A DNA stretch of 64,000 nt from Flammeovirgaceae bacterium (GTDB lineage Bacteria; Bacteroidota; Bacteroidia; Cytophagales; Cyclobacteriaceae): NCBI GenBank assembly GCA_015180985.1, contig CP054185.1:124001-188000 (forward strand), in the 5' to 3' direction. The translations under genes and the position numbers were made by a program. The notes beneath the pieces are model-generated. The model had not been told where the DNA came from. It ran no database searches and worked only from the letters and a program-made list of their open reading frames with translations. Below, in pieces: positions 1 to 64,000 of the stretch (the stretch's first letter is position 1; each line of letters opens with the position of its first letter).

Positions 1-1503
1 GCCTTGGTTGACATTCTGTACAACCGTACTGAAGCGGAGTTCAAACGGGGCACCTTCCGCGTTAAAGGCGATACGGTAGATATCTTTCTGGCCTATGCTG
101 ACTATGCCCTGCGTATCTACTTTTTTGGCGATGAAATTGAATCGATACAGCGTATTGATCCGGTATCCGGAAAAAAAATATCAGACGAAAAAATCGTGAC
201 CATCTTCCCCGCCAACCTGTTCGTTACCGGTAAGGACTCCCTCCACCAAGCCATTAAAGAAATTCAGAATGACCTGGTGATGCAGGTTGACATGTTTGAA
301 TCGGAAAAGCGCCACCTCGAGGCCAAACGGTTAAAAGAACGAACAGAATTTGATCTGGAAATGATGCGCGAACTGGGCTACTGTTCAGGCATTGAAAATT
401 ACTCGCGCTATTTCGATCGCAGAAAACCCGGTGCCCGACCGTTTTGCCTGATTGATTACTTTCCCGATGACTTTCTCATGATCATTGACGAAAGTCACGT
501 TACCGTGCCGCAAATCAGGGCCATGTGGGGTGGTGACAGGTCGCGCAAAGTAAACCTGGTCGATTACGGATTCCGGCTGCCTGCAGCCCTTGACAACCGC
601 CCGCTCACGTTCAATGAATTTGAATCGCTGATAAACCAGGTTATTTATGTAAGCGCAACACCGGGCGAATATGAATTGCGGAAATCCGAAGGCGTGGTCG
701 TAGAACAACTCATCCGGCCAACCGGGCTGCTCGACCCGGAAATTGACGTGCGTCCCAGCCGCAACCAGATTGACGACCTGCTGGAAGAAATTGATCAATG
801 CGTGAAGAAGAACGAACGCGTATTGGTCACTACCCTTACCAAACGCATGGCCGAAGAGCTGACCAAATTTCTGGACCATGCTGGCGTAAAATGCCGGTAT
901 ATCCATTCCGAAGTAACCACACTGGATCGTGTTGAAATTCTGCGGGAATTGCGCCTTGGGGTATTTGATGTACTGGTGGGCGTAAACCTGCTGCGCGAAG
1001 GGCTCGACCTGCCCGAAGTTTCACTAGTAGCAATTCTTGACGCAGACAAGGAAGGCTTTTTACGCAACCAGCGATCGCTGGTGCAAACCATCGGGCGGGC
1101 GGCACGAAATGTTAACGGCCGCGTGATTATGTATGCCGATTCGGTAACGGAATCGATGCAGGTGGCCATTGATGAAACTAACCGCAGGCGCAAGGTGCAG
1201 ATGGACTACAACAAAGCAAACAATATTACTCCGCAAACCGTCATAAAATCACGCGACTCTATTTTGCGTCAAACGAAAGTGGCTGACTCCAAGAAATCGG
1301 CTAAGAAATACTATGTGGAGAATGAAGAATCAAGCCTGGCAGCCGACCCGGTAGTGGCCTACCTGGGCAAAGATGAGTTAATTAAAATGGCCGACCGAAC
1401 ACGTAAGGCTATGGAAAAGGCAGCCAGGGAACTGGAGTTTATGGAAGCTGCCCGGCTGCGCGATAAGTACATGGCTATTCAAAAATTAATTGACGATCGT
1501 TGA
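1..1503 (+). CDS. uvrB: UvrABC excinuclease subunit B, C-terminal part (5' end outside window)
   Basis: UvrB is the damage-verification helicase of nucleotide excision repair; it is loaded by UvrA and recruits UvrC. The reading frame is open from the first base, so the start lies upstream. About 500 residues are present of a protein usually near 670. Visible are the helicase half with GVNLLREGLDLPEVSLVAI and the QTIGRAARN motif VI, and a C-terminal UVR helical hairpin (last 40 residues, EKAARELEFMEAARLRDKY) that contacts UvrC. The ATP-binding Walker A motif is in the missing part. It converges on dnaA with about 50 bases between the stops and no clear terminator. The family call is certain; only the 5' boundary is unknown. 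Confidence 0.97.
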   Translation, partial: ALVDILYNRTEAEFKRGTFRVKGDTVDIFLAYADYALRIYFFGDEIESIQRIDPVSGKKISDEKIVTIFPANLFVTGKDSLHQAIKEIQNDLVMQVDMFESEKRHLEAKRLKERTEFDLEMMRELGYCSGIENYSRYFDRRKPGARPFCLIDYFPDDFLMIIDESHVTVPQIRAMWGGDRSRKVNLVDYGFRLPAALDNRPLTFNEFESLINQVIYVSATPGEYELRKSEGVVVEQLIRPTGLLDPEIDVRPSRNQIDDLLEEIDQCVKKNERVLVTTLTKRMAEELTKFLDHAGVKCRYIHSEVTTLDRVEILRELRLGVFDVLVGVNLLREGLDLPEVSLVAILDADKEGFLRNQRSLVQTIGRAARNVNGRVIMYADSVTESMQVAIDETNRRRKVQMDYNKANNITPQTVIKSRDSILRQTKVADSKKSAKKYYVENEESSLAADPVVAYLGKDELIKMADRTRKAMEKAARELEFMEAARLRDKYMAIQKLIDDR

Positions 1504-1553
1504 TAGAAAAATAAGAACCTAACCGAATGTACCGTTTTCGGGCTGTCAGAAAT

Positions 1554-2969
1554 TCAGTTCATCCGCAACTTCAGCTTTTTACCCAGTTCTTCAACCGAAG
1601 ATTTAAAGTTCGCATCGGTCTTCATCATGTCTTCCACCGATTCGAGCGCATGGATAACCGTGCTGTGATCGCGCCCGCCAAAATTTTCGCCTATCAGGGC
1701 CAGGGTTAACTGGGTATACCGTTTGCAAAAGTACATAGCTACCTGGCGGGGGATTACAATTTCGCGCTTTTTAACCTTTCCCTTCATCGACTCCAGGTCA
1801 ACTTTAAAATACTCTGAAACGGTTTTCTGAATAAAGTCAACGCTTACATCAGCTTGTATTTCCTTAATAATGTTTTTAAGAACTTCCTTTGCCAGATCAA
1901 GATCAATTTCCTTCTTCAACAAGGTGGCGTGAAAAATGAGTGAATTCAGCACACCTTCCATATCGCGCAGGTTGGTATCAACACTATAGGCCAGGTATTC
2001 GGCCACTTCGGTGGGGATGGTGATCCCATCAGCCTGCATTTTTCGATGAATGATGGCTAATTTGGTTTCAAAATCAGGCTCCTGTAAATCGGCAGTAAGG
2101 CCCCACTTGAAACGCGACAGCAGCCGCTCCTGGAATCCCTTCATATCGCGGGGCGGGCAATCGCTGGTCATAATTACCTGCTTGCCCGACTGGTGCAACT
2201 GGTTAAAGATGTGAAAAAACATCTCCTGCGTTTTCTCCCGGCCGGCCAGAAACTGCACATCATCCAGAATCAGTAAATCAACCTGCAGATAAAAATTCTG
2301 GAAGTCCTGCAGTTTATGGTTTTGAAGTGCATTGAGAAACTGCGTGGTAAAATCATTCTGATCAACATAAAGCACGATTTTATCGGGCATGTTGTTGCGA
2401 ATTTCGTTGCCGATGGCCTGTACCAGGTGGGTTTTTCCTACACCCACACCTCCGTATAGCATTAACGGGTTAAATGATGTTACCCCGGGCTTTTTAGCCA
2501 CGGCCAACCCGGCCGACCGGGCCAGCCGGTTGCAGTCGCCTTCTACAAAGTTATCAAAGGTATAATTGGGGTTGAGACGCGAATTAACCGTTTGCGGATT
2601 CAGTGCCTTGTAGGTAAATGGTGAATATTCGCTATCCAAACCATTGGCTGAAGCCCTGCGCGAACCCATACCATTAGGGTAATGCACCGTAACAGGAGGT
2701 GTATTGGTGTTGCCGCTGTCAACAATTACCGAATACTCCAGCCGTCCGGTAGGACCTAACACTTTTTGTAATGCTTTCTTAAGTACAGGCACATAATTAT
2801 CTTCAAGCCACTCATAAAAAAACTGCGAGGGTACCTGAATGGTTAACACATCTCCCTCCACTTGTACCGGAACAATCGGCTTAAACCACGTTGAATAATT
2901 TTCTTCACCGACCGATTCGCGAATTACTTCGAGACAGTCGTTCCATAGGGTTGTGCAATCAGCTACCAT
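1554..2969 (-). CDS. dnaA: Chromosomal replication initiator DnaA
   Basis: DnaA is the AAA+ ATPase that binds DnaA boxes and opens the replication origin. Its 471 residues are normal for the family. Seen: N-terminal domain I (1-85), a variable linker, Walker A GGVGVGKT (173-180), Walker B LLILDD (232-237), and the C-terminal helix-turn-helix with the signature GGRDHSTVIHA. The start ATG is the first in frame with full domain I. On the minus strand a Bacteroidota-like -7 element CATCTTTG (7 of 8 to TAnnTTTG) lies at 3016-3023, 47 bases upstream. The 208-base gap to the divergent mutA is AT-rich, but I see no DnaA box in it. Confidence 0.98.
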   Translation of the reverse strand: MVADCTTLWNDCLEVIRESVGEENYSTWFKPIVPVQVEGDVLTIQVPSQFFYEWLEDNYVPVLKKALQKVLGPTGRLEYSVIVDSGNTNTPPVTVHYPNGMGSRRASANGLDSEYSPFTYKALNPQTVNSRLNPNYTFDNFVEGDCNRLARSAGLAVAKKPGVTSFNPLMLYGGVGVGKTHLVQAIGNEIRNNMPDKIVLYVDQNDFTTQFLNALQNHKLQDFQNFYLQVDLLILDDVQFLAGREKTQEMFFHIFNQLHQSGKQVIMTSDCPPRDMKGFQERLLSRFKWGLTADLQEPDFETKLAIIHRKMQADGITIPTEVAEYLAYSVDTNLRDMEGVLNSLIFHATLLKKEIDLDLAKEVLKNIIKEIQADVSVDFIQKTVSEYFKVDLESMKGKVKKREIVIPRQVAMYFCKRYTQLTLALIGENFGGRDHSTVIHALESVEDMMKTDANFKSSVEELGKKLKLRMN

Positions 2970-3177
2970 GAAATGTTCGGTTTAAGAATTAACCTTCCGT
3001 GGGGAGAAAGGGAGACAAAGATGTGAAAAAAGGTTTTACGAAAACAAGATCGCCAACGCTTGATTTTGTCAAAAAAAATTTCGTAATAATGAGGCCAACA
3101 ATTTACCTGCCTGAATCTTTATTTTTTTGAATTAAAAAACAATCGGACAAACGATTGGGTGTTTGCTATCTTGCACT

Positions 3178-4284
3178 ATGGCCGAGAATTATTCTAATCT
3201 TTTCAGCGAATTCAATATACCTGATTACAGCGAATGGCTTACCGTTGCGCGTGAAGAATTACAAGGCACCGACCCCGAACAGGCTTTGGCTTGGCAAGTT
3301 ACTGATTTACAGGGCAATCCGTACTATACACCCGAGCATTTAAAAACCAAACAGGCCATTGGCCTGGTGCTGCCTCCCTGGCAAAATAGTCCACTTATAT
3401 CTGTTACCAGCGAAGCAGCCGGCAACGTACAGGCGCTTGAACACCTGAACCAGGGAGCTGACGGTATATTATTTTACATCCCTAATCCGTCAACGATTTC
3501 ACTTGAAAAACTGCTTGAAAAAATCGAATGGCCGCATTGTACGTTGTCGTTTTTACTGGATGAAGCTGATGACTCGTTTTCCGTTAAGCTGAAGCAATTC
3601 ATCGGCAAAAAAAAATATTCGCCTGATGAACTGACCGGATCTTTTTTTGTAAAAACTTATCCACACCATCCACAAACGATTAACAACATTGTCCACAACC
3701 TCATAGCTTTCACCAATCTTAATTGCATCGGCCTGTATATTTCTTCCGGCCAACCGGTGGAACGGCTGGCTACCGGTTTAGCCCGGGCGGTACAGACCGT
3801 TGAACAACTTGCGGCAGCGGGCATTAGTGCACAGGTCTCACTACAGCGGATGGGTTTTGTTGTTGAAACAGGCAATGATTTCTTTATCGAGGCAGCAAAC
3901 CTGCGGGCGTTGCGGTTGCTGTTTTATCAAATTGCAAGGGCATACGGTGTAACCGAATATCAACCTTCCGACCTTTACATTCAGGCGCTATCAACGCCCT
4001 GGGTTCAAAGCGAATTAGGGCCGCACAGTAACATGCTTAAAAGTACAACCGCGGCCCTCGCTGCAATTACCGGAGGCTGCAACGCATTAACTGTTTTACC
4101 CGAAAATGAGACCGATGCCCGCATGGTACGGATAGCCCGCAATGTTTCTAATTTATTAAAAGAGGAATCGCGGTTAGATAAAGTTACCGATCCGCTTGCC
4201 GGCTCGTTTTATTTCGAAGCGCTAACCTTTCAACTAATTGAAAAAGCGTGGACGCTGTTCCAACAAAAAATAGCTGCCCGATGA
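3178..4284 (+). CDS. mutA: Methylmalonyl-CoA mutase small subunit, short form
   Basis: This is the non-catalytic partner of MutB in the B12-dependent interconversion of succinyl-CoA and methylmalonyl-CoA (propionate metabolism). I chose the ATG at 3178 (MAENYSNLF) over an upstream TTG at 3163 because a promoter-like TATCTTGC lies just before it and the N-terminus fits the family. The protein has 368 residues and contains the N-terminal segment and a degenerate TIM-barrel, ending shortly after [10 protein letters not shown]. Small subunits I know are usually 450-640 residues with a C-terminal cobalamin-fold domain, which is absent here. The stop overlaps the mutB start (ATGA), so the short form is the native end and not a recent frameshift. 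Divergent from dnaA. Confidence 0.9.
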
Positions 4285-6410
4285 AACCGGATTTCTCCAA
4301 AATTTCAGTGGCTGATTTTGTTATACCCGTCAGGCCGATGCCGGTGCTGCAAGAATGGGAAAGTCCGGAAGAAATTCTGATAAAAGCGTTTTATACCGAA
4401 GCGGATACAAAGAGTTTAACTCATATCCATTTTGCCTCCGGTATTCCGCCTTTTCTGCGTGGTCCGTACGCCACCATGTACACCATCCGCCCGTGGACGA
4501 TCCGGCAGTATGCAGGCTTTTCAACAGCAAAAGAATCCAATGCATTCTACCGTAGGAACCTTGAAGCCGGGCAGCGGGGACTATCAGTGGCCTTTGATTT
4601 AGCCACCCACCGCGGTTACGATTCTGATCATCCGCGTGTAGCGGGCGATGTGGGTAAGGCAGGCGTAGCTATTGATTCGGTACTCGATATGAAAATCCTG
4701 TTCAACCAGATACCATTAGATAAAATGTCGGTATCGATGACGATGAACGGGGCAGTTATTCCTATCATGGCGTTTTACATTGTGGCAGCCGAAGAACAAG
4801 GGGTTAAGCCTGCCCAACTCAGCGGCACCATTCAAAATGACATCCTCAAAGAATTTATGGTGCGCAACACGTATATCTATCCTCCGCAGCCTTCCATGCG
4901 CATCGTTGCCGACATTTTTAAGTATACTTCGAAGCACATGCCAAAGTTCAACTCCATCAGCATCAGCGGCTACCACATGCATGAAGCAGGCGCTCCCGCC
5001 CACCTGGAGTTAGCCTACACCCTGGCTGATGGGCTGGAGTACATCCGCACCGGTTTACAGGCCGGCATTGCCATTGATGACTTTGCACCACGGCTTTCAT
5101 TCTTCTGGGGCATCGGTATGAACTTCTTTATGGAAATAGCCAAGATGCGGGCCGGCCGGCTGTTGTGGTCGAAAATTGTTAAACAATTCAATCCGAAGAA
5201 TCCCAAATCGATGGCCTTGCGTACACATTGCCAGACATCGGGGTGGAGTTTAACCGAGCAGGATCCCTACAACAATGTTGCCCGCACGTGCATCGAAGCA
5301 CTGGCTGCCGTGTTGGGCGGTACCCAATCACTACACACCAACTCGCTGGATGAGGCCATCGCCTTGCCCACTGACTTTTCTGCCCGCATTGCCCGAAATA
5401 CACAACTGTTCATTGAAAAAGAAACCGGAGTAACACGGGTAGTCGATCCGGTTGGCGGATCTTATTACATTGAATCGCTTACCAACAGCCTGGCCAGAAA
5501 AGCCTGGACGCTGATTGACGAAGTGGAGCAATTGGGCGGCATGACCAAAGCCATTGAAAGCGGATTGCCCAAAATGCGCATCGAGCAGGCCGCAGCCGCC
5601 AAACAAGCCCGCATTGATTCGGGTAAAGAAATTATTGTTGGTGTTAACAAATACCAAACAGATGAATCCGCGGATTTTTCAATCCTGGAAGTGGACAACA
5701 ACGCTGTACGTAACGAACAGATAGCACGCCTGAACCAACTCCGGACCGAACGAAACAGCACAGCGGTTGAAGCCGCGCTTTCTGCATTAACACAGGCGGC
5801 AGAAACCGGCAAAGGTAACTTACTTGAACTGGCCATTATTGCAGCCCGTCATCGGGCAACGCTGGGTGAAATTTCAGGCGCGATGGAAAAAGCGTTTGGC
5901 CGCTATACGGCATCCATCAAATCGGTTTCAGGTGTATATTCGGGTGTAATGAAAAATGAAAAGTCATTTACCCGCGCACGAAAACTTTCCGATGATTTTG
6001 CCGTACGAGAAGGAAGGCGACCGAGGATACTGGTTGCCAAGATGGGCCAGGACGGGCACGACCGTGGCGCCAAAGTAATTGCTACCGGTTTTGCCGACCT
6101 GGGTTTTGATGTGGATATCGGGCCGCTGTTTCAAACTCCGGAAGAAGTGGCTATTCAAGCTGCCGAGAACGATGTGCATATTGTGGGCGCATCTAGCCTG
6201 GCCGGTGGGCACAAAACGTTAATTCCGCAACTCATCGAAGCACTAAAAAAGATTGGCCGCGAAGATATTCTGGTAGTGGCCGGTGGGGTTATTCCGCAAA
6301 AAGATTACGATTTTCTTAACCAGTCTGGTGTATCATTTATTTTCGGCCCCGGTACCGTTATCAGCGAAGCAGCTATAAAAATTCTGCAAAAACTAACGCC
6401 AGGCCGATGA
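4281..6410 (+). CDS. mutB: Methylmalonyl-CoA mutase large (catalytic) subunit
   Basis: This is the adenosylcobalamin-dependent mutase that rearranges methylmalonyl-CoA and succinyl-CoA. The protein is 709 residues from the ATG that overlaps the mutA stop; an upstream in-frame ATG at 4248 would lie inside mutA and is unlikely. The TIM-barrel half shows [18 protein letters not shown] and the conserved [10 protein letters not shown]-like segment (here [10 protein letters not shown]). The C-terminal B12-binding domain carries the base-off cobalamin motif DGHDRG (D591, H593, G596; H593 is the expected lower axial ligand), followed by GASSLAGGH. Translational coupling with mutA fits formation of the heterodimer. 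No MeaB/ArgK chaperone or epimerase gene is adjacent. No cobalamin riboswitch is seen upstream of the pair. Confidence 0.98.
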
Positions 6411-6496
6411 TGGGCAACGCCCGCTTTGTACTCCAAAAACCAGTTAGAATTTAGTAGATTAGTCGCCCGAAACAGGTATAAATAAACTGAAGTGTT

Positions 6497-9400
6497 ATGA
6501 GAAAAATGCAGGTGTTTGTGGTGTTGATGGCATTTGTGCTGCCCCTGGCAGTACAGGCGCAAACCAAGTTTGATAAAACCCTTAAAAAAGCCGATAAGTA
6601 CTATAATAGCGGTAGCTACGCCAAAGCCCTGAAAACACTGGCCAAATACAAAAAAAGTATTAAGGGCAACCAGGCCTATATGCCTAACTATTATACCCGC
6701 GAAGCGCGCTACAACCTCGGCTACGGTATTCTGACCGATTTCGATAAAAACATCACAACAGCTATTTCAACCAGCGCCTCCGTTTTTGGCGAAACCTCCA
6801 TTAATCACGCCAACATCCTTACCGATGTGGCTGAAATTTTTAACCAGTACGGCTATTACCGGCTGGCTGCCGATTATGCAGCCAAAGCCCTTGAAATAAA
6901 CAGCACAGCAGAAACCGAAGATGCTGCACTGAAGAGCCGCGCACTGCTTGCCCGTGCCGAAGCACTGATAGGCCAGGGTTTTTCAAACGAAGCTCTGGCG
7001 CTTTTAAAAACCAACGAATCATTTATGGCTTCGCGTGCAGTTGAAAAAGAAACTTTCGTAGAGAATGGTAAAATCCAAAACCGCAGGGTACCTGAGGAAG
7101 AACTTGCGCCCCGTTTCAATAGTTATGCACGGTTACTCATGCTGCGATTGGCCGCCTACGGTAAGAAAGGCGACATTGACAGTGTTGATGCCACAGCTGC
7201 AGCAGGCCGGCCCTGGATTTCAAAAAACATTCGCTATATGGGCGAAACCAGTTTAACATTAATTGAACACGATTTTATCTATACCAAAATGTTTGCCGAG
7301 AACAATAACGGCATCCCGCCTCCAGGATTGACTAAACGCCAGAAATGGGCCGAATACAGTGAGCAGTTAAGCGAATTAAAAAAACGCACCTCTCCTTCGG
7401 TGCCCCTGGCGCACGATTTATACCTGGCCAACCTGGATATGTTACTTCGCCTGAGCGGCAAGAGCGTTCAGTTTGCCAACCTCAAGGCCGAGTACGACCG
7501 CATGCTGGCCAAGTACTTTAACAAAGCCAGCGTAATGAACATTAACCTCAAGGCCATTGAGTTCAACTCCAAACTTGAAAAAGATAAAACCCGAAACCTG
7601 GAAAACGATGCTCAAAACGTGTTGGGCTCATCAACAATGCCAAAGTTTTACAAAACCCGTATCAGCACACTTGAATTTCTTTATGATCTCTCCGTACAGT
7701 TAAGACGTTACACGAATGCCGAATCGTACCTGAACCAGGTTATTGAACAGAAAAAAGAATTGTATGGCGAATTGTCACCCGAGTACCATCTGTCGCGCAT
7801 CAAGCTGGCTAATTTTTACATGGATTATACCAACAAGCTTGAGGAAGCCGGTAAAATTTACCGCGAAAGTTATACGGGTGTTATCGAAAAACAAATTGCG
7901 CCCAAACACAAGGATAACCTGGACATCCTCTACCACCTGGCCGCATACTACGAGATAACCGACAAGTACAGCGATGCAGCAAAAATGCTGGAAAAGGCCA
8001 GCGGCATTGCCCTCATCAAATACGATAATGTGGACCCTGTTTACGCCATCGCCCTGAACAACATGGCTAAATTGCGTATCAAAATCGGTGATTACGAGCG
8101 CGCGGAAGACGACATCAATAAGGCCCTGGCGGTTTTTGACATGAAAGAAAACCGCGATGACAAATGGAAAGCCGATTACATTAATGCCATTGAAACTCAG
8201 GCAAAACTCTTCGGTATAAAAGGCTTATTTGACGAGGCCCAGGATAACCTGGACCGCACCCGCAAAATGATCCTGAAATCCAAAGTACCACTCACCAATG
8301 AATTGTCAACAGCCGAAGAACTGTCCGCCCTGCTGATTCAGCTTGGCAAATATTCACAAACCGACCAACTGCTCAACCAGCTCATTCCGGAATATGAGCG
8401 GCTGTATGGAAAAGAATCGCTACACCTGATTGACCCGCTGGTTAACAAAGGAAGAATTTTACTGGCCCGTGGCGATTATACCGAAGCCGATAAAGTTGCC
8501 CAGCGCGCCAACCAGATTGCCGTTAAAACCTATGGCGAACTCTCCACTAAAACCGCACCTTCTCAAAAGCTGATGGCCGACATTTATTATCAGCTCGGTG
8601 ACTATGAAAAAGCTGAAGAAAATATAAAGAAAGCGGTTGCCAGCCAGGAAAAACAGTTCGGCCGAAACCACGTGGAGGTAGCCAAATCGCTGTCGCAACT
8701 GGCGCTGATCCAGTTTCACGGTGGTGGCGACAAAAAGACCATCGAGAAAAACATGTTCGAAGCCCGCGATGTGGTTGCCAACAAACTGGGCAAAGACAAC
8801 CCGCAGTATGCCGAGCAACTCAAAAACATAGCCGTGTTGTACATTTCGGAAAAGCAATACGAACTGGCCTTTAATTCGCTGAATATTGCCGTTAGCATCT
8901 GGCAGCAAAAAACCGGCTCTAAACGAAACATCAATACAGCCAGCATCTATACCCTGATGGGTGATGTTTACTACCAGCAGAAGAATTATAGAAAAGCCGA
9001 AGAATTTTACAATAAATCCAAGGATCTGTACGAACGGAATTTCAGCGCGACCCATCCCGAATACGTAAAAATCCTGTCGAAGTTGAGCAAGGTGCATTAC
9101 ATGGAAAAAGACTATAAACGCGCCAAGCAACGCATTGAACAGGCACTGAATAATTACCAGGATTTTATTAACAAATTCTTCCCCGCCCTCAGTGAACGCG
9201 AAAAAGCAAAGTACTGGAACACCATTAAAGGCGACTTTGAATTTTACAACACACTGGCTTTAGGCCGGTTGGAAGACTTTAAAGATTTGAGTGACCAGGT
9301 GTATAACTACCAGTTGCTCACCAAAGCGCTGTTACTGAACTCATCCATTAAAATCCGCGAACGCATCCTGAGCAGCAACAACGAAGATCTGATTAACAGT

Positions 9401-10729
9401 TTTAATACCTGGGTACAAAAAAAGGAACTGCTTACCCTGGCCCTTTCCATGAGCCCCACCCAACTGGCCGAAAATGAAATAGACCCGGCCCTGCTGAACC
9501 ACGAAGTGGAAAGGTTGGAGCGTAGTTTAAGCCAGCAATCCGAATTATTCGGGCAGAGCTTCGATAACAAAAAGATCACCTTTGAGGATGTGAAAAAATC
9601 ACTGAAGCCCAACGAAGTGGCCATTGAAATGGTGCGGTTCCGGTACTTCAACCACACGTTTACCGACTCGGTTATATATGCAGCCCTGTATATTAAAACC
9701 GACATGAGCAAACCGAAGGCCATTATCAATGGCAACGGGGCGCGGATGGAAGGCCGCAGCTACCGGTTGTTCCGCAACTCCATGATCAACCAGATTGAAG
9801 ATAACCAATCCTACAAAACCTATTGGGAGCCTATCCATAAAGAACTCGGTCAGGTATCCAGCATTTACCTGTCGGCCGATGGCGTTTATAACCAGATCCC
9901 GCTGGATGCCCTGCTGATGCCCGATGGAAAATACGTGCTGGATAACGCGAATATTGTGTACGTAAGCAATACCAAAGATCTCTACCTCCGCAAGGTAAAA
10001 TCTTCGGCCAGGCCTGATAACAAAGCGTCCATGTTCGGCAACCCGACATTTTATGTTACTGCTTCGCGCGAAAACGCACCCATTACCCAGCTGCCGGGTA
10101 CCGAACGTGAAATCAATCAACTCCAGTTTTTGCTCAAACAAAAAGGCTGGATGACCGAGGAGTATATTGAAAAGTCAGCCACTGAAGAACAAATAAAGGA
10201 ACTGAACAGCCCGAAAGTATTCCACGTTGCCACACACGGCTTTTATAAACCCACTTCTGAAGTTAGTGCAGAAACTGAACTAGAAGGCAACGAAGCGCAA
10301 CTTGCCCAAAACCCACTGATGCGCACCGGGCTCCTGTTACGGGGCGCAGGCGACCTGCTGGATAAAACTGATTACAATTACAATATGGAAAACGGTATCC
10401 TAACGGCTTATGAAGCCATGAACCTGAACCTGGATAAAACCGATCTGGTGGTGCTGAGTGCCTGCGAAACCGGGCTGGGTGAATTGCAGGCAGGCGAAGG
10501 GGTATTCGGTTTGCAGCGGGCCTTTCTGGTGGCTGGCGCCAAAGTGCTTATTATGAGCATGTTTAAAGTAGATGATGAAGCCACCCAACGGCTGATGCTC
10601 AAGTTTTACCAGAAGTGGCTCAACACAAACAATATGCGGCAAAGTTTTACCGAGGCCAAAAAAGAATTGCGGGCTGATTACCCCGACCCGATTTACTGGG
10701 GTTCGTTCATGATGATTGGTCTTGACTGA
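6497..10729 (+). CDS. Secreted giant TPR-repeat protein with C-terminal CHAT peptidase domain
   Basis: The product is 1410 residues with a cleavable signal peptide (about 1-22, ending VQAQ), so it probably acts outside the cytoplasm. Residues 30-970 are helical repeats; typical tetratricopeptide units such as YQLGDYEKAEENIKKAV recur. The C-terminal 350 residues are a CHAT domain (caspase HetF associated with TPRs). The likely catalytic dyad is visible: His1247 in VATHGF and Cys1323 in LSACETGLGE. CHAT proteins are caspase-like cysteine peptidases or pseudo-peptidases, some working in proteolytic cascades; the substrate here is unknown. The gene stands alone, 86 bases after mutB, and ends at a strong terminator. 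No partner gene such as a gasdermin or CRISPR effector is next to it. Confidence 0.9.
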   Translation: MRKMQVFVVLMAFVLPLAVQAQTKFDKTLKKADKYYNSGSYAKALKTLAKYKKSIKGNQAYMPNYYTREARYNLGYGILTDFDKNITTAISTSASVFGETSINHANILTDVAEIFNQYGYYRLAADYAAKALEINSTAETEDAALKSRALLARAEALIGQGFSNEALALLKTNESFMASRAVEKETFVENGKIQNRRVPEEELAPRFNSYARLLMLRLAAYGKKGDIDSVDATAAAGRPWISKNIRYMGETSLTLIEHDFIYTKMFAENNNGIPPPGLTKRQKWAEYSEQLSELKKRTSPSVPLAHDLYLANLDMLLRLSGKSVQFANLKAEYDRMLAKYFNKASVMNINLKAIEFNSKLEKDKTRNLENDAQNVLGSSTMPKFYKTRISTLEFLYDLSVQLRRYTNAESYLNQVIEQKKELYGELSPEYHLSRIKLANFYMDYTNKLEEAGKIYRESYTGVIEKQIAPKHKDNLDILYHLAAYYEITDKYSDAAKMLEKASGIALIKYDNVDPVYAIALNNMAKLRIKIGDYERAEDDINKALAVFDMKENRDDKWKADYINAIETQAKLFGIKGLFDEAQDNLDRTRKMILKSKVPLTNELSTAEELSALLIQLGKYSQTDQLLNQLIPEYERLYGKESLHLIDPLVNKGRILLARGDYTEADKVAQRANQIAVKTYGELSTKTAPSQKLMADIYYQLGDYEKAEENIKKAVASQEKQFGRNHVEVAKSLSQLALIQFHGGGDKKTIEKNMFEARDVVANKLGKDNPQYAEQLKNIAVLYISEKQYELAFNSLNIAVSIWQQKTGSKRNINTASIYTLMGDVYYQQKNYRKAEEFYNKSKDLYERNFSATHPEYVKILSKLSKVHYMEKDYKRAKQRIEQALNNYQDFINKFFPALSEREKAKYWNTIKGDFEFYNTLALGRLEDFKDLSDQVYNYQLLTKALLLNSSIKIRERILSSNNEDLINSFNTWVQKKELLTLALSMSPTQLAENEIDPALLNHEVERLERSLSQQSELFGQSFDNKKITFEDVKKSLKPNEVAIEMVRFRYFNHTFTDSVIYAALYIKTDMSKPKAIINGNGARMEGRSYRLFRNSMINQIEDNQSYKTYWEPIHKELGQVSSIYLSADGVYNQIPLDALLMPDGKYVLDNANIVYVSNTKDLYLRKVKSSARPDNKASMFGNPTFYVTASRENAPITQLPGTEREINQLQFLLKQKGWMTEEYIEKSATEEQIKELNSPKVFHVATHGFYKPTSEVSAETELEGNEAQLAQNPLMRTGLLLRGAGDLLDKTDYNYNMENGILTAYEAMNLNLDKTDLVVLSACETGLGELQAGEGVFGLQRAFLVAGAKVLIMSMFKVDDEATQRLMLKFYQKWLNTNNMRQSFTEAKKELRADYPDPIYWGSFMMIGLD

Positions 10730-10747
10730 TCCGATTGAATCAAATGC

Positions 10748-10780
10748 AATGCCGGGCTACTCTCCCGGCATTTCTTTTTT
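10748..10780 (+). terminator. Rho-independent terminator after the TPR-CHAT gene
   Basis: A perfect 9-bp stem AATGCCGGG / CCCGGCATT with a 7-base loop is followed by TCTTTTTT. It begins 18 bases after the stop of the TPR-CHAT gene and ends just before the promoter-like element of the next gene, so it insulates the two units. Confidence 0.9.
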
Positions 10781-10787
10781 ATACTTG
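10780..10787 (+). promoter_or_regulatory. Candidate -7 element before the threonine-aldolase-like gene
   Basis: TATACTTG matches the Bacteroidota -7 consensus TAnnTTTG at 7 of 8 positions and ends three bases before the chosen ATG, implying a very short leader. It directly abuts the upstream terminator. A clear -33 element was not found. Confidence 0.45.
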
Positions 10788-10790
10788 CAT

Positions 10791-11816
10791 ATGAAATCAT
10801 TTGCCAGCGACAATTACTCCGGGGTACACCCCGAAATCATGGAAGCCCTGCAACGAGCCAACCACGCGCATATGGGTTCGTATGGAAACGATGTGATCAC
10901 TGATCGAGCCGTGAACCGGTTTAAAGAATTCTTTGGCGATGACATCAAGGTGTATTTTGTGTATAACGGAACGGGCGCCAATACGCTCGGGTTACGGGCA
11001 CTTACACAATCCTATCACGCCATCATCTGTTCTGATTTGGCTCATATCAACGTGGACGAATCAACAGCCCCGGAACAATTTACGGGTTGCAAACTGGTGG
11101 GTGTGCCTAACCAAAACGGAAGGATAAACGCACAACAAGTTGCTGAAAAAATACAACGACTGGGCGACCCCCACCATCCACAAGCAAAGGTCATCTCCAT
11201 TTCGCAACTAACAGAATATGCAACGGCTTATTCGGTTGATGAAATTAAAGCCCTATCCGAAGTAGCCAAACAGCACAACCTGTACCTGCACATGGATGGG
11301 GCGCGCATCAGCAATGCCGCGGTAAGTCTGAATAAAAATTTTCGGGAATTTACACGCGATGCCGGAGTGGACGTACTCTCTTTTGGAGGAACAAAAAACG
11401 GGATGATGTTTGGTGAAGCCGTTGTGTTTTTTAACCAGGAGGCAGCAACATACTTTCAGTACATCCGCAAACAAGGCATGCAACTCCACTCCAAAATGCG
11501 TTTTATCAGCGCCCAGTTCGAGGCATTATTAAGTAACGATTTATGGAAACGAAACGCATCGCATGCCAATGCCATGGCAAAAAAACTGGCTACAGGGTTA
11601 CGTGAAATACCCCGGGTTACCATCACCCACCCGGTTGATGGCAACGGAGTGTTCGCCATCATGCCAAACGAAATCATCGCACCCCTGCAACAGGAAGTTT
11701 TCTTTTACGTGTGGAATGAACCAACCAACGAAGTGCGCTTAATGTGCTCATTCGATACAACAGATGAAGAAATACACCGGTTTCTTAAAAAAATAAAAGC
11801 GCTGGTCAGCGCTTAA
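10791..11816 (+). CDS. PLP-dependent threonine-aldolase-like lyase (beta-eliminating lyase fold)
   Basis: This is a fold-type I pyridoxal-phosphate enzyme of the low-specificity L-threonine aldolase family, which cleaves L-threonine or allo-threonine to glycine and acetaldehyde. It has 341 residues from ATG 10791 (MKSFASDNYSGVHPEI); longer in-frame starts would run through the upstream terminator. Seen: the N-terminal SDNYSGVHPE substrate segment, the glycine-rich NGTGANT, HMDGARI with the cofactor-binding Asp, and the PLP lysine in SFGGTKNGM. The N-terminus resembles SDN(M/T)-type aldolases, supporting the call; a related amino-acid lyase activity cannot be excluded. The 3' end overlaps the convergent T9SS gene by 11 bases. 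Confidence 0.88.
   Translation: MKSFASDNYSGVHPEIMEALQRANHAHMGSYGNDVITDRAVNRFKEFFGDDIKVYFVYNGTGANTLGLRALTQSYHAIICSDLAHINVDESTAPEQFTGCKLVGVPNQNGRINAQQVAEKIQRLGDPHHPQAKVISISQLTEYATAYSVDEIKALSEVAKQHNLYLHMDGARISNAAVSLNKNFREFTRDAGVDVLSFGGTKNGMMFGEAVVFFNQEAATYFQYIRKQGMQLHSKMRFISAQFEALLSNDLWKRNASHANAMAKKLATGLREIPRVTITHPVDGNGVFAIMPNEIIAPLQQEVFFYVWNEPTNEVRLMCSFDTTDEEIHRFLKKIKALVSA
11788..11814 (-). terminator. Terminator of the small T9SS gene, inside the aldolase 3' end
   Basis: An 18-base inverted repeat (8-bp arms AAGCGCTG / CAGCGCTT, 11797-11814) contains both genes' stop region. Read on the minus strand it is followed by TTATTTTTTT, giving a rho-independent terminator for the minus-strand gene that is encoded within the last codons of the convergent plus-strand gene. 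Confidence 0.7.
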
Positions 11817-12150
11817 GAAATTTAAAGGTACCCTTGAATTTACTGCCTTCATCCCGAAGGGCAATCAGGTAATACCCTGCAGCAAGGTCTTTTATGCGCA
11901 TCCGGATTTCGTGCTGATCGATTACTTCTGTTTCGGTGCGGATTTCATTACCGATAATATTATGGAGTGTTAACTTCACCTGCCGGGCATCCAGATCTTC
12001 CATTCTTACAAACACATAATCATCGGCAGCCGGATTGGGATACACCGAAATAGTCTTGCCCGGATCGGACGTTTCCCGGGCAAATTGTGCTTTTGCAGGC
12101 AGTGCAAAGGCAATTAAAACAACTACTATGGTGCTATTGAGAAGGCGCAT
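11806..12150 (-). CDS. Small secreted protein consisting of a T9SS C-terminal sorting domain
   Basis: The protein is 114 residues from the ATG at 12150 (MRLLNSTIVV). It has a signal peptide (about 1-21, ending PAKAQ), a spacer of roughly 12 residues, then one beta-sandwich domain beginning ISVYPNPAADDYVFV and ending GTFKFLKR. YPNP and the final K-F-x-K strand are hallmarks of the Por-secretion (type IX) C-terminal sorting domain, which normally directs a large cargo through the outer membrane and is then removed. Here there is essentially no cargo. It could be a surface-anchored peptide, a decoy or chaperone for the T9SS, or the remnant of a larger protein. No frameshifted cargo sequence is visible upstream. 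Confidence 0.82.
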   Translation of the reverse strand: MRLLNSTIVVVLIAFALPAKAQFARETSDPGKTISVYPNPAADDYVFVRMEDLDARQVKLTLHNIIGNEIRTETEVIDQHEIRMRIKDLAAGYYLIALRDEGSKFKGTFKFLKR

Positions 12151-12249
12151 TACTAAGTCAAATTTACGCAAAATCCACTCCAAAAGTTCAAGCCTGCGTT
12201 GCTTTATAGATTCAGGAAAAGGTCAAAAGGTTTAAAAAACCGGTAAATT

Positions 12250-13746
12250 TTATTGAATAGCCTGTATGGCTTCGGGTATTTTTTCAATTAAATCGGAGGT
12301 TATCAGCCCTTCTACCCCTTTTTCGCGCATTGCCAGGTCGCCTGCCAGTCCATGCAACCAGCACCCCAGTTGGGCGGCCTCCACAGCCGTATAGCCCCGG
12401 GCCAGTAAAGCGGTAAGCATACCGGTAAGGGCATCGCCACTGCCTCCTTTGGCCATACCGGGATTACCTGTATTGTTAAAAAATACTTTACCCGATGGAG
12501 CGGCAATAGAAGAATAGGCGCCCTTAACAATAAGTACCGATTTAAGATTAACCGCCAGTTTACGTTGTCGTTCAAGCCTGTCGAAACTATTTTTCCAATC
12601 GCCTGCCAATCGTTTAAACTCACCCGGATGCGGAGTTAAAATACTGCCCTCCGGTATAAGTGCCTGCAATGCCGGGTTAGCCGATAAAATAGTCAATGCA
12701 TCAGCATCAAGTACCATTGGTTTTTTGTAACGTTCCATAAGTTGCTCCAGTGCTTTGGTTACCATGGTATTGGTACCAATACCCGGACCAACACCAACGG
12801 CATTGTAAGTATCAAGCTCAGGTACGCGGGTGAAGTAAGCATCATCGTCATCCACCGACACCATGGCTTCTGGGACGGCTGATTGAAGGATGGTGTTGCC
12901 CTGCCTGGGAATATGCGTTGTAAGCAAGCCAGCGCCACTGCGCAGGGCAGCGCGGGAGGCCAGCACAGCCGCTCCCATTTTTCCGTAACTGCCGGCAATG
13001 AGCAAGGCATGACCAAACCGACCTTTGTGATCAAAGGTGGAGCGGGGTTTAAGATTTTTTTTCAAATGCTTTTTCGAAAGCAGGTAATTGGTTGTTTCAG
13101 ACTGGTTGATAAACTCCTTGCTTAGGCCGATATCAACCATTGTCCACGCTCCGACAAAGGGATGATTTTCGGGCATGAAAAACGCCAGCTTCGGCAACTG
13201 GAACGAGACTGTATAATTTGCTTTGATAATCGCCCCTTCTGATGGCTTGTCGGCAAACAAGCCGGAGGGAATATCCACGGCAATACGGGTGGCATCGGTC
13301 TGATTTACAGCTTCAATTACCTGCGCATAAATTCCTTCCACCGGCCGCGACAGGCCCGAACCGAACAGGGCATCAATCAGTACATTACATCCTGCAAATT
13401 CATTAGCCGCTGGCGCTGATGTGATTTGAGTTACTTCCACTTCCTCCGGCAGGCGTTCACGATTTTTTTTGAAGTCATCGGTCTCCGTCACCGAACCGCG
13501 AACAATCCAAACTTTTACCGTATAGCCCCAGTCGTGCAACAGGCGGGCTATACCCAGGCCATCGCCACCGTTATTGCCCGTTCCGCAGACAATGCCGATT
13601 TTTTTTAAATCATCAATGTGCTGCGAAAACCATGAGCAAAATGCCCGGCAGGCGCGTTCCATCAAATCAAGAGAAGCAACAGGTTCGTGCGCAATGGTGT
13701 AAGCATCGAGCGCTTTGATTTGATCCGAACTCAGGACTTTAATCAT
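12250..13746 (-). CDS. nnr: Bifunctional NAD(P)H-hydrate epimerase / ADP-dependent dehydratase
   Basis: The enzyme repairs damaged hydrated NAD(P)H: the N-terminal YjeF domain epimerises R-NAD(P)HX and the C-terminal ribokinase-like domain dehydrates S-NAD(P)HX using ADP. The product is 498 residues from ATG 13746 (MIKVLSSDQIKALD, the usual family start; the upstream in-frame start adds 15 unlike residues). Seen: VCGTGNNGGDGLGIARLL in the epimerase half, and in the dehydratase half LTPHPGEFKRL and NPGMAKGGSGDALTGML with the catalytic Asp region. It stands alone between convergent and tandem neighbours and is probably expressed constitutively. Confidence 0.95.
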   Translation of the reverse strand: MIKVLSSDQIKALDAYTIAHEPVASLDLMERACRAFCSWFSQHIDDLKKIGIVCGTGNNGGDGLGIARLLHDWGYTVKVWIVRGSVTETDDFKKNRERLPEEVEVTQITSAPAANEFAGCNVLIDALFGSGLSRPVEGIYAQVIEAVNQTDATRIAVDIPSGLFADKPSEGAIIKANYTVSFQLPKLAFFMPENHPFVGAWTMVDIGLSKEFINQSETTNYLLSKKHLKKNLKPRSTFDHKGRFGHALLIAGSYGKMGAAVLASRAALRSGAGLLTTHIPRQGNTILQSAVPEAMVSVDDDDAYFTRVPELDTYNAVGVGPGIGTNTMVTKALEQLMERYKKPMVLDADALTILSANPALQALIPEGSILTPHPGEFKRLAGDWKNSFDRLERQRKLAVNLKSVLIVKGAYSSIAAPSGKVFFNNTGNPGMAKGGSGDALTGMLTALLARGYTAVEAAQLGCWLHGLAGDLAMREKGVEGLITSDLIEKIPEAIQAIQ

Positions 13747-13866
13747 AAGGCAATTATCAAATTGGCGGCATTCCGGCAAATGGATTAACACTTTACAATC
13801 ATACGCTGTTACGAATATAACAGAACCTTCGCTTCGGGTTCATAACCTTTGGTTAAGGCCTTGTTG

Positions 13867-14841
13867 TCATTCGATCTGTTTAGCCGTTCGGCTAACGTAA
13901 TCCAGCAGTATTCTGAAAAATTCAGCAGGTTGCTCTTCCACAATTTCATGGCCGCATTTTTCAATCACATGCATTTCGCTGCGCTTTAAACATTCCTTTT
14001 GCAAATAAAATGTCGACTCGCCCTGGTCATCTTGCCTGCCATAAACAATTAAAGCTGGTATCCGCAGTTTTTTCAATCGGTTAGTGATATCCCACTTTGT
14101 TTCGATTACCTCCTTATCGATTATCGGAATAGGCTGAAAATTGAAATCGTAAAAGAGTCGGTCAAAATATTCCTGGGATATTTTATTCCTATCGTAATAC
14201 ATTGCCCGAACATGAATAGCCATAAAGTTCTTATAGGCAACAACTTCTTTACTTAACGGATCGGCCCGTTTGAGTGAATCCAGTTCCTTATCAGTCTTTG
14301 TTGCAAAAATCTTTTGCAAAAAGTCCATTGAATCTAGTTCAGCTTTCGAACGCCTGGCATATTGATTGTCGTACAGGAAATGCCAAAGTGTATAAGATGG
14401 CGGAGCCGAGCACACCAGTATAAGATTTGAAACAACCTCTGGGTAGTACGCTGCATAATTCATTGCAAGCAAACCACCCCACGAAACCCCTAATAAGGTA
14501 ACTTTTTTATCACCGCGTTCCCTTCGTAAAAACTCAATATCTTGTGTATAGTTTGCAATGGTAATTGTCTTTTCATTGACAGGTATATTCCTTGATTTTC
14601 CTGAACCCCGTTGATGTATCAGAATACATGTATAATATGATTTCAGGCTGTCAATTATCTGACGATACGGATGGTCAGGTGCTTCCCCTGGTCCGCCCGA
14701 TAAAATATATAGTGCAGGCCCTTTGCCAAATTCTTCATAGTACAATTTTAAGGTACCGTTAGTATAACTTTTAAGAGTCTGAGCCGGGCTAGTTGAATAA
14801 GCTAATAGCAGAAGAACCAGTAACAAAGAAGAACTTTTCAT
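13867..14841 (-). CDS. Secreted alpha/beta hydrolase, proline-iminopeptidase-like
   Basis: The product is 324 residues with a signal peptide (1-20, ending SPAQ), so it is periplasmic or exported. It has an alpha/beta hydrolase fold: oxyanion region LSGGPGEAPDHPY, HQRGSGKS, nucleophile elbow GVSWGG (Ser120), a likely acid in YGRQDDQGE and the catalytic His in KCGHEIVEEQ. The HQRGxGxS and GGPG motifs are those of the prolyl aminopeptidase (S33) group, but a cap domain of about 100 residues varies among esterases and peptidases, so the substrate is unknown. The base composition is more AT-rich than its neighbours, which may indicate later acquisition. No operon partner. Confidence 0.85.
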   Translation of the reverse strand: MKSSSLLLVLLLLAYSTSPAQTLKSYTNGTLKLYYEEFGKGPALYILSGGPGEAPDHPYRQIIDSLKSYYTCILIHQRGSGKSRNIPVNEKTITIANYTQDIEFLRRERGDKKVTLLGVSWGGLLAMNYAAYYPEVVSNLILVCSAPPSYTLWHFLYDNQYARRSKAELDSMDFLQKIFATKTDKELDSLKRADPLSKEVVAYKNFMAIHVRAMYYDRNKISQEYFDRLFYDFNFQPIPIIDKEVIETKWDITNRLKKLRIPALIVYGRQDDQGESTFYLQKECLKRSEMHVIEKCGHEIVEEQPAEFFRILLDYVSRTAKQIE

Positions 14842-14955
14842 TTTTACCTCAATAGCTAATCATATCTTGCTCTTAAGAATTAAGCAAGTCGGGTAAGTAT
14901 AACAACAGATTGCTTCATTTTTCCGGTTATAAGGTCACCACCAAAATACCTATTG

Positions 14956-15252
14956 CTACCGCTGCACGCCAAAGAACTCGTAGTTCTTGGCAATGTAGCC
15001 CTTCCACTGGTCGGGCACCTGGCTCTCCTCAAAAATGGCATCCACGGGGCAGGCCGGCACGCAGGCATCGCAGTCGATGCACACTTCGGGGTTGATGTAC
15101 AGTTGCTTGCCGGTTTTATCGAAGCCTGGTTCTTTTACTTCCTGGCCGCTGCCATCGGTCTTCACCGGGCCGTGAATACAATCCACCGGGCATACATCCA
15201 CACAGGCGGTGTCGCAGGTACTTACGCAGGGTTCGCAGATGATGTAGGGCAT
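14956..15252 (-). CDS. Seven-iron-type ferredoxin (3Fe-4S/4Fe-4S)
   Basis: A 98-residue soluble electron carrier. The first motif holds Cys 6, 9, 13, 17, 21 and 25 (CEPCVSTCDTACVDVCPVDC) and the second Cys 58, 61, 64 and 68 (CIDCDACVPACP). The pattern fits the FdxA/7-iron ferredoxin family; Cys13 is an extra cysteine, and residues 30-50 form an insertion between clusters absent from the classical Azotobacter protein. It is transcribed divergently from korAB-nuo (137 bases between starts), and I infer it carries electrons between the 2-oxoacid oxidoreductase and complex I. An inverted repeat of the Crp/Fnr type lies 26 bases upstream of the ATG. Confidence 0.93.
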   Translation of the reverse strand: MPYIICEPCVSTCDTACVDVCPVDCIHGPVKTDGSGQEVKEPGFDKTGKQLYINPEVCIDCDACVPACPVDAIFEESQVPDQWKGYIAKNYEFFGVQR

Positions 15253-15277
15253 GGTTTGATATTTTTTAGGTTTTCAA

Positions 15278-15291
15278 ATGATTTCAGTCAT
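15278..15291. promoter_or_regulatory. Candidate Crp/Fnr-type operator between ferredoxin and korA
   Basis: ATGATTTCAGTCAT fits the core TGAY-N4-RTCA also seen at usp, cco, nap and osmC. It lies 26 bases before the ferredoxin ATG and about 100 before korA. Unlike most of the others, I find no -7 element at the matching distance, so if it works it may repress ferredoxin or act from afar on korA. Confidence 0.35.
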
Positions 15292-15389
15292 AGTTAAAAA
15301 TAGGCAATAAAATTAGCATCGCCCAACCTCACCGGCCTTAGTTAATCTGGAGCAGGTGATGTAACTTAACAGACCTAAATTGAACAGCT

Positions 15390-17249
15390 ATGGATGATAC
15401 GCTGGTAAATGGCACAAAAACCACCAAAGAACTGGAAAAAGTGGTAATCCGGTTTGCCGGAGATTCAGGAGACGGCATGCAGCTTACCGGTTCGCAATTC
15501 AGTTTTACCTCGGCCCTGTGGGGTAACGACCTGGCCACCTTTCCGGATTTTCCGGCCGAGATACGGGCACCGCAGGGAACCGTGGAAGGCGTATCGGGCT
15601 TCCAGGTGCAGATTGGCAAAATTGATATCTACACTCCGGGCGACCAGGCCGATGTGCTGGTGGCCATGAACCCCGCGGCCTTAAAATCAAACCTGCAGTT
15701 TGCACGCAAAGGCGGCAACATTATTATCGACATGGATGCCTTTGTCGATCGCAACATCGAGAAGGCCGGGTTTAAAACCAACCCGCTTGAGGACGGAAGC
15801 CTGAACGACTACAACGTAGTTGAAGCCCCCATCTCATCGCTTACCAAAGCGGCACTGGAGGGTTTGCAACTTGACAACAAGAGTATTATGCGGTCGAAGA
15901 ACATGTTTGCCCTGGGCATGATGTACTGGCTGTTCGATCGCTCATTAAAGGAAACCGAAAAATACATCGAAGATAAATTCCGCAAAACTCCGGCCCTGGC
16001 CGAAGGAAACAAGCGTGCACTGAATGCCGGCTACCATTATGCCGAAACCATCGAAGCGCTGCCGGCCCGTTACAAAGTGCCGCCCGCCTCTATTGAAAAA
16101 GGAATTTACCGGCACATTTCAGGTAACACTGCCACGGCCTGGGGGCTGATTGCCGCTGCGGAAAAACTAGGCAAACAACTCTTTCTGGGTTCCTACCCGA
16201 TTACTCCGGCATCGGACATCCTGCATGAACTGTCGCGCCACAAAAACCTGGGAGTAATTACCATGCAGGCCGAAGATGAAATTGCAGCCGTGTGTTCTGC
16301 TATTGGCGCCAGCTATGCCGGGCAGGTGGGCGTTACCACATCAAGCGGGCCGGGTATTGCGTTGAAAGGTGAGGCTATTGGTCTGGCGGTGATGGCTGAA
16401 GTTCCACTGGTTGTTGTGGATGTACAGCGGGGCGGACCTTCTACCGGTCTGCCGACAAAAACCGAGCAAGCCGATATAAATATTGCCGTGTATGGCCGCA
16501 ACAGCGAAAGCCCGGCCGTAGTCATCGCGGCCAGTACGCCCAGCAATTGCTTTGAGTTTGCCTACCAGGCGGTGAAGTTAGCCGTGGAGCACATGACGCC
16601 CGTCATCCTGCTTACCGATGGGTATCTGGCCAACGGTTCGGAACCCTGGAAGTATCCGAAACTTGCCGACCTGCCACCGATAAAAATAAATGAACCGCAA
16701 AAGTCGAATGGCACTTACTACCCGTATGCACGCGATCCGGAAACACTGGCTCGTGGATGGGCCATTCCCGGAACCACCGGACTGGAGCATCGGATTGGCG
16801 GCCTGGAAAAACAAGACCTTACCGGCAATGTTTCGTACGACCCGCAGAACCACGAAAAGATGGTCCGTACCCGGGCCGAAAAAGTTGCCCGCGTGGCCAA
16901 CTACATTCCTGAATTGGACGTCATCGGTAAGGGCGATGGCAAACTGCTGGTGGTGGGCTGGGGCGGTACCTATGGAGGATTACTCACTTCAGTGAAAGAA
17001 TTGCAGCAGGCCAACAAGAAAATTGATTTTGCTCATTTCAACTACATCAACCCGTTGCCAAAAAATACGCAGCAAATTTTTGAAAAATACGATAAGATAC
17101 TGGTTTGCGAACTCAACATGGGGCAGTTTGCATCGTTGCTCAGAAGCAAATTCCCCGGCTTGAATATTCTTTCATACAACAAAATCCAGGGGCAACCTTT
17201 TCTTGTTACTGAATTAAAAGAGGTTTTCATTAACCACCTAAAAGACTAA
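15390..17249 (+). CDS. korA: 2-oxoacid:ferredoxin oxidoreductase, fused gamma-alpha subunit (2-oxoglutarate type)
   Basis: With KorB it oxidatively decarboxylates a 2-oxoacid (most likely 2-oxoglutarate) with CoA, reducing ferredoxin. The 619 residues comprise an N-terminal gamma domain (about 15-210, with RFAGDSGDGMQLTGSQF and FPDFPAEIRAPQGT) and a pyrimidine-binding alpha domain (about 240-600, with GSYPITPASDILHELS and SSGPGIALKGEAIG). This fused architecture is usual for two-subunit enzymes. The ATG follows a 137-base divergent intergenic region shared with the ferredoxin. The korB start is three bases after its stop, and korB in turn lies two bases before nuoA, placing the enzyme in one operon with complex I. 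Confidence 0.95.
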   Translation: MDDTLVNGTKTTKELEKVVIRFAGDSGDGMQLTGSQFSFTSALWGNDLATFPDFPAEIRAPQGTVEGVSGFQVQIGKIDIYTPGDQADVLVAMNPAALKSNLQFARKGGNIIIDMDAFVDRNIEKAGFKTNPLEDGSLNDYNVVEAPISSLTKAALEGLQLDNKSIMRSKNMFALGMMYWLFDRSLKETEKYIEDKFRKTPALAEGNKRALNAGYHYAETIEALPARYKVPPASIEKGIYRHISGNTATAWGLIAAAEKLGKQLFLGSYPITPASDILHELSRHKNLGVITMQAEDEIAAVCSAIGASYAGQVGVTTSSGPGIALKGEAIGLAVMAEVPLVVVDVQRGGPSTGLPTKTEQADINIAVYGRNSESPAVVIAASTPSNCFEFAYQAVKLAVEHMTPVILLTDGYLANGSEPWKYPKLADLPPIKINEPQKSNGTYYPYARDPETLARGWAIPGTTGLEHRIGGLEKQDLTGNVSYDPQNHEKMVRTRAEKVARVANYIPELDVIGKGDGKLLVVGWGGTYGGLLTSVKELQQANKKIDFAHFNYINPLPKNTQQIFEKYDKILVCELNMGQFASLLRSKFPGLNILSYNKIQGQPFLVTELKEVFINHLKD

Positions 17250-17252
17250 CAC

Positions 17253-18284
17253 ATGGAAAATACCATTGATATACCGCAGCAAAAGCTTACCAAAAAAGAT
17301 TTTGAAAGCGATCAACTGGTGCGCTGGTGCCCCGGTTGTGGCGACTACTCGATATTATCGGCTATGACCAACGCGTTGCCCCAACTGAACATTCCGCGAG
17401 AGAACATCGTGTTTATTTCAGGCATCGGGTGTGCCTCCCGCTTTCCGTATTACATGAACACCTACGGCTTTCATACCATCCACGGGCGCGGGCCGGCCGT
17501 GGCTACGGGTGTTAAGCTTGCCAACCCCAAACTAAGTGTTTGGGAAATCCAGGGAGATGGCGATGCCATGGCCATTGGCGGAAACCACTTTATCCATGCC
17601 CTTCGCAGAAACATTGACATTAACATCATTCTGTTTAATAATGAGATTTACGGGCTTACCAAAGGGCAATACTCACCCACTTCGCCTACCGGGCTGGTTA
17701 CCAAGTCAACCCCATATGGCTCCATTGAGCGCCCCTTTCATGCAGCCGAACTGGTTATAGGGGCACAGGGTACTTTCTACGCCCGCACCATTGATACCAA
17801 CCCGAAACTAATGACCGAAATTTTTGTGCATGCAGCCAGGCATGTGGGCACCTCGCTGGTTGAGGTATTGCAAAACTGCGTCATCTTTAACGATGACGCC
17901 CATGCGGCCGTAACGGCACGCGAAAACCGCGATGAGTTTCAACTGCACGTAAAGCACGGGCAACCTTTGCTGTTCGGAAAAGAAAACAAGAAAGGCATAC
18001 GCCTGAACGGGCTTAAACTGGAAGTTGTAACACTGGGCGAAAACGGCATTACCGAAAAGGATATTCTGGTACACGATGCGCACACTGAAGATCCTACCCT
18101 GCATTTAATGCTGGCCCGCATGGCCCCTCCGCATTTCCCGATGGCGCTGGGCGTTATCCGCGAAGTGCGTGCAAAAACGTACGATGAGGCTATTACCGAA
18201 GAGCGTGAAAAAATTACTAAAAACGCCAGGTACCACTCGGTTGACGACCTGCTGAAGAGTGGTGAAACCTGGGAGATTAAATAA
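17253..18284 (+). CDS. korB: 2-oxoacid:ferredoxin oxidoreductase beta subunit (TPP-binding)
   Basis: This is the thiamine-diphosphate-binding subunit that decarboxylates the 2-oxoacid and passes electrons through a 4Fe-4S cluster to ferredoxin. It has 343 residues, with an N-terminal cluster motif RWCPGCGDYSIL, the TPP/Mg motif GDGDAMAIGGNHFIHALRRN and NNEIYGLTKGQYSPTS. Length and motifs match KorB proteins. The stop is only two bases from the nuoA ATG, a spacing that makes co-translation with complex I very likely; this is the strongest sequence evidence that 2-oxoacid oxidation and complex I are functionally coupled here. Confidence 0.96.
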   Translation: MENTIDIPQQKLTKKDFESDQLVRWCPGCGDYSILSAMTNALPQLNIPRENIVFISGIGCASRFPYYMNTYGFHTIHGRGPAVATGVKLANPKLSVWEIQGDGDAMAIGGNHFIHALRRNIDINIILFNNEIYGLTKGQYSPTSPTGLVTKSTPYGSIERPFHAAELVIGAQGTFYARTIDTNPKLMTEIFVHAARHVGTSLVEVLQNCVIFNDDAHAAVTARENRDEFQLHVKHGQPLLFGKENKKGIRLNGLKLEVVTLGENGITEKDILVHDAHTEDPTLHLMLARMAPPHFPMALGVIREVRAKTYDEAITEEREKITKNARYHSVDDLLKSGETWEIK

Positions 18285-18286
18285 CC

Positions 18287-18637
18287 ATGGGCAGCGAAGC
18301 ATTGGTGATTTTGTTTATATGCGCCATCATTATGGTGGGCGCGGGTGTTTTGGTTTCGAACCTGGTGGCGCCCAAATCAAAAAACCTGCAGAAAGATGAA
18401 CCGTATGAGTGCGGCATTCCTACAAAGGGCACATCGTGGATTCAGTTCCGCGTTGGCTACTACCTTTTCGCTATCATCTTTCTGATTTTTGATGTAGAGA
18501 CCGTTTTTATCTTTCCATGGGCCGTAGCCATGAAGCACGTTGGGCTTGCCGCTTTTATTGAAATTGTGATATTCTTCCTTGTATTGGGATTGGGGCTGTT
18601 GTACGCCTGGAAAAAGAAAGCATTAACATGGGAGTAA
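18287..18637 (+). CDS. nuoA: NADH-quinone oxidoreductase (complex I) subunit A
   Basis: A small membrane subunit of the quinone-binding region. Its 116 residues have three predicted membrane helices (about 3-25, 60-82 and 88-110). The conserved KxxPYECG motif between helices 1 and 2 ([11 protein letters not shown]) and [11 protein letters not shown] are present. It overlaps nuoB by ten bases and follows korB by two, so it opens the nuo part of the operon. Confidence 0.97.
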
Positions 18638-19197
18638 ACCAAAATACAATAACACCACAGCAGCACGAAGAACTGTTGAAAGATTTTCCCGGCCAGGTTG
18701 TTCGTGGGCCGGGAAGCAACATCGTCATCACTTCGGTGGATAATGTGGTGAACTGGGCACGCGCCAATTCACTTTGGCCGTTGGTTTTCGGTACCAGTTG
18801 CTGCGCCATCGAGATGATGGCCACCGGTGCCAGCCGGCACGACTGGAGCCGGTTTGGAACTGAGGTAGCACGGGCTACTCCGCGTCAGGCAGATTTGATT
18901 GTGATTGCCGGAACCATTGTAAATAAAATGGCACCGGTACTGAAAAGATTATATGACCAGATGGCCGACCCGAAGTATGTAATCGCCATGGGTGCTTGTG
19001 CTACTTCAGGAGGACCGTTTTACTACAACACCTATTCGGTGGTAAAAGGAGCCGACCACATTATTCCGGTTGATGTGTATGTACCCGGCTGCCCGCCACG
19101 GCCGGAAGCATTGTTGTACGGAATAATGCAATTACAAAAGAAAATCCGGGGTGAGTCAGTAACCGAGCCGCGTAACCCGATGGAAGACTTTGTTTGA
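18628..19197 (+). CDS. nuoB: Complex I subunit B, carries cluster N2
   Basis: NuoB ligates the terminal 4Fe-4S cluster N2, which reduces quinone. The 189 residues carry the four expected ligands Cys58, Cys59 ([10 protein letters not shown]), Cys124 (MGACATSGG) and Cys155 ([10 protein letters not shown]). The N-terminal 30 residues are a variable extension. After it comes a 59-base non-coding spacer containing a purine-rich GGAGAAGGA before nuoC, the largest gap in the operon. Confidence 0.98.
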
Positions 19198-19256
19198 CCT
19201 CACTCCCTTTAATCCCTATCCTGAAGGAGAAGGACGCTAAGAGATAAACAGACTAT

Positions 19257-19715
19257 ATGGATAACGAAGCGCTGAAGGAATTCATTTTACAACGGGTACC
19301 CGAGGCTGAAATCAGCCAGGGCGCCCAATATCTGCAGGCCGTTGTTCCTTCCGAAAAAGCACATCCCCTCCTCTCCGAACTTAAATCCAACCCGAAAACT
19401 TCATTCGATTACCTGTTTTGCCTTACCGGGGTTGATTGGCCCCAACACATGGAAGTGGTTTACCATTTGAAATCCACTTTGCTCAATCACATGGTGGTGA
19501 TTAAAGCAAAAATCAATACACGGGAAAATCCGCAAACCGATACCGTCTGCGACCTCTGGCGAACAGCCGAATTTCATGAGCGCGAGGTTTACGATTTATT
19601 CGGAATAGCATTTAACAATCATCCCGATTTAAGGCGGCTGTTATTAACCGATGACTGGGTTGGTTACCCGATGCGAAAGGATTATGTGGATAAAGTAAAC
19701 ATGATTGAATACTGA
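19257..19715 (+). CDS. nuoC: Complex I subunit C (30 kDa type)
   Basis: A peripheral-arm subunit that packs on NuoD. Its 152 residues are separate from NuoD (not fused as in Escherichia coli). The signature TAEFHEREVYDLFGIAF followed by HPDLRRLLLTDDW near the C-terminus is diagnostic. The last base of its stop is the first base of the nuoD ATG, so translation is coupled. Confidence 0.97.
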   Translation: MDNEALKEFILQRVPEAEISQGAQYLQAVVPSEKAHPLLSELKSNPKTSFDYLFCLTGVDWPQHMEVVYHLKSTLLNHMVVIKAKINTRENPQTDTVCDLWRTAEFHEREVYDLFGIAFNNHPDLRRLLLTDDWVGYPMRKDYVDKVNMIEY

Positions 19716-20833
19716 TGGAAGAGGTTGTTACCACAGCGCTGGAGTCGCAGGAGTACTTCATTAACATGGGGCCGCAGCATCCATCCACACACGGTGTGCT
19801 GCGCCTGGTGCTTTCGCTCGATGGGGAGATCATCCGCAAAGTAGAACCCCACATCGGGTACATTCACCGCTCCATCGAAAAAATGTGCGAGCACGACAGC
19901 TACCAGCAGATTGTGCACCTTACCGACCGCATGGACTACCTCTCCTGCCACATTAACAACGAGGCGGTTTGCCTGGCTGTGGAAATGGGCCTGCAGGTTG
20001 AAATCCCTGAGCGCGTAAAAGTCATCCGCACCATCATTGGTGAACTGACACGCCTCTCTTCGCACCAGTTGTGGTGGGGCGTAATGGGCATGGACCTGGG
20101 CGCGATTACTACGTTCCTCTATGGTTTCCGCGACCGCGAACTGATTACCGATATTTTTGAAGAAACCTGCGGGGCACGGCTCACCATGAACTACAATGTG
20201 CCGGGCGGACTGATGTTCGACATCCACCCGAATTTTCAGAAGCGCACGAAAGATTTTGTAACTCACTTCAAAAAGAAATTGCCTGAATATGATGATCTGC
20301 TGTCCAATAACGTCATCTTCCGCGAACGCACCATCGGCATCGGTAAACTATCAAAAGAAGATGCGATTTCGGTTGGCGTAACCGGTCCTTCGGGCAGGGC
20401 CTCCGGCTTTTCGTGCGATGTTCGCAAGCACCACCCGTACAGCGCCTACGATAAGGTGCAGTTTAAAGAAATTATCCACACCGAAGGCGACTGCTTTGCG
20501 CGGTATCAATGCCGTATTGCCGAGATGTGGGAATCGCTTTCAATCATTGAGCAACTGATTGATAACATACCGGAAGGACCTTTTAAAGCTCCGACCAAAG
20601 CGGTGATCAAACTGCCCAAGGGCGAATGGTATCAAAAAGTAGAAACGGCCCGCGGTGAGTTTGGGGTGTACATAATCAGCGAAGGGCAGAAAAGTCCGTA
20701 CCGCTTAAAATTCCGGTCGCCAGGCTTTAGCAACCTTTCGGCACTCGACCACATGGCGCGCGGGTGCAAGATTGCCGACCTGGTAGCCATTATGTCAACC
20801 ATTGATTTAGTAATACCCGATATTGACCGATGA
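19715..20833 (+). CDS. nuoD: Complex I subunit D (49 kDa type)
   Basis: This subunit forms the quinone-reduction pocket with NuoB. It has 372 residues. GPQHPSTHGVLRL near residue 20 is the quinone-site loop (His of PSTHG), and the C-terminal IVAIMSTIDLVIPDIDR ending is typical. Unusually for a full 14-gene cluster, the next gene is nuoH: its ATG overlaps the nuoD stop (ATGA) and leaves no room for nuoE, nuoF or nuoG. Confidence 0.98.
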   Translation: MEEVVTTALESQEYFINMGPQHPSTHGVLRLVLSLDGEIIRKVEPHIGYIHRSIEKMCEHDSYQQIVHLTDRMDYLSCHINNEAVCLAVEMGLQVEIPERVKVIRTIIGELTRLSSHQLWWGVMGMDLGAITTFLYGFRDRELITDIFEETCGARLTMNYNVPGGLMFDIHPNFQKRTKDFVTHFKKKLPEYDDLLSNNVIFRERTIGIGKLSKEDAISVGVTGPSGRASGFSCDVRKHHPYSAYDKVQFKEIIHTEGDCFARYQCRIAEMWESLSIIEQLIDNIPEGPFKAPTKAVIKLPKGEWYQKVETARGEFGVYIISEGQKSPYRLKFRSPGFSNLSALDHMARGCKIADLVAIMSTIDLVIPDIDR

Positions 20834-21915
20834 AAGCTCTGTACGATTTTTCTTACCTGACCAGCGCCATCCACGAGTGGCTTTCATCCTTCCTTTCTCC
20901 AAATGGCGTGATGATTACTGAAATGATTCTGGTAGGCATTGCCTTCATGTTGTTTTTTGCCGTGCTGGGATTGGTGCTCGTTTATGCCGAACGGAAAGTG
21001 AGCGCCTTCTTTCAGCAGCGCCTGGGCCCCATGCGTGTAGGCAAATGGGGTACCGCGCAAACCATTGCCGATGTAATTAAACTGCTGATGAAGGAGCCCA
21101 TCATTAACAAAGAAGCCGACCGGTTTCTCTTTAACCTGGCTCCGTATATAATTATGATGGCCGCGTTCATGGCCATGGCGGCATTGCCTTTTGCCAAAGG
21201 ATTGCAGGCACTGGATTTTGATATTGGCATTCTCTATGTGGCGGCTGTATCTTCCTTAGGCGTTATCGGAATTCTGCTGGCCGGCTGGTCATCCAACAAC
21301 AAGTATTCGTTAATCGGTGCCATGCGGGCCGGAGCACAGATCATCAGCTACGAACTTTCGGTGGCACTTTCTCTTCTTACCATTGTTGTACTCACCGGCA
21401 GTTTGCAACTCAGTGTGATTGTTGAATCGCAGGCCGATGGCTGGTGGATATTTAAGGGTCACATCCCGGCCATGATTGCCTTTCTGATCTTCTTAATTGC
21501 CAGCACAGCCGAAACCAACCGCGGGCCGTTTGATTTGGCTGAGGCCGAATCGGAACTGACTGCCGGTTTTCATACCGAGTATTCAGGATTGAAGTTCGCG
21601 TTCTTTTTCCTGGCTGAATTCGCCAACATGTTTATCGTTTCGGCTATTGGCGCTACCGTTTTTCTGGGCGGTTGGATGCCGCTGCACATCGGCAACTGGG
21701 AAGGTTTTAACGCCATCATGGATTACATTCCCCCGGTCTTCTGGTTTTTCGGAAAAGTATCGTTTATGATTTTCCTGATGATGTGGTTCCGCTGGACGTT
21801 CCCGCGCCTGCGCATCGACCAGTTGTTAACATTGGAATGGAAATATTTATTGCCCATTAACCTGGTAAACATTTTAGTGATGGCCTTTATCGGATTGGTG
21901 GGCTGGCATTTTTAA
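20830..21915 (+). CDS. nuoH: Complex I subunit H (membrane quinone-entry subunit)
   Basis: NuoH joins the peripheral and membrane arms and lines the quinone channel. Its 361 residues have about eight membrane helices. Family motifs VYAERKVSAFFQQRLGPMRVG, STAETNRGPFDLAEAESELTAGFHTEYSG and the C-terminal FRWTFPRLRIDQL are present. It overlaps nuoD by four bases. A perfect 16-bp inverted repeat follows it before nuoI. Confidence 0.98.
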   Translation: MKALYDFSYLTSAIHEWLSSFLSPNGVMITEMILVGIAFMLFFAVLGLVLVYAERKVSAFFQQRLGPMRVGKWGTAQTIADVIKLLMKEPIINKEADRFLFNLAPYIIMMAAFMAMAALPFAKGLQALDFDIGILYVAAVSSLGVIGILLAGWSSNNKYSLIGAMRAGAQIISYELSVALSLLTIVVLTGSLQLSVIVESQADGWWIFKGHIPAMIAFLIFLIASTAETNRGPFDLAEAESELTAGFHTEYSGLKFAFFFLAEFANMFIVSAIGATVFLGGWMPLHIGNWEGFNAIMDYIPPVFWFFGKVSFMIFLMMWFRWTFPRLRIDQLLTLEWKYLLPINLVNILVMAFIGLVGWHF

Positions 21916-21918
21916 CTC

Positions 21919-21951
21919 AGTCGTCCTACCACTTGAAGTGGTAGGACGACT
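21919..21951. repeat. Perfect 16-bp inverted repeat (hairpin) inside the nuo operon
   Basis: The arms AGTCGTCCTACCACTT and AAGTGGTAGGACGACT are separated by a single G, starting three bases after the nuoH stop and followed by TT. It could be a dispersed palindromic repeat, an mRNA processing or stabilising hairpin, or a weak attenuator that adjusts expression of nuoI-N relative to the upstream genes. It lacks a long U-tract, so full termination is unlikely. Confidence 0.85.
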
Positions 21952-21965
21952 TTACTGCGCTATAA

Positions 21966-22442
21966 ATGAAAAGTGTTGTAAACTATTTTAAGGAAATCTA
22001 CTTCGGCCTCCGGTCGCTAATAACCGGTCTGCGGGTAACAGGGCATTATATTACCCACCCGAAAGAAATCATCACCCAGCAATACCCCGAAAACCGCGAT
22101 ACTTTAAAAATGTTTGAACGCTTCCGGGGCGAGGTGGTGCTTATTCACGATGAGAAAAACGAGCACCGCTGCACAGGCTGTTCGGCCTGCGAAGTGGCGT
22201 GCCCAAACGGCACCATTGAGATTATTCACAAGAAAGTTGATGTTGACGGAAGAAAAGTAAAAGCCCTCGATAAATTCGTATATCACCTGCAGATGTGCAC
22301 CATGTGCGGGCTGTGCATACCGGCCTGCCCCACCGATGCCATTAAAATGGCCAACACGTTTGAGCATGCCGTGTTCGACCGGTCGAAGCTCACCAAAATT
22401 TTAAATAAGCCGGGATCAAAAATTATGGACGGAATAAAATGA
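21966..22442 (+). CDS. nuoI: Complex I subunit I (two 4Fe-4S clusters, N6a/N6b)
   Basis: A ferredoxin-like subunit that relays electrons to NuoB. Its 158 residues have cluster motifs at Cys69/72/75/79 (CTGCSACEVACP) and Cys111/114/117/121 (CTMCGLCIPACP). In complexes lacking NuoEFG this subunit is the likely docking point for reduced ferredoxin. The 50-base spacer upstream contains the inverted repeat. Its stop overlaps the nuoJ ATG (ATGA). Confidence 0.97.
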   Translation: MKSVVNYFKEIYFGLRSLITGLRVTGHYITHPKEIITQQYPENRDTLKMFERFRGEVVLIHDEKNEHRCTGCSACEVACPNGTIEIIHKKVDVDGRKVKALDKFVYHLQMCTMCGLCIPACPTDAIKMANTFEHAVFDRSKLTKILNKPGSKIMDGIK

Positions 22443-22957
22443 TGGGAACCAGCGCACTCTTATTTTATCTGCTATCAGCCGTCATGATCCTGTCGGCCAT
22501 AGCCGCAATTACGGCCCGCAGAATTTTGCGTGCTGCCGTTTACCTGTTGTTCGCACTGGGAGGCACGGCTGCCATCTACTTTATGGTTGATTACTATTTT
22601 CTGGCAGCCGTTCAGCTGATTGTGTATGCTGGCGGTATTGTGGTGCTGATTATCTTCTCCATCCTGCTCACCACCCATATCAATGAGAAACTGGAGCTTC
22701 CCCGCTGGAGCAAGATTGCCGCAACCTTTACGCTGACAGCGGTGGGATTTACTATCACAATTTATGTACTTACTCACCACCCCTTTGCAGCAGGCACGGG
22801 CACTTTAGTAGATGCCACCGTGGGCCTGATTGGTGAACGTATGCTGGCGTATAATGCCGGAGGATATGTGCTGCCCTTTGAGGTAATCAGCATCTTGTTA
22901 TTGGCTGCACTGGTAGGCGCCATTGTTATTGCTAAACGAAATCCGCCCGCAGCATGA
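22439..22957 (+). CDS. nuoJ: Complex I subunit J
   Basis: A membrane subunit between NuoA and NuoK. Its 172 residues have five predicted helices. The conserved third-helix stretch AAVQLIVYAGGIVVLIIFSILL, whose pi-bulge region takes part in proton coupling, is present. It overlaps nuoI and nuoK by four bases each (ATGA). Confidence 0.96.
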   Translation: MMGTSALLFYLLSAVMILSAIAAITARRILRAAVYLLFALGGTAAIYFMVDYYFLAAVQLIVYAGGIVVLIIFSILLTTHINEKLELPRWSKIAATFTLTAVGFTITIYVLTHHPFAAGTGTLVDATVGLIGERMLAYNAGGYVLPFEVISILLLAALVGAIVIAKRNPPAA

Positions 22958-23271
22958 TTGACCAGGTTCCTTTATCGCACGTGCTCATTGTCTCCACGCT
23001 GATGTTCTTCATCGGTGCGTACGGTTTTCTTACGCGAAAAAATTTAGTGACGATGTTAATTGGTGTCGAGCTGATGCTCAATGCGGTGAACATCAACTTT
23101 GTGGCCTTCGACCGGTACCTGTTCCCATCGGGTATTGACGGCCATTTTTTCGCACTGTTTATCATTGCCATTGCCGCTGCCGAAGCGGCTGTGGCTATTG
23201 CCATTTTCATTAACCTGTACCGTAACATCCGCTCCATTGATGTGGAAGAAGTTGACAAAATGAAATATTAA
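22954..23271 (+). CDS. nuoK: Complex I subunit K
   Basis: A three-helix antiporter-like subunit of 105 residues. It retains the two membrane glutamates expected for proton translocation, one in LIGVELMLNAVN and one in AAAEAAVAIAIF. The stop's last base is the nuoL ATG's first base. Confidence 0.96.
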   Translation: MIDQVPLSHVLIVSTLMFFIGAYGFLTRKNLVTMLIGVELMLNAVNINFVAFDRYLFPSGIDGHFFALFIIAIAAAEAAVAIAIFINLYRNIRSIDVEEVDKMKY

Positions 23272-25172
23272 TGAATCCGACCCTGACCATACTCATCATC
23301 CTGTTGCCCTTCGCGGCCTTTGTTATTAACGGTTTGCTGAGCGATAAACTTCCGCACAAAGCAGCCGGGTGGCTTGCGGTAATTGCCATCGGTATCTCAA
23401 CCTTTCTTTCATGGCAATCTGCGGCTAACTACTTTTCACAATTCGGGCCATACATCAAACAGCTTGCCTTCAACATAACCTGGCTCCGGTTTACCGATGC
23501 GTTGCAGATTGACATGGGCATCCTGCTCGACCCGATTTCGGTGATGATGCTGGTGGTAATCACCACCATATCGCTGATGGTGTTTTTGTACAGCCTGGGT
23601 TACATGCACGGTGAGAAGGGTTTTGTGCGATACTTCGCGTTTCTTTCCTTATTCAGCTTCAGTATGCTGGGGTTGGTGGTGGCTACCAACCTGTTTCAAC
23701 TGTATATGTTCTGGGAACTGGTGGGCGTTTCATCCTACCTGCTTATAGGTTACTATTACGACAAACCCGAAGCGGTTGCTGCGGCTAAAAAGGCGTTCAT
23801 CGTAACCCGCTTTGCCGACTTCGGTTTTCTTGTGGGCATCCTTATCATTTCGTATTACACCGGCACGTTTGATTTTATTACAATTACCAATCCTGCAAAT
23901 CCGGCCATCGCTTCCATTACCGGCATATCCTTTATGGGCATTTCGGTACTTACCTGGGCGCTGGTGCTGATTTTTATGGGCGGGGCAGGTAAATCGGCTA
24001 TGTTTCCGTTGCACATCTGGCTACCCGATGCGATGGAAGGCCCAACACCTGTATCGGCACTAATCCATGCTGCTACCATGGTGGTGGCCGGTGTGTTTCT
24101 GGTGGCCCGCATGTTCCCGGTATTTGTATTCCATGCACCGGTTGCACTGGATGTAGTTGCCTTTATCGGAGCCTTCACCTTGTTGTTTGCCGCCATTATT
24201 GCCTGCACGCAAACCGATATTAAGCGGATACTCGCGTTCTCCACCATGTCGCAAATCGGGTACATGATGCTTGCCATCGGTGTTTCCGGTTACGGCCAGG
24301 AAGGGCTTGGGTTTACGGCCTCTATGTTTCACCTGTTTACGCACGCCTTCTTCAAAGCGCTGCTGTTTCTTGGTGCCGGTTCCATCATCCATGCGGTGCA
24401 TGCGAATGATATCCGGGAAATGGGCGGGTTGCGGAAGTATCAGCCGGTAACGCACATTTTATTTCTCATTGCGTGCCTGGCCATTGCAGGTATTCCGCCT
24501 TTTGCAGGATTTTTCAGTAAGGATGAAATTCTTACCGCCACACTGGCTTCAAATCCCGTTTACTTTATCATGGCCACACTCGCTGCGGCACTTACTGCTT
24601 TCTATATGTTCAGATTGTACTTCCTGGTATTCTGGAACAACGATCGTACTTATGAACATACCCCGCATGAATCGCCTGCCGGTATGCTGGTACCAATGGG
24701 TATTCTTGCCATTGGATCAATCACTGCAGGATTTATACCGTTCGGAAACTATGTTACTTCAGATGGAAACCCGCTGGAAACACCTCTTCATCTGAACGTG
24801 GCTGTTATTTCCGTAACCGCAGCAGTAGCCGGAATTGCCGCTGCATGGTTATTCTATAAAAAGAAATCAGAAACACCGGACAAAATCGCTTCTTCCCTTG
24901 GCGGATTGTATCAAACGATTTACCGGAAGTTCTACATTGATGAAATCTATGTTTTTATTACAAAGCGGATAATCTTCAACCTGGTATCCCGACCGCTGGC
25001 CTGGTTCGACCGGCACATTATTGACGGCTTTATGGATTTTACGGCCGCAGCCACCAATTGGATCTCTCTTCATATCAGGGAATTTCAATCGGGACAGTTG
25101 CAGAAATATGCGTACATCTTTTTATCGGGTGTTATTTTAATTGTATTGGTTGTACTGTATTCACATAGGTAA
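23271..25172 (+). CDS. nuoL: Complex I subunit L (antiporter-like, with lateral helix)
   Basis: This is the distal proton-pumping subunit. It has 633 residues with about 16 helices, including the C-terminal lateral helix and anchor (last 100 residues). Motifs: FWELVGVSSYLLIGYY with the key Glu, GKSAMFPLHIWLPDAMEGPTPVSALIHAATMV with Lys and His residues of the proton channel, and HLFTHAFFKALLFL. nuoM begins one base after the stop. Confidence 0.97.
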   Translation: MNPTLTILIILLPFAAFVINGLLSDKLPHKAAGWLAVIAIGISTFLSWQSAANYFSQFGPYIKQLAFNITWLRFTDALQIDMGILLDPISVMMLVVITTISLMVFLYSLGYMHGEKGFVRYFAFLSLFSFSMLGLVVATNLFQLYMFWELVGVSSYLLIGYYYDKPEAVAAAKKAFIVTRFADFGFLVGILIISYYTGTFDFITITNPANPAIASITGISFMGISVLTWALVLIFMGGAGKSAMFPLHIWLPDAMEGPTPVSALIHAATMVVAGVFLVARMFPVFVFHAPVALDVVAFIGAFTLLFAAIIACTQTDIKRILAFSTMSQIGYMMLAIGVSGYGQEGLGFTASMFHLFTHAFFKALLFLGAGSIIHAVHANDIREMGGLRKYQPVTHILFLIACLAIAGIPPFAGFFSKDEILTATLASNPVYFIMATLAAALTAFYMFRLYFLVFWNNDRTYEHTPHESPAGMLVPMGILAIGSITAGFIPFGNYVTSDGNPLETPLHLNVAVISVTAAVAGIAAAWLFYKKKSETPDKIASSLGGLYQTIYRKFYIDEIYVFITKRIIFNLVSRPLAWFDRHIIDGFMDFTAAATNWISLHIREFQSGQLQKYAYIFLSGVILIVLVVLYSHR

Positions 25173-25173
25173 A

Positions 25174-26649
25174 ATGATACTGATATCGCTCATCCTCGTT
25201 CCGGCCCTTACCACCCTGGCTATTGTGTTTGCACAAAACTCAAAGCAGGTTAAGGTTTTATCTGCAACCGGTATGAGTATTCAACTGGTGCAATCGTTTT
25301 ACCTCCTCTATGCCTTTCTTTCCGAACGTGCATACGGAAATGCTGAACCTGTATTGTTCTATCACCGGTTTCCGTGGTACAACAGTTTGAGCATCTCATT
25401 TGACATTGGTGTAGATGGTATTTCGGTAGCTATGATTGTGCTTACCGCTATCGTTATCTTCACCGGTGTTTTTGCAAGCTGGGAAGTGGAGGATCAGTAC
25501 AAGGAATTTTTCATCTCGCTGATTGTGCTGGCCACAGGCGTGTTCGGGTTCTTCATCTCCCTCGACCTGTTTGTGATGTTTCTCTTCTTCGAGTTGGCCG
25601 TCATCCCCATGTACCTGCTCATCGGCATCTGGGGCAGCGGCAAAAAAGAGTACAGCGCCATGAAGCTAACGCTGATGCTGATGGCCGGGTCGGCCCTGCT
25701 GGTGGTAGGTATTCTCGGCATTTATTTCAACTCCGATTTTAACGGGCATCACAGCTTCAACATTCTTGAACTGGTCACACAAAACTTTTCTATGGAAATG
25801 CAGCGCATATTTTTTCCGCTTACCTTCATCGGGTTTGGCGTAATCGGTGCCTTATTTCCGTTTCACACCTGGTCGCCTGACGGACATAGTTCCGCTCCCA
25901 CCGCAGTATCGATGCTCCATGCAGGGGTGCTGATGAAACTGGGCGGGTATGGCTGCCTGAAAGTGGCCATCTGGCTTATGCCCCAGGCCGCTAATGAACT
26001 GGCCTGGATATTCCTAATCCTAACCTCTATTTCTGTTATCTATGGTGCACTGGGTGTAATAGCCCAAACCGATTTGAAATACATTAACGCATACTCTTCC
26101 GTAAGCCACTGCGGGCTGGTATTGTTTGCGTTGCTGATGCTGAATAAAACCGCAACCACCGGTGCAGTCATTCAAATGATTTCACACGGTTTGATGACCG
26201 CTCTTTTCTTTGCTTTGATTGGCATGTTGTATTCACGCACGCACACGCGCATTGTGCATGAAATGGGCGGGCTGATGAAAGTGCTGCCCTTCCTGTCGGC
26301 ATGCTATGTGATTGCCGGTCTGGCTTCGTTGGGCTTGCCCGGCCTGAGCGGCTTTGTGGCCGAGATGACCATCTTTGTCGGTGCCTTCCAGCACCCGGAC
26401 TGGTTCCATCGCTTCATCACCATTATTGCGGTTTCCTCCATCGTGATAACAGCCGTATACATCCTTCGTGTGGTGGGCACCTTACTGATGGGGCCGGTTA
26501 AAAACGATGAGTACAATAAATTTCATCCTGCAACCTGGTATGAAAAACTGGCCACTGTTTCGCTGATTGCCGGCATTGTGGTTATCGGCATCGCACCGCT
26601 GTGGCTATCGGATATGATAATGAACAGCCTGGGTACAATTTTGGATTAA
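25174..26649 (+). CDS. nuoM: Complex I subunit M (antiporter-like)
   Basis: A proton-pumping membrane subunit. Its 491 residues run from ATG 25174; a longer start inside nuoL (25141) is in frame but would replace the normal N-terminus MILISLILVPALTTL. Motifs: FFELAVIPMYLLIGIWG and FPFHTWSPDGHSSAPTAVSMLHAGVLMKLGGYG. It ends four bases before the nuoN ATG. Confidence 0.97.
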   Translation: MILISLILVPALTTLAIVFAQNSKQVKVLSATGMSIQLVQSFYLLYAFLSERAYGNAEPVLFYHRFPWYNSLSISFDIGVDGISVAMIVLTAIVIFTGVFASWEVEDQYKEFFISLIVLATGVFGFFISLDLFVMFLFFELAVIPMYLLIGIWGSGKKEYSAMKLTLMLMAGSALLVVGILGIYFNSDFNGHHSFNILELVTQNFSMEMQRIFFPLTFIGFGVIGALFPFHTWSPDGHSSAPTAVSMLHAGVLMKLGGYGCLKVAIWLMPQAANELAWIFLILTSISVIYGALGVIAQTDLKYINAYSSVSHCGLVLFALLMLNKTATTGAVIQMISHGLMTALFFALIGMLYSRTHTRIVHEMGGLMKVLPFLSACYVIAGLASLGLPGLSGFVAEMTIFVGAFQHPDWFHRFITIIAVSSIVITAVYILRVVGTLLMGPVKNDEYNKFHPATWYEKLATVSLIAGIVVIGIAPLWLSDMIMNSLGTILD

Positions 26650-26653
26650 TGCG

Positions 26654-28069
26654 ATGACCTGGAACGAACTTTTACTGATGCGACACGAATGGGCCCTGAT
26701 CGGGCTGGCCCTGGTGCTGATTATTCTTGAGATTGGAGTTTCCGATGAACAGAAAAGCAGGATAAATGTTGTTGCCTGCCTGCTGATGGCTGCGGTTGCC
26801 CTGTTTGGATTTTGGCCCGCTGAAAGCGGAAGTATTTTTGGCGGAATGTACATTACCGATCCCTTGCGCATGCTGATGAAAAACATCCTGAACATCGGGG
26901 TGCTGATTATTTTTCTGCAAAGCAACGTGTGGCTGGGTAAGGCCGGCATGAAAAGCCGGATAACAGAATTTTACCTGCTGCTGGTTTCAAGTTTGATTGG
27001 TGTAAACTACATGATTTCGGCAGGACACTTCCTGATGTTTTACCTCGGGCTTGAGTTGCTCACTATTCCGATAGCTGCACTGGCTGCTTATGAACAATAC
27101 CAGAGCAAATCGGCCGAAGCGGGCATCAAACTTATTTTGTCATCGGCATTTTCATCGGCCATTCTTTTATTTGGGCTATCCATGCTGTATGGGGCAACCG
27201 GCAATTTATATTTTGCCGATTTCTCCCTAAGTGATTCACTGCTTACCATCCTGGGTTTTATTTTCTTCTTTTCCGGTTTGGCCTTTAAAATCAGCATTGT
27301 GCCCTTTCACCTGTGGACGGCCGATGTATATGAAGGAAGCCCCACCAATGTTACTTCGTACCTGTCGGTTATTTCAAAGGGTTCAGCTGTGTTTTTACTG
27401 GTTATCCTCCTGTTCACATTGTTCCGTACGATTCAACCCGTATGGCAGGAAGTATTGTATGCCACGGCCATCGTCACCATGACCATCGGTAACCTGTTTG
27501 CCATCCGCCAGCAAAACCTGAAACGTTTCCTGGCATTTTCGTCTATAGCACAAGCCGGTTTTATGCTGCTGGGCGTTATCAATGGTGATACCCTGGGGAT
27601 GGCCACTGTTGTTTACTTTGTACTTGTTTACGTGTTCAGTAACCTGGCTGCTTTTGGCGTGGTACAGGCGGTAGAACAGGCTTCAGGAAAACTAAACATT
27701 GATGATTACAACGGATTTTATAAAACCAACCCGCTGCTGAGCCTGACCATGATGCTTGCGCTGTTTTCGCTGGCCGGCATACCACCCCTGGCTGGCTTTT
27801 TCGGTAAGTTCTTTTTATTCACGGCTGTTGCCGAAAGCGGCTTTTACACCTTGCTATTGATAGCGGTACTGAATACGGTAATATCGCTTTACTACTACCT
27901 GCTGGTGGTTAAGGCCATGTTCATCAACAAAAACGATTCGCCTGTGCCTGTCATCACCAGCGATGGGGCTATGCGAATTTCGCTTATACTTTCTGTAGCC
28001 GGTATTGTAATATTGGGTTTTTACAGCCCGGTGTTTGATTACATTAACGAACTTTGTAAATCCTTCTGA
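26654..28069 (+). CDS. nuoN: Complex I subunit N (antiporter-like)
   Basis: The third antiporter-like proton channel: 471 residues, about 14 helices. Motifs: YLGLELLTIPIAALAAY, and FHLWTADVYEGSPTNVTSYLSVISKG, whose Lys is conserved. It is the last recognised complex I gene. Its stop overlaps the ATG of a small unknown gene by one base (TGATG). Confidence 0.97.
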   Translation: MTWNELLLMRHEWALIGLALVLIILEIGVSDEQKSRINVVACLLMAAVALFGFWPAESGSIFGGMYITDPLRMLMKNILNIGVLIIFLQSNVWLGKAGMKSRITEFYLLLVSSLIGVNYMISAGHFLMFYLGLELLTIPIAALAAYEQYQSKSAEAGIKLILSSAFSSAILLFGLSMLYGATGNLYFADFSLSDSLLTILGFIFFFSGLAFKISIVPFHLWTADVYEGSPTNVTSYLSVISKGSAVFLLVILLFTLFRTIQPVWQEVLYATAIVTMTIGNLFAIRQQNLKRFLAFSSIAQAGFMLLGVINGDTLGMATVVYFVLVYVFSNLAAFGVVQAVEQASGKLNIDDYNGFYKTNPLLSLTMMLALFSLAGIPPLAGFFGKFFLFTAVAESGFYTLLLIAVLNTVISLYYYLLVVKAMFINKNDSPVPVITSDGAMRISLILSVAGIVILGFYSPVFDYINELCKSF

Positions 28070-28413
28070 TGGCACTCGATAGATTTCAGCACGTAACCAA
28101 AGAGATTGACGGAGTGAACTACCGCATCATCGAAGCTGGTATTCCGAAAAATCGGGCTGATTTTCTTCACCGGTTACTCACCCACAACAAACTGGAAACG
28201 ATTGTCGAAACCGACCCACCCAAAGAGGGGCTGGAACCAACTTATACCATCATCACACCCGATGTAACGTTTAACCCGGTTGTAAAGGTGTATAACCGTG
28301 AACTCCGCACGTTGGATGGCCGCAGGGTTACCCCAGATTACTGGAATCAGTTAACGGAAAAAACGGAACCCAACTACTGGGATCTGACCAAAAAGGACTT
28401 TCTTAAAAAGTAG
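28069..28413 (+). CDS. Unknown 114-residue protein, last gene of the kor-nuo operon
   Basis: I do not recognise this protein. It is soluble-looking, charged, and has no signal peptide, membrane segment or cysteine motif. The centre (about 50-100) has a beta-rich stretch TYTIITPDVTFNPVVKVYNRELRTLDGR and the C-terminus ends YWDLTKKDFLKK. Its ATG overlaps the nuoN stop (TGATG), so it is translated with complex I. A role as an assembly factor or an extra peripheral subunit replacing part of the missing NADH module is possible but only inferred from position. The convergent fusion gene begins at the very next base. Confidence 0.8.
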   Translation: MALDRFQHVTKEIDGVNYRIIEAGIPKNRADFLHRLLTHNKLETIVETDPPKEGLEPTYTIITPDVTFNPVVKVYNRELRTLDGRRVTPDYWNQLTEKTEPNYWDLTKKDFLKK

Positions 28414-30900
28414 TCAGCGCTTCACCAATACGCCCGGATAATTATTAACTGCCCGTTGGTTTTGGTACACCGGCTCACCATTTACCCAAACCATCTCCAC
28501 ACCAGCAGATAGTGCCGATGGGTTTTCAATGGTAGCGTTATCCATAACGGTTTCCGGATTGAATAAAACAAGATCAGCAAAGTACCCGGGCTGAATCAGG
28601 CCGCGGCCTTTAATACCCAGATTCTGTGCCGGTAGCCCCGTCATTTTATACACTGCTTTTTCCAGCGGCATCAGGTTTTGCTCGCGCACATACCGGCCAA
28701 GAACCCGTGTAAAGGCGCCATGTCCGCGCGGATGGCCATCAATTGAGCCATCAGAACAAATGCTGCTGTATTCCCATAGTAAAAAATTTTTAATATCGGC
28801 TTCGTTCATGGATGTGGCCACAATGTAACCGCTCTCCCCGGCAGCTTCCCCTTCGCGGATGATGCGCAGTAAGGCTATGGCTGCATCTTCATTGTTTAGT
28901 TTTCCAATATCCGTAATTGTTTTTCCTTCATACGCTTTGTTGGGCGGAAACCAGGCCATTACCGATGCGGACGGATCAAATAATTCAGTAGTTGCATAAC
29001 GCGCAGCGGCCAGGCTGGTAAAATCTTTTTTAGGAAACAACACCCGCGGTGTTGAGCCCCACATGCTGTAGGGATACACATCGGCTGTAACAGTTACACC
29101 ATGCTGGCGCGCTTGCTGAAGTAAGGCGAGCAGGGATACCGAACTACCCCATTTGCTTCGCAACGCTATTTTAAAATGCGAAATCTGCACGGGTATGCTG
29201 GCCTGCCGGCCGATATCAATCAATTCTTCAAGCGCCCTGTCAATGTGTACATCTTCACTGCGGATGTGGCTGATGTACCGGCCGTTGTATGCTGCAGAAA
29301 TTTTCGCCAGTTCAATTACTTCATCGCGGCTTGCATAAAAGGCGGGTTCATACTCCAGCCCGGTTGAAAGGCCCAGGGACCCCTTTTCCATTTCCTGTTT
29401 CAGCATGTCTTTCATGACAAGCAGTTCTTCAGGTGTGGATTTTCGGAGCACATCACCGTTCATAGCTTTTTCCCGTAGTGAGGCGTGCCCGGTAAACGTG
29501 GCGATGTTAATGCTTACCGGTTGTTGATTGAGCAAATACTGAATGGAGTCAATCGGTTTTGAGCCGCCATCCTGCCCCACCACGATGGTAGTAATACCCT
29601 GACTGGTGGCTGCAATGCACGATGGGTTTTTCTTCAGGCCCCAATCGTGGTGACTGTGGCTGTCGATAAAGCCGGGTGCCAGCACGTTTCCTTTTCCATC
29701 GGTAGCAGTTTCACCGGGCAGCGGTGTCAGGTTGCCGATGTCGGCAATCCGGTCGTCAACGATGCGCACACTGCCACTAAATGCCGGAAGCCCTGTTCCG
29801 TTAATGATTCTCACATTGGTAATCAAATGGGTGGATGGAAGTGTGTATGGTTTATCTTCCCAAATGTCGCGCACCACGCGGGCAGTACTATTTGTATTAT
29901 TCGATAAGACAATAAGTGTTTGATTTTTATCAACATACCGAACAATCAAGGTGCGAAACCCTACCCAGCTTCCGGTATGCGAAACAGTTTTTCCTGGCTC
30001 ATCAATCCGCCAGCCGAATCCGTACTGGTGGTTTTCCCCCGAATTCAGTTTCCCTGCTGTAAATGCTTCATCGCGCGTTGCTCGTTTTACCAGCTTTTCA
30101 GTATATAAAGCCTGGTCCCACTTATATAAATCCTCAGCAGAAGAATACACATTACCATCGCCAACAACACCATCAAACTGATTCAGGTCGTTGATTACCG
30201 GCTTGCCTCCTTCGTAACGAAAACCAATTACACGGCCGGCAGGACTCCTGCCCAACTTCAGCGTATACACATACGTGTTGGTTAACTTCAATGGCTTTGC
30301 AATTGACTGACTGAAAAACCGGTTGGCCGGCATACCTGATAGTTTTTCAACCAGTGAACCCAGCAGGATGTAATTGGTGTTGCAGTACTCCCAACGTTCA
30401 CCCGGTTTAAAAACCAACGCGGGTTTCTTGGTTGCCAGTAAATCAAGCACCATGCTGTTGGTAAGCGTATCGAGCAGGTTCATGTCGCGATCAACCAATT
30501 CAAAATATTCAGGCAAACCGGAAACCTGGTTAAGCAAATGCCGGATAGTTATGGCCGGATAAGGGAACGTTGGAAAATAGTTTGCAACGGGATCATCATA
30601 TCGTAGTTTACCTTGTTCTTTCAGTATCATGATCATCATGCCGTAAAACTGTTTGGATACCGAAGCAAGATTAAACGAAGAGGAAGTAGTTAACGCCTGG
30701 CCGGTTACCGGATCGGCCGGTCCGAAAGCTTTTTTGTATACTGCTTTACCTCTCTCACCTACCAGCACCACTCCGTTAAACAGTTGCCGCTGGTGGAGGT
30801 ATGTTAATACAGAATCAATTTTTGCAATCTTCCTGTTGGTTTGTGCCGATACGGTTACTGATAATCCAATACAAAAAACAAGGGCAAGTCGGTTTATCAT
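28414..30900 (-). CDS. Secreted fusion: class C beta-lactamase-fold hydrolase + D-aminoacylase-type amidohydrolase
   Basis: An 828-residue protein with signal peptide 1-20 (ending VSAQ). Residues 25-345 form a serine beta-lactamase/D-peptidase domain: SxxK at Ser80-Lys83 (SVSK), YCN at 172-174 and HTG at 308-310. Residues 355-828 form an amidohydrolase of the N-acyl-D-amino-acid deacylase family: metal motif HSHHD (415-419), DVYPYS and SDGSIDGHPRGHG. In deacylases I know, the strand after QG(V/I)TT ends in G-N-C-G, whose Cys binds zinc; here it reads GQDGG, so Asp may replace Cys. Both halves suit substrates with D-amino acids, such as peptidoglycan peptides or D-peptides, and may act in sequence. 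It converges head-on with the kor-nuo operon without a base between stops. Confidence 0.9.
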   Translation of the reverse strand: MINRLALVFCIGLSVTVSAQTNRKIAKIDSVLTYLHQRQLFNGVVLVGERGKAVYKKAFGPADPVTGQALTTSSSFNLASVSKQFYGMMIMILKEQGKLRYDDPVANYFPTFPYPAITIRHLLNQVSGLPEYFELVDRDMNLLDTLTNSMVLDLLATKKPALVFKPGERWEYCNTNYILLGSLVEKLSGMPANRFFSQSIAKPLKLTNTYVYTLKLGRSPAGRVIGFRYEGGKPVINDLNQFDGVVGDGNVYSSAEDLYKWDQALYTEKLVKRATRDEAFTAGKLNSGENHQYGFGWRIDEPGKTVSHTGSWVGFRTLIVRYVDKNQTLIVLSNNTNSTARVVRDIWEDKPYTLPSTHLITNVRIINGTGLPAFSGSVRIVDDRIADIGNLTPLPGETATDGKGNVLAPGFIDSHSHHDWGLKKNPSCIAATSQGITTIVVGQDGGSKPIDSIQYLLNQQPVSINIATFTGHASLREKAMNGDVLRKSTPEELLVMKDMLKQEMEKGSLGLSTGLEYEPAFYASRDEVIELAKISAAYNGRYISHIRSEDVHIDRALEELIDIGRQASIPVQISHFKIALRSKWGSSVSLLALLQQARQHGVTVTADVYPYSMWGSTPRVLFPKKDFTSLAAARYATTELFDPSASVMAWFPPNKAYEGKTITDIGKLNNEDAAIALLRIIREGEAAGESGYIVATSMNEADIKNFLLWEYSSICSDGSIDGHPRGHGAFTRVLGRYVREQNLMPLEKAVYKMTGLPAQNLGIKGRGLIQPGYFADLVLFNPETVMDNATIENPSALSAGVEMVWVNGEPVYQNQRAVNNYPGVLVKR

Positions 30901-30927
30901 GGATTCTGAAGAGATTATTTCGCGAAG

Positions 30928-31839
30928 TTAGTCGTGGAGGGGTCGTTTCTTGATCATGCCGCCTTTTACATCATTAATGCTATTCTCTACCACAAAGGCG
31001 TGTTCATCAATTTTAGAAATTTCTGTTTTTAGTTTTTGCAACTCCAGCCGGGTAATGACTGAGAAAATAACATCCATGTCCTTTACCCGGTGCCCGGTTT
31101 TGCCAAAGCCGCTTTGGCCCTTTAAAATGGTAACCCCGCGGCCCATGCGGTTAGTGATGGCGTCTTTAATCTGCTCGCTTTTTTCTGAAACAATCATTAC
31201 ACTGGTATATTCTTCAATGCCATGCACAACAAAGTCAACCGTTTTGGAGGCTACCAGGTAGGTGAGTATGGCGTACAGGGCCGTTTCAATATTGATTAAA
31301 TAGGCCGCCACTGAAAATATCAGGATGTTTAATCCAAGAATTATATCACCTACAGTAAGCGTGGTTTTGCGGCTGGTATAAATCGCCAATACTTCTGTTC
31401 CATCCAGTACGCTGCCTCCGCGTATGGATAAGCCGATGCCGGCCCCCAGGAAAAAACCGCCAAAGAAAGCAATCAGCAAATCGTCATCGGTAACCAAAGG
31501 GAAATCAATCCAATACAACGCCAAGGCCAGCCCGACAATGGCAACAAGTGTTTTAAATGCAAACAACCTGGAAACCTGGGTGTAACCGATAACAATAAAT
31601 GGCGCATTGAGCACCACAACCAACAACGATAAGTCGGTTTTGGTAAGTTGATTAACCAGCAGCGAAATACCCATTACACCGCCATCTAAAAATTTATTGG
31701 GCAGCAAAAACCCTTTAAGTCCGAACGATGCGGCCAGAATACCAAGGGTAATAAAAAATGTGTCCTTTACAGCTCGTTCAAACTGGATTCGCCTGATGCG
31801 GATAGCCTTCAGTTCCTGAAATCGCTGCTGGGTACTCAT
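30928..31839 (-). CDS. YitT-family membrane protein (DUF161 + DUF2179)
   Basis: About 303 residues from ATG 31839 (MSTQQRFQEL). The longer in-frame start at 31902 would swallow a likely operator and adds residues without family character. About six membrane helices (35-205) contain the repeated glycine-rich helices GFFLGAGIGLSIRGGSVLDGTE; the cytoplasmic C-terminal DUF2179 domain (about 215-300) has MGRGVTILKGQSGFGKTGH. The family function is poorly known; some members have been linked to transport or stress. It is upstream of the fusion gene on the same strand (27 bases) and may share its transcript. Confidence 0.85.
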   Translation of the reverse strand: MSTQQRFQELKAIRIRRIQFERAVKDTFFITLGILAASFGLKGFLLPNKFLDGGVMGISLLVNQLTKTDLSLLVVVLNAPFIVIGYTQVSRLFAFKTLVAIVGLALALYWIDFPLVTDDDLLIAFFGGFFLGAGIGLSIRGGSVLDGTEVLAIYTSRKTTLTVGDIILGLNILIFSVAAYLINIETALYAILTYLVASKTVDFVVHGIEEYTSVMIVSEKSEQIKDAITNRMGRGVTILKGQSGFGKTGHRVKDMDVIFSVITRLELQKLKTEISKIDEHAFVVENSINDVKGGMIKKRPLHD

Positions 31840-31888
31840 GCCCAACAAAATAGCAAATCCCGATGGTCTTTGAAAATCATCGCCCGGT

Positions 31889-31902
31889 GTGACTGAAGTC
31901 AT
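31889..31902. promoter_or_regulatory. Candidate Crp/Fnr-type operator before osmC
   Basis: GTGACTGAAGTCAT has the perfect core TGAC-N4-GTCA. Its centre is 29.5 bases before the first base of a weak -7 element CACCTTTA (31925-31932, 6 of 8 to TAnnTTTG). That spacing is within one base of the usp, cco and nap sites and suits an activator touching polymerase near -42. It lies between the chosen starts of osmC and the YitT gene. Confidence 0.5.
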
Positions 31903-31948
31903 AGTTGTACCCGCCCCTGCTGTGCACCTTTACATAAAATTTTAAATC

Positions 31949-32395
31949 ATGACGTACACACATGCTTATACCGTAAACCTGCGCTGGGATGCGGAGCGGA
32001 AAGGGACTCTTTATTCTGATGAACTTGATCAGAACCTCTCCGTAGCTACCCCCCCGCCCTTTCCGAAAGGCATGGAAAAAATCTGGTCGCCCGAACATTT
32101 GTTTACTGCCGCAGTAAGCAGTTGCCTGATGACGACTTTTCTGGCTATTGCCGAAAACTCAAAACTGGCGTTTGAACGTTTCGCGTGTAAGGCAACCGGC
32201 AAACTGGACCAGGCTGAGGGCAAATACCGGATGACGGAGGTGCTGCTGGAGCCGGAACTGGTTATTATCCGTGAAGAGGATTATGCACGGGCCGAACGGA
32301 TTTTGCAAAAATCAGAAGCAGCCTGTTTAATCACCAATTCTATCAACTCAAAGGTGGAAATGAAACCGGTGATTAAAGTACTGAAACCGGTCTGA
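31949..32395 (+). CDS. OsmC/Ohr-family peroxide-protection protein
   Basis: OsmC-family proteins are thiol-dependent peroxidases that reduce organic hydroperoxides and contribute to stress protection. Its 148 residues contain the two conserved active-site cysteines, Cys59 (AVSSCLM) and Cys126 (EAACLITNSI), and the pocket-forming segment SPEHLFTAAV. It more closely resembles the broad OsmC/YhfA group than Ohr proper. It is a single gene, convergent with the SUI1 factor, preceded by an inverted repeat of the same type as those in front of usp and nap, suggesting membership of a redox regulon. Confidence 0.93.
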   Translation: MTYTHAYTVNLRWDAERKGTLYSDELDQNLSVATPPPFPKGMEKIWSPEHLFTAAVSSCLMTTFLAIAENSKLAFERFACKATGKLDQAEGKYRMTEVLLEPELVIIREEDYARAERILQKSEAACLITNSINSKVEMKPVIKVLKPV

Positions 32396-32404
32396 TGCCG
32401 TCTA

Positions 32405-32752
32405 TCAGCCGATGCGTTTCACTTTATACCCGCTTTTAGTAAGCAGGGTTACCAGTTTATCGCGCTGGTCGCCCTGCAAAAGAATTTCACCGTCTTTTAC
32501 CGAACCGCCAACGCCACACTGGCCTTTAAGTAGTTTTCCAAGGGCCTCCAGGTCAGCTACTTTACCAACAAACCCGGTAACAAGGGTAACGGTTTTGCCG
32601 GCACGCCCGCTTTTGTCGAGCAGCACGCGTAGCTGTTGTTGCTGAGGCGGAAGGGTGCCGGGTTCGTACACAGTACGGGTTTCGTACTGAAAATTGTTGT
32701 TGGTAGAGTACACAATTCCCTCCCGTTGTTTCCAATTGTTTTTCTTAGTCAT
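32405..32752 (-). CDS. yciH: SUI1/eIF1-like translation factor (YciH family)
   Basis: Bacterial homologue of eukaryotic eIF1, thought to influence start-codon selection or translation under stress. It has 115 residues: a disordered basic N-terminus (about 1-35) and a SUI1 fold from about 40, with VTLVTGFVGKVADLEALGKLLK, KGQCGVGGSVKDGEILLQGDQ and a C-terminal GYKVKRIG. The cysteine in CGVGGS and the GEI segment are conserved in the family. Its ATG overlaps the stop of the upstream J-domain gene (TAATG), so the two are translated together. Confidence 0.93.
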   Translation of the reverse strand: MTKKNNWKQREGIVYSTNNNFQYETRTVYEPGTLPPQQQQLRVLLDKSGRAGKTVTLVTGFVGKVADLEALGKLLKGQCGVGGSVKDGEILLQGDQRDKLVTLLTKSGYKVKRIG

Positions 32753-33537
32753 TACGAAACGAAAATCAGTATTATGGTAAAAATAATAAGGAACACACTA
32801 ATAATACCCAGATTAAACCTGAACTCTAAGCTACCGAGGCCTAAAATCCACAGCACACTGGCAACCACCAGTAAAACCGGAACAAAAATAAAATTACCGT
32901 ATAACGAACCCAGGTTGGTAATCACAAGGGTTCCGTCTGTGGTTTGAACTTTCATCAATATGTTGAAGATGGCCGATTCAGTAAACACCATTTGTGAACT
33001 AACAGGTAACGCCTGCACGTCTTCAACCGCAATCTTCACTTCTCTGCCTGTATTGGTAACGAGGTAATCCTGCCACCCGCGCCTGAACGCTTCATTACGA
33101 AATTTCACCAGTGTTTCAACAGCTTGCCTGGGGGGCAGAAAGTAATCCGCCACCAGCAATGCAAAAAGCAGGCATCCCGCAATGGCCACCGGCCTGAGGA
33201 ATAGCAGTGCATTGATCATGAGGTCGCGTTGGGTTGGTCCCTTCGGTTGTGGCGGCCGGTATGCACCATTGCCCCGATAGCGGGGATCACGATGTGAAGG
33301 AACAGGCGGTTCAACAGTTTGGGTGAACGGATTTTCCAACCGGTAGTCGTATTCACTCCGCTTTGCTTGGTCACCCAACACATCATAGGCCTCGTTAACC
33401 AATTTTATCAGTTCCTGTGCATGCGGGTCAGGATTTACATCGGGATGCAACTGCTGGACAAGCTTCCGGTAAGCCCGTTTGATTTCAGCCGGCTGGGCGG
33501 AACGCGAAACTCCTAATACCCGGTAATAGTCTTCCAT
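32752..33537 (-). CDS. Membrane-anchored J-domain (DnaJ-like) protein
   Basis: 261 residues from ATG 33537 (MEDYYRVLG); the only longer start is a TTG. Residues 1-65 are a J domain with the essential HPD ([10 protein letters not shown]) that stimulates DnaK ATPase. A proline-rich linker (75-105) leads to one membrane helix (about 110-135), a beta-rich segment and two final helices ending [11 protein letters not shown]. There is no zinc finger or substrate-binding DnaJ region, so it probably recruits DnaK to a membrane site rather than acting as a general co-chaperone. It is coupled to the SUI1 factor downstream. Confidence 0.88.
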
Positions 33538-33572
33538 AAAAGGCAACTACAGAAAAATATCGCCATAAAACA

Positions 33573-33596
33573 AAAAACCCGGTTGCCCGGGTTTTT
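33573..33596. terminator. Bidirectional-looking rho-independent terminator after the two-domain USP gene
   Basis: A perfect 10-bp stem AAAAACCCGG / CCGGGTTTTT with loop TTGC. On the minus strand it lies 20 bases beyond the universal-stress-protein stop and ends in a T-run, separating that gene from the J-domain gene. Confidence 0.9.
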
Positions 33597-33615
33597 ACAT
33601 ATAAACTACGTTGGA

Positions 33616-34470
33616 TTATTTCCGATGCTTCACTACAAACGTTAACACCGGGCGTTTGCTGTGGTTTACCACATCTTCAGCAATACTGCCTGCCAGTACG
33701 TGCGCGAAGCCTGTGCGGCCGTGGGTGGCCATCGCTATCATATCAGCATGGATACTGTCGGCAAAATAAATAATACCTTCTTCCTCGGTAACATCGTTAA
33801 ACACATTAATGGTGTAATTTTTCAACTGCAGCTTTTTAGCAAAATCCTGCATGTATTTTTTTACTACGGCATCACGCTGAAAGTTGCCGGGTGTATTAAT
33901 GCGCACCAGGTGAATGGTTGAATCGTACATGGCCTGGGCGCGTTTTACAATACGGGAGAAAACTTCTTCATCCTTGCTCATGGAGGTAGCGTAAACGATG
34001 TTTTTAAAGTTCGTTCGCGTGGGTTTTTTCTGGATAGTGAGCACAGGGCACTTGGCATGGCGTACCACTTTTTCAGTGTTTGAGCCAATAATCATTTCGG
34101 TGGCACCGCTAACACCGGTTGTTCCCATTACCACCAAGTCAACTTTGTGTTCGGCAATAATGGTACGCATGCCGTGGAAAGGAGACCCGATTCGTAATTC
34201 AGGTTTAACGTTTACTCCGTTAAACACCGGGTCGGCCGCAAATTTGGCCATTTGTTTTTTTGATCGCTCTATGAGTTTCAACATAAACAACTTCTCCTCC
34301 ATGTCAGCGAATTGAATCTCACCGGTTACGGCAAAAGATCCTTTGGAACCTTCTTCTATAACGTGAAGTAATATCAACTCGGCACCGGCTTTTTTGGCGA
34401 TACCGGCCGCCACCTCGGCTGCCGTCTGGGCCGTTTTAGAGAAATCAATAGGTACAAGAATTTTTTTCAT
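33616..34470 (-). CDS. Universal stress protein, tandem two-domain type
   Basis: A cytoplasmic protein of the UspA family; members accumulate under stress, often low oxygen, and many bind ATP. Its 284 residues form two Usp domains (1-150 and 151-284). Both keep the nucleotide motif GxxGx9GS: GTTGVSGATEMIIGS in the first and GRTGFAHVLAGS in the second, so ATP binding is likely. A -7 candidate TATCTTTA (34492-34499, minus strand, 7 of 8) precedes it. Just upstream lies a palindrome GTTAG-TT-CTAAC (34511-34522) that does not match the Crp/Fnr-type sites. It lies 78 bases downstream of the second USP gene and close to the kinase/regulator pair. Confidence 0.92.
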   Translation of the reverse strand: MKKILVPIDFSKTAQTAAEVAAGIAKKAGAELILLHVIEEGSKGSFAVTGEIQFADMEEKLFMLKLIERSKKQMAKFAADPVFNGVNVKPELRIGSPFHGMRTIIAEHKVDLVVMGTTGVSGATEMIIGSNTEKVVRHAKCPVLTIQKKPTRTNFKNIVYATSMSKDEEVFSRIVKRAQAMYDSTIHLVRINTPGNFQRDAVVKKYMQDFAKKLQLKNYTINVFNDVTEEEGIIYFADSIHADMIAMATHGRTGFAHVLAGSIAEDVVNHSKRPVLTFVVKHRK

Positions 34471-34548
34471 GGCGTTGATTATTAATGTTTTTAAAGATAA
34501 AAACTTTCATGTTAGTTCTAACCTTTCTTTACGGAATTAACACAAATT

Positions 34549-34974
34549 TTAAGGTTGGGCCTGCATTTCAGGCACAATCAAAACCGGTACCGGGGCCTGG
34601 CCTATAAATCCTTCCAGGGTCATCCCTTTCTGTTCAATTATTTCAGAGGCCAGGCGTTGCCCGATTACCACAAACCCCACGCGGTTTGCCTGCACCGAAC
34701 TTTTAATCCGGTCTGAAAGAAATCCCACTTCGGCCCGGAATTCATAGGGTATCGAACCGTTCAGGCCAAGTTTTTTTTCCAGTTGTGCAAAATTTTCCTG
34801 GGCTTTTTTCACAATAGTCCTCCTGTAATCGGCAATGGTTTCATTTTCCGGAATAATCCGGTAGGCATACAAAACGATTAGCCGGGTATGAAAATGGGCA
34901 GCCAGATTAACAGCTGCCTTCAGAACAACAGGCGAATTCTCCGAAAAATCAAGTGCGCAAAGTACAGGGTCCAT
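34549..34974 (-). CDS. Universal stress protein, single domain, degenerate nucleotide motif
   Basis: A 141-residue UspA-fold protein (MDPVLCALDFSENSPVVLKAA). The usual GxxGx9GS ATP motif is not kept: the region reads GQRLASEIIEQKGMTLEGFI, so it may not bind ATP. It starts 109 bases from the divergent kinase gene; this interval holds two Crp/Fnr-type inverted repeats. Read from this gene, the sites are centred 30.5 and 52.5 bases upstream of a -7 candidate TATGTTAG (34990-34997), the same geometry as in front of the cbb3 operon. Confidence 0.88.
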   Translation of the reverse strand: MDPVLCALDFSENSPVVLKAAVNLAAHFHTRLIVLYAYRIIPENETIADYRRTIVKKAQENFAQLEKKLGLNGSIPYEFRAEVGFLSDRIKSSVQANRVGFVVIGQRLASEIIEQKGMTLEGFIGQAPVPVLIVPEMQAQP

Positions 34975-34989
34975 GCATGGTAACTAATG

Positions 34990-34997
34990 CTAACATA
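34990..34997 (-). promoter_or_regulatory. Candidate -7 element of the small USP gene
   Basis: TATGTTAG on the minus strand matches TAnnTTTG at 7 of 8. It is 16 bases before the ATG and 30.5 bases from the centre of the nearer operator. Confidence 0.45.
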
Positions 34998-35020
34998 CAG
35001 GGTTTGGCCGGGTTACGTGC

Positions 35021-35034
35021 TTGATATGCATCAT
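35021..35034. promoter_or_regulatory. Candidate Crp/Fnr-type operator, USP-proximal
   Basis: TTGATATGCATCAT matches the classical FNR consensus TTGAT-N4-ATCAA at 9 of 10 positions. Its centre is exactly 22 bp from the second site at 35043, about two helical turns, so two dimers could bind the same face of the DNA. Position suits activation of the USP promoter. Confidence 0.65.
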
Positions 35035-35042
35035 ACCAAAAA

Positions 35043-35056
35043 CTGATTTTTATCAT
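35043..35056. promoter_or_regulatory. Candidate Crp/Fnr-type operator, kinase-proximal
   Basis: CTGATTTTTATCAT keeps the perfect core TGAT-N4-ATCA (8 of 10 to the FNR consensus). Its centre lies only 20.5 bases before the kinase -7 candidate TATATTTC (35070-35077). That is ten bases closer than at the USP, cco and nap promoters, so it may repress the kinase/regulator genes or bind cooperatively with the other site. Confidence 0.6.
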
Positions 35057-35083
35057 GCCCGGTTGTTGCTATATTTCCACTCC

Positions 35084-36361
35084 GTGAACGAGCAGCCATT
35101 CAAGATACCTTTTGCCTCACCCGAAACGCTGAGCGAAATCTTTCAAAGTTCAGCCGAGGGGATTCTGATGGTGGACGAGGCCGGCATAATCCGGTTGGCT
35201 AATAAAGCATCTGAACTTATGTTTGGATACCAGGCCGGTGAACTGCCTGGTAAATCACTGGAGATATTGCTGCCTCAGCGTTACCGCGCAGGGCACGTAA
35301 AATACCGGGAGTCGTTCCGGCAGGCACCTGCGCCCCGCAAAATGGGTGTTGGTCGCGATTTGCTGGCTGTTCGGAAAGACGGTACCGAATTTCCGGTGGA
35401 AGTAAGCCTGAGTCATCACCGGATAAACAATCAGTTCATCGTAATTGCCTTTATCATTGACATTACCGAACGCAAAAAGGCTGAAGAAGCCGTAAAACGC
35501 AGTGAGGAACAATTACTGCTGTATGCTGCCGAACTGGAACGCAAAGTTCGCGCCCGCACCGATGCACTCAACAAATCCGTTGAAGACCTTGAGCGGGCTA
35601 ACCGGTTTTTACAGGAACAAATTGCCGAACGAAAAAAGGCGGAGGAAGAAGTAAAGCATGCCCTGGAACGCGAGCGCGAATTAAATGAACTGAAAAGCAA
35701 GTTCGTTTCCATTGCCTCACACGAATTCCGCACTCCGCTCAGCACGGTACTCAGCTCAGCTTCGCTTGTGATGCAGTACAAAGAAAAGGGCGACCTGGCA
35801 AAAATTGATAAACACATACAACGGATAAAATCTTCGGTAAGCCACCTGACCAACATCCTGAATGATTTTCTTTCGCTGGGCAAACTGGAGGAAGGCCGGA
35901 TTGACATTGCCAAAGAAACGATACCCCTGAGCGAGTTGCTGCACGAAGTTATTGAAGAAATGAAACCCCAGCTTAAAGAAAAGCAGAACCTTACGCTTCA
36001 GATCATGGGAAAGGAAAAACCCATATGTACTGATCCAAAGGTGTTACGCAATATACTGTTTAACCTCATCTCCAATGCCAGCAAATACTCCGAAGCGGGC
36101 AAGCCCATTGCTATCCACGTTACCTTCTGGGAAAATCATTTCGACATTGCCGTAATCGATCAGGGTATCGGCATCCCGAAAGAGGATGTAAAACACCTGT
36201 TTGAACGTTTCTTCAGGGCCAGCAATGCCGGCCAGGTTCAGGGCACAGGGCTTGGCCTGAACATTGTAAAACGGTATGTGGAATTATTAAACGGAGAAAT
36301 TAATTTTACCAGCCAGGAGGGAAAAGGAAGTACCTTTACCATTATACTGCCAACTACCTAA
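35084..36361 (+). CDS. Soluble PAS-domain histidine kinase with FixL-like sensor residues
   Basis: 425 residues from GTG 35084 (VNEQPFKIPFAS). An upstream in-frame ATG at 35021 would overlap both operators and the promoter. No membrane helix, so it is a cytoplasmic sensor. PAS domain 12-130; coiled coil 135-205; dimerisation domain with phospho-acceptor His213 (SHEFRTPLS); ATPase domain with N-box Asn331, G1 DQGIGIP and G2 GTGLGL. In the PAS domain, His71 (RAGHVKY) and Arg91 (MGVGRDL) are 20 residues apart, the same spacing as haem ligand His200 and distal Arg220 of Bradyrhizobium FixL as I recall them. Haem binding is thus possible, but similar PAS domains without haem exist. The stop overlaps the regulator gene (TAATG). 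Confidence 0.9.
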   Translation: MNEQPFKIPFASPETLSEIFQSSAEGILMVDEAGIIRLANKASELMFGYQAGELPGKSLEILLPQRYRAGHVKYRESFRQAPAPRKMGVGRDLLAVRKDGTEFPVEVSLSHHRINNQFIVIAFIIDITERKKAEEAVKRSEEQLLLYAAELERKVRARTDALNKSVEDLERANRFLQEQIAERKKAEEEVKHALERERELNELKSKFVSIASHEFRTPLSTVLSSASLVMQYKEKGDLAKIDKHIQRIKSSVSHLTNILNDFLSLGKLEEGRIDIAKETIPLSELLHEVIEEMKPQLKEKQNLTLQIMGKEKPICTDPKVLRNILFNLISNASKYSEAGKPIAIHVTFWENHFDIAVIDQGIGIPKEDVKHLFERFFRASNAGQVQGTGLGLNIVKRYVELLNGEINFTSQEGKGSTFTIILPTT

Positions 36362-37431
36362 TGCATACCATGAAAAAGATTCTGCTCATTGAGGATAACC
36401 ATGAAGTCCGCGAAAACACCAGCGAAATACTTTCGCTGGCGAATTATGAAGTAATTACTGCCGAAAACGGAAAAGTTGGCGTTGACCTGGCACAGAAAAA
36501 CATGCCCGACCTGATCATCTGCGACATCATGATGCCAGAACTCGATGGATATGGTGTATTGCACATCCTTAGCAAGAAACCTGAAACCGCCAGCATTCCG
36601 TTCATCTTTCTTACCGCCAAAACCGAAAAAGCCGACATCCGCAAAGGCATGACACTCGGTGCCGATGATTACCTGACCAAACCGTTTGATGACACCGACC
36701 TGCTAAATGCCGTGGAGACGCGACTTAACAAAGTGGCTCTCTTCAAAAAGCAGTATGAAGCAACCGCTTCAGGGCTCAACGAATTTATTGAAGATGCCCA
36801 GCGGGTTCTGAACTTAAAAGATCTGTGTAAAGACAAAAAAACAAGAGCATTTAAAAAGAAGGCAGGAATTTTTATGGAGGGTGAGCTTCCCAACTTTATC
36901 TACTTCTTACAAAAAGGAAATGTAAAGGCCTTTCGTACCAATGCCGATGGTAAAGAGTTTATTACCAATCTTTACACCACGGGGGATTTCTTCGGCTACG
37001 AACCGATCCTTGAAAACACCAATTACACTGAATCGGCTGTAGCCATGGAAGACAGCGAACTGATTGCCATACCCCGCCACGATTTTCTTACACTGTTGCA
37101 CAGTCACCCTGAATTATCGCGGTCTTTTGTATCGCTACTCTGTAAAAAAATTGAAGAAAAAGAATCGCAGTTGCTTACACTGGCCTATAATTCGGTGCGG
37201 CAACGAACAGCCGAAGCACTTTTGAAAGTACATCAGCTAAAGGAAGGTGAGTTAATGAATGTATCGCGCGATGACCTGGCTAAAATGGTGGGCACCGCCT
37301 CGGAATCGGTAATCCGGGTGCTCTCCGATTTCAGGGAGGAAGGTATTATTGACATTGAAAGCGGCAAGATAAAAGTACTTTACCCTAACAAACTGGAACA
37401 GGTAATTAAATGGAATGTGGCCCGGCATTAA
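36361..37431 (+). CDS. Response regulator fused to a Crp/Fnr-family transcription factor
   Basis: 356 residues (or 353 from the second ATG at 36370). Residues 5-125 are a receiver domain: acidic Glu11/Asp12, phospho-Asp55 (IICDIMMPE), Thr85, Lys107. Residues 150-270 are a cyclic-nucleotide-binding-type beta-roll (FMEGELPNFIYFLQKGNVKAF, YTTGDFFGYEPIL) and 280-345 a Crp-type winged helix with recognition helix ASESVIRVLSDF. Glu315 and Arg319 sit where CRP/FNR residues contact the TGA half-site. It has no FNR-type iron-sulfur cysteine set, so the signal should arrive as phosphate from the coupled kinase. In effect it merges FixJ and FixK into one chain. It probably acts at the TGAY-N4-RTCA sites nearby. 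Its stop overlaps the convergent SafE gene. Confidence 0.92.
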   Translation: MHTMKKILLIEDNHEVRENTSEILSLANYEVITAENGKVGVDLAQKNMPDLIICDIMMPELDGYGVLHILSKKPETASIPFIFLTAKTEKADIRKGMTLGADDYLTKPFDDTDLLNAVETRLNKVALFKKQYEATASGLNEFIEDAQRVLNLKDLCKDKKTRAFKKKAGIFMEGELPNFIYFLQKGNVKAFRTNADGKEFITNLYTTGDFFGYEPILENTNYTESAVAMEDSELIAIPRHDFLTLLHSHPELSRSFVSLLCKKIEEKESQLLTLAYNSVRQRTAEALLKVHQLKEGELMNVSRDDLAKMVGTASESVIRVLSDFREEGIIDIESGKIKVLYPNKLEQVIKWNVARH

Positions 37432-38099
37432 TGCAGCGGATAACACAGCACAGTTTTATCAATGGCGAATAGCCCCTCTATTGAAACACCACGCCAAATC
37501 ATGATAAAGGCCATGAGCCCAACAAAAACAAGTTGAATTTTTTTTACCGGAATCGGAATAACCCCTATAATGTTGGTGTACAACCAGGCTGTAACCAACA
37601 TGGCCGGCACGGTTCCAAGCCCAAATGCCAGCATAACCATTACACTGTTAATCCAGTTGGTTTGCACCAGTGAAAGTACAACAGCTGCATAGACCAATCC
37701 ACAGGGCAAAAAGCCATTCAGAACACCCATCAACACGGCCGAGCCTGCACTTCGCTGACGAATAAATTTTGAAATACCTTGCTTTAGAAAATTTATTGCC
37801 ATAAAAGTTTTTGGTAACACCCATCTTTCAACCTGTTTGAAAAGCAGAACACCCAATACGGCTAAACCCAGCATAATAGAAAGCCAGCCCTGCCATCCGC
37901 TGAGTTCAATCAGGTGGCCGAATAAACCAGCCATAAGGCCCAACAAACTGTAGGTAACAACCCGACCCGTGTTGTACAGCGCCCGGTTCAACACCAGCTT
38001 TTTATTATTTGGGGCCTGAACCTGCACAGCCAGCGGGCCACACATACCGATGCAATGGAGGCTGCCTGTAAATCCCAGAATAAAGGCCGCAGTTAGCAT
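37428..38099 (-). CDS. SafE/DsbD-like membrane protein of the cbb3 locus
   Basis: 223 residues with about six membrane helices, of the sulfite-exporter TauE/SafE (DsbD_2-like) family that habitually sits beside cbb3 oxidase genes in this phylum. The N-terminal SLHCIGMCGPLAV has two cysteines in the first helix and a second motif GFLPCGLVYAA lies mid-protein; paired cysteines of this sort occur in thiol or metal transfer proteins. A role in copper delivery or cytochrome maturation is inferred from position, not shown. It is the last gene of the cco operon (32 bases after ccoH) and overlaps the regulator stop on the other strand. Confidence 0.85.
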   Translation of the reverse strand: MLTAAFILGFTGSLHCIGMCGPLAVQVQAPNNKKLVLNRALYNTGRVVTYSLLGLMAGLFGHLIELSGWQGWLSIMLGLAVLGVLLFKQVERWVLPKTFMAINFLKQGISKFIRQRSAGSAVLMGVLNGFLPCGLVYAAVVLSLVQTNWINSVMVMLAFGLGTVPAMLVTAWLYTNIIGVIPIPVKKIQLVFVGLMAFIMIWRGVSIEGLFAIDKTVLCYPLH

Positions 38100-38131
38100 A
38101 CCCGTAATTGAATAATATACGAAGGAAACTT

Positions 38132-38563
38132 TTAGATTACTACAAACTTCTCAAGATAGTATTCTTTACCTTCCATTGTCCATTCCATTTTTACCCGATA
38201 AGCACCCGGCCTGAGGTTACTAACCCGAAACATCTGCACAGAGTCTGCCGAGGCACTTAATTTAAACTGCTGATCGAGCTTATCAGAAGATGGCCGGAAC
38301 AATTGTAACTCACCTTGTTCTATAAACCTGGCTTCCGGAAAGTAGACCTTTAAATAGGCGTTCTCAACAAAAGTGATTTCTGGCTTAACCAGTAGTTGTT
38401 CGGTATTGTTTTTACGATCGAGTTTTTGCTGGTACGCCAGTTCATCCTGATAATAGGTTCTGGATACCAGGTTTACATCCTGCCGCATGCTAATTGCAAC
38501 AATACTGCCGATGAAAACAGCAAACAACACAAACGAAACAATTATCCACTTGCCCCAATTCAT
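38132..38563 (-). CDS. ccoH: FixH/CcoH family cbb3 oxidase assembly protein
   Basis: 143 residues with one N-terminal membrane helix (about 5-27) and a periplasmic beta-sandwich domain; this is the FixH layout. The segment after the helix, MRQDVNLVSRTYYQDELAYQQKLD, is the family signature. FixH-type proteins help assemble or stabilise the cbb3 oxidase complex. It follows ccoG by seven bases and precedes the SafE-like gene on the same transcript. Confidence 0.9.
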   Translation of the reverse strand: MNWGKWIIVSFVLFAVFIGSIVAISMRQDVNLVSRTYYQDELAYQQKLDRKNNTEQLLVKPEITFVENAYLKVYFPEARFIEQGELQLFRPSSDKLDQQFKLSASADSVQMFRVSNLRPGAYRVKMEWTMEGKEYYLEKFVVI

Positions 38564-38570
38564 AGTTTCT

Positions 38571-40019
38571 CTATCGTCCTCCTTTTACACGGTCGCGATG
38601 CGAATGCACCGGCCCTACAAACTTGGCTTTTACAATTTCTATCTGCTCACCGCCCTTGTAAACACCCACCTTCACCACCATTTTGGCAGATGATACCAAT
38701 TCGGCCGGAATTTCAATGAAGCAAACACCTTTATACAACCCCCCTGGCGTAACCACAATTTCCTGATCGCCAACTTTACGGATGGTTACACCTGGAGGCG
38801 ATTCAGCCTTAAGTGTTAATTCAATAGCATCAAAAGTTTTATTGACAAACTCAATATTATACAAATTGGTGATTTTACCGTCATCCGTACGCTGAAATAA
38901 TGTGCCAGGGACTTTTAATATAGTTGTTTCAATATCAGACCGGGTAGCGATCATAAAACTGAGTAACCCCACGAGCGCGGTAAGTACAACCGAATAGCCC
39001 GCCACACGCGGTGTAAATAATTTTTTAACACCATCTTTTATTGAATTGTACGATGCAAACCGGATAAGTCCTTTTGGCTTACCGATTTTTACCATCACCT
39101 CATCGCAGGCATCAATGCAAGCCGTACAGTTAACACATTCCAGTTGTGTGCCGTTGCGGATGTCAATGCCGGTCGGGCAAACATGTACGCACAGTTTACA
39201 GTCGATGCAATCGCCCCGGTTTGCCTGAGTTTCTCCTTTTTTTATTTTTCCCCGGGGTTCTCCGCGCAACCAATCGTACGCTACAACAATACTGTCTTTA
39301 ACCAGTAAAACACCCTGAAGCCTTCCATACGGGCAAACCGCAATACACGCTTGTTCCCTGAACCAGGCAAAAACAAAATAAAATACACCTGTAAAAGCCA
39401 CCAGACCGATAAAGCCGGCCAGGTGTTCAGTGGGTGGCTGAGAAACGATTTCTTTTACCTGCTCAATCCCGATGAGGTACGCCATTGCCGTATGCGAAAT
39501 GATCACCGAAATCAGGATAAAGACTACTTGCTTGCCTGCCTTTTTAAAAATTTTTCGGGGAGTCCACGGTTCCTGGTTTAGTTTGCGCTGCTGGTTGGCA
39601 TCGCCTTCAATCCAGTATTCAATTTTTCTGAACACCATTTCCATGAACAAGGTTTGCGGGCAGGCCCACCCGCACCACACGCGGCCAAATACCACTGTAA
39701 ACAAAATAATAAATACAAAAAGCGTGATGAGCGTAAGGGCCAGCAAAAAGAAATCCTGAGGCCAGAAAACCTGACCGAAGATGACAAACCTGCGTTCAAA
39801 CAGGTTGAGCATAAGCAAGGGTTGTCCCCCGATTTTTATAAACGGCCCTGCAAAGAAAATACTAAGTAGGGTAACAGTTACTGCGATGCGGTAGTTATGA
39901 AGTTGGCCTGCAGGCTTTTTTGGATATATCCAAACACGTTTGCCCTTTTCATCGACCGTGGCAATGCTGTTCCGGAATTCCTCATCGTATTGATAAAAGT
40001 TTTCACTATCCGTGGTCAC
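38571..40019 (-). CDS. ccoG: CcoG/RdxA iron-sulfur membrane protein, cbb3 oxidase maturation
   Basis: CcoG is a membrane cupric reductase that supplies Cu(I) during cbb3 oxidase assembly. The 482 residues have about five helices, a CPQTLFME motif with CGWACP, a cytoplasmic double ferredoxin domain (CIDCKLCVHVCPTGIDIR and CVNCTACIDACDE) plus CIAVCPYGRLQG, and a C-terminal periplasmic Ig-like domain (about 370-480). All the family's cluster cysteines appear present. It lies 56 bases downstream of ccoP in the same operon. Confidence 0.95.
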   Translation of the reverse strand: MTTDSENFYQYDEEFRNSIATVDEKGKRVWIYPKKPAGQLHNYRIAVTVTLLSIFFAGPFIKIGGQPLLMLNLFERRFVIFGQVFWPQDFFLLALTLITLFVFIILFTVVFGRVWCGWACPQTLFMEMVFRKIEYWIEGDANQQRKLNQEPWTPRKIFKKAGKQVVFILISVIISHTAMAYLIGIEQVKEIVSQPPTEHLAGFIGLVAFTGVFYFVFAWFREQACIAVCPYGRLQGVLLVKDSIVVAYDWLRGEPRGKIKKGETQANRGDCIDCKLCVHVCPTGIDIRNGTQLECVNCTACIDACDEVMVKIGKPKGLIRFASYNSIKDGVKKLFTPRVAGYSVVLTALVGLLSFMIATRSDIETTILKVPGTLFQRTDDGKITNLYNIEFVNKTFDAIELTLKAESPPGVTIRKVGDQEIVVTPGGLYKGVCFIEIPAELVSSAKMVVKVGVYKGGEQIEIVKAKFVGPVHSHRDRVKGGR

Positions 40020-40075
40020 GTCTCTTCAATTAACTTAGTGGCGTATTAATTTTCTCAGCCGCGATGCACAGCAAG

Positions 40076-40990
40076 TTACATGGAGGCTCCTTCGCTTGTG
40101 GCCGGAGTGGTTTCTTCCTTGTACAATTCACCCTGCGGAGCTTTCGGGTTTGGCGGGTTGCTTCCCTTAATGCTCTTGATGTAAAAGGTAACATCGCGTA
40201 TCTGCTGCGGAGATAACACCGGACCCCACGGAATCATTCCCTTCTCCTGCACTCCGTTTTTAATTACTTTATAAATATCGGTAACGCTGCCGCCATGAAG
40301 CCAGTATTCATCCGTCAGGTTGGGGCCAATGTTCCCCTGCCCGTCAGGCATGTGGCATGAGGCACAATTCACCACATACACCTGCCGGCCGTTTTTAATT
40401 ATTTGTTCATCCGCTTCATATACCAGGTTATTTTCATCAATGGCCAGTGCAGGCTGGGAGGCCAGCAGTTTTGCTTTTTGTTCCTCTGCAATAGCCACTT
40501 CGTTTTGATATTCCTGGTCCATCAGCGGCAACGAGTCGGTAACATGGTAAACAACCAGGTAAATAGCCCCCCAAACAATTGAACCGTAAAACAGCCAGGT
40601 CCACCAGGGCGGCAGGTGGTTATCCAGTTCCTTTATCCCATCGTAATTGTGGTCGAGCATGATTTCTGATTCCTTCTCAATGGGCCGGTAGCCGTTTATC
40701 CAGTTCCAGAATTTTGTCCAGGCTCCTGGTTCAGGTACATACACCTTACCCGTTTGCGCAGCTTTCTCCTCTTCGGCCTTGCGGATGAAAACATTTAACA
40801 CCTGCAGCATGTAAATGGCCACAATAATTACCAGCAAGGCTACTACAAATACAAAGGCAATCACAACATAAAACGGAAACAACGGATCGCTTAAGGGGTC
40901 GCTCCAGAAGCTTCGGGCGGGTGTACCCTCCTGCGCCAAAAGCGGGCCGCCCAACAGGAATAAACTGATTAGGGATAGTATCTTTTTCAT
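40076..40990 (-). CDS. ccoP: cbb3 oxidase cytochrome c subunit CcoP, single-haem form
   Basis: The electron-entry subunit of the cbb3 oxidase. 304 residues: an N-terminal hydrophobic leader (1-20), a helix at 38-65, the FixP N-terminal motif HNYDGIKELDNHLPPWW (114-130) with a second helix (130-150), then one cytochrome c domain with CASCH (209-213) and probable axial Met252. Proteobacterial CcoP normally has two haem domains; only one CxxCH exists here. Its ATG overlaps the ccoQ stop (ATGA on the minus strand). Confidence 0.94.
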   Translation of the reverse strand: MKKILSLISLFLLGGPLLAQEGTPARSFWSDPLSDPLFPFYVVIAFVFVVALLVIIVAIYMLQVLNVFIRKAEEEKAAQTGKVYVPEPGAWTKFWNWINGYRPIEKESEIMLDHNYDGIKELDNHLPPWWTWLFYGSIVWGAIYLVVYHVTDSLPLMDQEYQNEVAIAEEQKAKLLASQPALAIDENNLVYEADEQIIKNGRQVYVVNCASCHMPDGQGNIGPNLTDEYWLHGGSVTDIYKVIKNGVQEKGMIPWGPVLSPQQIRDVTFYIKSIKGSNPPNPKAPQGELYKEETTPATSEGASM

Positions 40991-41187
40991 GACTTGCTGG
41001 TTTTTTCGGTTACGGATTGCGGGTCATTATTTTCATTCAGGGGCATTTCTTTCATGTAGCGGATAAAACTTTTATCGGCTGTAAAAACATACCATAAAAG
41101 AAAAAGGAAGAACAGGAAGAAAATCACGAACGATATGATGGGCCATACCTGTACGTTATCAATCTGCTGAAGCACGTTTTTATACAT
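40987..41187 (-). CDS. ccoQ: Small cbb3 oxidase subunit CcoQ/FixQ
   Basis: 66 residues with one membrane helix (about 14-36) and a charged tail; position between ccoNO and ccoP identifies it. CcoQ stabilises the association of CcoP with the core oxidase. It begins five bases after the ccoNO stop and overlaps ccoP by four bases. Confidence 0.85.
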   Translation of the reverse strand: MYKNVLQQIDNVQVWPIISFVIFFLFFLFLLWYVFTADKSFIRYMKEMPLNENNDPQSVTEKTSKS

Positions 41188-41192
41188 AGCCT

Positions 41193-43346
41193 TTACTGGT
41201 TACCCGTTGACAAATTATTATCGGCTGTCTTTGATGCTTTAATATCCTTACCCAACCGCTGCAAGTAGGCGATCAGCGCAATAATTTCAGCATCCGGCTC
41301 TACTTCAATGCCCTCCAACTGCAGGTTTTCGGCCATGCGCCTGGCTTGCATATCCAAATCATCATTAGCCCTGCTCTCGTATCCTTCTTCATACGGTACC
41401 CCTATCGTGCGAAGGGCCTTTATTTTGGAAGCCGTGGTACTCTTATCAATCACCTGCTCAAACAGCCACGGATAGGCCGGCATAATCGAACCGGTTGATA
41501 CGGCATCGGGCGCTAGCATGTGGTTGTAATGCCAGCTATCCGAATACTTGCCGCCCAGGCGGTGCAAGTCGGGGCCGGTACGTTTTGACCCCCACAGAAA
41601 CGGATGGTCGTAAACATATTCACCCGACTTGGAGTATTCGCCACCCAGCGGATCGTACCGCTCCACCTCCGAACGGAACGGGCGAACGAGTTGCGAGTGG
41701 CAGCTTACGCATCCTTCGCGTATGTAAATATCGCGGCCGTGCAGTTCAAGCGGAGTGTAGGGCTTAACACTGGAAATAGTCGGCACATTTGATTTAATCA
41801 GGAAAGTGGGCACCATCTCAACAATACCGCCAATCAGTATTGACACCAGGGCCAAAGCCGAGAATAATACCGGTTTGCTCTCCAGCCAGTGGTGCCAGCC
41901 GCCACCGCTTGATTCTGTTTTAACCAGCGGGGCCGCTTCGGCTGCTTCGTTAGCAATGAAACTTCCGGCATACGCGGTTTTAACCAGGTTATAGGTCATT
42001 ACAATTGCGCCTGTCAGGTATAGCAAACCGCCAAATGCACGCAGCATGTGCATGGGTAAAATCTGCACGGTGGTTTCAAGAAAGTTTTTGTATACCAAAA
42101 AGCCTTCGGGGTTAAACTCTTTCCACATCAGGCTTTGGGTAACACCCGAGATATACATCGGAAGGGCATAAAAGATGATACCCAGGGTGCCAATCCAGAA
42201 ATGGAAGTTGGCCAGTTTATTCGACCAGATTTTGGTATTCCACATGCGGGGTACCAGCCAGTACAGCATACCGAAAATCAGGAAGCCGTTCCAGCCCAGA
42301 CCGCCTACGTGTACGTGCGCCACAATCCAATCGGTAAAGTGGGCAATGGCATTTACATTTTTAAGCGACAGCAACGGACCTTCCAGTGTAGCCATGCCGT
42401 ACGCGGTAACGGCCACCACCATAAACTTCAGCACTACATCTTCGCGCACGCGGTCCCACGCTCCGCGCAGGGTCATTAACCCGTTAAGCATACCGCCCCA
42501 TGAAGGCGCAATAAGCATCACCGAAAATACCGTTCCGAGTGATTGCGCCCAATCCGGTAATGTTGAATAAAGTAAGTGGTGCGGACCAGCCCAGATGTAT
42601 ATAAAGATCAGCGACCAGAAGTGTATTATCGATAACCGGTATGAATATACCGGGCGGTTGGCTGCTTTGGGCAGAAAGTAGTACATCATGCCGAGGTAAG
42701 GTGTGGTAAGAAAGAAAGCCACGGCATTGTGCCCATACCACCATTGCACCAGGGCATCCTGCACACCGGCATACCAGGAGTAACTTTTGAACAAGCTTAC
42801 CGGCATTTCGAAGGAATTAACAATATGCAGTACAGCTACGGTAACAAACGTGGCGATGTAAAACCAGATGGCCACATACATGTGCTTTTCCCTGCGGTTC
42901 AGGATGGTTCCGATCATGTTCCAGCCAAAAACAACCCAGATTAACGTAATGGCAATGTCAATGGGCCATTCCAGTTCGGCATATTCTTTTGATGTGGTAA
43001 GCCCCAGCGGTAAGGTAATGGCAGCGGCAAGAATTATCAATTGCCAGAGCCAAAAGTGAATCCAGCTGAGTGTGTCGCTGAACATGCGGGTTTTAAGCAA
43101 CCGCTGCATAGAATAATACACTCCGGCAAACATGGCATTGCCTACAAAGGCAAAGATTACCGCATTGGTGTGCAGCGGCCTGATACGCCCGAATGATGTG
43201 TACTGAAGTTCGAAATTAAATACCGGCCAAACCAACTGGAGGGCAATGGTAAGGCCCACCAACATGCCCACCAGGCCGAAAATAACGGTGGCAATAATAA
43301 ATGCTTTTACGATTTTGTTATCGTAACTGAATTTGTCGAGTTCCAT
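41193..43346 (-). CDS. ccoNO: cbb3-type cytochrome c oxidase, fused subunits I and II (CcoN-CcoO)
   Basis: The catalytic core of a high-affinity terminal oxidase that reduces O2 and pumps protons. 717 residues. CcoN part (1-475): about 12-14 helices with metal ligands visible at His59 (RPLHTN), His206 (WWYGHN), His256/257 and His344/346 (AHVHVGG). After a short linker with ESSGGG (479-483), the CcoO part (485-717) has one helix and a haem c site CVSCH (546-550) with a later Met-rich IMPAYPWLF. The fusion replaces two genes. It opens the minus-strand operon ccoNO-Q-P-G-H-safE. Two Crp/Fnr-type sites lie upstream at 43425 and 43447. Confidence 0.97.
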   Translation of the reverse strand: MELDKFSYDNKIVKAFIIATVIFGLVGMLVGLTIALQLVWPVFNFELQYTSFGRIRPLHTNAVIFAFVGNAMFAGVYYSMQRLLKTRMFSDTLSWIHFWLWQLIILAAAITLPLGLTTSKEYAELEWPIDIAITLIWVVFGWNMIGTILNRREKHMYVAIWFYIATFVTVAVLHIVNSFEMPVSLFKSYSWYAGVQDALVQWWYGHNAVAFFLTTPYLGMMYYFLPKAANRPVYSYRLSIIHFWSLIFIYIWAGPHHLLYSTLPDWAQSLGTVFSVMLIAPSWGGMLNGLMTLRGAWDRVREDVVLKFMVVAVTAYGMATLEGPLLSLKNVNAIAHFTDWIVAHVHVGGLGWNGFLIFGMLYWLVPRMWNTKIWSNKLANFHFWIGTLGIIFYALPMYISGVTQSLMWKEFNPEGFLVYKNFLETTVQILPMHMLRAFGGLLYLTGAIVMTYNLVKTAYAGSFIANEAAEAAPLVKTESSGGGWHHWLESKPVLFSALALVSILIGGIVEMVPTFLIKSNVPTISSVKPYTPLELHGRDIYIREGCVSCHSQLVRPFRSEVERYDPLGGEYSKSGEYVYDHPFLWGSKRTGPDLHRLGGKYSDSWHYNHMLAPDAVSTGSIMPAYPWLFEQVIDKSTTASKIKALRTIGVPYEEGYESRANDDLDMQARRMAENLQLEGIEVEPDAEIIALIAYLQRLGKDIKASKTADNNLSTGNQ

Positions 43347-43393
43347 AGGCAGGGATAGTGTTAATGGTTCAGGTAAAGCTACGAGTCTGGGCT

Positions 43394-43401
43394 TAAAAGT
43401 A
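43394..43401 (-). promoter_or_regulatory. Candidate -7 element of the cbb3 operon
   Basis: TACTTTTA (minus strand) matches TAnnTTTG at 7 of 8, 48 bases before the ccoNO ATG. Operator centres lie 30.5 and 52.5 bases upstream, identical to the small USP promoter. Confidence 0.45.
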
Positions 43402-43424
43402 GAAGATTGAAATTGCCCGCTTTT

Positions 43425-43438
43425 ATGACTTCGGTTAC
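43425..43438. promoter_or_regulatory. Candidate Crp/Fnr-type operator, cbb3 operon, promoter-proximal
   Basis: ATGACTTCGGTTAC is an imperfect inverted repeat that shares 11 of 14 bases with the nap site ATGACTTTGGTCAT. One half-site is degraded (GTTA instead of GTCA). Its distance to the -7 candidate suits an activator near -42. Confidence 0.5.
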
Positions 43439-43446
43439 AGAACGGT

Positions 43447-43460
43447 ATGATTTTCGTCAG
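43447..43460. promoter_or_regulatory. Candidate Crp/Fnr-type operator, cbb3 operon, distal
   Basis: ATGATTTTCGTCAG has the core TGAT-N4-GTCA (7 of 10 to the FNR consensus). Its centre is exactly 22 bp from the proximal site, the same spacing as the usp/kinase pair of sites. Confidence 0.5.
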
Positions 43461-43479
43461 GAAACAATTCTCCTTTCAA

Positions 43480-43504
43480 TAAAAAAGTCCGCGGTTGCGG
43501 ACTT
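43480..43504 (-). terminator. Terminator of tRNA-Ala
   Basis: On the minus strand, an 8-bp stem AAGTCCGC / GCGGACTT with a four-base loop followed by TTTTAT lies seven bases beyond the CCA end of the tRNA gene. It also separates the tRNA from the cbb3 promoter region. Confidence 0.85.
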
Positions 43505-43510
43505 GCCTGA

Positions 43511-43587
43511 TGGTGGAGCCAGTGGGAGTCGAACCCACGACCTCTACAATGCCATTGTAGCGCTCTAGCCAGCTGAGCTATGACCCC
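43511..43587 (-). tRNA. tRNA-Ala (anticodon GGC)
   Basis: A 77-base cloverleaf including an encoded CCA end. The acceptor stem GGGGTCA pairs with TGGCTCC and contains the G3-U70 wobble that marks alanine tRNAs. The anticodon arm is CTACA-ATGGCAT-TGTAG, giving anticodon GGC (reads GCC/GCU), and the T arm GTGGG-TTCGACT-CCCAC is canonical. A rho-independent terminator follows. No integrase or att-like duplication is visible beside it. Confidence 0.97.
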
Positions 43588-43629
43588 GAATGGGCTGCAA
43601 ATATATTTTTAAATTCCCATGTGCCCAAA

Positions 43630-44376
43630 CTACCGTCTATCCCTTAATAATTCAGTTATCCTTCTGATTTTCTCCTCATCGGCCACCCATTTACCCGAAT
43701 CATCTGGCAATGATTCCGTCAGACTGATGAGGTGGTTAAACCGTTGATATTCCGATGGTTTGTAGGTACGTGCTGAAAAATGAATTTCCTTTACACCAGT
43801 ATTCTTAATAACAGGGATAACATTTGATTGATTAATTCCGACCCCGGCTATAATCGAAATCTTTCCTTCCGCACGCAGCACCAAGTCTTTAATTACATCT
43901 GCGCCTTCTGCCGCGCTGGGCTGCCTGCCGGAGGTAAGGATGCGGTCAAAGCCTGCTTCCTGGCAATCCTGAAGCGCCTCGTAAGCATCGCGGGTAAAAT
44001 CAAAGGCGCGGTGGCAGGTAACCTTCAGAGGACGGGCCGCTTCAATAAGTTTTCGGGAACGTTCCCTATCAATTGTGCCTTCCGGTTTTAATATTCCAAA
44101 CACCACACCATCCAGGCTGGCCCGCTTGCACATTTCAATATCGCGTTTCATAGCATGATACTCGTAGGCCGAGTAAACAAAATCACCGCCCCGTGGCCGA
44201 ATCATGGCATACACATCAATGCTTATTGCTTGTCTTACGGTTGCCATTACGCCAAAAGAAGGTGTAGTGCCGCCTTCCGAAGGATTATCGCACAGTTCTA
44301 CCCGGTCGGCCCCACCCTTTTGAGCATACAGGGCCGACTCAATGTTAAATACAGCTACTTCAGTAGTTATGGCCAC
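43630..44376 (-). CDS. cutC: CutC-family protein
   Basis: A TIM-barrel protein historically named for copper homeostasis; its biochemical activity is uncertain. 248 residues from a GTG start that lies three bases after the upstream asparaginase stop. Motifs: GGADRVELCDNPSEGGTTPSFG, YAMIRPRGGDFVYS, KVTCHRAFD and RILTSGRQPSA, all characteristic. It probably shares a transcript with the asparaginase gene; the link of that pair to copper is not evident, and the neighbouring cbb3 genes on the same strand are separated by the tRNA and its terminator. Confidence 0.93.
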   Translation of the reverse strand: MAITTEVAVFNIESALYAQKGGADRVELCDNPSEGGTTPSFGVMATVRQAISIDVYAMIRPRGGDFVYSAYEYHAMKRDIEMCKRASLDGVVFGILKPEGTIDRERSRKLIEAARPLKVTCHRAFDFTRDAYEALQDCQEAGFDRILTSGRQPSAAEGADVIKDLVLRAEGKISIIAGVGINQSNVIPVIKNTGVKEIHFSARTYKPSEYQRFNHLISLTESLPDDSGKWVADEEKIRRITELLRDRR

Positions 44377-44379
44377 GGC

Positions 44380-45357
44380 TCAGTTAAAATAACTTGCTGA
44401 TTTGATTACAACATGCAACTGATCAGGAGACGTAATGGTGTATTCAAACACGTTGTTTGTTGAATAAGCGCCAACCTCGCCATGAACATTTAATGCCAGA
44501 AAGGCAACGCTTAATTCCTTTGCCTTTTCTTCGCCCCGTTTACGGATAAGCCTATTAATCGCTTCTTCACAGGCTTCCTGCGGTGATCGTCCGTTGCGCA
44601 TCAACTCTACAATGGTATGGCTGCCGGCAATGCGAATCATTTCTTCGCCCACACCGGTAGCTGTGGCCGCTCCTACTTCGCCATCTACATACAAGCCGGC
44701 CCCGATGATGGGCGAATCACCCACGCGGCCGTGCATCTTATAAGCCATGCCGCTGGTGGTGCAGGCGCCCGAAAGATTTCCGTTACTGTCCAGTGCAAGA
44801 ATGCCGATGGTATCGTGCTGGCCGGGATTATGATACGGTTTGTATTCCGATTTTTTCAACCATTCCCTCCATGCCTTTTCAGATTCCTTGGTTAACAGAT
44901 TTTCCTTTTTAAAGCCCTGGCTTAGGGCAAACTGTTCAGCGCCTTTACCCACCAGCATCACATGCGGGGTTTTTTCCATTACCAGGCGGGCAATGGATAC
45001 CGGATGTTTAAATCCCTGAACAAACGCTACCGACCCGCAATTGCTTTTTTCATCCATGATGCAGGCGTCAAGTGTAACCATACCTTCACGATCGGGCAAG
45101 CCGCCATATCCGACAGAAGTATCCTTCGGATTAGCTTCAGGCACGCGCGCCCCCTGTTCCACTGCATCGAGTGCATGGCCCTTGGCGCTCAGCACCTTCC
45201 AGGCAGCTGCGTTGGCATCGGTATTCCGCCAGGTTGAAACCACAATTGGTTTTACAATTAACGGAGCCTTTTGTGCTGAAATTTTTGTAAGCGAAAAAAA
45301 TGCTGTTGATAATGCCGAAATCTTCAAAAACTTTCTTCTCGAATTAAATTCATTCAT
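44380..45357 (-). CDS. Exported N4-(beta-N-acetylglucosaminyl)-L-asparaginase-type Ntn hydrolase
   Basis: 325 residues from ATG 45357 (MNEFNSRRKFLK); the upstream in-frame start adds residues without a signal character. The N-terminus has a twin-arginine-like SRRKFLKI followed by a hydrophobic stretch, so it is probably exported by Tat. The precursor self-cleaves at Thr183 (GQHDTIGILALD), whose new N-terminal Thr is the nucleophile; the small-subunit motifs GRVGDSPIIGAGLYVD and GAATATGVGEEM follow. This fits glycosylasparaginase, which splits GlcNAc from asparagine of N-glycans. Isoaspartyl peptidase activity is an alternative. It precedes cutC on the same transcript. Confidence 0.9.
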   Translation of the reverse strand: MNEFNSRRKFLKISALSTAFFSLTKISAQKAPLIVKPIVVSTWRNTDANAAAWKVLSAKGHALDAVEQGARVPEANPKDTSVGYGGLPDREGMVTLDACIMDEKSNCGSVAFVQGFKHPVSIARLVMEKTPHVMLVGKGAEQFALSQGFKKENLLTKESEKAWREWLKKSEYKPYHNPGQHDTIGILALDSNGNLSGACTTSGMAYKMHGRVGDSPIIGAGLYVDGEVGAATATGVGEEMIRIAGSHTIVELMRNGRSPQEACEEAINRLIRKRGEEKAKELSVAFLALNVHGEVGAYSTNNVFEYTITSPDQLHVVIKSASYFN

Positions 45358-45418
45358 AGTGCCAGAGGTAATCACCAGTGAAGGTAATAAAACTTTCAGG
45401 CAACATTTACAGAGGCCC

Positions 45419-45907
45419 TCATTCAATCACCCGCCTGGCTAACCTGAATCGTTTGATGTAGTACTCGGTGTAGATGTTGGTTTCAACCACGCCCAACGTT
45501 GTTGAGGCATGAATAAACTTAACGTTGTCTTTGGATTTCTTATCGGTAACCAAGCCCACGTGGGTAATTTCCCTTCTTTTCTTTCCGGTGGCAAAAAATA
45601 CCAGGTCGCCCGGTTCAACTTCCTTTAACTTTACTTCCTTGCCCACCTTGCTTTGTGCTTCGGAGGTTCGCGGCAATTCCAGATTAATAGCACGGAAAGC
45701 ATTGAGTAACAGTCCGCTGCAATCCATACCGGAACGGGTAGTACCACCGTACTTATACGGTGTACCCACGTAACTCCGGGCAGCAGTAATCACTTTTTCA
45801 ACCTTCTCTTCTTTAACCCTGGCTTTGTGTGAGGCGCAGGAAGTTAACAACATCCAGGCAATCAGAAAGTAAAAAGGTTGCTTACCTTTGAGGTTAAAAA
45901 ATAGCAT
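45419..45907 (-). CDS. NlpC/P60 lipoprotein endopeptidase
   Basis: A cell-wall cysteine peptidase (gamma-D-glutamyl-diaminopimelate type). 162 residues from ATG 45907; longer starts run into the divergent gene. Signal sequence with lipobox LLTSC (Cys24), then the papain-like domain with catalytic Cys63 ([10 protein letters not shown]) and His116 (ITHVGLV). It is anchored in a membrane facing the periplasm and likely trims peptidoglycan. Only 43 bases separate its start from the divergent GlcD-like gene, so the two promoters must overlap. Confidence 0.92.
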
Positions 45908-45950
45908 CCTTAATAAGTTTAAAAAATGGCTCTGTAAATATACGCGTTGT

Positions 45951-47366
45951 ATGGCATTTCCGGAAGTAAGCAAAGATGTTGTAAGCCAATTTGTAACCAT
46001 TGTAGGAATAGAGAATGTAATTCTTGATGAAGAAAAAAGGCTTGATTATGCTCATGACAAAACGGAAGACTATTCCTTTTTGCCATCGCTGGTTCTGAAG
46101 CCAGGCACCACGCAGGAGGTTAGCCAGATTATGCAGTTATGTAATGAGCACCGTATTCCGGTTACTGCACGGGGTGCCGGTACCGGCCTTGCCGGGTCGG
46201 CCTTACCAACACATCACGGCCTGGTGTTGTCGATGGAGCGGTTCAACAAAATCCTGAACATTGATGAACTGAACCTTCAGGCTATTGTTGAGCCGGGCGT
46301 GATCACAGAAGTCTTTCAGAATGCTGTGAAAGAGAAAGGTTTATTTTACCCCCCCGATCCGGCCAGTAGAGGGTCCTGCTTTCTGGGTGGCAACCTGGCG
46401 CAAAACTCAGGCGGGCCCAAAGCCGTGAAGTATGGTGTTACGCGCGATTATGTATTGAACCTGGAAGTAGTTTTACCTACCGGAGAAATTATCTGGACGG
46501 GTGCCAACGTGCTTAAAAATTCAACAGGGTACAACCTCACCCAACTGATGTGCGGCAGCGAAGGCACATTGGGCATTATCACCAAAATTGTTTTTAAGCT
46601 GCGGGGCTATCCGCAGAAGAACGTACTCATGCTCATTCCCTTTGTAACAAATGAAGAAGCCTGCAGGGCTATCGCGGCAATCTTTACGGCCGGTATTCAA
46701 CCCTCGGGAGTTGAGTTTTTTGAGCGCGTGGCCGCCCTTCAAACATTGGCATATTGCCAGAAAGTTCTGAACAGTCCGGTCACCACCACGTTCCCCGATA
46801 ACATGGATGCCTACCTGCTGTGTGAACTGGACGGCAACGATGAGGAAGTGCTGATGCGCGATGCCGAACGCGTGATGAACGTGGTGGAAATATTTAATTC
46901 CGGTGAAATTTTATTTGCCGAAAGTGCTGCGCAAAAAGAAGAACTGTGGAAAGTACGGAAGAATATCTCGCCTGCTGTTAACTGGTTTACACTTACCAAA
47001 AGCGAGGATGTGGTTGTGCCGAGGGCCAACCTGCCTAAGTTGATTTCGGGAATTAAAGAAATAGGCAAACGCTATGGATTCAATACCGTTTGTTTCGGGC
47101 ACCTGGGAGACGGCAACCTGCATGTTAATGTACTCAAAGAAAAAATAAGCGATACGGATTGGGCTACCAAAATCCCCGAAGGCATTGGCGAAATATTTAA
47201 ACTTACTGTGAGCCTGGGCGGAACGCTCTCGGGCGAACATGGCATCGGCATTGCCAAACGGCCCTATATGCCCATTGCCCTGGGCGAGACGAACCTGGAA
47301 CTGATGCGCGGCATTAAAAAAGTATTTGATCCAAATGGTATATTGAATCCGGGAAAAATCTTCTAA
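45951..47366 (+). CDS. FAD-linked 2-hydroxyacid dehydrogenase, GlcD family
   Basis: 471 residues from ATG 45951 ([11 protein letters not shown]); the longer ORF start lies within the divergent lipoprotein. Flavoprotein of the vanillyl-alcohol-oxidase fold: the PCMH FAD-binding domain with [14 protein letters not shown] (about 70-83), [18 protein letters not shown], and a C-terminal cap ending [13 protein letters not shown] and [13 protein letters not shown]. Family members oxidise glycolate or D-lactate and pass electrons to quinone or a partner protein. Separate GlcE/GlcF subunits are not nearby, so it is probably a single-subunit D-lactate/glycolate-type enzyme. It is followed two bases later by a DUF1080 lipoprotein gene. 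Confidence 0.92.
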
Positions 47367-47368
47367 CC

Positions 47369-48094
47369 ATGCGTATAGTTTTATTCCTGGTGGCCGGTTT
47401 GATGCTCACAACCTGTGAACTAAAAAAACAACCGAAACAACCAGCCGATAGGTACAACCAGTTAACTGTTGAAGAAAAAGATAATGGATGGACACTGCTC
47501 TTCGATGGCAGAACGCTGAACGGCTGGCGCATTTTTAAAAACCAGCCAAACAATTCATGGGAAGTTACGGATGGCACCCTTCACTGCAAAGCCTTTGCTG
47601 ATGGCACCTTGAACGAACGCTCGGATTTAATCACCACCGGAGAGTATGGTGATTTTGAGTTGTCTTTCCAATGGAAAATTTCCCGTCAGGGAAACAGCGG
47701 TGTAATGTTTCGTGTAACGGAAGCCTACGACCAAACCTATGCCTCCGGACCGGAATACCAGGTGATTGATGAAGTGAATTACCCTGGCGACTTACCCCCT
47801 GAAAATAAGGCGGCTGCCAACTTCGGTATGCATGCTGCCGACAGTACTTTTGTTTACCCGGTAGGACAATGGAACGAAGGAAAAATTATTGTTCAGGGAA
47901 ATCATGTTGAACACTGGCTTAACGGAACAAGGGTGCTTGCCTACGATTTATTTTCGGATGAGTGGAACAACCGGAAGACTGCCTCCAAATGGAAAGATTT
48001 TCCGGGGTATGCATCTGCCAGGAAGGGGTATATTGCATTGCAGGACCATGGTAATGAAGTATGGTACCGCGCCATCAAAATAAGAAATCTATAA
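47369..48094 (+). CDS. DUF1080 (3-keto-disaccharide hydrolase-type) lipoprotein, copy 1
   Basis: 241 residues; signal peptide with lipobox LTTC at Cys16, so it is a lipoprotein. The rest is a concanavalin-like jelly roll (about 35-241) of the DUF1080 family: GWTLLFDGRTLNGWRIF, FELSFQWKISRQGNSGVMFRV, EYQVIDE and the final GYIALQDHGNEVWYRAIKI. Family members act on sugars, including 3-keto-disaccharides. It overlaps in style with the next gene (copy 2) and begins two bases after the flavoprotein gene; oxidation and cleavage of a sugar derivative could be linked, which is inference. Confidence 0.9.
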   Translation: MRIVLFLVAGLMLTTCELKKQPKQPADRYNQLTVEEKDNGWTLLFDGRTLNGWRIFKNQPNNSWEVTDGTLHCKAFADGTLNERSDLITTGEYGDFELSFQWKISRQGNSGVMFRVTEAYDQTYASGPEYQVIDEVNYPGDLPPENKAAANFGMHAADSTFVYPVGQWNEGKIIVQGNHVEHWLNGTRVLAYDLFSDEWNNRKTASKWKDFPGYASARKGYIALQDHGNEVWYRAIKIRNL

Positions 48095-48122
48095 GCGATA
48101 GAAATTTAAACATTCAATACCT

Positions 48123-48866
48123 ATGAAAAAACTTCTTATACTCTCATTAGCAACTGCCGCACTTGCCTGTAAACCCAAGGAACAGCCGGACACACCAGGC
48201 AAACCGGCAACTGAAACCGTTGCCCAGAATACGTTAACCGATCAACAAAAAGCCGAAGGCTGGCGGTTGCTGTTTGATGGCCAGTCTACAGCCGGCTGGA
48301 AGAACTTTAATAAAGAAGGCGTAGGTGCCGCATGGACTGTTGATAACGGCACCCTGCACTTTGATAACACGAAGGAAGGCAAAGGAGATATTATTACAGT
48401 AGATGAGTTTGAAAACTTTGAGTTGGCGCTGGAATGGAAAATTGATAGCTGTGGCAACAGCGGAATTATGTTCAACGTAGTAGAGAGTCCTGAATTTTCA
48501 AACACCTATTTAACAGGCCCCGAAATGCAGGTGCTCGACAATGCCTGCCACCCGGATGCCAAAATTATGAAACACCGTGCTGGCGACCTGTATGATTTAA
48601 TATCCTGTTCAACCGAAACCGTAAAGCCGGCCGGTGAGTGGAACCAGGTGCGCATTGTGTCCGATAAAGGTAATTGTCAATTCTGGCTTAACGGAACCAA
48701 TGTTGTAAACTTTACCATGCACACACCCGAATGGGATGCCCTGGTGGCCGGCAGCAAATTCAAGCAATGGCCCGCCTTTGGCAAAGCAAAACGCGGCCAC
48801 ATTGCCTTGCAGGACCATGGCGATAAGGTATGGTACCGGAATATTATGATTAAGCCTTTACCATAA
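48123..48866 (+). CDS. DUF1080 (3-keto-disaccharide hydrolase-type) lipoprotein, copy 2
   Basis: 247 residues, lipobox LAC at Cys16 after MKKLLILSLATAALA. Same fold and motifs as copy 1 (GWRLLFDGQSTAGWKNF, FELALEWKIDSCGNSGIMFNV, GHIALQDHGDKVWYRNIMI), but clearly diverged, and it carries additional cysteines (SCGNSG, NACHPDA). The two genes look like an old tandem duplication with likely different substrate preference. It is 28 bases after copy 1. Confidence 0.9.
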   Translation: MKKLLILSLATAALACKPKEQPDTPGKPATETVAQNTLTDQQKAEGWRLLFDGQSTAGWKNFNKEGVGAAWTVDNGTLHFDNTKEGKGDIITVDEFENFELALEWKIDSCGNSGIMFNVVESPEFSNTYLTGPEMQVLDNACHPDAKIMKHRAGDLYDLISCSTETVKPAGEWNQVRIVSDKGNCQFWLNGTNVVNFTMHTPEWDALVAGSKFKQWPAFGKAKRGHIALQDHGDKVWYRNIMIKPLP

Positions 48867-48878
48867 ACAGCATACCAG

Positions 48879-49454
48879 GTGAGTTTCAGAAAAACACTTC
48901 TAACTGTTGTTTTGCTTGAAATTCTTCTGGTCGTTCTGGCGCTGGTTAACTATGGTAATTCACTCGCTGGCCTTCAGGCGGTAACCCGGTATTCCGGGCG
49001 GCTTTCCCTCCTGTTGTTCAGTATCGTGTTTATCGTTTTACCTGACAGGCAGCAATTAAAAAAGGTATTATCCGATAACCCCTTTTTAATTTTTGCAGTT
49101 GCCCACGGCATTCACCTGGCCGAACTGGTAGCCTATGTGTACTTATCGGGCAATGAACTCATCCCCATCCGCCTGGCCGGTGGATTTATCGCATATGTGC
49201 TGATTTTTGCAATGCCGGTCTTTCAGTCGCGATATGAAAAAGGGCTGATCACAGAAACGCATTTTAAAACAGCCCTAACAGTATACCAATATTACGTGTG
49301 GTTCATCTTCTTCATGAGCTACCTGCCCCGCGTACAAGGAAAACTTCCTAACGTAGGTGGAGAGTATTGGGAGTTTGTAGTGCTGCTGGCCTGGGTGTGC
49401 ATGCTGATGGGAATGAAACTGGCTTCATTACTATTAAATGGTAAACGTGCCTAA
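48879..49454 (+). CDS. Unknown six-helix membrane protein
   Basis: 191 residues from a GTG start 12 bases after the previous stop. About six membrane helices. Two histidines in one helix (VAHGIHLAELVAYVY) and the pattern of helices faintly recall haem-binding ferric-reductase-like or MsrQ-type domains, but I cannot assign it. It may be co-transcribed with the DUF1080 pair. It is followed directly by an inverted repeat that fills the gap before asnB. Confidence 0.75.
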   Translation: MSFRKTLLTVVLLEILLVVLALVNYGNSLAGLQAVTRYSGRLSLLLFSIVFIVLPDRQQLKKVLSDNPFLIFAVAHGIHLAELVAYVYLSGNELIPIRLAGGFIAYVLIFAMPVFQSRYEKGLITETHFKTALTVYQYYVWFIFFMSYLPRVQGKLPNVGGEYWEFVVLLAWVCMLMGMKLASLLLNGKRA

Positions 49455-49546
49455 TTTTAAAATTCAAGGTTCAACGTTCAGTATTCAATATTAACCCAAT
49501 ACAAGGAACGTTGAACCTTTGAACCAAGAACCTTGAACTTTAAAAT
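49454..49546. repeat. Imperfect inverted repeat built of 7-base TTCAANG-like units
   Basis: The left arm (49454-49479, 26 bases) is complementary to the right side (49506-49519 plus 49535-49546) with one mismatch, except that the right side carries a 15-base insertion (49520-49534) repeating GAACC. Inside the arms the unit TTCAAGG/TTCAACG repeats every seven bases. The repeat occupies almost all of the space between the membrane protein and asnB and would form a stable hairpin on either strand. Confidence 0.8.
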
Positions 49547-49552
49547 CACAGT

Positions 49553-51463
49553 ATGTGCGGCATAACCGGAATTTTTGCCTTTAACCTGGTAGGCAAGATG
49601 AACATGATTCACCTGGCTAATGCCACACGTGCTCTTGAAAAGCGGGGGCCCGATTTTCAGGATATGTACCACGACCAGTTTGTCGGACTGGGGCACCGAA
49701 GGCTTTCTATCATCGATACCAGTGCTGCAGCTAATCAGCCCATGTGGGACGAAACCAACCGGTATGCCATTGTTTATAACGGTGAAATTTTCAATTACCG
49801 CGAACTGCGTAAAGAACTTCAAAATCGAGGTGTTAATTTTTTCTCGCAATCGGATACCGAAGTTTTGCTTAAACTATACATTCACCATCAGGAAAATTTT
49901 CTTAACAAACTCAATGGCTTTTTTGCTTTCTGCATTTACGACATAAAAGAGCAAACTTTTTTTCTTGCCCGCGATCGGTACGGTGTAAAGCCGCTGCTGT
50001 ACCTGTACGATGAAGATAAATTTCTGTTTGCCTCTGAAATGAAATCGATACTTGAGTACGGTATTGAAAAGAAATTAGACTTCACCGCACTGTACACCTA
50101 CCTGCAACTAAACTATATTCCTGCGCCCGACACAATTTTTCAGCAGGTAAAGAAATTAAGTCCGGGAAACTACCTGAAAATTGAAAAGGGTAAGTTTCTA
50201 ATCAAAAACTACTACACCATTCCTTACAACCAGAAAGAGGCAGGTCAGAACCCCATTACGTATGATGAAGCCAAAAATGCCTTCAAAAATTTAATTGAAG
50301 CCTCGGTTCAGCGCAGGCTCGTGGCCGATGTTCCGTTGGGCGCATTTCTAAGCGGTGGCATTGACTCATCGGTAGTTACCGGACTTGCCGCCAGACATAA
50401 ACCCGATCTGCATACGTTTTCCATTGGCTTTAAAGACGAAAAGTTTTTTGATGAAACAAACTATGCCAACCTTGTTTCAAAGCACTTCAATACCAAACAC
50501 ACAGTATTCTCGCTAACCAATGCCGATTTATACGAACACGTTTACAACATTCTGAATTACATTGATGAACCTTTTGCCGATTCATCGGCTATTAATGTAT
50601 ATATACTGAGTAAGGAAACACGAAATCATGCCACGGTGGCGCTTTCAGGCGATGGAGCGGACGAACTGCTGGGCGGATACAATAAGCACGCAGCCTTTTT
50701 GCAAAGTCTCCAGCCCGGATGGAAGGAAAAACTCATATCGAAATTCGACTGGCTGTGGCAACGCCTGCCCCAGTCAAGAAATAACGCACTCACCAATTTA
50801 TTCCGGCAACTGGCACGATATAGTTACGGGTTAAAACATTCCATGGAAGTTCGGTATTGGCTATGGGCTTCGCTTGCTTCAGACAATGAAGCGTTGGCAT
50901 TACTACATCCCGATCAACGGCATCATACCTTTTACAACGAAAATTACTTTACAACCATCAAGAGTACCTGGCTCAAACACCTGCACAGTCAATCTGACAT
51001 GAACGATATTTTACTAACCGATATGGAGCTTGTACTGCCTAACGACATGCTCACCAAGGTTGACCTGATGAGCATGGCCAACAGCCTGGAGGTGCGCACT
51101 CCGTTTTTGGATTACGAACTGGTTAATTTTGTTTTCAGCCTGCCGGCCGAATTCAAAATCAATTCCTCCATCCGGAAACGAATTCTGCAGGATGCCTTTA
51201 AAGATTTTCTTCCTGAAAAACTTTACAACCGCCCAAAGAAGGGTTTTGAGGTACCCTTGCTGAAATGGCTCCGAAAGGAAATGAAATCGCTGATTACCGA
51301 TAACCTGCTCGAAAAGCGTTTTATTGAAGAGCAGGGCATCTTTAACATTGTTGAGGTTGAGAAACTAAAAAAACAACTGTTTTCCTCAAATCCGGGAGAT
51401 GTACACGCCCGCATCTGGGGGCTGGTGGTGTTTCAATGGTGGTGGAAAAAGTACATGAACTGA
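49553..51463 (+). CDS. asnB: Asparagine synthase (glutamine-hydrolysing)
   Basis: 636 residues. The N-terminal class II glutamine amidotransferase domain begins MCGITGIF with catalytic Cys2, and the C-terminal synthetase domain has the ATP pyrophosphatase loop SGGIDSS (starting at residue 267). It makes asparagine, or amidates related acids, from glutamine and ATP; in many bacteria such AsnB paralogues lie in surface-polysaccharide loci, but none is seen here. The ATG lies seven bases after the inverted repeat, leaving little room for a free ribosome-binding site. The stop overlaps the following gene (TGATG). Confidence 0.94.
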   Translation: MCGITGIFAFNLVGKMNMIHLANATRALEKRGPDFQDMYHDQFVGLGHRRLSIIDTSAAANQPMWDETNRYAIVYNGEIFNYRELRKELQNRGVNFFSQSDTEVLLKLYIHHQENFLNKLNGFFAFCIYDIKEQTFFLARDRYGVKPLLYLYDEDKFLFASEMKSILEYGIEKKLDFTALYTYLQLNYIPAPDTIFQQVKKLSPGNYLKIEKGKFLIKNYYTIPYNQKEAGQNPITYDEAKNAFKNLIEASVQRRLVADVPLGAFLSGGIDSSVVTGLAARHKPDLHTFSIGFKDEKFFDETNYANLVSKHFNTKHTVFSLTNADLYEHVYNILNYIDEPFADSSAINVYILSKETRNHATVALSGDGADELLGGYNKHAAFLQSLQPGWKEKLISKFDWLWQRLPQSRNNALTNLFRQLARYSYGLKHSMEVRYWLWASLASDNEALALLHPDQRHHTFYNENYFTTIKSTWLKHLHSQSDMNDILLTDMELVLPNDMLTKVDLMSMANSLEVRTPFLDYELVNFVFSLPAEFKINSSIRKRILQDAFKDFLPEKLYNRPKKGFEVPLLKWLRKEMKSLITDNLLEKRFIEEQGIFNIVEVEKLKKQLFSSNPGDVHARIWGLVVFQWWWKKYMN

Positions 51464-51870
51464 TGGGCCATGTAAAGAAAATAGAATTTGACAACAGAAT
51501 TATTCTTGAGATAGATTATTCTGGTTGTAATGAGTCGGGTATGATTAATTTATTACATCAGGCGGCAATCATTGGCATCACTGATAACCGCCCTTATCTC
51601 GTGCTTTCAGTGTTAAATAAAAAAAACTTCCTTACACCTGCATTTATGAAGGAAGTAAAGGAAGTAGTGAAACAAAACCTGCACCTTATCGAGAAACAGG
51701 CCATTGTAGGCTTAACCCAAACGCAAAGAATTATTGTAATGGGCCTGAATATTTTTGTCCAGCGCAACTTCAAGGTATTCGATACAAAAGAAGAAGCCGT
51801 TCGCTTTCTGCTCGATAAAGATTCAACCGATACGGACCTACCCGAGTATTTCAGAAAAAAGGGGCGCTAA
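51463..51870 (+). CDS. Small STAS/SpoIIAA-like protein coupled to asnB
   Basis: 135 residues from ATG 51463 (MGHVKKIEFDN), which overlaps the asnB stop. It is a soluble alpha/beta protein with alternating strands and helices (ILEIDYSGCNESGMINLLHQA, KQAIVGLTQTQRIIVMGLNIF). The overall pattern resembles the STAS-like/SpoIIAA group of small Bacteroidota proteins, but the match is by eye and weak. No catalytic motif is seen. Tight coupling to asnB suggests a shared process, not a known role. Confidence 0.75.
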   Translation: MGHVKKIEFDNRIILEIDYSGCNESGMINLLHQAAIIGITDNRPYLVLSVLNKKNFLTPAFMKEVKEVVKQNLHLIEKQAIVGLTQTQRIIVMGLNIFVQRNFKVFDTKEEAVRFLLDKDSTDTDLPEYFRKKGR

Positions 51871-51930
51871 AGGGCACTCACTTAAAACGGTAACGTAATT
51901 AAAGTCACACACCAGGATTGGACGAAAGGT

Positions 51931-51938
51931 TACCTTTG
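51931..51938 (+). promoter_or_regulatory. -7 promoter element of trxA
   Basis: TACCTTTG is a perfect match to the Bacteroidota -7 consensus TAnnTTTG, 15 bases before the thioredoxin ATG. A TTG at 51918-51920 is closer than the usual -33 spacing, so the upstream element is uncertain. Confidence 0.6.
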
Positions 51939-51953
51939 CAGTAAAAAATCATC

Positions 51954-52325
51954 ATGACCGTTAAACTCACAACCGCAGACTTCAAAAACAAGGTTTTTAA
52001 CTACGAAACCGATAAAGAATGGAACTATAAAGGCACCCTGCCCGCCATTATTGACTTTTATGCCGACTGGTGCGGGCCCTGTAAAATGGTATCCCCTATT
52101 CTGGAAGAGCTCAGCAAAGAGTATGATGGAAAGATCGTGATTTACAAAGTAGATACCGAGGCCGAACAGGAATTATCCGCAGTGTTCGGCATTCGCAGCA
52201 TTCCCACTTTCTTGTTTATACCCCTTAACGGCCAGCCCGCTATGCAGCCCGGTGCCTTGCCAAAACACGTATTTAAGCAGGTAATTGATGAGCACCTGGT
52301 GGGAGAAAAGCAATTTGCCGAATAG
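51954..52325 (+). CDS. trxA: Thioredoxin
   Basis: A cytoplasmic disulfide reductant. 123 residues with the active site WCGPCK (Cys40, Cys43) and the cis-Pro loop IRSIPTFLFI. It is somewhat longer at the N-terminus than the 105-residue type. Single gene preceded by a perfect -7 element; followed by a 10-base direct repeat GCCGGTTAAG (52326 and 52352) and copA. Confidence 0.96.
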   Translation: MTVKLTTADFKNKVFNYETDKEWNYKGTLPAIIDFYADWCGPCKMVSPILEELSKEYDGKIVIYKVDTEAEQELSAVFGIRSIPTFLFIPLNGQPAMQPGALPKHVFKQVIDEHLVGEKQFAE

Positions 52326-52394
52326 GCCGGTTAAGTAACGAATCTGTAGTTGCCGGTTAAGCCTTTTTGGTAAACTAAAAATACGCTTTTCCTG

Positions 52395-52402
52395 TATTAT
52401 TG
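52395..52402 (+). promoter_or_regulatory. Candidate -7 element of copA
   Basis: TATTATTG matches TAnnTTTG at 7 of 8, 23 bases before the copA ATG. Confidence 0.4.
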
Positions 52403-52424
52403 TTGTACAAAAGGAATTGACCGG

Positions 52425-54635
52425 ATGTCAACCGTAAAACAAGCTTTTCCCGTACTGGAAATGACCTGCGCGGCTTGTGCAGCAAGCGTGGAGTCGATTC
52501 TGAAAAATGCTCCCGGAGTAAAGAATGCCTCGGTTAACTATGCTAACCAATCTGCCCTGGTGGAGTTTGATCCCCAAACGGCATCACCCCAAGCCCTGCA
52601 GGAGGCTGTGCGTTCTATCGGCTACGACCTGGTAGTGGATATAGAAGACCCGCAAGCGGTAAAAGAAGAAGCCCAACGCAAACATTATCAGGAAATCAAA
52701 AGCCGAACAATCTGGTCGGCCGTGTTTTCTGTTCCGGTGGTGATCATCGGGATGTTTTATATGGCTTGGAAACCGGGTGCATATATTTCTATGACCTTGT
52801 CTGCACCCGTGGTTTTTTATTTTGGCCGGTCTTTCTTTGTGCATGCCATTAAACAAGCCCGCTTCGGCAAAGCCAACATGGATACCCTGGTGGCACTCTC
52901 CACCGGCATTGCATTTTTGTTCAGTTTATTCAACACGTTTTTTCCTGAATTCTGGCTCAGCCGTGGTATTCATGCACACGTGTACTATGAAGCCGCAGCA
53001 GTAATCATCACCTTTATCTCGTTGGGCAAGTTGCTGGAAGAACGGGCGAAGTCGAACACCTCATCGGCTATTAAAAAACTCATGGGGCTTCAGCCCAAAA
53101 CCGTGCGCGCCAGGATTGATGGCGTGGAAATGGAATTGCCAATTGCTTCGGTAAAACCAGGCTACACCATACTTGTTCGGCCGGGTGAACGAATTCCCGT
53201 GGATGGTGTGGTAACATCAGGCTCTTCCTTTGTTGATGAAAGTATGATTAGTGGTGAACCTGTGCCTGTCGAAAAAATTGCAGGCGAAAAGGTGTTTGCC
53301 GGAACAATCAATCAAAAAGGCAATGTTGAATTTGAGGCACAGAAAGTAGGTGCCGATACGGTGCTCGCACACATCATCAAAATGGTGCAGGAAGCACAAG
53401 GCAGCAAAGCACCCATACAAAAACTGGTTGATAAAGTTGCCGGAATTTTTGTGCCCGTAGTTATCGGTATTTCAATGCTCACGTTTATTACCTGGATGGT
53501 GATTGGTGGCGAAAATGCCTTTACCCACGCATTGCTCACCTCAATAACTGTTTTGGTCATTGCCTGTCCGTGCGCGCTGGGATTAGCCACCCCTACCGCC
53601 ATCATGGTTGGTGTGGGCAAAGGTGCGGAAAACAATATTCTTATTAAAGATGCCGAGAGCCTCGAACTGGCTCATCAGGTTAATGCCGTTATACTGGATA
53701 AAACCGGAACGATAACCGAGGGCAAACCACAGGTAGTTGAATTCAAGTGGCTGCAAGGACTTGAAAACACTGATCAGCTTCGTAGGATTCTGTTTTCACT
53801 CGAAAAAAAATCCGAGCACCCGTTGGCTGAGGCAGTAACTTCTTATCTGAAAGGAACAACCGAAACCCCGGTGGAGTCTTTTGAAAGCATTACGGGAAAA
53901 GGTGTAAAAGGCATTGTTGATGGAGCAACGTATTACGTAGGCAGCGAAAAGCTGCTGGACGAATCCAACTGCATGGGCTGTGCTGATTTAGACGTACAAG
54001 CCGAACAATGGAAGGCAGACGCCAAAACAGTTGTATGGTTTGCCGATTCGCGAAAAGTGCTGGCGGCTATCGCCATTGCCGATAAAATAAAAGATTCATC
54101 CAAAGCGGCCATCGAAGCCCTGCAAGAGAAGAGCATTGAGGTTTACATGCTCACTGGCGACAACGAACAAACCGCACACGCAGTTGCGAAACAGGTTGGT
54201 TTAAAACACTACAAAGCCGAAGTGCTTCCTTCCGGCAAAGCTGATTTCATCAAACAACTTCAGGCAAAAGGTAAAATCGTAGCCATGGTGGGCGATGGCA
54301 TCAACGATGCGCACGCACTGGCCCAGGCCGATGTGAGTATCGCCATGGGCAAAGGCACCGACATTGCCATGGACGTAGCGAAGATGACCTTGATTACTTC
54401 GGATCTTCAATCAATACCGAAGGCCTTGAACTTATCTACAAAAACTGTAAAGGGCATTCGCCAGAATTTGTTCTGGGCATTCATTTACAACATAATCGGC
54501 ATTCCCATTGCGGCCGGTGTGCTATACCCAATTAACGGTTTTTTGTTGGATCCGATGATTGCCGGTGCGGCCATGGCGTTGAGCTCGGTGAGTGTGGTGA
54601 GTAATAGTTTACGGTTACAGTTTGCGAAGATATAA
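52425..54635 (+). CDS. copA: Copper-translocating P1B-type ATPase
   Basis: A membrane pump for Cu(I) driven by ATP. 736 residues: one N-terminal heavy-metal-binding domain with MTCAACAAS (Cys15, Cys18), eight helices, the actuator loop ISGEPVPV, the ion-binding CPC motif ([12 protein letters not shown]), phosphorylation motif DKTGTITEG and the hinge [13 protein letters not shown] plus a C-terminal [12 protein letters not shown]-type helix indicate Cu(I) specificity. It may export excess copper or supply copper for the cbb3 oxidase (CcoI-like role). No copper-responsive operator is obvious. The 277-base gap downstream holds no gene I can support. Confidence 0.96.
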
Positions 54636-54912
54636 TCCACTACCCTTTGTTAAACATTTCTCGGTGTTATTGGTGGTAAAAATGAATTACAAAGGATACT
54701 TTTTGATGCGCTGCGGGTAATGGCAAAGTATACTCCGTTCGGCTTAAGCAAGCTGAAAGAACTTGAAAATTTAAACTAAAGCATAACCATCAAACCCCGC
54801 TTTGCTGCCACTCATAAGAAACTATTGCAATTTCTTTAGATCAAAAAACCTGTACATTGGATAGTACGTAAAGCAGAAAATAAATTATTCAAATCGATAC
54901 ACTATCTCAATC

Positions 54913-56394
54913 ATGAAAACAATCCATCGTCTCCACTATTTTTTGCTTGTACTTTTTTCGGGAATTACTTTGCAGTCCTGTGAAGAAGCCGATACAGTAT
55001 TATCAAATCCTGTATCTACACCGGCAACAGTTCAATTTGTAAGTACCAACATTGGCCTGAGTGAACTGGCCACGGCAACGGAGGTTACGCTTCAGCTTTC
55101 ACACCCGGCTCCTGCAGCTGGTACCATTACAATCAACATCAACTTGGAAAATGAGAATGATTTTACCAGTCAGCCGGCTGTTGAAGATGGTAGAATTATT
55201 TTACCGGTGGCAGTAGGCCAGTTGCAGGTAAAATTTATTCTTACACCAACTGATAACAATTTATACACCGGCAACCGCAATCTTCTCTTCACGATTGGAT
55301 CAGTGACAACTGGATTACTTATCGGAACGGAAAAATCATTGCACGTCACCATCTTCGAAAATGAGCAACCCAACCTGGTAAATTTCGAGGCAACGGAGGG
55401 TTCCCTGCAGGAACAATTTACTGAGGGCATGATTGTGACGCTTGGTCTTTCACTTCAGGCGGTAGATGCAGGAGAGGTCGAGCTCGAACTCGTGAATGCC
55501 ACTGGCCTTTATGGAACATATTTCACTACCGAACCGGAAGCCATCAATGGAAAAATTACAATGCCTGTGGCAGCCGGCACATCCTCTCTTCCTATAAAAT
55601 TCATTCCGGTTAATAACCTGACGCTGAACGGACACAGGGAATTTGTAGTAAGAATTATTGACGCTTCCGGATCAGTGATGAAAGGAGATATGCTGGAACT
55701 GAACATTACCCTTATAGATGATGAACTGGCCGGAAAACCAAAGAGCTATGAAACCGGTGCCGGAGAGTGGAAAACGAAGCGTGTTTATGAATACAATGAA
55801 TCAGGTCAAATCGCCAGGATTCACGTTGAACAGAATTCACTTAGCTGGACGGAGACATATCACTATGACGAAAACAACCTGCTGAAGAAGATTACCAAGT
55901 GGACTACCGATGAAACTATTTTTAAACGTGACAACCAAAACAGGATTACCCGTTCGGAAGAGTCGAGAGAAGGAGTCATGAAAAAATACAGCATCTATTC
56001 GTATGATCAGGCGGGCAATATTGGTGAAGTAGCTGTATTTCATCGCCAACCTACCGGTGAGTTTGTAATGTCGAACCTGTTTGTATACCTCTACTACAGC
56101 AACAGCAACACGGTATTCAAAAAGTTAATTTACTATCCCCTTCCAGGTGATGAATACGCCCTGATTCAGGAAGAGACTTTTGAGTACTTAGCGTCAAACT
56201 ACACGCAAAACCCATTTCCGATGGTTGACATCTTACCAGGCGTAAATTCACAACCGCTCTATCCTTCCAAGTATACATTATCGCGGGATGGAAAAGTTTA
56301 CACCTATTATTTGAGCTACGAATTCAACCCGGTGGGTTATCCGGTAAGCAGAACAATTGGCTCGAGAGAAGCTACACGGTACCAGTATTACTGA
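54913..56394 (+). CDS. Lipoprotein with two Calx-beta-like domains and YD-like repeats
   Basis: 493 residues. Signal peptide and lipobox LQSC (Cys23) make it a lipoprotein. Two related beta-sandwich domains (about 35-150 and 150-275) have the pattern of Calx-beta domains, with parallel phrases IILPVAVGQLQVKFILTP and ITMPVAAGTSSLPIKFIPV. The C-terminal part (about 285-493) has short tyrosine-rich repeats such as YEYNESGQIARI and YHYDENNLLKKI, like the YD repeats of RHS wall proteins. A surface adhesive or structural role is likely; substrate unknown. It ends at a strong terminator. Confidence 0.8.
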   Translation: MKTIHRLHYFLLVLFSGITLQSCEEADTVLSNPVSTPATVQFVSTNIGLSELATATEVTLQLSHPAPAAGTITININLENENDFTSQPAVEDGRIILPVAVGQLQVKFILTPTDNNLYTGNRNLLFTIGSVTTGLLIGTEKSLHVTIFENEQPNLVNFEATEGSLQEQFTEGMIVTLGLSLQAVDAGEVELELVNATGLYGTYFTTEPEAINGKITMPVAAGTSSLPIKFIPVNNLTLNGHREFVVRIIDASGSVMKGDMLELNITLIDDELAGKPKSYETGAGEWKTKRVYEYNESGQIARIHVEQNSLSWTETYHYDENNLLKKITKWTTDETIFKRDNQNRITRSEESREGVMKKYSIYSYDQAGNIGEVAVFHRQPTGEFVMSNLFVYLYYSNSNTVFKKLIYYPLPGDEYALIQEETFEYLASNYTQNPFPMVDILPGVNSQPLYPSKYTLSRDGKVYTYYLSYEFNPVGYPVSRTIGSREATRYQYY

Positions 56395-56411
56395 GAAATT
56401 CAATTGATTAA

Positions 56412-56446
56412 AACAAAGCCACAATACCGTGGCTTTGTTATTTTTG
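56412..56446 (+). terminator. Terminator of the lipoprotein gene, overlapping a promoter-like element
   Basis: An 11-bp stem AACAAAGCCAC / GTGGCTTTGTT with a six-base loop is followed by ATTTTT. The T-run TATTTTTG (56439-56446) is also a perfect TAnnTTTG -7 element for the metal-binding protein gene 68 bases downstream. Confidence 0.9.
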
Positions 56447-56513
56447 TACCACGCTGGGAAAAGTGATTAAAAGGAAACAATGTGTTTCTTTGGATAAGGC
56501 TGAAGAAAATAGC

Positions 56514-56729
56514 ATGAGCACCTTGAAATTCAAAACCAACATTAAATGCTCCTCCTGTGTGGCTACTGTAAAGCCTGTTCTTAATACACTTGCCGGTGAA
56601 GGGAAATGGCATGTTGACCTCGCTGCCCCCGAGCGCACTCTCACAGTAGAAACTGAAGCTACCGACAACCAAATCAGTGAAGCCCTGTTAAAGGTTGGCT
56701 ATAAAGCCGAAGTTATAACCAATTGCTAA
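56514..56729 (+). CDS. Small heavy-metal-associated (HMA) protein, CopZ-like
   Basis: 71 residues from ATG 56514 (MSTLKFKTNIKCSSC); the longer in-frame start at 56463 adds an unlikely N-terminus. A ferredoxin-like HMA fold with the metal-binding CSSC (Cys12, Cys15). CopZ-type proteins carry Cu(I) to P1B ATPases, and copA is 1.9 kb upstream on the same strand. The sequence past the metal loop is diverged, so another soft metal is possible. The stop overlaps the convergent porin gene. Confidence 0.88.
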   Translation: MSTLKFKTNIKCSSCVATVKPVLNTLAGEGKWHVDLAAPERTLTVETEATDNQISEALLKVGYKAEVITNC

Positions 56730-58045
56730 AACTTGAGTCCGGTTCGCGGCCACTCTACACCGGGCCGGAGGATAAGCATAACATACGCCCAGTTGTTGGT
56801 TTGTTTGTGGCCATCGGCCACATCTTTAAGAAACGCCATGGATTGTGTAGCAAACATTTGGGAATACCCTCCCTGAAAACTGATGCCCGGTCGTAGTTGC
56901 AGGACAATGGTTACATCCAGTTCCGTACCTAGTTTTGAATCGCTTACCGTTCCGGGTGTATCATTATTTTCAACGTTGGCATTAGCATAAAAGAAATGCA
57001 TAGCCGCTCCAATCAATGTTTTGGTGCCCTTCAGTAATCCCTTAACGTAATAATCGTTCAACCCCACCGAGTTGATGTGATTTCCCACATAGAAGTAGTC
57101 CATATACCCGTTAAAGCGGTGGTTCGTACCATAATACGGTGTAAATGATCGGCTCTTTCCGGCTGGCGCGTTAACCTGATCTGTACCCGAAAGCATTTCC
57201 AACCCTGCGGTTAATGAAAAGCTTCTGTTCACATCATACGCCAGCTCGGCCATTAAATCATAACCTGATAAGGACTGATTCAGATTGTTGGTACCCGTCT
57301 GATAATAGAAAGCCACATTACCGGATAACTTGCTGTCACCTTCCTTGTACACCAACCGCGGGCCAAAGGTTTGTGTAAATACGGTGGTGTATTCTGCCGG
57401 TATACTATTTGGCTTTTGTATCTGAACACCGTTGTTCAAAAACAGAAACGAGGATTTTATTTTACCAAAAGGCTTGCTAACGTACAGGTATTGAAAGGTT
57501 TTATAGTTGTTGGGCACCGTATAAATAGTTCCAACCAATTGTTCCTTGTCCTGATTGAAGGCAAAGCCGGCATGCACCTGCGTATTGCTGGCCGAATCAT
57601 AGTACTTCAGAATGGCCACATCGTGCCTGCGGGCCTGCATCAGCCAGTCGAGGCTTCCAAAAATGCGGTCTTCATCGTATGCTATTTCCTGCCTGCCCAT
57701 TTTCAACGCTAACTTTTTACTGATCGGAAGGGCCACCCATGCCTCATGTACCGAAAGCAAGCCTGCATTATCAATAGCCGCATTGGCTGTACTGCCCCAG
57801 GTGCGGATGTCCTGAATACTTACATAGATCTCAGCACCCTGAAATTTCAGACTGGTTATGATCCGTGCCCGCTGACTGATGAAAAATGCCGCATCCTGAT
57901 CCGGAGCCGCAAGCGTAGAAAATCCATGCCGGTACTCGGCCCGGTTCATGTACTGCCCGTTGATGGAAAAATTGACTTGTGCACGAAGCGAACCGGACAT
58001 ACCAATCAATACAAAAAGAACAATTCTAAATAGCAGGGTTTTCAT
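56726..58045 (-). CDS. Outer-membrane beta-barrel protein, alginate-export family
   Basis: 439 residues, signal peptide (1-22, ending LRAQ), then repeated amphipathic strands of an Alginate_exp barrel: SINGQYMNRAEYRHGF, QRARIITSLKFQGAEIYVSIQDIRTWG and ALKMGRQEIAYDEDRIFGS near the N-terminus, ending GVEWPRTGLKF. Such barrels are porins; in Bacteroidota they often accompany anaerobic respiration genes, and this one is divergent from napD (102 bases). Nitrate or another anion may be its substrate; that is inferred from context only. Confidence 0.85.
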   Translation of the reverse strand: MKTLLFRIVLFVLIGMSGSLRAQVNFSINGQYMNRAEYRHGFSTLAAPDQDAAFFISQRARIITSLKFQGAEIYVSIQDIRTWGSTANAAIDNAGLLSVHEAWVALPISKKLALKMGRQEIAYDEDRIFGSLDWLMQARRHDVAILKYYDSASNTQVHAGFAFNQDKEQLVGTIYTVPNNYKTFQYLYVSKPFGKIKSSFLFLNNGVQIQKPNSIPAEYTTVFTQTFGPRLVYKEGDSKLSGNVAFYYQTGTNNLNQSLSGYDLMAELAYDVNRSFSLTAGLEMLSGTDQVNAPAGKSRSFTPYYGTNHRFNGYMDYFYVGNHINSVGLNDYYVKGLLKGTKTLIGAAMHFFYANANVENNDTPGTVSDSKLGTELDVTIVLQLRPGISFQGGYSQMFATQSMAFLKDVADGHKQTNNWAYVMLILRPGVEWPRTGLKF

Positions 58046-58096
58046 GGTTCTGATTATTGCCAGGTCTAAAGGAAATCCTTAACTTAATTCAGGGTA

Positions 58097-58110
58097 ATGA
58101 CTTTGGTCAT
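58097..58110. promoter_or_regulatory. Candidate Crp/Fnr-type operator of the nap operon
   Basis: ATGACTTTGGTCAT is a perfect inverted repeat with 5-base arms and a 4-base centre. Its centre is 29.5 bases before a -7 candidate TTTATTTG (58133-58140, 7 of 8), within one base of the usp and cco geometry. It lies in the divergent porin/napD region, so it could control both. Confidence 0.65.
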
Positions 58111-58147
58111 AAATTTCTTATTCATTGCTTATTTTATTTGAAACCAT

Positions 58148-58375
58148 ATGCCCGTAAAAAGTTACCTGGTATTTCCCATTGCCGGAACAGTGGCCCAGGT
58201 GATTGAAAAGCTTCAATCTTTCAATCACTGTAAAGTATTGCCTGCAGACAACCGGGAAGTAATTGTGCTGGTAACTGATTCGGATTCAGAAAAAGAAGAC
58301 GAACAGTTTTTGGAGGCCCTGAAAGCCGATACTACCATTCAACACATCAGTTTAATCTCTGGTTTTAGCACCTGA
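58148..58375 (+). CDS. napD: NapD-type chaperone
   Basis: 75 residues in a ferredoxin-like fold (PVKSYLVFPIAGTVAQVIEKL). NapD binds the twin-arginine signal of NapA and holds it back until the molybdenum cofactor is inserted. Identification rests on size, fold pattern and its place three bases before napA. The promoter candidate ends just seven bases before the ATG, so the leader is very short. Confidence 0.82.
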   Translation: MPVKSYLVFPIAGTVAQVIEKLQSFNHCKVLPADNREVIVLVTDSDSEKEDEQFLEALKADTTIQHISLISGFST

Positions 58376-58378
58376 ACA

Positions 58379-60712
58379 ATGGAAAGGAAAGCCTATACCG
58401 TTAACGATCAATCGCGCAGAAACTTTCTCAAGCAACTGGCGGCCACATCGGCCATCAGCGCGGCAACGGCCATGCTGCCTGAAGTTACATTTGGAGGAGT
58501 TGAGAAGTTTTCAGGAAACGATAAACTCACCTGGAAAAAATCGCCCTGCCGTTTTTGCGGAGTAGGCTGCGGTTTGCTCATTGGCTTGCAAAACGGTAAG
58601 GCCGTAGCGGTTAAAGGCGATCCCGACAGCACGGTAAACAAAGGGCTGTGCTGTGTGAAGGGCTACCACTCAGTAATGGCATTATACGGGAAAGACAGGC
58701 TCAGAAAACCTCTAGTAAAGCGCAACGGCAAATGGGTAGAAGTAACCATGACCGAAGCCCTGGATTTGGTGGCCAGCAAAATGAAGGAAACTATCGACAA
58801 GCATGGCAAGGATGCAGTGGCCATGTATGGCTCGGGGCAGTGGACCATCCCCGATGGCTACGTGGCCAGCAAATTCATGAAAGGTGGCATTGGTACAAAT
58901 AACCTTGAAGCCAATGCACGCCTGTGTATGGCCAGCGCAGTAACCGGCTTTATGACTTCCTTCGGACTGGATGAACCCATGGGTTGTTATGAGGACATTG
59001 ACCATGCCGATGTATTTGTATTGTGGGGCAACAACATGGCCGAAATGCACCCTGTGCTTTTCTCACGTTTGTTAGACCAACGATTAAAACGAAAAAGCAT
59101 CATCATCGATTTAGGCACTCGCACCACACGTACCAGTCTGGCAGCCGATAAATCCATACTCTTCCAACCTCAGGGCGACCTGGCCTTAGCCAACGCCATC
59201 TGCTACGAAATCATTACCAATGGATGGATAAACCGTGGTTTTGTAGAAAAACATTGTGTATTCAAAAAAGGGAAAACCAATATCGGGTACGGGCTTGAAG
59301 ATAACTTTCAGTTTACCGATGAGCCCGGTGATATCAGTTTCAATGATTTCAAAAATTTCCTGAACGATTATGCCCCTGTAAAAGCATCGGCATTGTGTGG
59401 CGTATCGGTTAAAGACATCAAGTATCTCGCACAATTTTATGGCGACCCGAACAAAAAAGTGATGTCGCTATGGTGCATGGGCCCCAATCAACATACGCGG
59501 GGGACCTGGATTAATAATCAGATATACAACATCCACCTGCTCACCGGAAAAATTTCCACTCCGGGCAACTCGCCATTTTCGCTTACCGGCCAGCCGAGCG
59601 CCTGCGGTACCGTACGCGAAGTAGGAACACTCACGCATCTGCTCCCGCACGGAACAGTAACCAACGAAAAAGATCGCAAACTTGCCGCAGAAATCTGGAA
59701 GGTGCCTGTAGAAAAAATTCCGGCTAAGCCCACCTTCCATACTGTTGAAATGTTTCGTGCATTAGACCGTGGCGAAATCAAATTCATGTGGATACAGGTA
59801 ACCAACCCGATGGTTTCCATGCCTAACCTGAAACGCTATCGGAACGGTGCATTGAAAGAAGACCGGTTTATCGTGGTGTCGGATGTGTACCCCACACCCA
59901 CTACCGATGTAGCCGATGTGATTCTGCCCTCAGCCATGTGGATTGAGCGCGAAGGCATGTTCGGCAACTCCGAAAGACGTACGCAGCATTTTGAAAAAAT
60001 GATTGAACCCCAGGGTGAGTGCATGAGCGACACCTGGCAGATTATTGAAGTAGCCAAACGCATGGGTTATGGAAATCTTTTTCCCTGGACAAAAGAAAGC
60101 CACATCGAAGAAATCTGGAAAGAATATACCCGGTTCCATCACGGACCGGAACATGCCATGGCCAGTTACGAAGAACTGAAAGCAAGGCCGGGCATTCAGT
60201 GGCCTTATGTTAATGGAAAAGAAACCAAGTGGCGCTACCACGCCAAGTACGATCCCGCAGCAAAAGGCGATTCATTTGACTTTTATGGCAAGCCCAATGG
60301 CAAAGCCTGGATATGGGCAAGGCCTTTTGAACCGGCACCGGAAGTTCCTGATAAGGAATATCCATATTGGCTCTGCACCGGCCGGGTGGTTGAGCATTGG
60401 CATACCGGCTCCATGACAAGGCGGATTCCTGTGTTACATCAGGCGGTACCACATGCCTATGTGGAGCTGAATGTGCAGGATGCAACAAGTATGAACATCC
60501 GCACAGGCGATAAAGTGAAACTGGTTTCGCGCAGGGGTGAACTTGTATTACCCGCCTCTGTAAATGAACGGGGCCAGCCTCCGCGCGGCCAGGTATTTGT
60601 TCCCTTTTTTGATGAGGCCCTGTTGATTAATGAACTTACCATTGATGCATTCTGTCCGATTTCGCGCGAGCCCGAATATAAAAAGTGTGCGGTAAAAGTG
60701 ATGAAAGCCTGA
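58379..60712 (+). CDS. napA: Periplasmic nitrate reductase catalytic subunit
   Basis: A periplasmic molybdoenzyme that reduces nitrate to nitrite. 777 residues. Twin-arginine signal SRRNFLKQL (12-20) for Tat export. The 4Fe-4S site is Cys57, Cys60, Cys64 and Cys92 (CRFCGVGCG, GLCCVKGY); Cys91 beside it is extra. The molybdenum ligand is Cys183 in ARLCMASAV, matching the NapA pattern. Later motifs GSGQWTIPDGY, DEPMGCYEDIDHAD and LWGNNMAEMHP are NapA-specific rather than those of formate dehydrogenase. It is followed three bases later by the NapB-like gene, with the electron-transfer genes downstream. Confidence 0.96.
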   Translation: MERKAYTVNDQSRRNFLKQLAATSAISAATAMLPEVTFGGVEKFSGNDKLTWKKSPCRFCGVGCGLLIGLQNGKAVAVKGDPDSTVNKGLCCVKGYHSVMALYGKDRLRKPLVKRNGKWVEVTMTEALDLVASKMKETIDKHGKDAVAMYGSGQWTIPDGYVASKFMKGGIGTNNLEANARLCMASAVTGFMTSFGLDEPMGCYEDIDHADVFVLWGNNMAEMHPVLFSRLLDQRLKRKSIIIDLGTRTTRTSLAADKSILFQPQGDLALANAICYEIITNGWINRGFVEKHCVFKKGKTNIGYGLEDNFQFTDEPGDISFNDFKNFLNDYAPVKASALCGVSVKDIKYLAQFYGDPNKKVMSLWCMGPNQHTRGTWINNQIYNIHLLTGKISTPGNSPFSLTGQPSACGTVREVGTLTHLLPHGTVTNEKDRKLAAEIWKVPVEKIPAKPTFHTVEMFRALDRGEIKFMWIQVTNPMVSMPNLKRYRNGALKEDRFIVVSDVYPTPTTDVADVILPSAMWIEREGMFGNSERRTQHFEKMIEPQGECMSDTWQIIEVAKRMGYGNLFPWTKESHIEEIWKEYTRFHHGPEHAMASYEELKARPGIQWPYVNGKETKWRYHAKYDPAAKGDSFDFYGKPNGKAWIWARPFEPAPEVPDKEYPYWLCTGRVVEHWHTGSMTRRIPVLHQAVPHAYVELNVQDATSMNIRTGDKVKLVSRRGELVLPASVNERGQPPRGQVFVPFFDEALLINELTIDAFCPISREPEYKKCAVKVMKA

Positions 60713-60715
60713 GCC

Positions 60716-61399
60716 ATGACCATCAAGCCGAAACAACATATACTCATTTTCTATATAGTTGTGCTGATGGCTTCAGCGATAGTTGTGCTCAACTTCAGCA
60801 TGCTGGTGGAGCAGGAGGAAGCGCACGTAGAGGAAGAGTTGTTTCCGTATGTTGAGCCCCTTCCTTTCGAGTCGGGGGTGTTTGAACGTGCCGAGTTTGC
60901 ATTGGCCTATCGGAACATGCCTGATGATGAAAATCATAATCGCTCATTGGAAGGATATTATAAGCGAAGGGCTTTCTCAGGCGCACCGCCCGTCATTCCG
61001 CATGCCATTCTGAATGAAAGTGCCTTTGGCGGAAAGGCTTGTTTGCAATGCCATCAGAATGGTGGATATGTAGAACAGTTTAAAGCCTTTGCACCGGTAA
61101 CACCCCACCCTGAACTGATTAACTGCAGGCAATGCCATGTGCCGGTCAACACCAATGCACTGTTTAAAGCAACTGCGTTTGAAGGACTGAAAGCACCTGC
61201 TATCGGCAACCGTGCGATGGAAGGCAGTCCACCGGTTATACCACATACCTTACAACTCAGGGAAAATTGCCTGGCCTGTCATGCCGGTCCGGCCGCTCCA
61301 AAAACCATTCGCGTTACGCACCCCGAGCGGGTAAATTGCCGGTCGTGTCACGCCCTGAAACCTTTAACACCCATTGAATGGGAGAGACCGGCCAAATGA
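60716..61399 (+). CDS. napB: NapB-like cytochrome with duplicated dihaem module (tetrahaem)
   Basis: NapB hands electrons to NapA. This version has 227 residues with an N-terminal membrane anchor (about 8-31) and four CxxCH sites: 109-113, 137-141, 185-189 and 208-212. It contains two copies of the NapB core: PPVIPH (91-96), CLQCH, TPHPE (129-133), CRQCH, and then PPVIPH (172-177), CLACH, THPER (201-205), CRSCH. Histidines 96, 131, 177 and 202 are the expected distal haem ligands. Standard NapB has one such core and two haems. The stop overlaps the next gene (ATGA). Confidence 0.93.
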   Translation: MTIKPKQHILIFYIVVLMASAIVVLNFSMLVEQEEAHVEEELFPYVEPLPFESGVFERAEFALAYRNMPDDENHNRSLEGYYKRRAFSGAPPVIPHAILNESAFGGKACLQCHQNGGYVEQFKAFAPVTPHPELINCRQCHVPVNTNALFKATAFEGLKAPAIGNRAMEGSPPVIPHTLQLRENCLACHAGPAAPKTIRVTHPERVNCRSCHALKPLTPIEWERPAK

Positions 61400-62046
61400 T
61401 TAAGCACAAGACCATAGTACTTTTTGTCTGTGCAGCACTTGTAATGATTTTGTATTACAGTTGCTCTTCATCCCATCCGCATGATGAACAGCATGACAAA
61501 GTTCACGGCCCATTAGCCAACCGCTTGCGCGCCTACACCGACAGTATTGAATACGAAAAATCATCGCTTGATGCCATGCAGCAGGTAAGGCTGGTGCTGG
61601 CACAGGTTCACGATACAGTTTCTGTGCTTCTTCCAGAACGCACTTCCATGATTCGTTCCTATCCCTGCAGTAATTGTCATACACAGCCTTTGGCGAAATT
61701 AAGTGCCGGCAGAAAAGCCGATGAGAAAAAATCGCACTGGGATATAGCCATCATCCACGGAAGTGCAGAAGTAATGAACTGCCAAACCTGTCATGATGAG
61801 AAAAACATGAACGAACTGGTTTCACTGACCGGCAATGCTATTTTATTTGATGAGAGCTTTAAGCAATGCCGGCAATGCCACTCTACGCAATATGCCGATT
61901 GGGTAGGTGGCAGTCATGGCAAGCGCCTGGGCGGCTGGCTTCCTCCACGCATCATGAATACTTGTGTAAATTGTCATAATCCGCACAAGCCTGCATTTGC
62001 AAGCCGGTGGCCTTCGCGTTTAAATACATCTTCACTAACTGAATGA
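61396..62046 (+). CDS. Tetrahaem c-type cytochrome, likely lipoprotein
   Basis: 216 residues from ATG 61396, which overlaps the napB stop. A hydrophobic N-terminus ends ILYYSC, a possible lipobox with Cys23. Four CxxCH motifs lie at 91-95, 129-133, 158-162 and 190-194, in the loose spacing of c7/multihaem electron shuttles. It is not NapC/NrfH-like (no obvious N-terminal quinol site). It most probably links the membrane iron-sulfur module downstream to NapB-NapA in the periplasm. Confidence 0.88.
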   Translation: MIKHKTIVLFVCAALVMILYYSCSSSHPHDEQHDKVHGPLANRLRAYTDSIEYEKSSLDAMQQVRLVLAQVHDTVSVLLPERTSMIRSYPCSNCHTQPLAKLSAGRKADEKKSHWDIAIIHGSAEVMNCQTCHDEKNMNELVSLTGNAILFDESFKQCRQCHSTQYADWVGGSHGKRLGGWLPPRIMNTCVNCHNPHKPAFASRWPSRLNTSSLTE

Positions 62047-62053
62047 TTTAGGT

Positions 62054-63070
62054 ATGGAACCTGTACAATTACCAGAAAACAAACGCACCGGGTGCCAATC
62101 AGGCAATTGTTCTTGCGGAAAAAAGAAAGAGGATGGCTTTGAACAGGTGATGAAAAAACCCTCCGACAGAAGAGAGGCACTGAGAAACCTTACATTAGGC
62201 CTGCTTACCGGTATAGGCTTCGCATCAACATCGTGCAGCGTTACGGCCGGTGACGCAAAAAAAGAAAAAGCACAACTCAATTGGGAAGAGTTTTTTAAAG
62301 GCAACTACCAGTTAATGACGGATGAAGAAAAAGAATCGACCGTGAAACGCCTTGAACGATTATACGAACTCAACAACGGAAGAAAAATAAATGTATCAGC
62401 GCAAGGCCCGATGAAGGATGTGCTTTATGGCTATGCCTTCAATATCTCAAAATGCCAGGGGTACATGGACTGTATTAATGCGTGTGTGCAGGAAAATAAC
62501 CAGGACCGCAATTCGCAGATGCAGTACATCCGCATACACGAACACAAAAATGGTTCGATGGATTTTGAATTGGCAGATGATAATTTCTATCATGAAGTTC
62601 CGGCTGCCGGTCATTTTTATATTGGAACACAATGCTTTCATTGTGAAAACCCACCTTGCGTGGAAGTATGCCCCGTAAAAGCCACCTGGAAAGAGAAAGA
62701 CGGTATCGTGGTGGTTGATTACGACTGGTGCATCGGTTGCCGGTATTGCATGGCGGCCTGCCCGTATGACGGGCGCAGGTTTAACTGGGCTACTCCCGAA
62801 GTTCCGGCCGAAGAAGTAAACCACAACCAGCACTACCTGGGCAACCGGCTTAGAAAGAAAGGTGTGATGGAGAAGTGTACCTTCTGCATCCAACGTTCGC
62901 GCAACGGCAAAAATCCGGCTTGTGTAGAGGCCTGCCCCACGGGCGCGCGCATCTTTGGTAACCTGCTCGACCCGAACAGCGAAATCCGGCGGGTGCTGGC
63001 TAACAAAAAAGTTTTTAGGCTTAAAGAAGATTTAGGCACAGAGCCGAAGTTCTGGTATTTCATGGATTAA
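62054..63070 (+). CDS. Four-cluster ferredoxin-type subunit (NrfC/DmsB family) of the nap locus
   Basis: 338 residues. An odd N-terminal CQSGNCSCG (14-22) is followed by a twin-arginine-like DRREALRNL (38-46), a hydrophobic stretch and a lipobox-like STSC (Cys61), so export by Tat with possible lipidation is likely. The cluster motifs are Cys194/197/202/206, Cys226/229/232/236 and Cys275/278/290/294. The first motif is irregular: C134-QG-Y137-MD-C140-INA-C144, where relatives have CxxCxxC; Tyr137 replaces a cysteine. Such proteins pass electrons from an NrfD membrane subunit to a periplasmic partner. The NrfD gene follows nine bases later. Confidence 0.9.
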   Translation: MEPVQLPENKRTGCQSGNCSCGKKKEDGFEQVMKKPSDRREALRNLTLGLLTGIGFASTSCSVTAGDAKKEKAQLNWEEFFKGNYQLMTDEEKESTVKRLERLYELNNGRKINVSAQGPMKDVLYGYAFNISKCQGYMDCINACVQENNQDRNSQMQYIRIHEHKNGSMDFELADDNFYHEVPAAGHFYIGTQCFHCENPPCVEVCPVKATWKEKDGIVVVDYDWCIGCRYCMAACPYDGRRFNWATPEVPAEEVNHNQHYLGNRLRKKGVMEKCTFCIQRSRNGKNPACVEACPTGARIFGNLLDPNSEIRRVLANKKVFRLKEDLGTEPKFWYFMD

Positions 63071-63079
63071 CAGAAGCGC

Positions 63080-64000
63080 ATGAAACAGCTGCAAATCTTC
63101 AGATCACTGGTAACTAACGGAATAAAAACCGCGCTTCACGGTAATTCATTATACCATGTATGGATGGGTTTTCTTACCTTTTTCATGTTGCTGGGTGCAT
63201 TTTGCTTTTACATTCAGTTGCGTGATGGACTAATTGTAACAGGCATGCACAACCACGTAAGCTGGGGTTTGTACATCTCCAACTTTACTTTCCTGGTTGG
63301 TGTTGCGGCTGCAGCAGTGATGTTGGTGTTACCTACCTACGTATTGAAGGAAATGGACTTTTCAAAAGCGGTACTGATTGGCGAAGGCATGGCCGTAGCC
63401 GCGCTCATTATGTGCCTGGCTTTTGTTACCGTTGATTTAGGCGGGCCCATCCGCGCCTGGCATCTGATACCCGGCATAGGCGTATTCAACTGGCCCAACT
63501 CTATGCTGGCTTGGGATGTGATTGTGTTGAATGGTTATCTCTTCATTAACATTACCGTGCCCCTGTACATTTTAATGTGCCGGTACCAGGGCAAAGAACC
63601 CAATAAAAATTTTTACCTGCCCGGTGTTTTGATTTCTGTTTTCTGGGCCGTAGGCATTCACCTGGTTACAGCCTTTCTGTATGCAGGCTTACCGGCACGG
63701 CCGCATTGGAACAACGCACTGTTAGGTCCGCGCTTTCTGGCATCAGCTTTTGCGGCAGGACCGGCACTTATCGTCATTGCGCTTGCCGTAATCGACCGCT
63801 TTACAAACTACAAGATTGATGACAACACCTTCCGGAAACTTGCCCTGGTCATCACCGTGGCTGCTCAAATAAACATCATTATGCTGGGCTCTGAGATATT
63901 CAAGGAGTTTTACTGGCCCACGCACCACGGAAGCAGCGCCATGTATTTGTTTTTTGGATTACACGGAAAAAACGCATTGGTTCCCTACATCTGGACGGCC
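63080..64000 (+). CDS. NrfD/PsrC-type membrane quinol-oxidising subunit (3' end outside window)
   Basis: The frame from ATG 63080 (MKQLQIFRSLV) stays open to the window edge, giving 307 residues of a partial protein. At least eight membrane helices are visible. HVWMGFLTFFMLLG, GLYISNFTFLVGVAAAAV, DLGGPIRAWHLIPG, and NWPNSMLAWDV are typical of NrfD/PsrC/ActC-like proteins that oxidise quinol and deliver electrons to a ferredoxin-type subunit. Together with the preceding Fe-S protein it replaces the NapC or NapGH quinol dehydrogenase used by many nap systems. Confidence 0.9.
   Translation, partial: MKQLQIFRSLVTNGIKTALHGNSLYHVWMGFLTFFMLLGAFCFYIQLRDGLIVTGMHNHVSWGLYISNFTFLVGVAAAAVMLVLPTYVLKEMDFSKAVLIGEGMAVAALIMCLAFVTVDLGGPIRAWHLIPGIGVFNWPNSMLAWDVIVLNGYLFINITVPLYILMCRYQGKEPNKNFYLPGVLISVFWAVGIHLVTAFLYAGLPARPHWNNALLGPRFLASAFAAGPALIVIALAVIDRFTNYKIDDNTFRKLALVITVAAQINIIMLGSEIFKEFYWPTHHGSSAMYLFFGLHGKNALVPYIWTA

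Follow-up and report, generated by a model that had tools for sequence, protein, structure and literature searches.

A receiver-Crp/Fnr fusion regulator and its PAS histidine kinase partner beside a cbb3 oxidase operon: a probable low-oxygen two-component system of Bacteroidota

The window analysed here, the whole stretch of 64,000 nucleotides from a Flammeovirgaceae bacterium (contig CP054185.1, positions 124,001 to 188,000 of the forward strand; coordinates below count from its first letter), contains two overlapping genes coding for a PAS histidine kinase and for a regulator that joins a receiver domain to a Crp/Fnr module. The genes of the locus are the following:

33616..34470, minus strand, double universal stress protein (Pfam Usp, 2 stretches)
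34549..34974, minus strand, universal stress protein, divergent from the kinase (Pfam Usp)
35084..36361, plus strand, PAS histidine kinase, proposed oxygen sensor (425 aa; GTG start; Pfam PAS, HisKA, HATPase_c; partner of receiver-Crp proteins in relatives)
36361..37431, plus strand, receiver-Crp/Fnr fusion regulator (356 aa; ATG start; Pfam domains)
37428..38099, minus strand, DsbD_2 membrane protein, end of the cbb3 cluster
38132..38563, minus strand, FixH/CcoH
38571..40019, minus strand, FixG/CcoG
40076..40990, minus strand, FixP/CcoP
41193..43346, minus strand, fused FixN-FixO (CcoNO) cbb3 oxidase subunit (COX1 plus FixO)

A preliminary description of this DNA had named overlapping genes for a soluble PAS kinase and a receiver-Crp/Fnr regulator, placed between stress genes and the cbb3 operon, and coordinates, reading frames and Pfam domains agree with it. 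The overlap is one base, the A of the kinase stop codon being also the first base of the regulator ATG at 36361. The kinase carries PAS (residues 16-117), PAS_9 (25-129), HisKA (204-271) and HATPase_c (317-424) domains according to Pfam, and is soluble in that it has no membrane-type hydrophobic stretch, its highest 19-residue Kyte-Doolittle mean being 1.0. Genes for Usp, Usp, DnaJ and OsmC (Pfam) lie on one side of the pair, and those for the DsbD_2 protein, FixH, FixG, FixP and the fused FixN-FixO of the cbb3 cluster on the other. No Rfam RNA, riboswitches included, was found between 34900 and 37600 at the gathering threshold.

The following features of the kinase bear on its sensing and signalling:

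35129..35476, plus strand, PAS domain, residues 16-131, probably of haem-PAS type (phmmer, AlphaFold2 model, Foldseek)
35294..35296, plus strand, His71 codon, candidate proximal haem ligand (aligned with the FixL histidine and FG214 His156)
35342..35344, plus strand, Met87 codon (position of FG214 Met172, a possible alternative distal ligand there; PMC13060918)
35354..35356, plus strand, Arg91 codon, candidate distal O2-binding arginine (FixL Arg220 position, by alignment)
35720..35722, plus strand, His213 codon, predicted phospho-acceptor (HisKA match, position)

As first described, His71 and Arg91 have the spacing of the FixL haem ligand and distal arginine: they stand 20 residues apart and align without gaps with the histidine and arginine of the FixL haem PAS. 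Against PDB sequences, phmmer matched the domain to FixL (2e-16), 10jx (1.6e-15), DosP (6e-9) and related chains down to 1.1e-7, the next value being 0.037. The structure 10jx is FG214 of Fimbriimonas ginsengisoli, whose PAS domain binds haem b (preprint PMC13060918); the crystal reported there has His156 as proximal ligand and probably His175 as the distal one, with Met172 a possible alternative, and the authors characterise the protein as a redox switch whose haem is mainly bis-His. In our alignment FG214 His156 corresponds to His71, Met172 to Met87 and His175 to Gly90. An AlphaFold2 model of the PAS domain, built from 14 aligned sequences, reached pLDDT 91.6 (a single-sequence model with pLDDT 43 was set aside), and the 30 best PDB matches of this predicted fold in Foldseek were all haem PAS structures (FixL, DosP, FG214), so that structure prediction and alignment with FixL, proposed at the outset as a check, gave no non-haem PAS assignment. 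Because the matches beyond the first 30 were mostly flavin LOV domains, the PAS fold alone is no proof of haem.

Among 70 partner kinases, 66 of which have a scorable PAS domain, histidine occupies the His71 position in 65 and the remaining one has a gap; arginine stands at +20 from it in 48 of the 66, the other 18 having different residues, six times Met, and Arg91 is conserved in all 15 other loci of the genus. Within its own genome, the window's PAS is the only one carrying both residues among 11 stretches aligned to the profile (some partial, and fewer than two Pfam searches list), and one further stretch has the histidine without the arginine. Three PAS domains of one Legionella adelaidensis kinase also carry both, and domains resembling this PAS in sequence abound, with 461 plasmid records matching irrespective of the histidine. 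Because such common domains can carry both residues, the His/Arg pair alone is weak evidence; sequence and predicted fold together indicate that this PAS is probably a sensor of haem-PAS type.

The regulator consists of Response_reg (residues 7-119), cNMP_binding (162-249) and HTH_Crp_2 (281-347) domains (Pfam), with two features of particular interest:

36523..36525, plus strand, Asp55 codon, predicted receiver phospho-acceptor (invariant in 15 aligned sequences)
37261..37350, plus strand, Crp helix-turn-helix, residues 301-330 (Pfam Crp 301-330; Glu315 and Arg319 invariant in 15 sequences)

Its receiver is complete for the two-component type, with acidic pair, phospho-Asp, Thr and Lys present; Glu11, Asp55 and Lys107 are invariant and Asp12 and Thr85 nearly so when the window's protein is aligned with 14 homologues. 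The best NCBIfam models of the receiver were RpaB, PhoB and PleD, none of them over its cut-off. The Crp module pairs a cNMP-type domain with a Crp helix-turn-helix and has no cluster cysteines, as in FixK-type regulators, which bears out the earlier remark that iron-sulfur cysteines are missing: the whole protein has three Cys and no CxxC, and therefore no FNR-type motif. The stretch TESAVAMED, the presumed place of the Crp Arg-Ser pair for the cAMP phosphate, has no Arg. In the one public record compared, from Hymenobacter swuensis, the regulator is annotated as 'response regulator' only.

The domain-architecture search for receiver-Crp fusions that had been suggested as a check showed the fusion to be common in Bacteroidota. 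At E 1e-50, with five candidates scored per genome, a sample of 395 genomes of the phylum yielded it in 56, belonging to 38 of 170 genera, all within the window's class or nearer; at E 1e-60 it was present in 22 of 39 near genomes, and in 16 of the 17 of the genus, the window's counted. A scan of named genomes returned at least 80 loci, of which at least 13 match over nearly the full length, all assigned to Bacteroidota by organism names; the other 67, among the matches listed, match over at most about half, mostly the receiver. Wider stretches around the relatives' loci, together with the 13 named ones, gave 79 fusion loci with one full-length fusion each, a set that includes some near-duplicate rows (L091 and L182) and fetched stretches of different length. 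In 70 of these loci the fusion is immediately preceded, on the same strand, by a gene resembling the window's kinase; in the other nine such a gene is divergent (L173), just downstream (L059) or not near (seven). A receiver-Crp fusion behind a kinase is thus a widespread design of Bacteroidota. Of the 79 loci, 32 have a cbb3 gene and 38 a Usp gene within the stretch fetched, and in 47 no cbb3 gene was found there; neighbours identified at other fusion loci were hemN twice and a heavy-metal P-type ATPase once, a further gene guessed to be such an ATPase having proved on testing to be a pyrophosphatase. The cbb3 genes and hemN are typical low-oxygen genes. A Hymenobacter pair is adjoined by genes annotated as truncated hemoglobins. 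The association is more than chance, for related genomes repeat the pair together with its order and neighbours, and 65 of the 66 scorable partner kinases retain the aligned histidine; the locus is confirmed as a real and conserved system in its gene pair, domains, order and neighbours.

Candidate binding sites were sought with a pattern that grew out of TGAC-N4-GTCA, noticed in three ccoNO promoters and then relaxed to TGAYnnnnRTCA. The window holds ten such sites (3.3 expected; 0 of 100 shuffles reach ten), four of them inside genes and six preceding genes, given the starts used; longer readings of yitT and of the kinase would cover three. Those preceding genes are listed below, all unstranded:

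15279..15290, box preceding the alpha gene of a 2-oxoacid:acceptor oxidoreductase (korA-like)
31890..31901, box separating yitT-like and osmC genes, falling just within yitT in its longest reading
35022..35033, box TGATATGCATCA between usp and the kinase GTG start
35044..35055, box TGATTTTTATCA, 22 bp beyond the previous one
43448..43459, box preceding the ccoNO operon
58098..58109, box before napA, with a 439-aa gene on its other side (found too in both other genus genomes that have this napA)

The NapA and 2-oxoacid:acceptor oxidoreductase identities of box-preceded genes were confirmed. In the 15 other loci of the genus, counting genes whose start lies in the stretch, the box precedes UspA1 in 15 of 15, osmC in 6 of 6, ccoNO in 5 of 8 and UspA2 in 0 of 12; for the kinase, whose starts are predicted, the figure is 9 of 15. 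With the window counted, all 3 napA genes and 12 of the 15 korA-like genes have it in front. The box is kept in the genus while its spacer letters change, the korA-like promoters included. The classical FNR box TTGAN6TCAA, also with spacers of 5-7, was found in none of the scanned promoters before ccoNO, usp or the kinase, although one fusion-less genome has TTGATTTTAATCAA.

In the loci at hand, 16 of 21 ccoNO promoters carry the box (nine rows with too little upstream DNA left out), with 21 sites against 0.385 in first-order resampling, and so do 18 of 20 freshly fetched ccoNO promoters of fusion genomes, which hold 22 sites where uniform base use predicts 0.49. Genomes without the fusion have it in 10 of 20 ccoNO promoters, that is, in 8 of 10 from the same class and 2 of 10 from outside it. 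The box was consequently present in 26 of 30 promoters of the same class versus 2 of 10 outside (p 0.0002), and within the class in 18 of 20 with and 8 of 10 without the fusion (Fisher p 0.58); therefore it goes with the class and not with the fusion. As a mark of the fusion it is ruled out, fusion-less genomes of the same class having it too, and because it is as frequent there, another Crp/Fnr protein can presumably use it.

The Crp half alone was searched, with all candidates scored, in the 20 genomes that have ccoNO and no fusion match. In all ten of the same class the best match was a stand-alone protein with an N-terminal CxxC, six of the ten lying within 7 kb of ccoNO; among the matches read from the ten outside the class none showed an N-terminal CxxC, the best match of one (G395) having unread letters and no N-terminus, and five weak matches being left out. 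With a CxxC protein as query, 8 of 20 fusion genomes proved to have such a protein as well (G182, G162, G026, G063, G036, G124, G021 and G071), a stand-alone relative in G012 being left out of the count, where the only CxxC precedes the likely start; in the window's own genome no CxxC Fnr was seen among the matches. Strict mutual exclusion of fusion and CxxC Fnr is therefore ruled out. The difference between 8 of 20 fusion and 10 of 10 fusion-less genomes (Fisher p 0.0016, or p 0.009 without three further members of the window's genus) concerns hand-picked genomes and groups searched with different queries. In a Crp tree of 57 rows, which did not include the G071 protein, the CxxC proteins cluster with that of G012 in one clade (100/99), next to the Crp halves of the fusions; the two together, 48 in all, are supported at 83/97. 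The own genome has six further cNMP-binding places, and three other Crp proteins of it are only 24-28% identical to the fusion Crp half. Given the kinship of the Crp half with CxxC Fnr-like proteins from related bacteria, the pair probably does the job of the direct iron-sulfur sensor in those relatives.

How the pair relates to FixL, FixJ and FixK was examined in trees. In a PAS tree of 90 rows and 119 columns, with many forks unresolved, 15 partner kinases join five PAS domains from FixL or FixL-like kinases of alphaproteobacteria (98/95), among them the Phenylobacterium and Azospirillum rows, which we take to be FixL-like, the label being our own. The window's PAS lies outside this clade, in its own genus clade (98/93) among other partners and common PAS domains. 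Its kinase has Ser77 where FixL has a propionate-binding arginine (BjFixL Arg206; PMC10765370); arginine is found at this position in 9 of the 15 FixL-type partners and in 0 of the 51 others. The catalytic halves of the partner kinases form one group (SH-aLRT 97) with three FixL or FixL-like kinases outside, in a tree made by a quick method with long branches, where two 'Other' rows from L173, also a fusion locus, fall inside the group. The preliminary description had seen here a FixL with FixJ and FixK merged. What stands of this is the haem-PAS type of sensor, the one-piece receiver-Crp output and the link to cbb3; against it, the PAS lies outside the FixL clade and has Ser77, the kinase core is apart, the receiver is nearest RpaB, PhoB and PleD, and the Crp half is nearest CxxC Fnr-like proteins. 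A merger of FixJ and FixK by descent is rejected on the receiver models, the kinase-core tree and the Crp tree. The system may thus work like FixL-FixJ-FixK and yet have been assembled independently, since its PAS, kinase core and receiver are not of FixL/FixJ type and its Crp half is closest to the CxxC Fnr-like proteins.

We consider it rather probable that the locus codes for a two-component system with a haem PAS, which controls a low-oxygen regulon of FNR type and is convergent with FixL-FixJ-FixK. In such a system the kinase PAS would hold haem on His71, with Arg91 over the distal side, and at high oxygen the liganded haem would keep the kinase off. At low oxygen His213 would be phosphorylated and the phosphate passed to Asp55 of the receiver-Crp protein, whose Crp half would then bind TGAYnnnnRTCA boxes, an inverted repeat of FNR/FixK type; the bound regulator would turn on ccoNO-P-G-H, napA, the korA-like gene, usp and its own operon.

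The signal might be NO or the haem redox state rather than oxygen, with the output unchanged. FG214, a haem PAS of the same sequence type, is described as a redox switch in the preprint cited above, Met87 matches its Met172, and 18 of 66 scorable partner kinases have another residue in place of the distal arginine, Met in six of them; the truncated hemoglobin annotations beside the Hymenobacter pair and the box before napA would also fit. The cbb3 and hemN neighbours, typical of low oxygen, speak for oxygen instead. So does Arg91, kept in all 15 other genus loci, as the arginine there holds O2 in FixL (PMC10765370), and we regard an NO or redox signal as unlikely. Quite improbable, in our judgement, is a PAS domain with another ligand or none, which would make the pair a general stress switch beside usp, osmC and dnaJ: its nearest solved relatives are haem proteins and its histidine is nearly invariant among partners, even though similar PAS domains abound (the 461 plasmid records), histidine and arginine occur together in the three Legionella adelaidensis domains, and Usp genes are neighbours.

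It is also rather unlikely that boxes and cbb3 operon are under another Crp/Fnr protein, the pair controlling other genes. The box before ccoNO in 8 of 10 fusion-less genomes of the class and the six further cNMP-binding places of the own genome suggest such a protein; however, no CxxC Fnr was seen among the own genome's matches, three of its other Crp proteins have only 24-28% identity to the fusion Crp half, the ten outside-class genomes combine matches read without an N-terminal CxxC with a box in only 2 of 10, and two boxes precede the kinase-regulator pair itself.

Returning to the haem-based low-oxygen system, a broader proposal, to which we lean slightly less than to its denial, would be that an FNR-type regulator of Bacteroidota exchanged its direct iron-sulfur sensor for a receiver and a separate haem kinase, with DNA box and cbb3 target unchanged, and that this yielded, independently of rhizobia, a counterpart of FixL-FixJ-FixK made of two genes, found across the class and the only such regulator in many genomes. 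Our literature searches found nothing on a receiver-Crp fusion, an emptiness that says little since several queries required many terms together; the available parts of PMC8694187, PMC1183210 and PMC9603854 do not mention it, and no paper was found on how fusion-bearing Bacteroidota sense falling oxygen to switch on the cbb3 oxidase. The locus names a candidate low-oxygen system, with predicted box and regulon, for the 56 of 395 sampled genomes of the phylum. Furthermore, it offers a natural test of sensor swapping, with kindred Crp/Fnr outputs and one box in relatives that have either cysteine-bearing proteins or a kinase and phosphate.

Compared with known systems, the window kinase shares with FixL a proximal His and a distal Arg 20 apart in the PAS domain, but its PAS lies outside the FixL clade, lacks the propionate arginine and is joined to a kinase core of another lineage. 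E. coli DosP likewise has a haem PAS with His and Arg at equal spacing, but is a phosphodiesterase and not a kinase. FixJ is a receiver with a LuxR-type HTH, whereas the window receiver is joined to cNMP_binding and HTH_Crp_2. FG214 has a similar PAS sequence and an aligned proximal histidine, and differs as a one-component HTH-PAS protein with mainly bis-His haem and a distal position without arginine. In the Crp tree, no proteins are closer to the Crp half than the CxxC Fnr-like ones of the same class, which have a similar recognition helix and the same box before ccoNO; their cysteines would suit a direct iron-sulfur sensor and they lack a receiver, whereas the fusion has a receiver and no CxxC. 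With FixL-FixJ-FixK and hFixL-FxkR-FixK the pair has in common a kinase of haem-PAS type, a receiver, a Crp-type output, cbb3 nearby and usp adjoining, the three-protein chain there being matched here by a single-protein output of receiver and Crp. On Sinorhizobium meliloti pSymA, usp is divergent from fixL-fixJ, followed by ccoNOQP, an order comparable to that of the window. In Rhizobium leguminosarum, the hFixL-FxkR-FixK route and the oxygen sensor FnrN both act on fixNOQP (PMC7888657), a dual route that parallels the two regulator types proposed here for Bacteroidota.

An FNR/FixK-type box (TGAYnnnnRTCA), the predicted site of the regulator, lies upstream of a nitrate reductase gene in the window:

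58379-60712, napA nitrate reductase gene, box upstream

Because napA is present in only 3 of the 17 genomes of the window's genus, its distribution there is patchy; the copy in the window is 96-97% identical to those of the other two genomes. When the korA-like promoters were considered, the box was not found in that of locus L348 (genome G014), which represents the sole member of the genus without the receiver-Crp/Fnr fusion at E 1e-60, and the korA-like promoters of L345 and L347, both from genus members with the fusion, were likewise without it.

On plasmid pHsw1 of Hymenobacter swuensis (locus L209, 7263-8458), a kinase/receiver-Crp pair is adjoined by two genes that carry the annotation group III truncated hemoglobin, and one of the two, checked against Pfam at E 1e-5, gave no match.

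Within the window, ccoN and ccoO are fused into a single gene (41193-43346; COX1 plus FixO). In several members of the genus, at L039 (5055-9573) and similar loci, the pair is separated from the cbb3 operon by additional genes, which in L039 include one for a TonB-dependent receptor.
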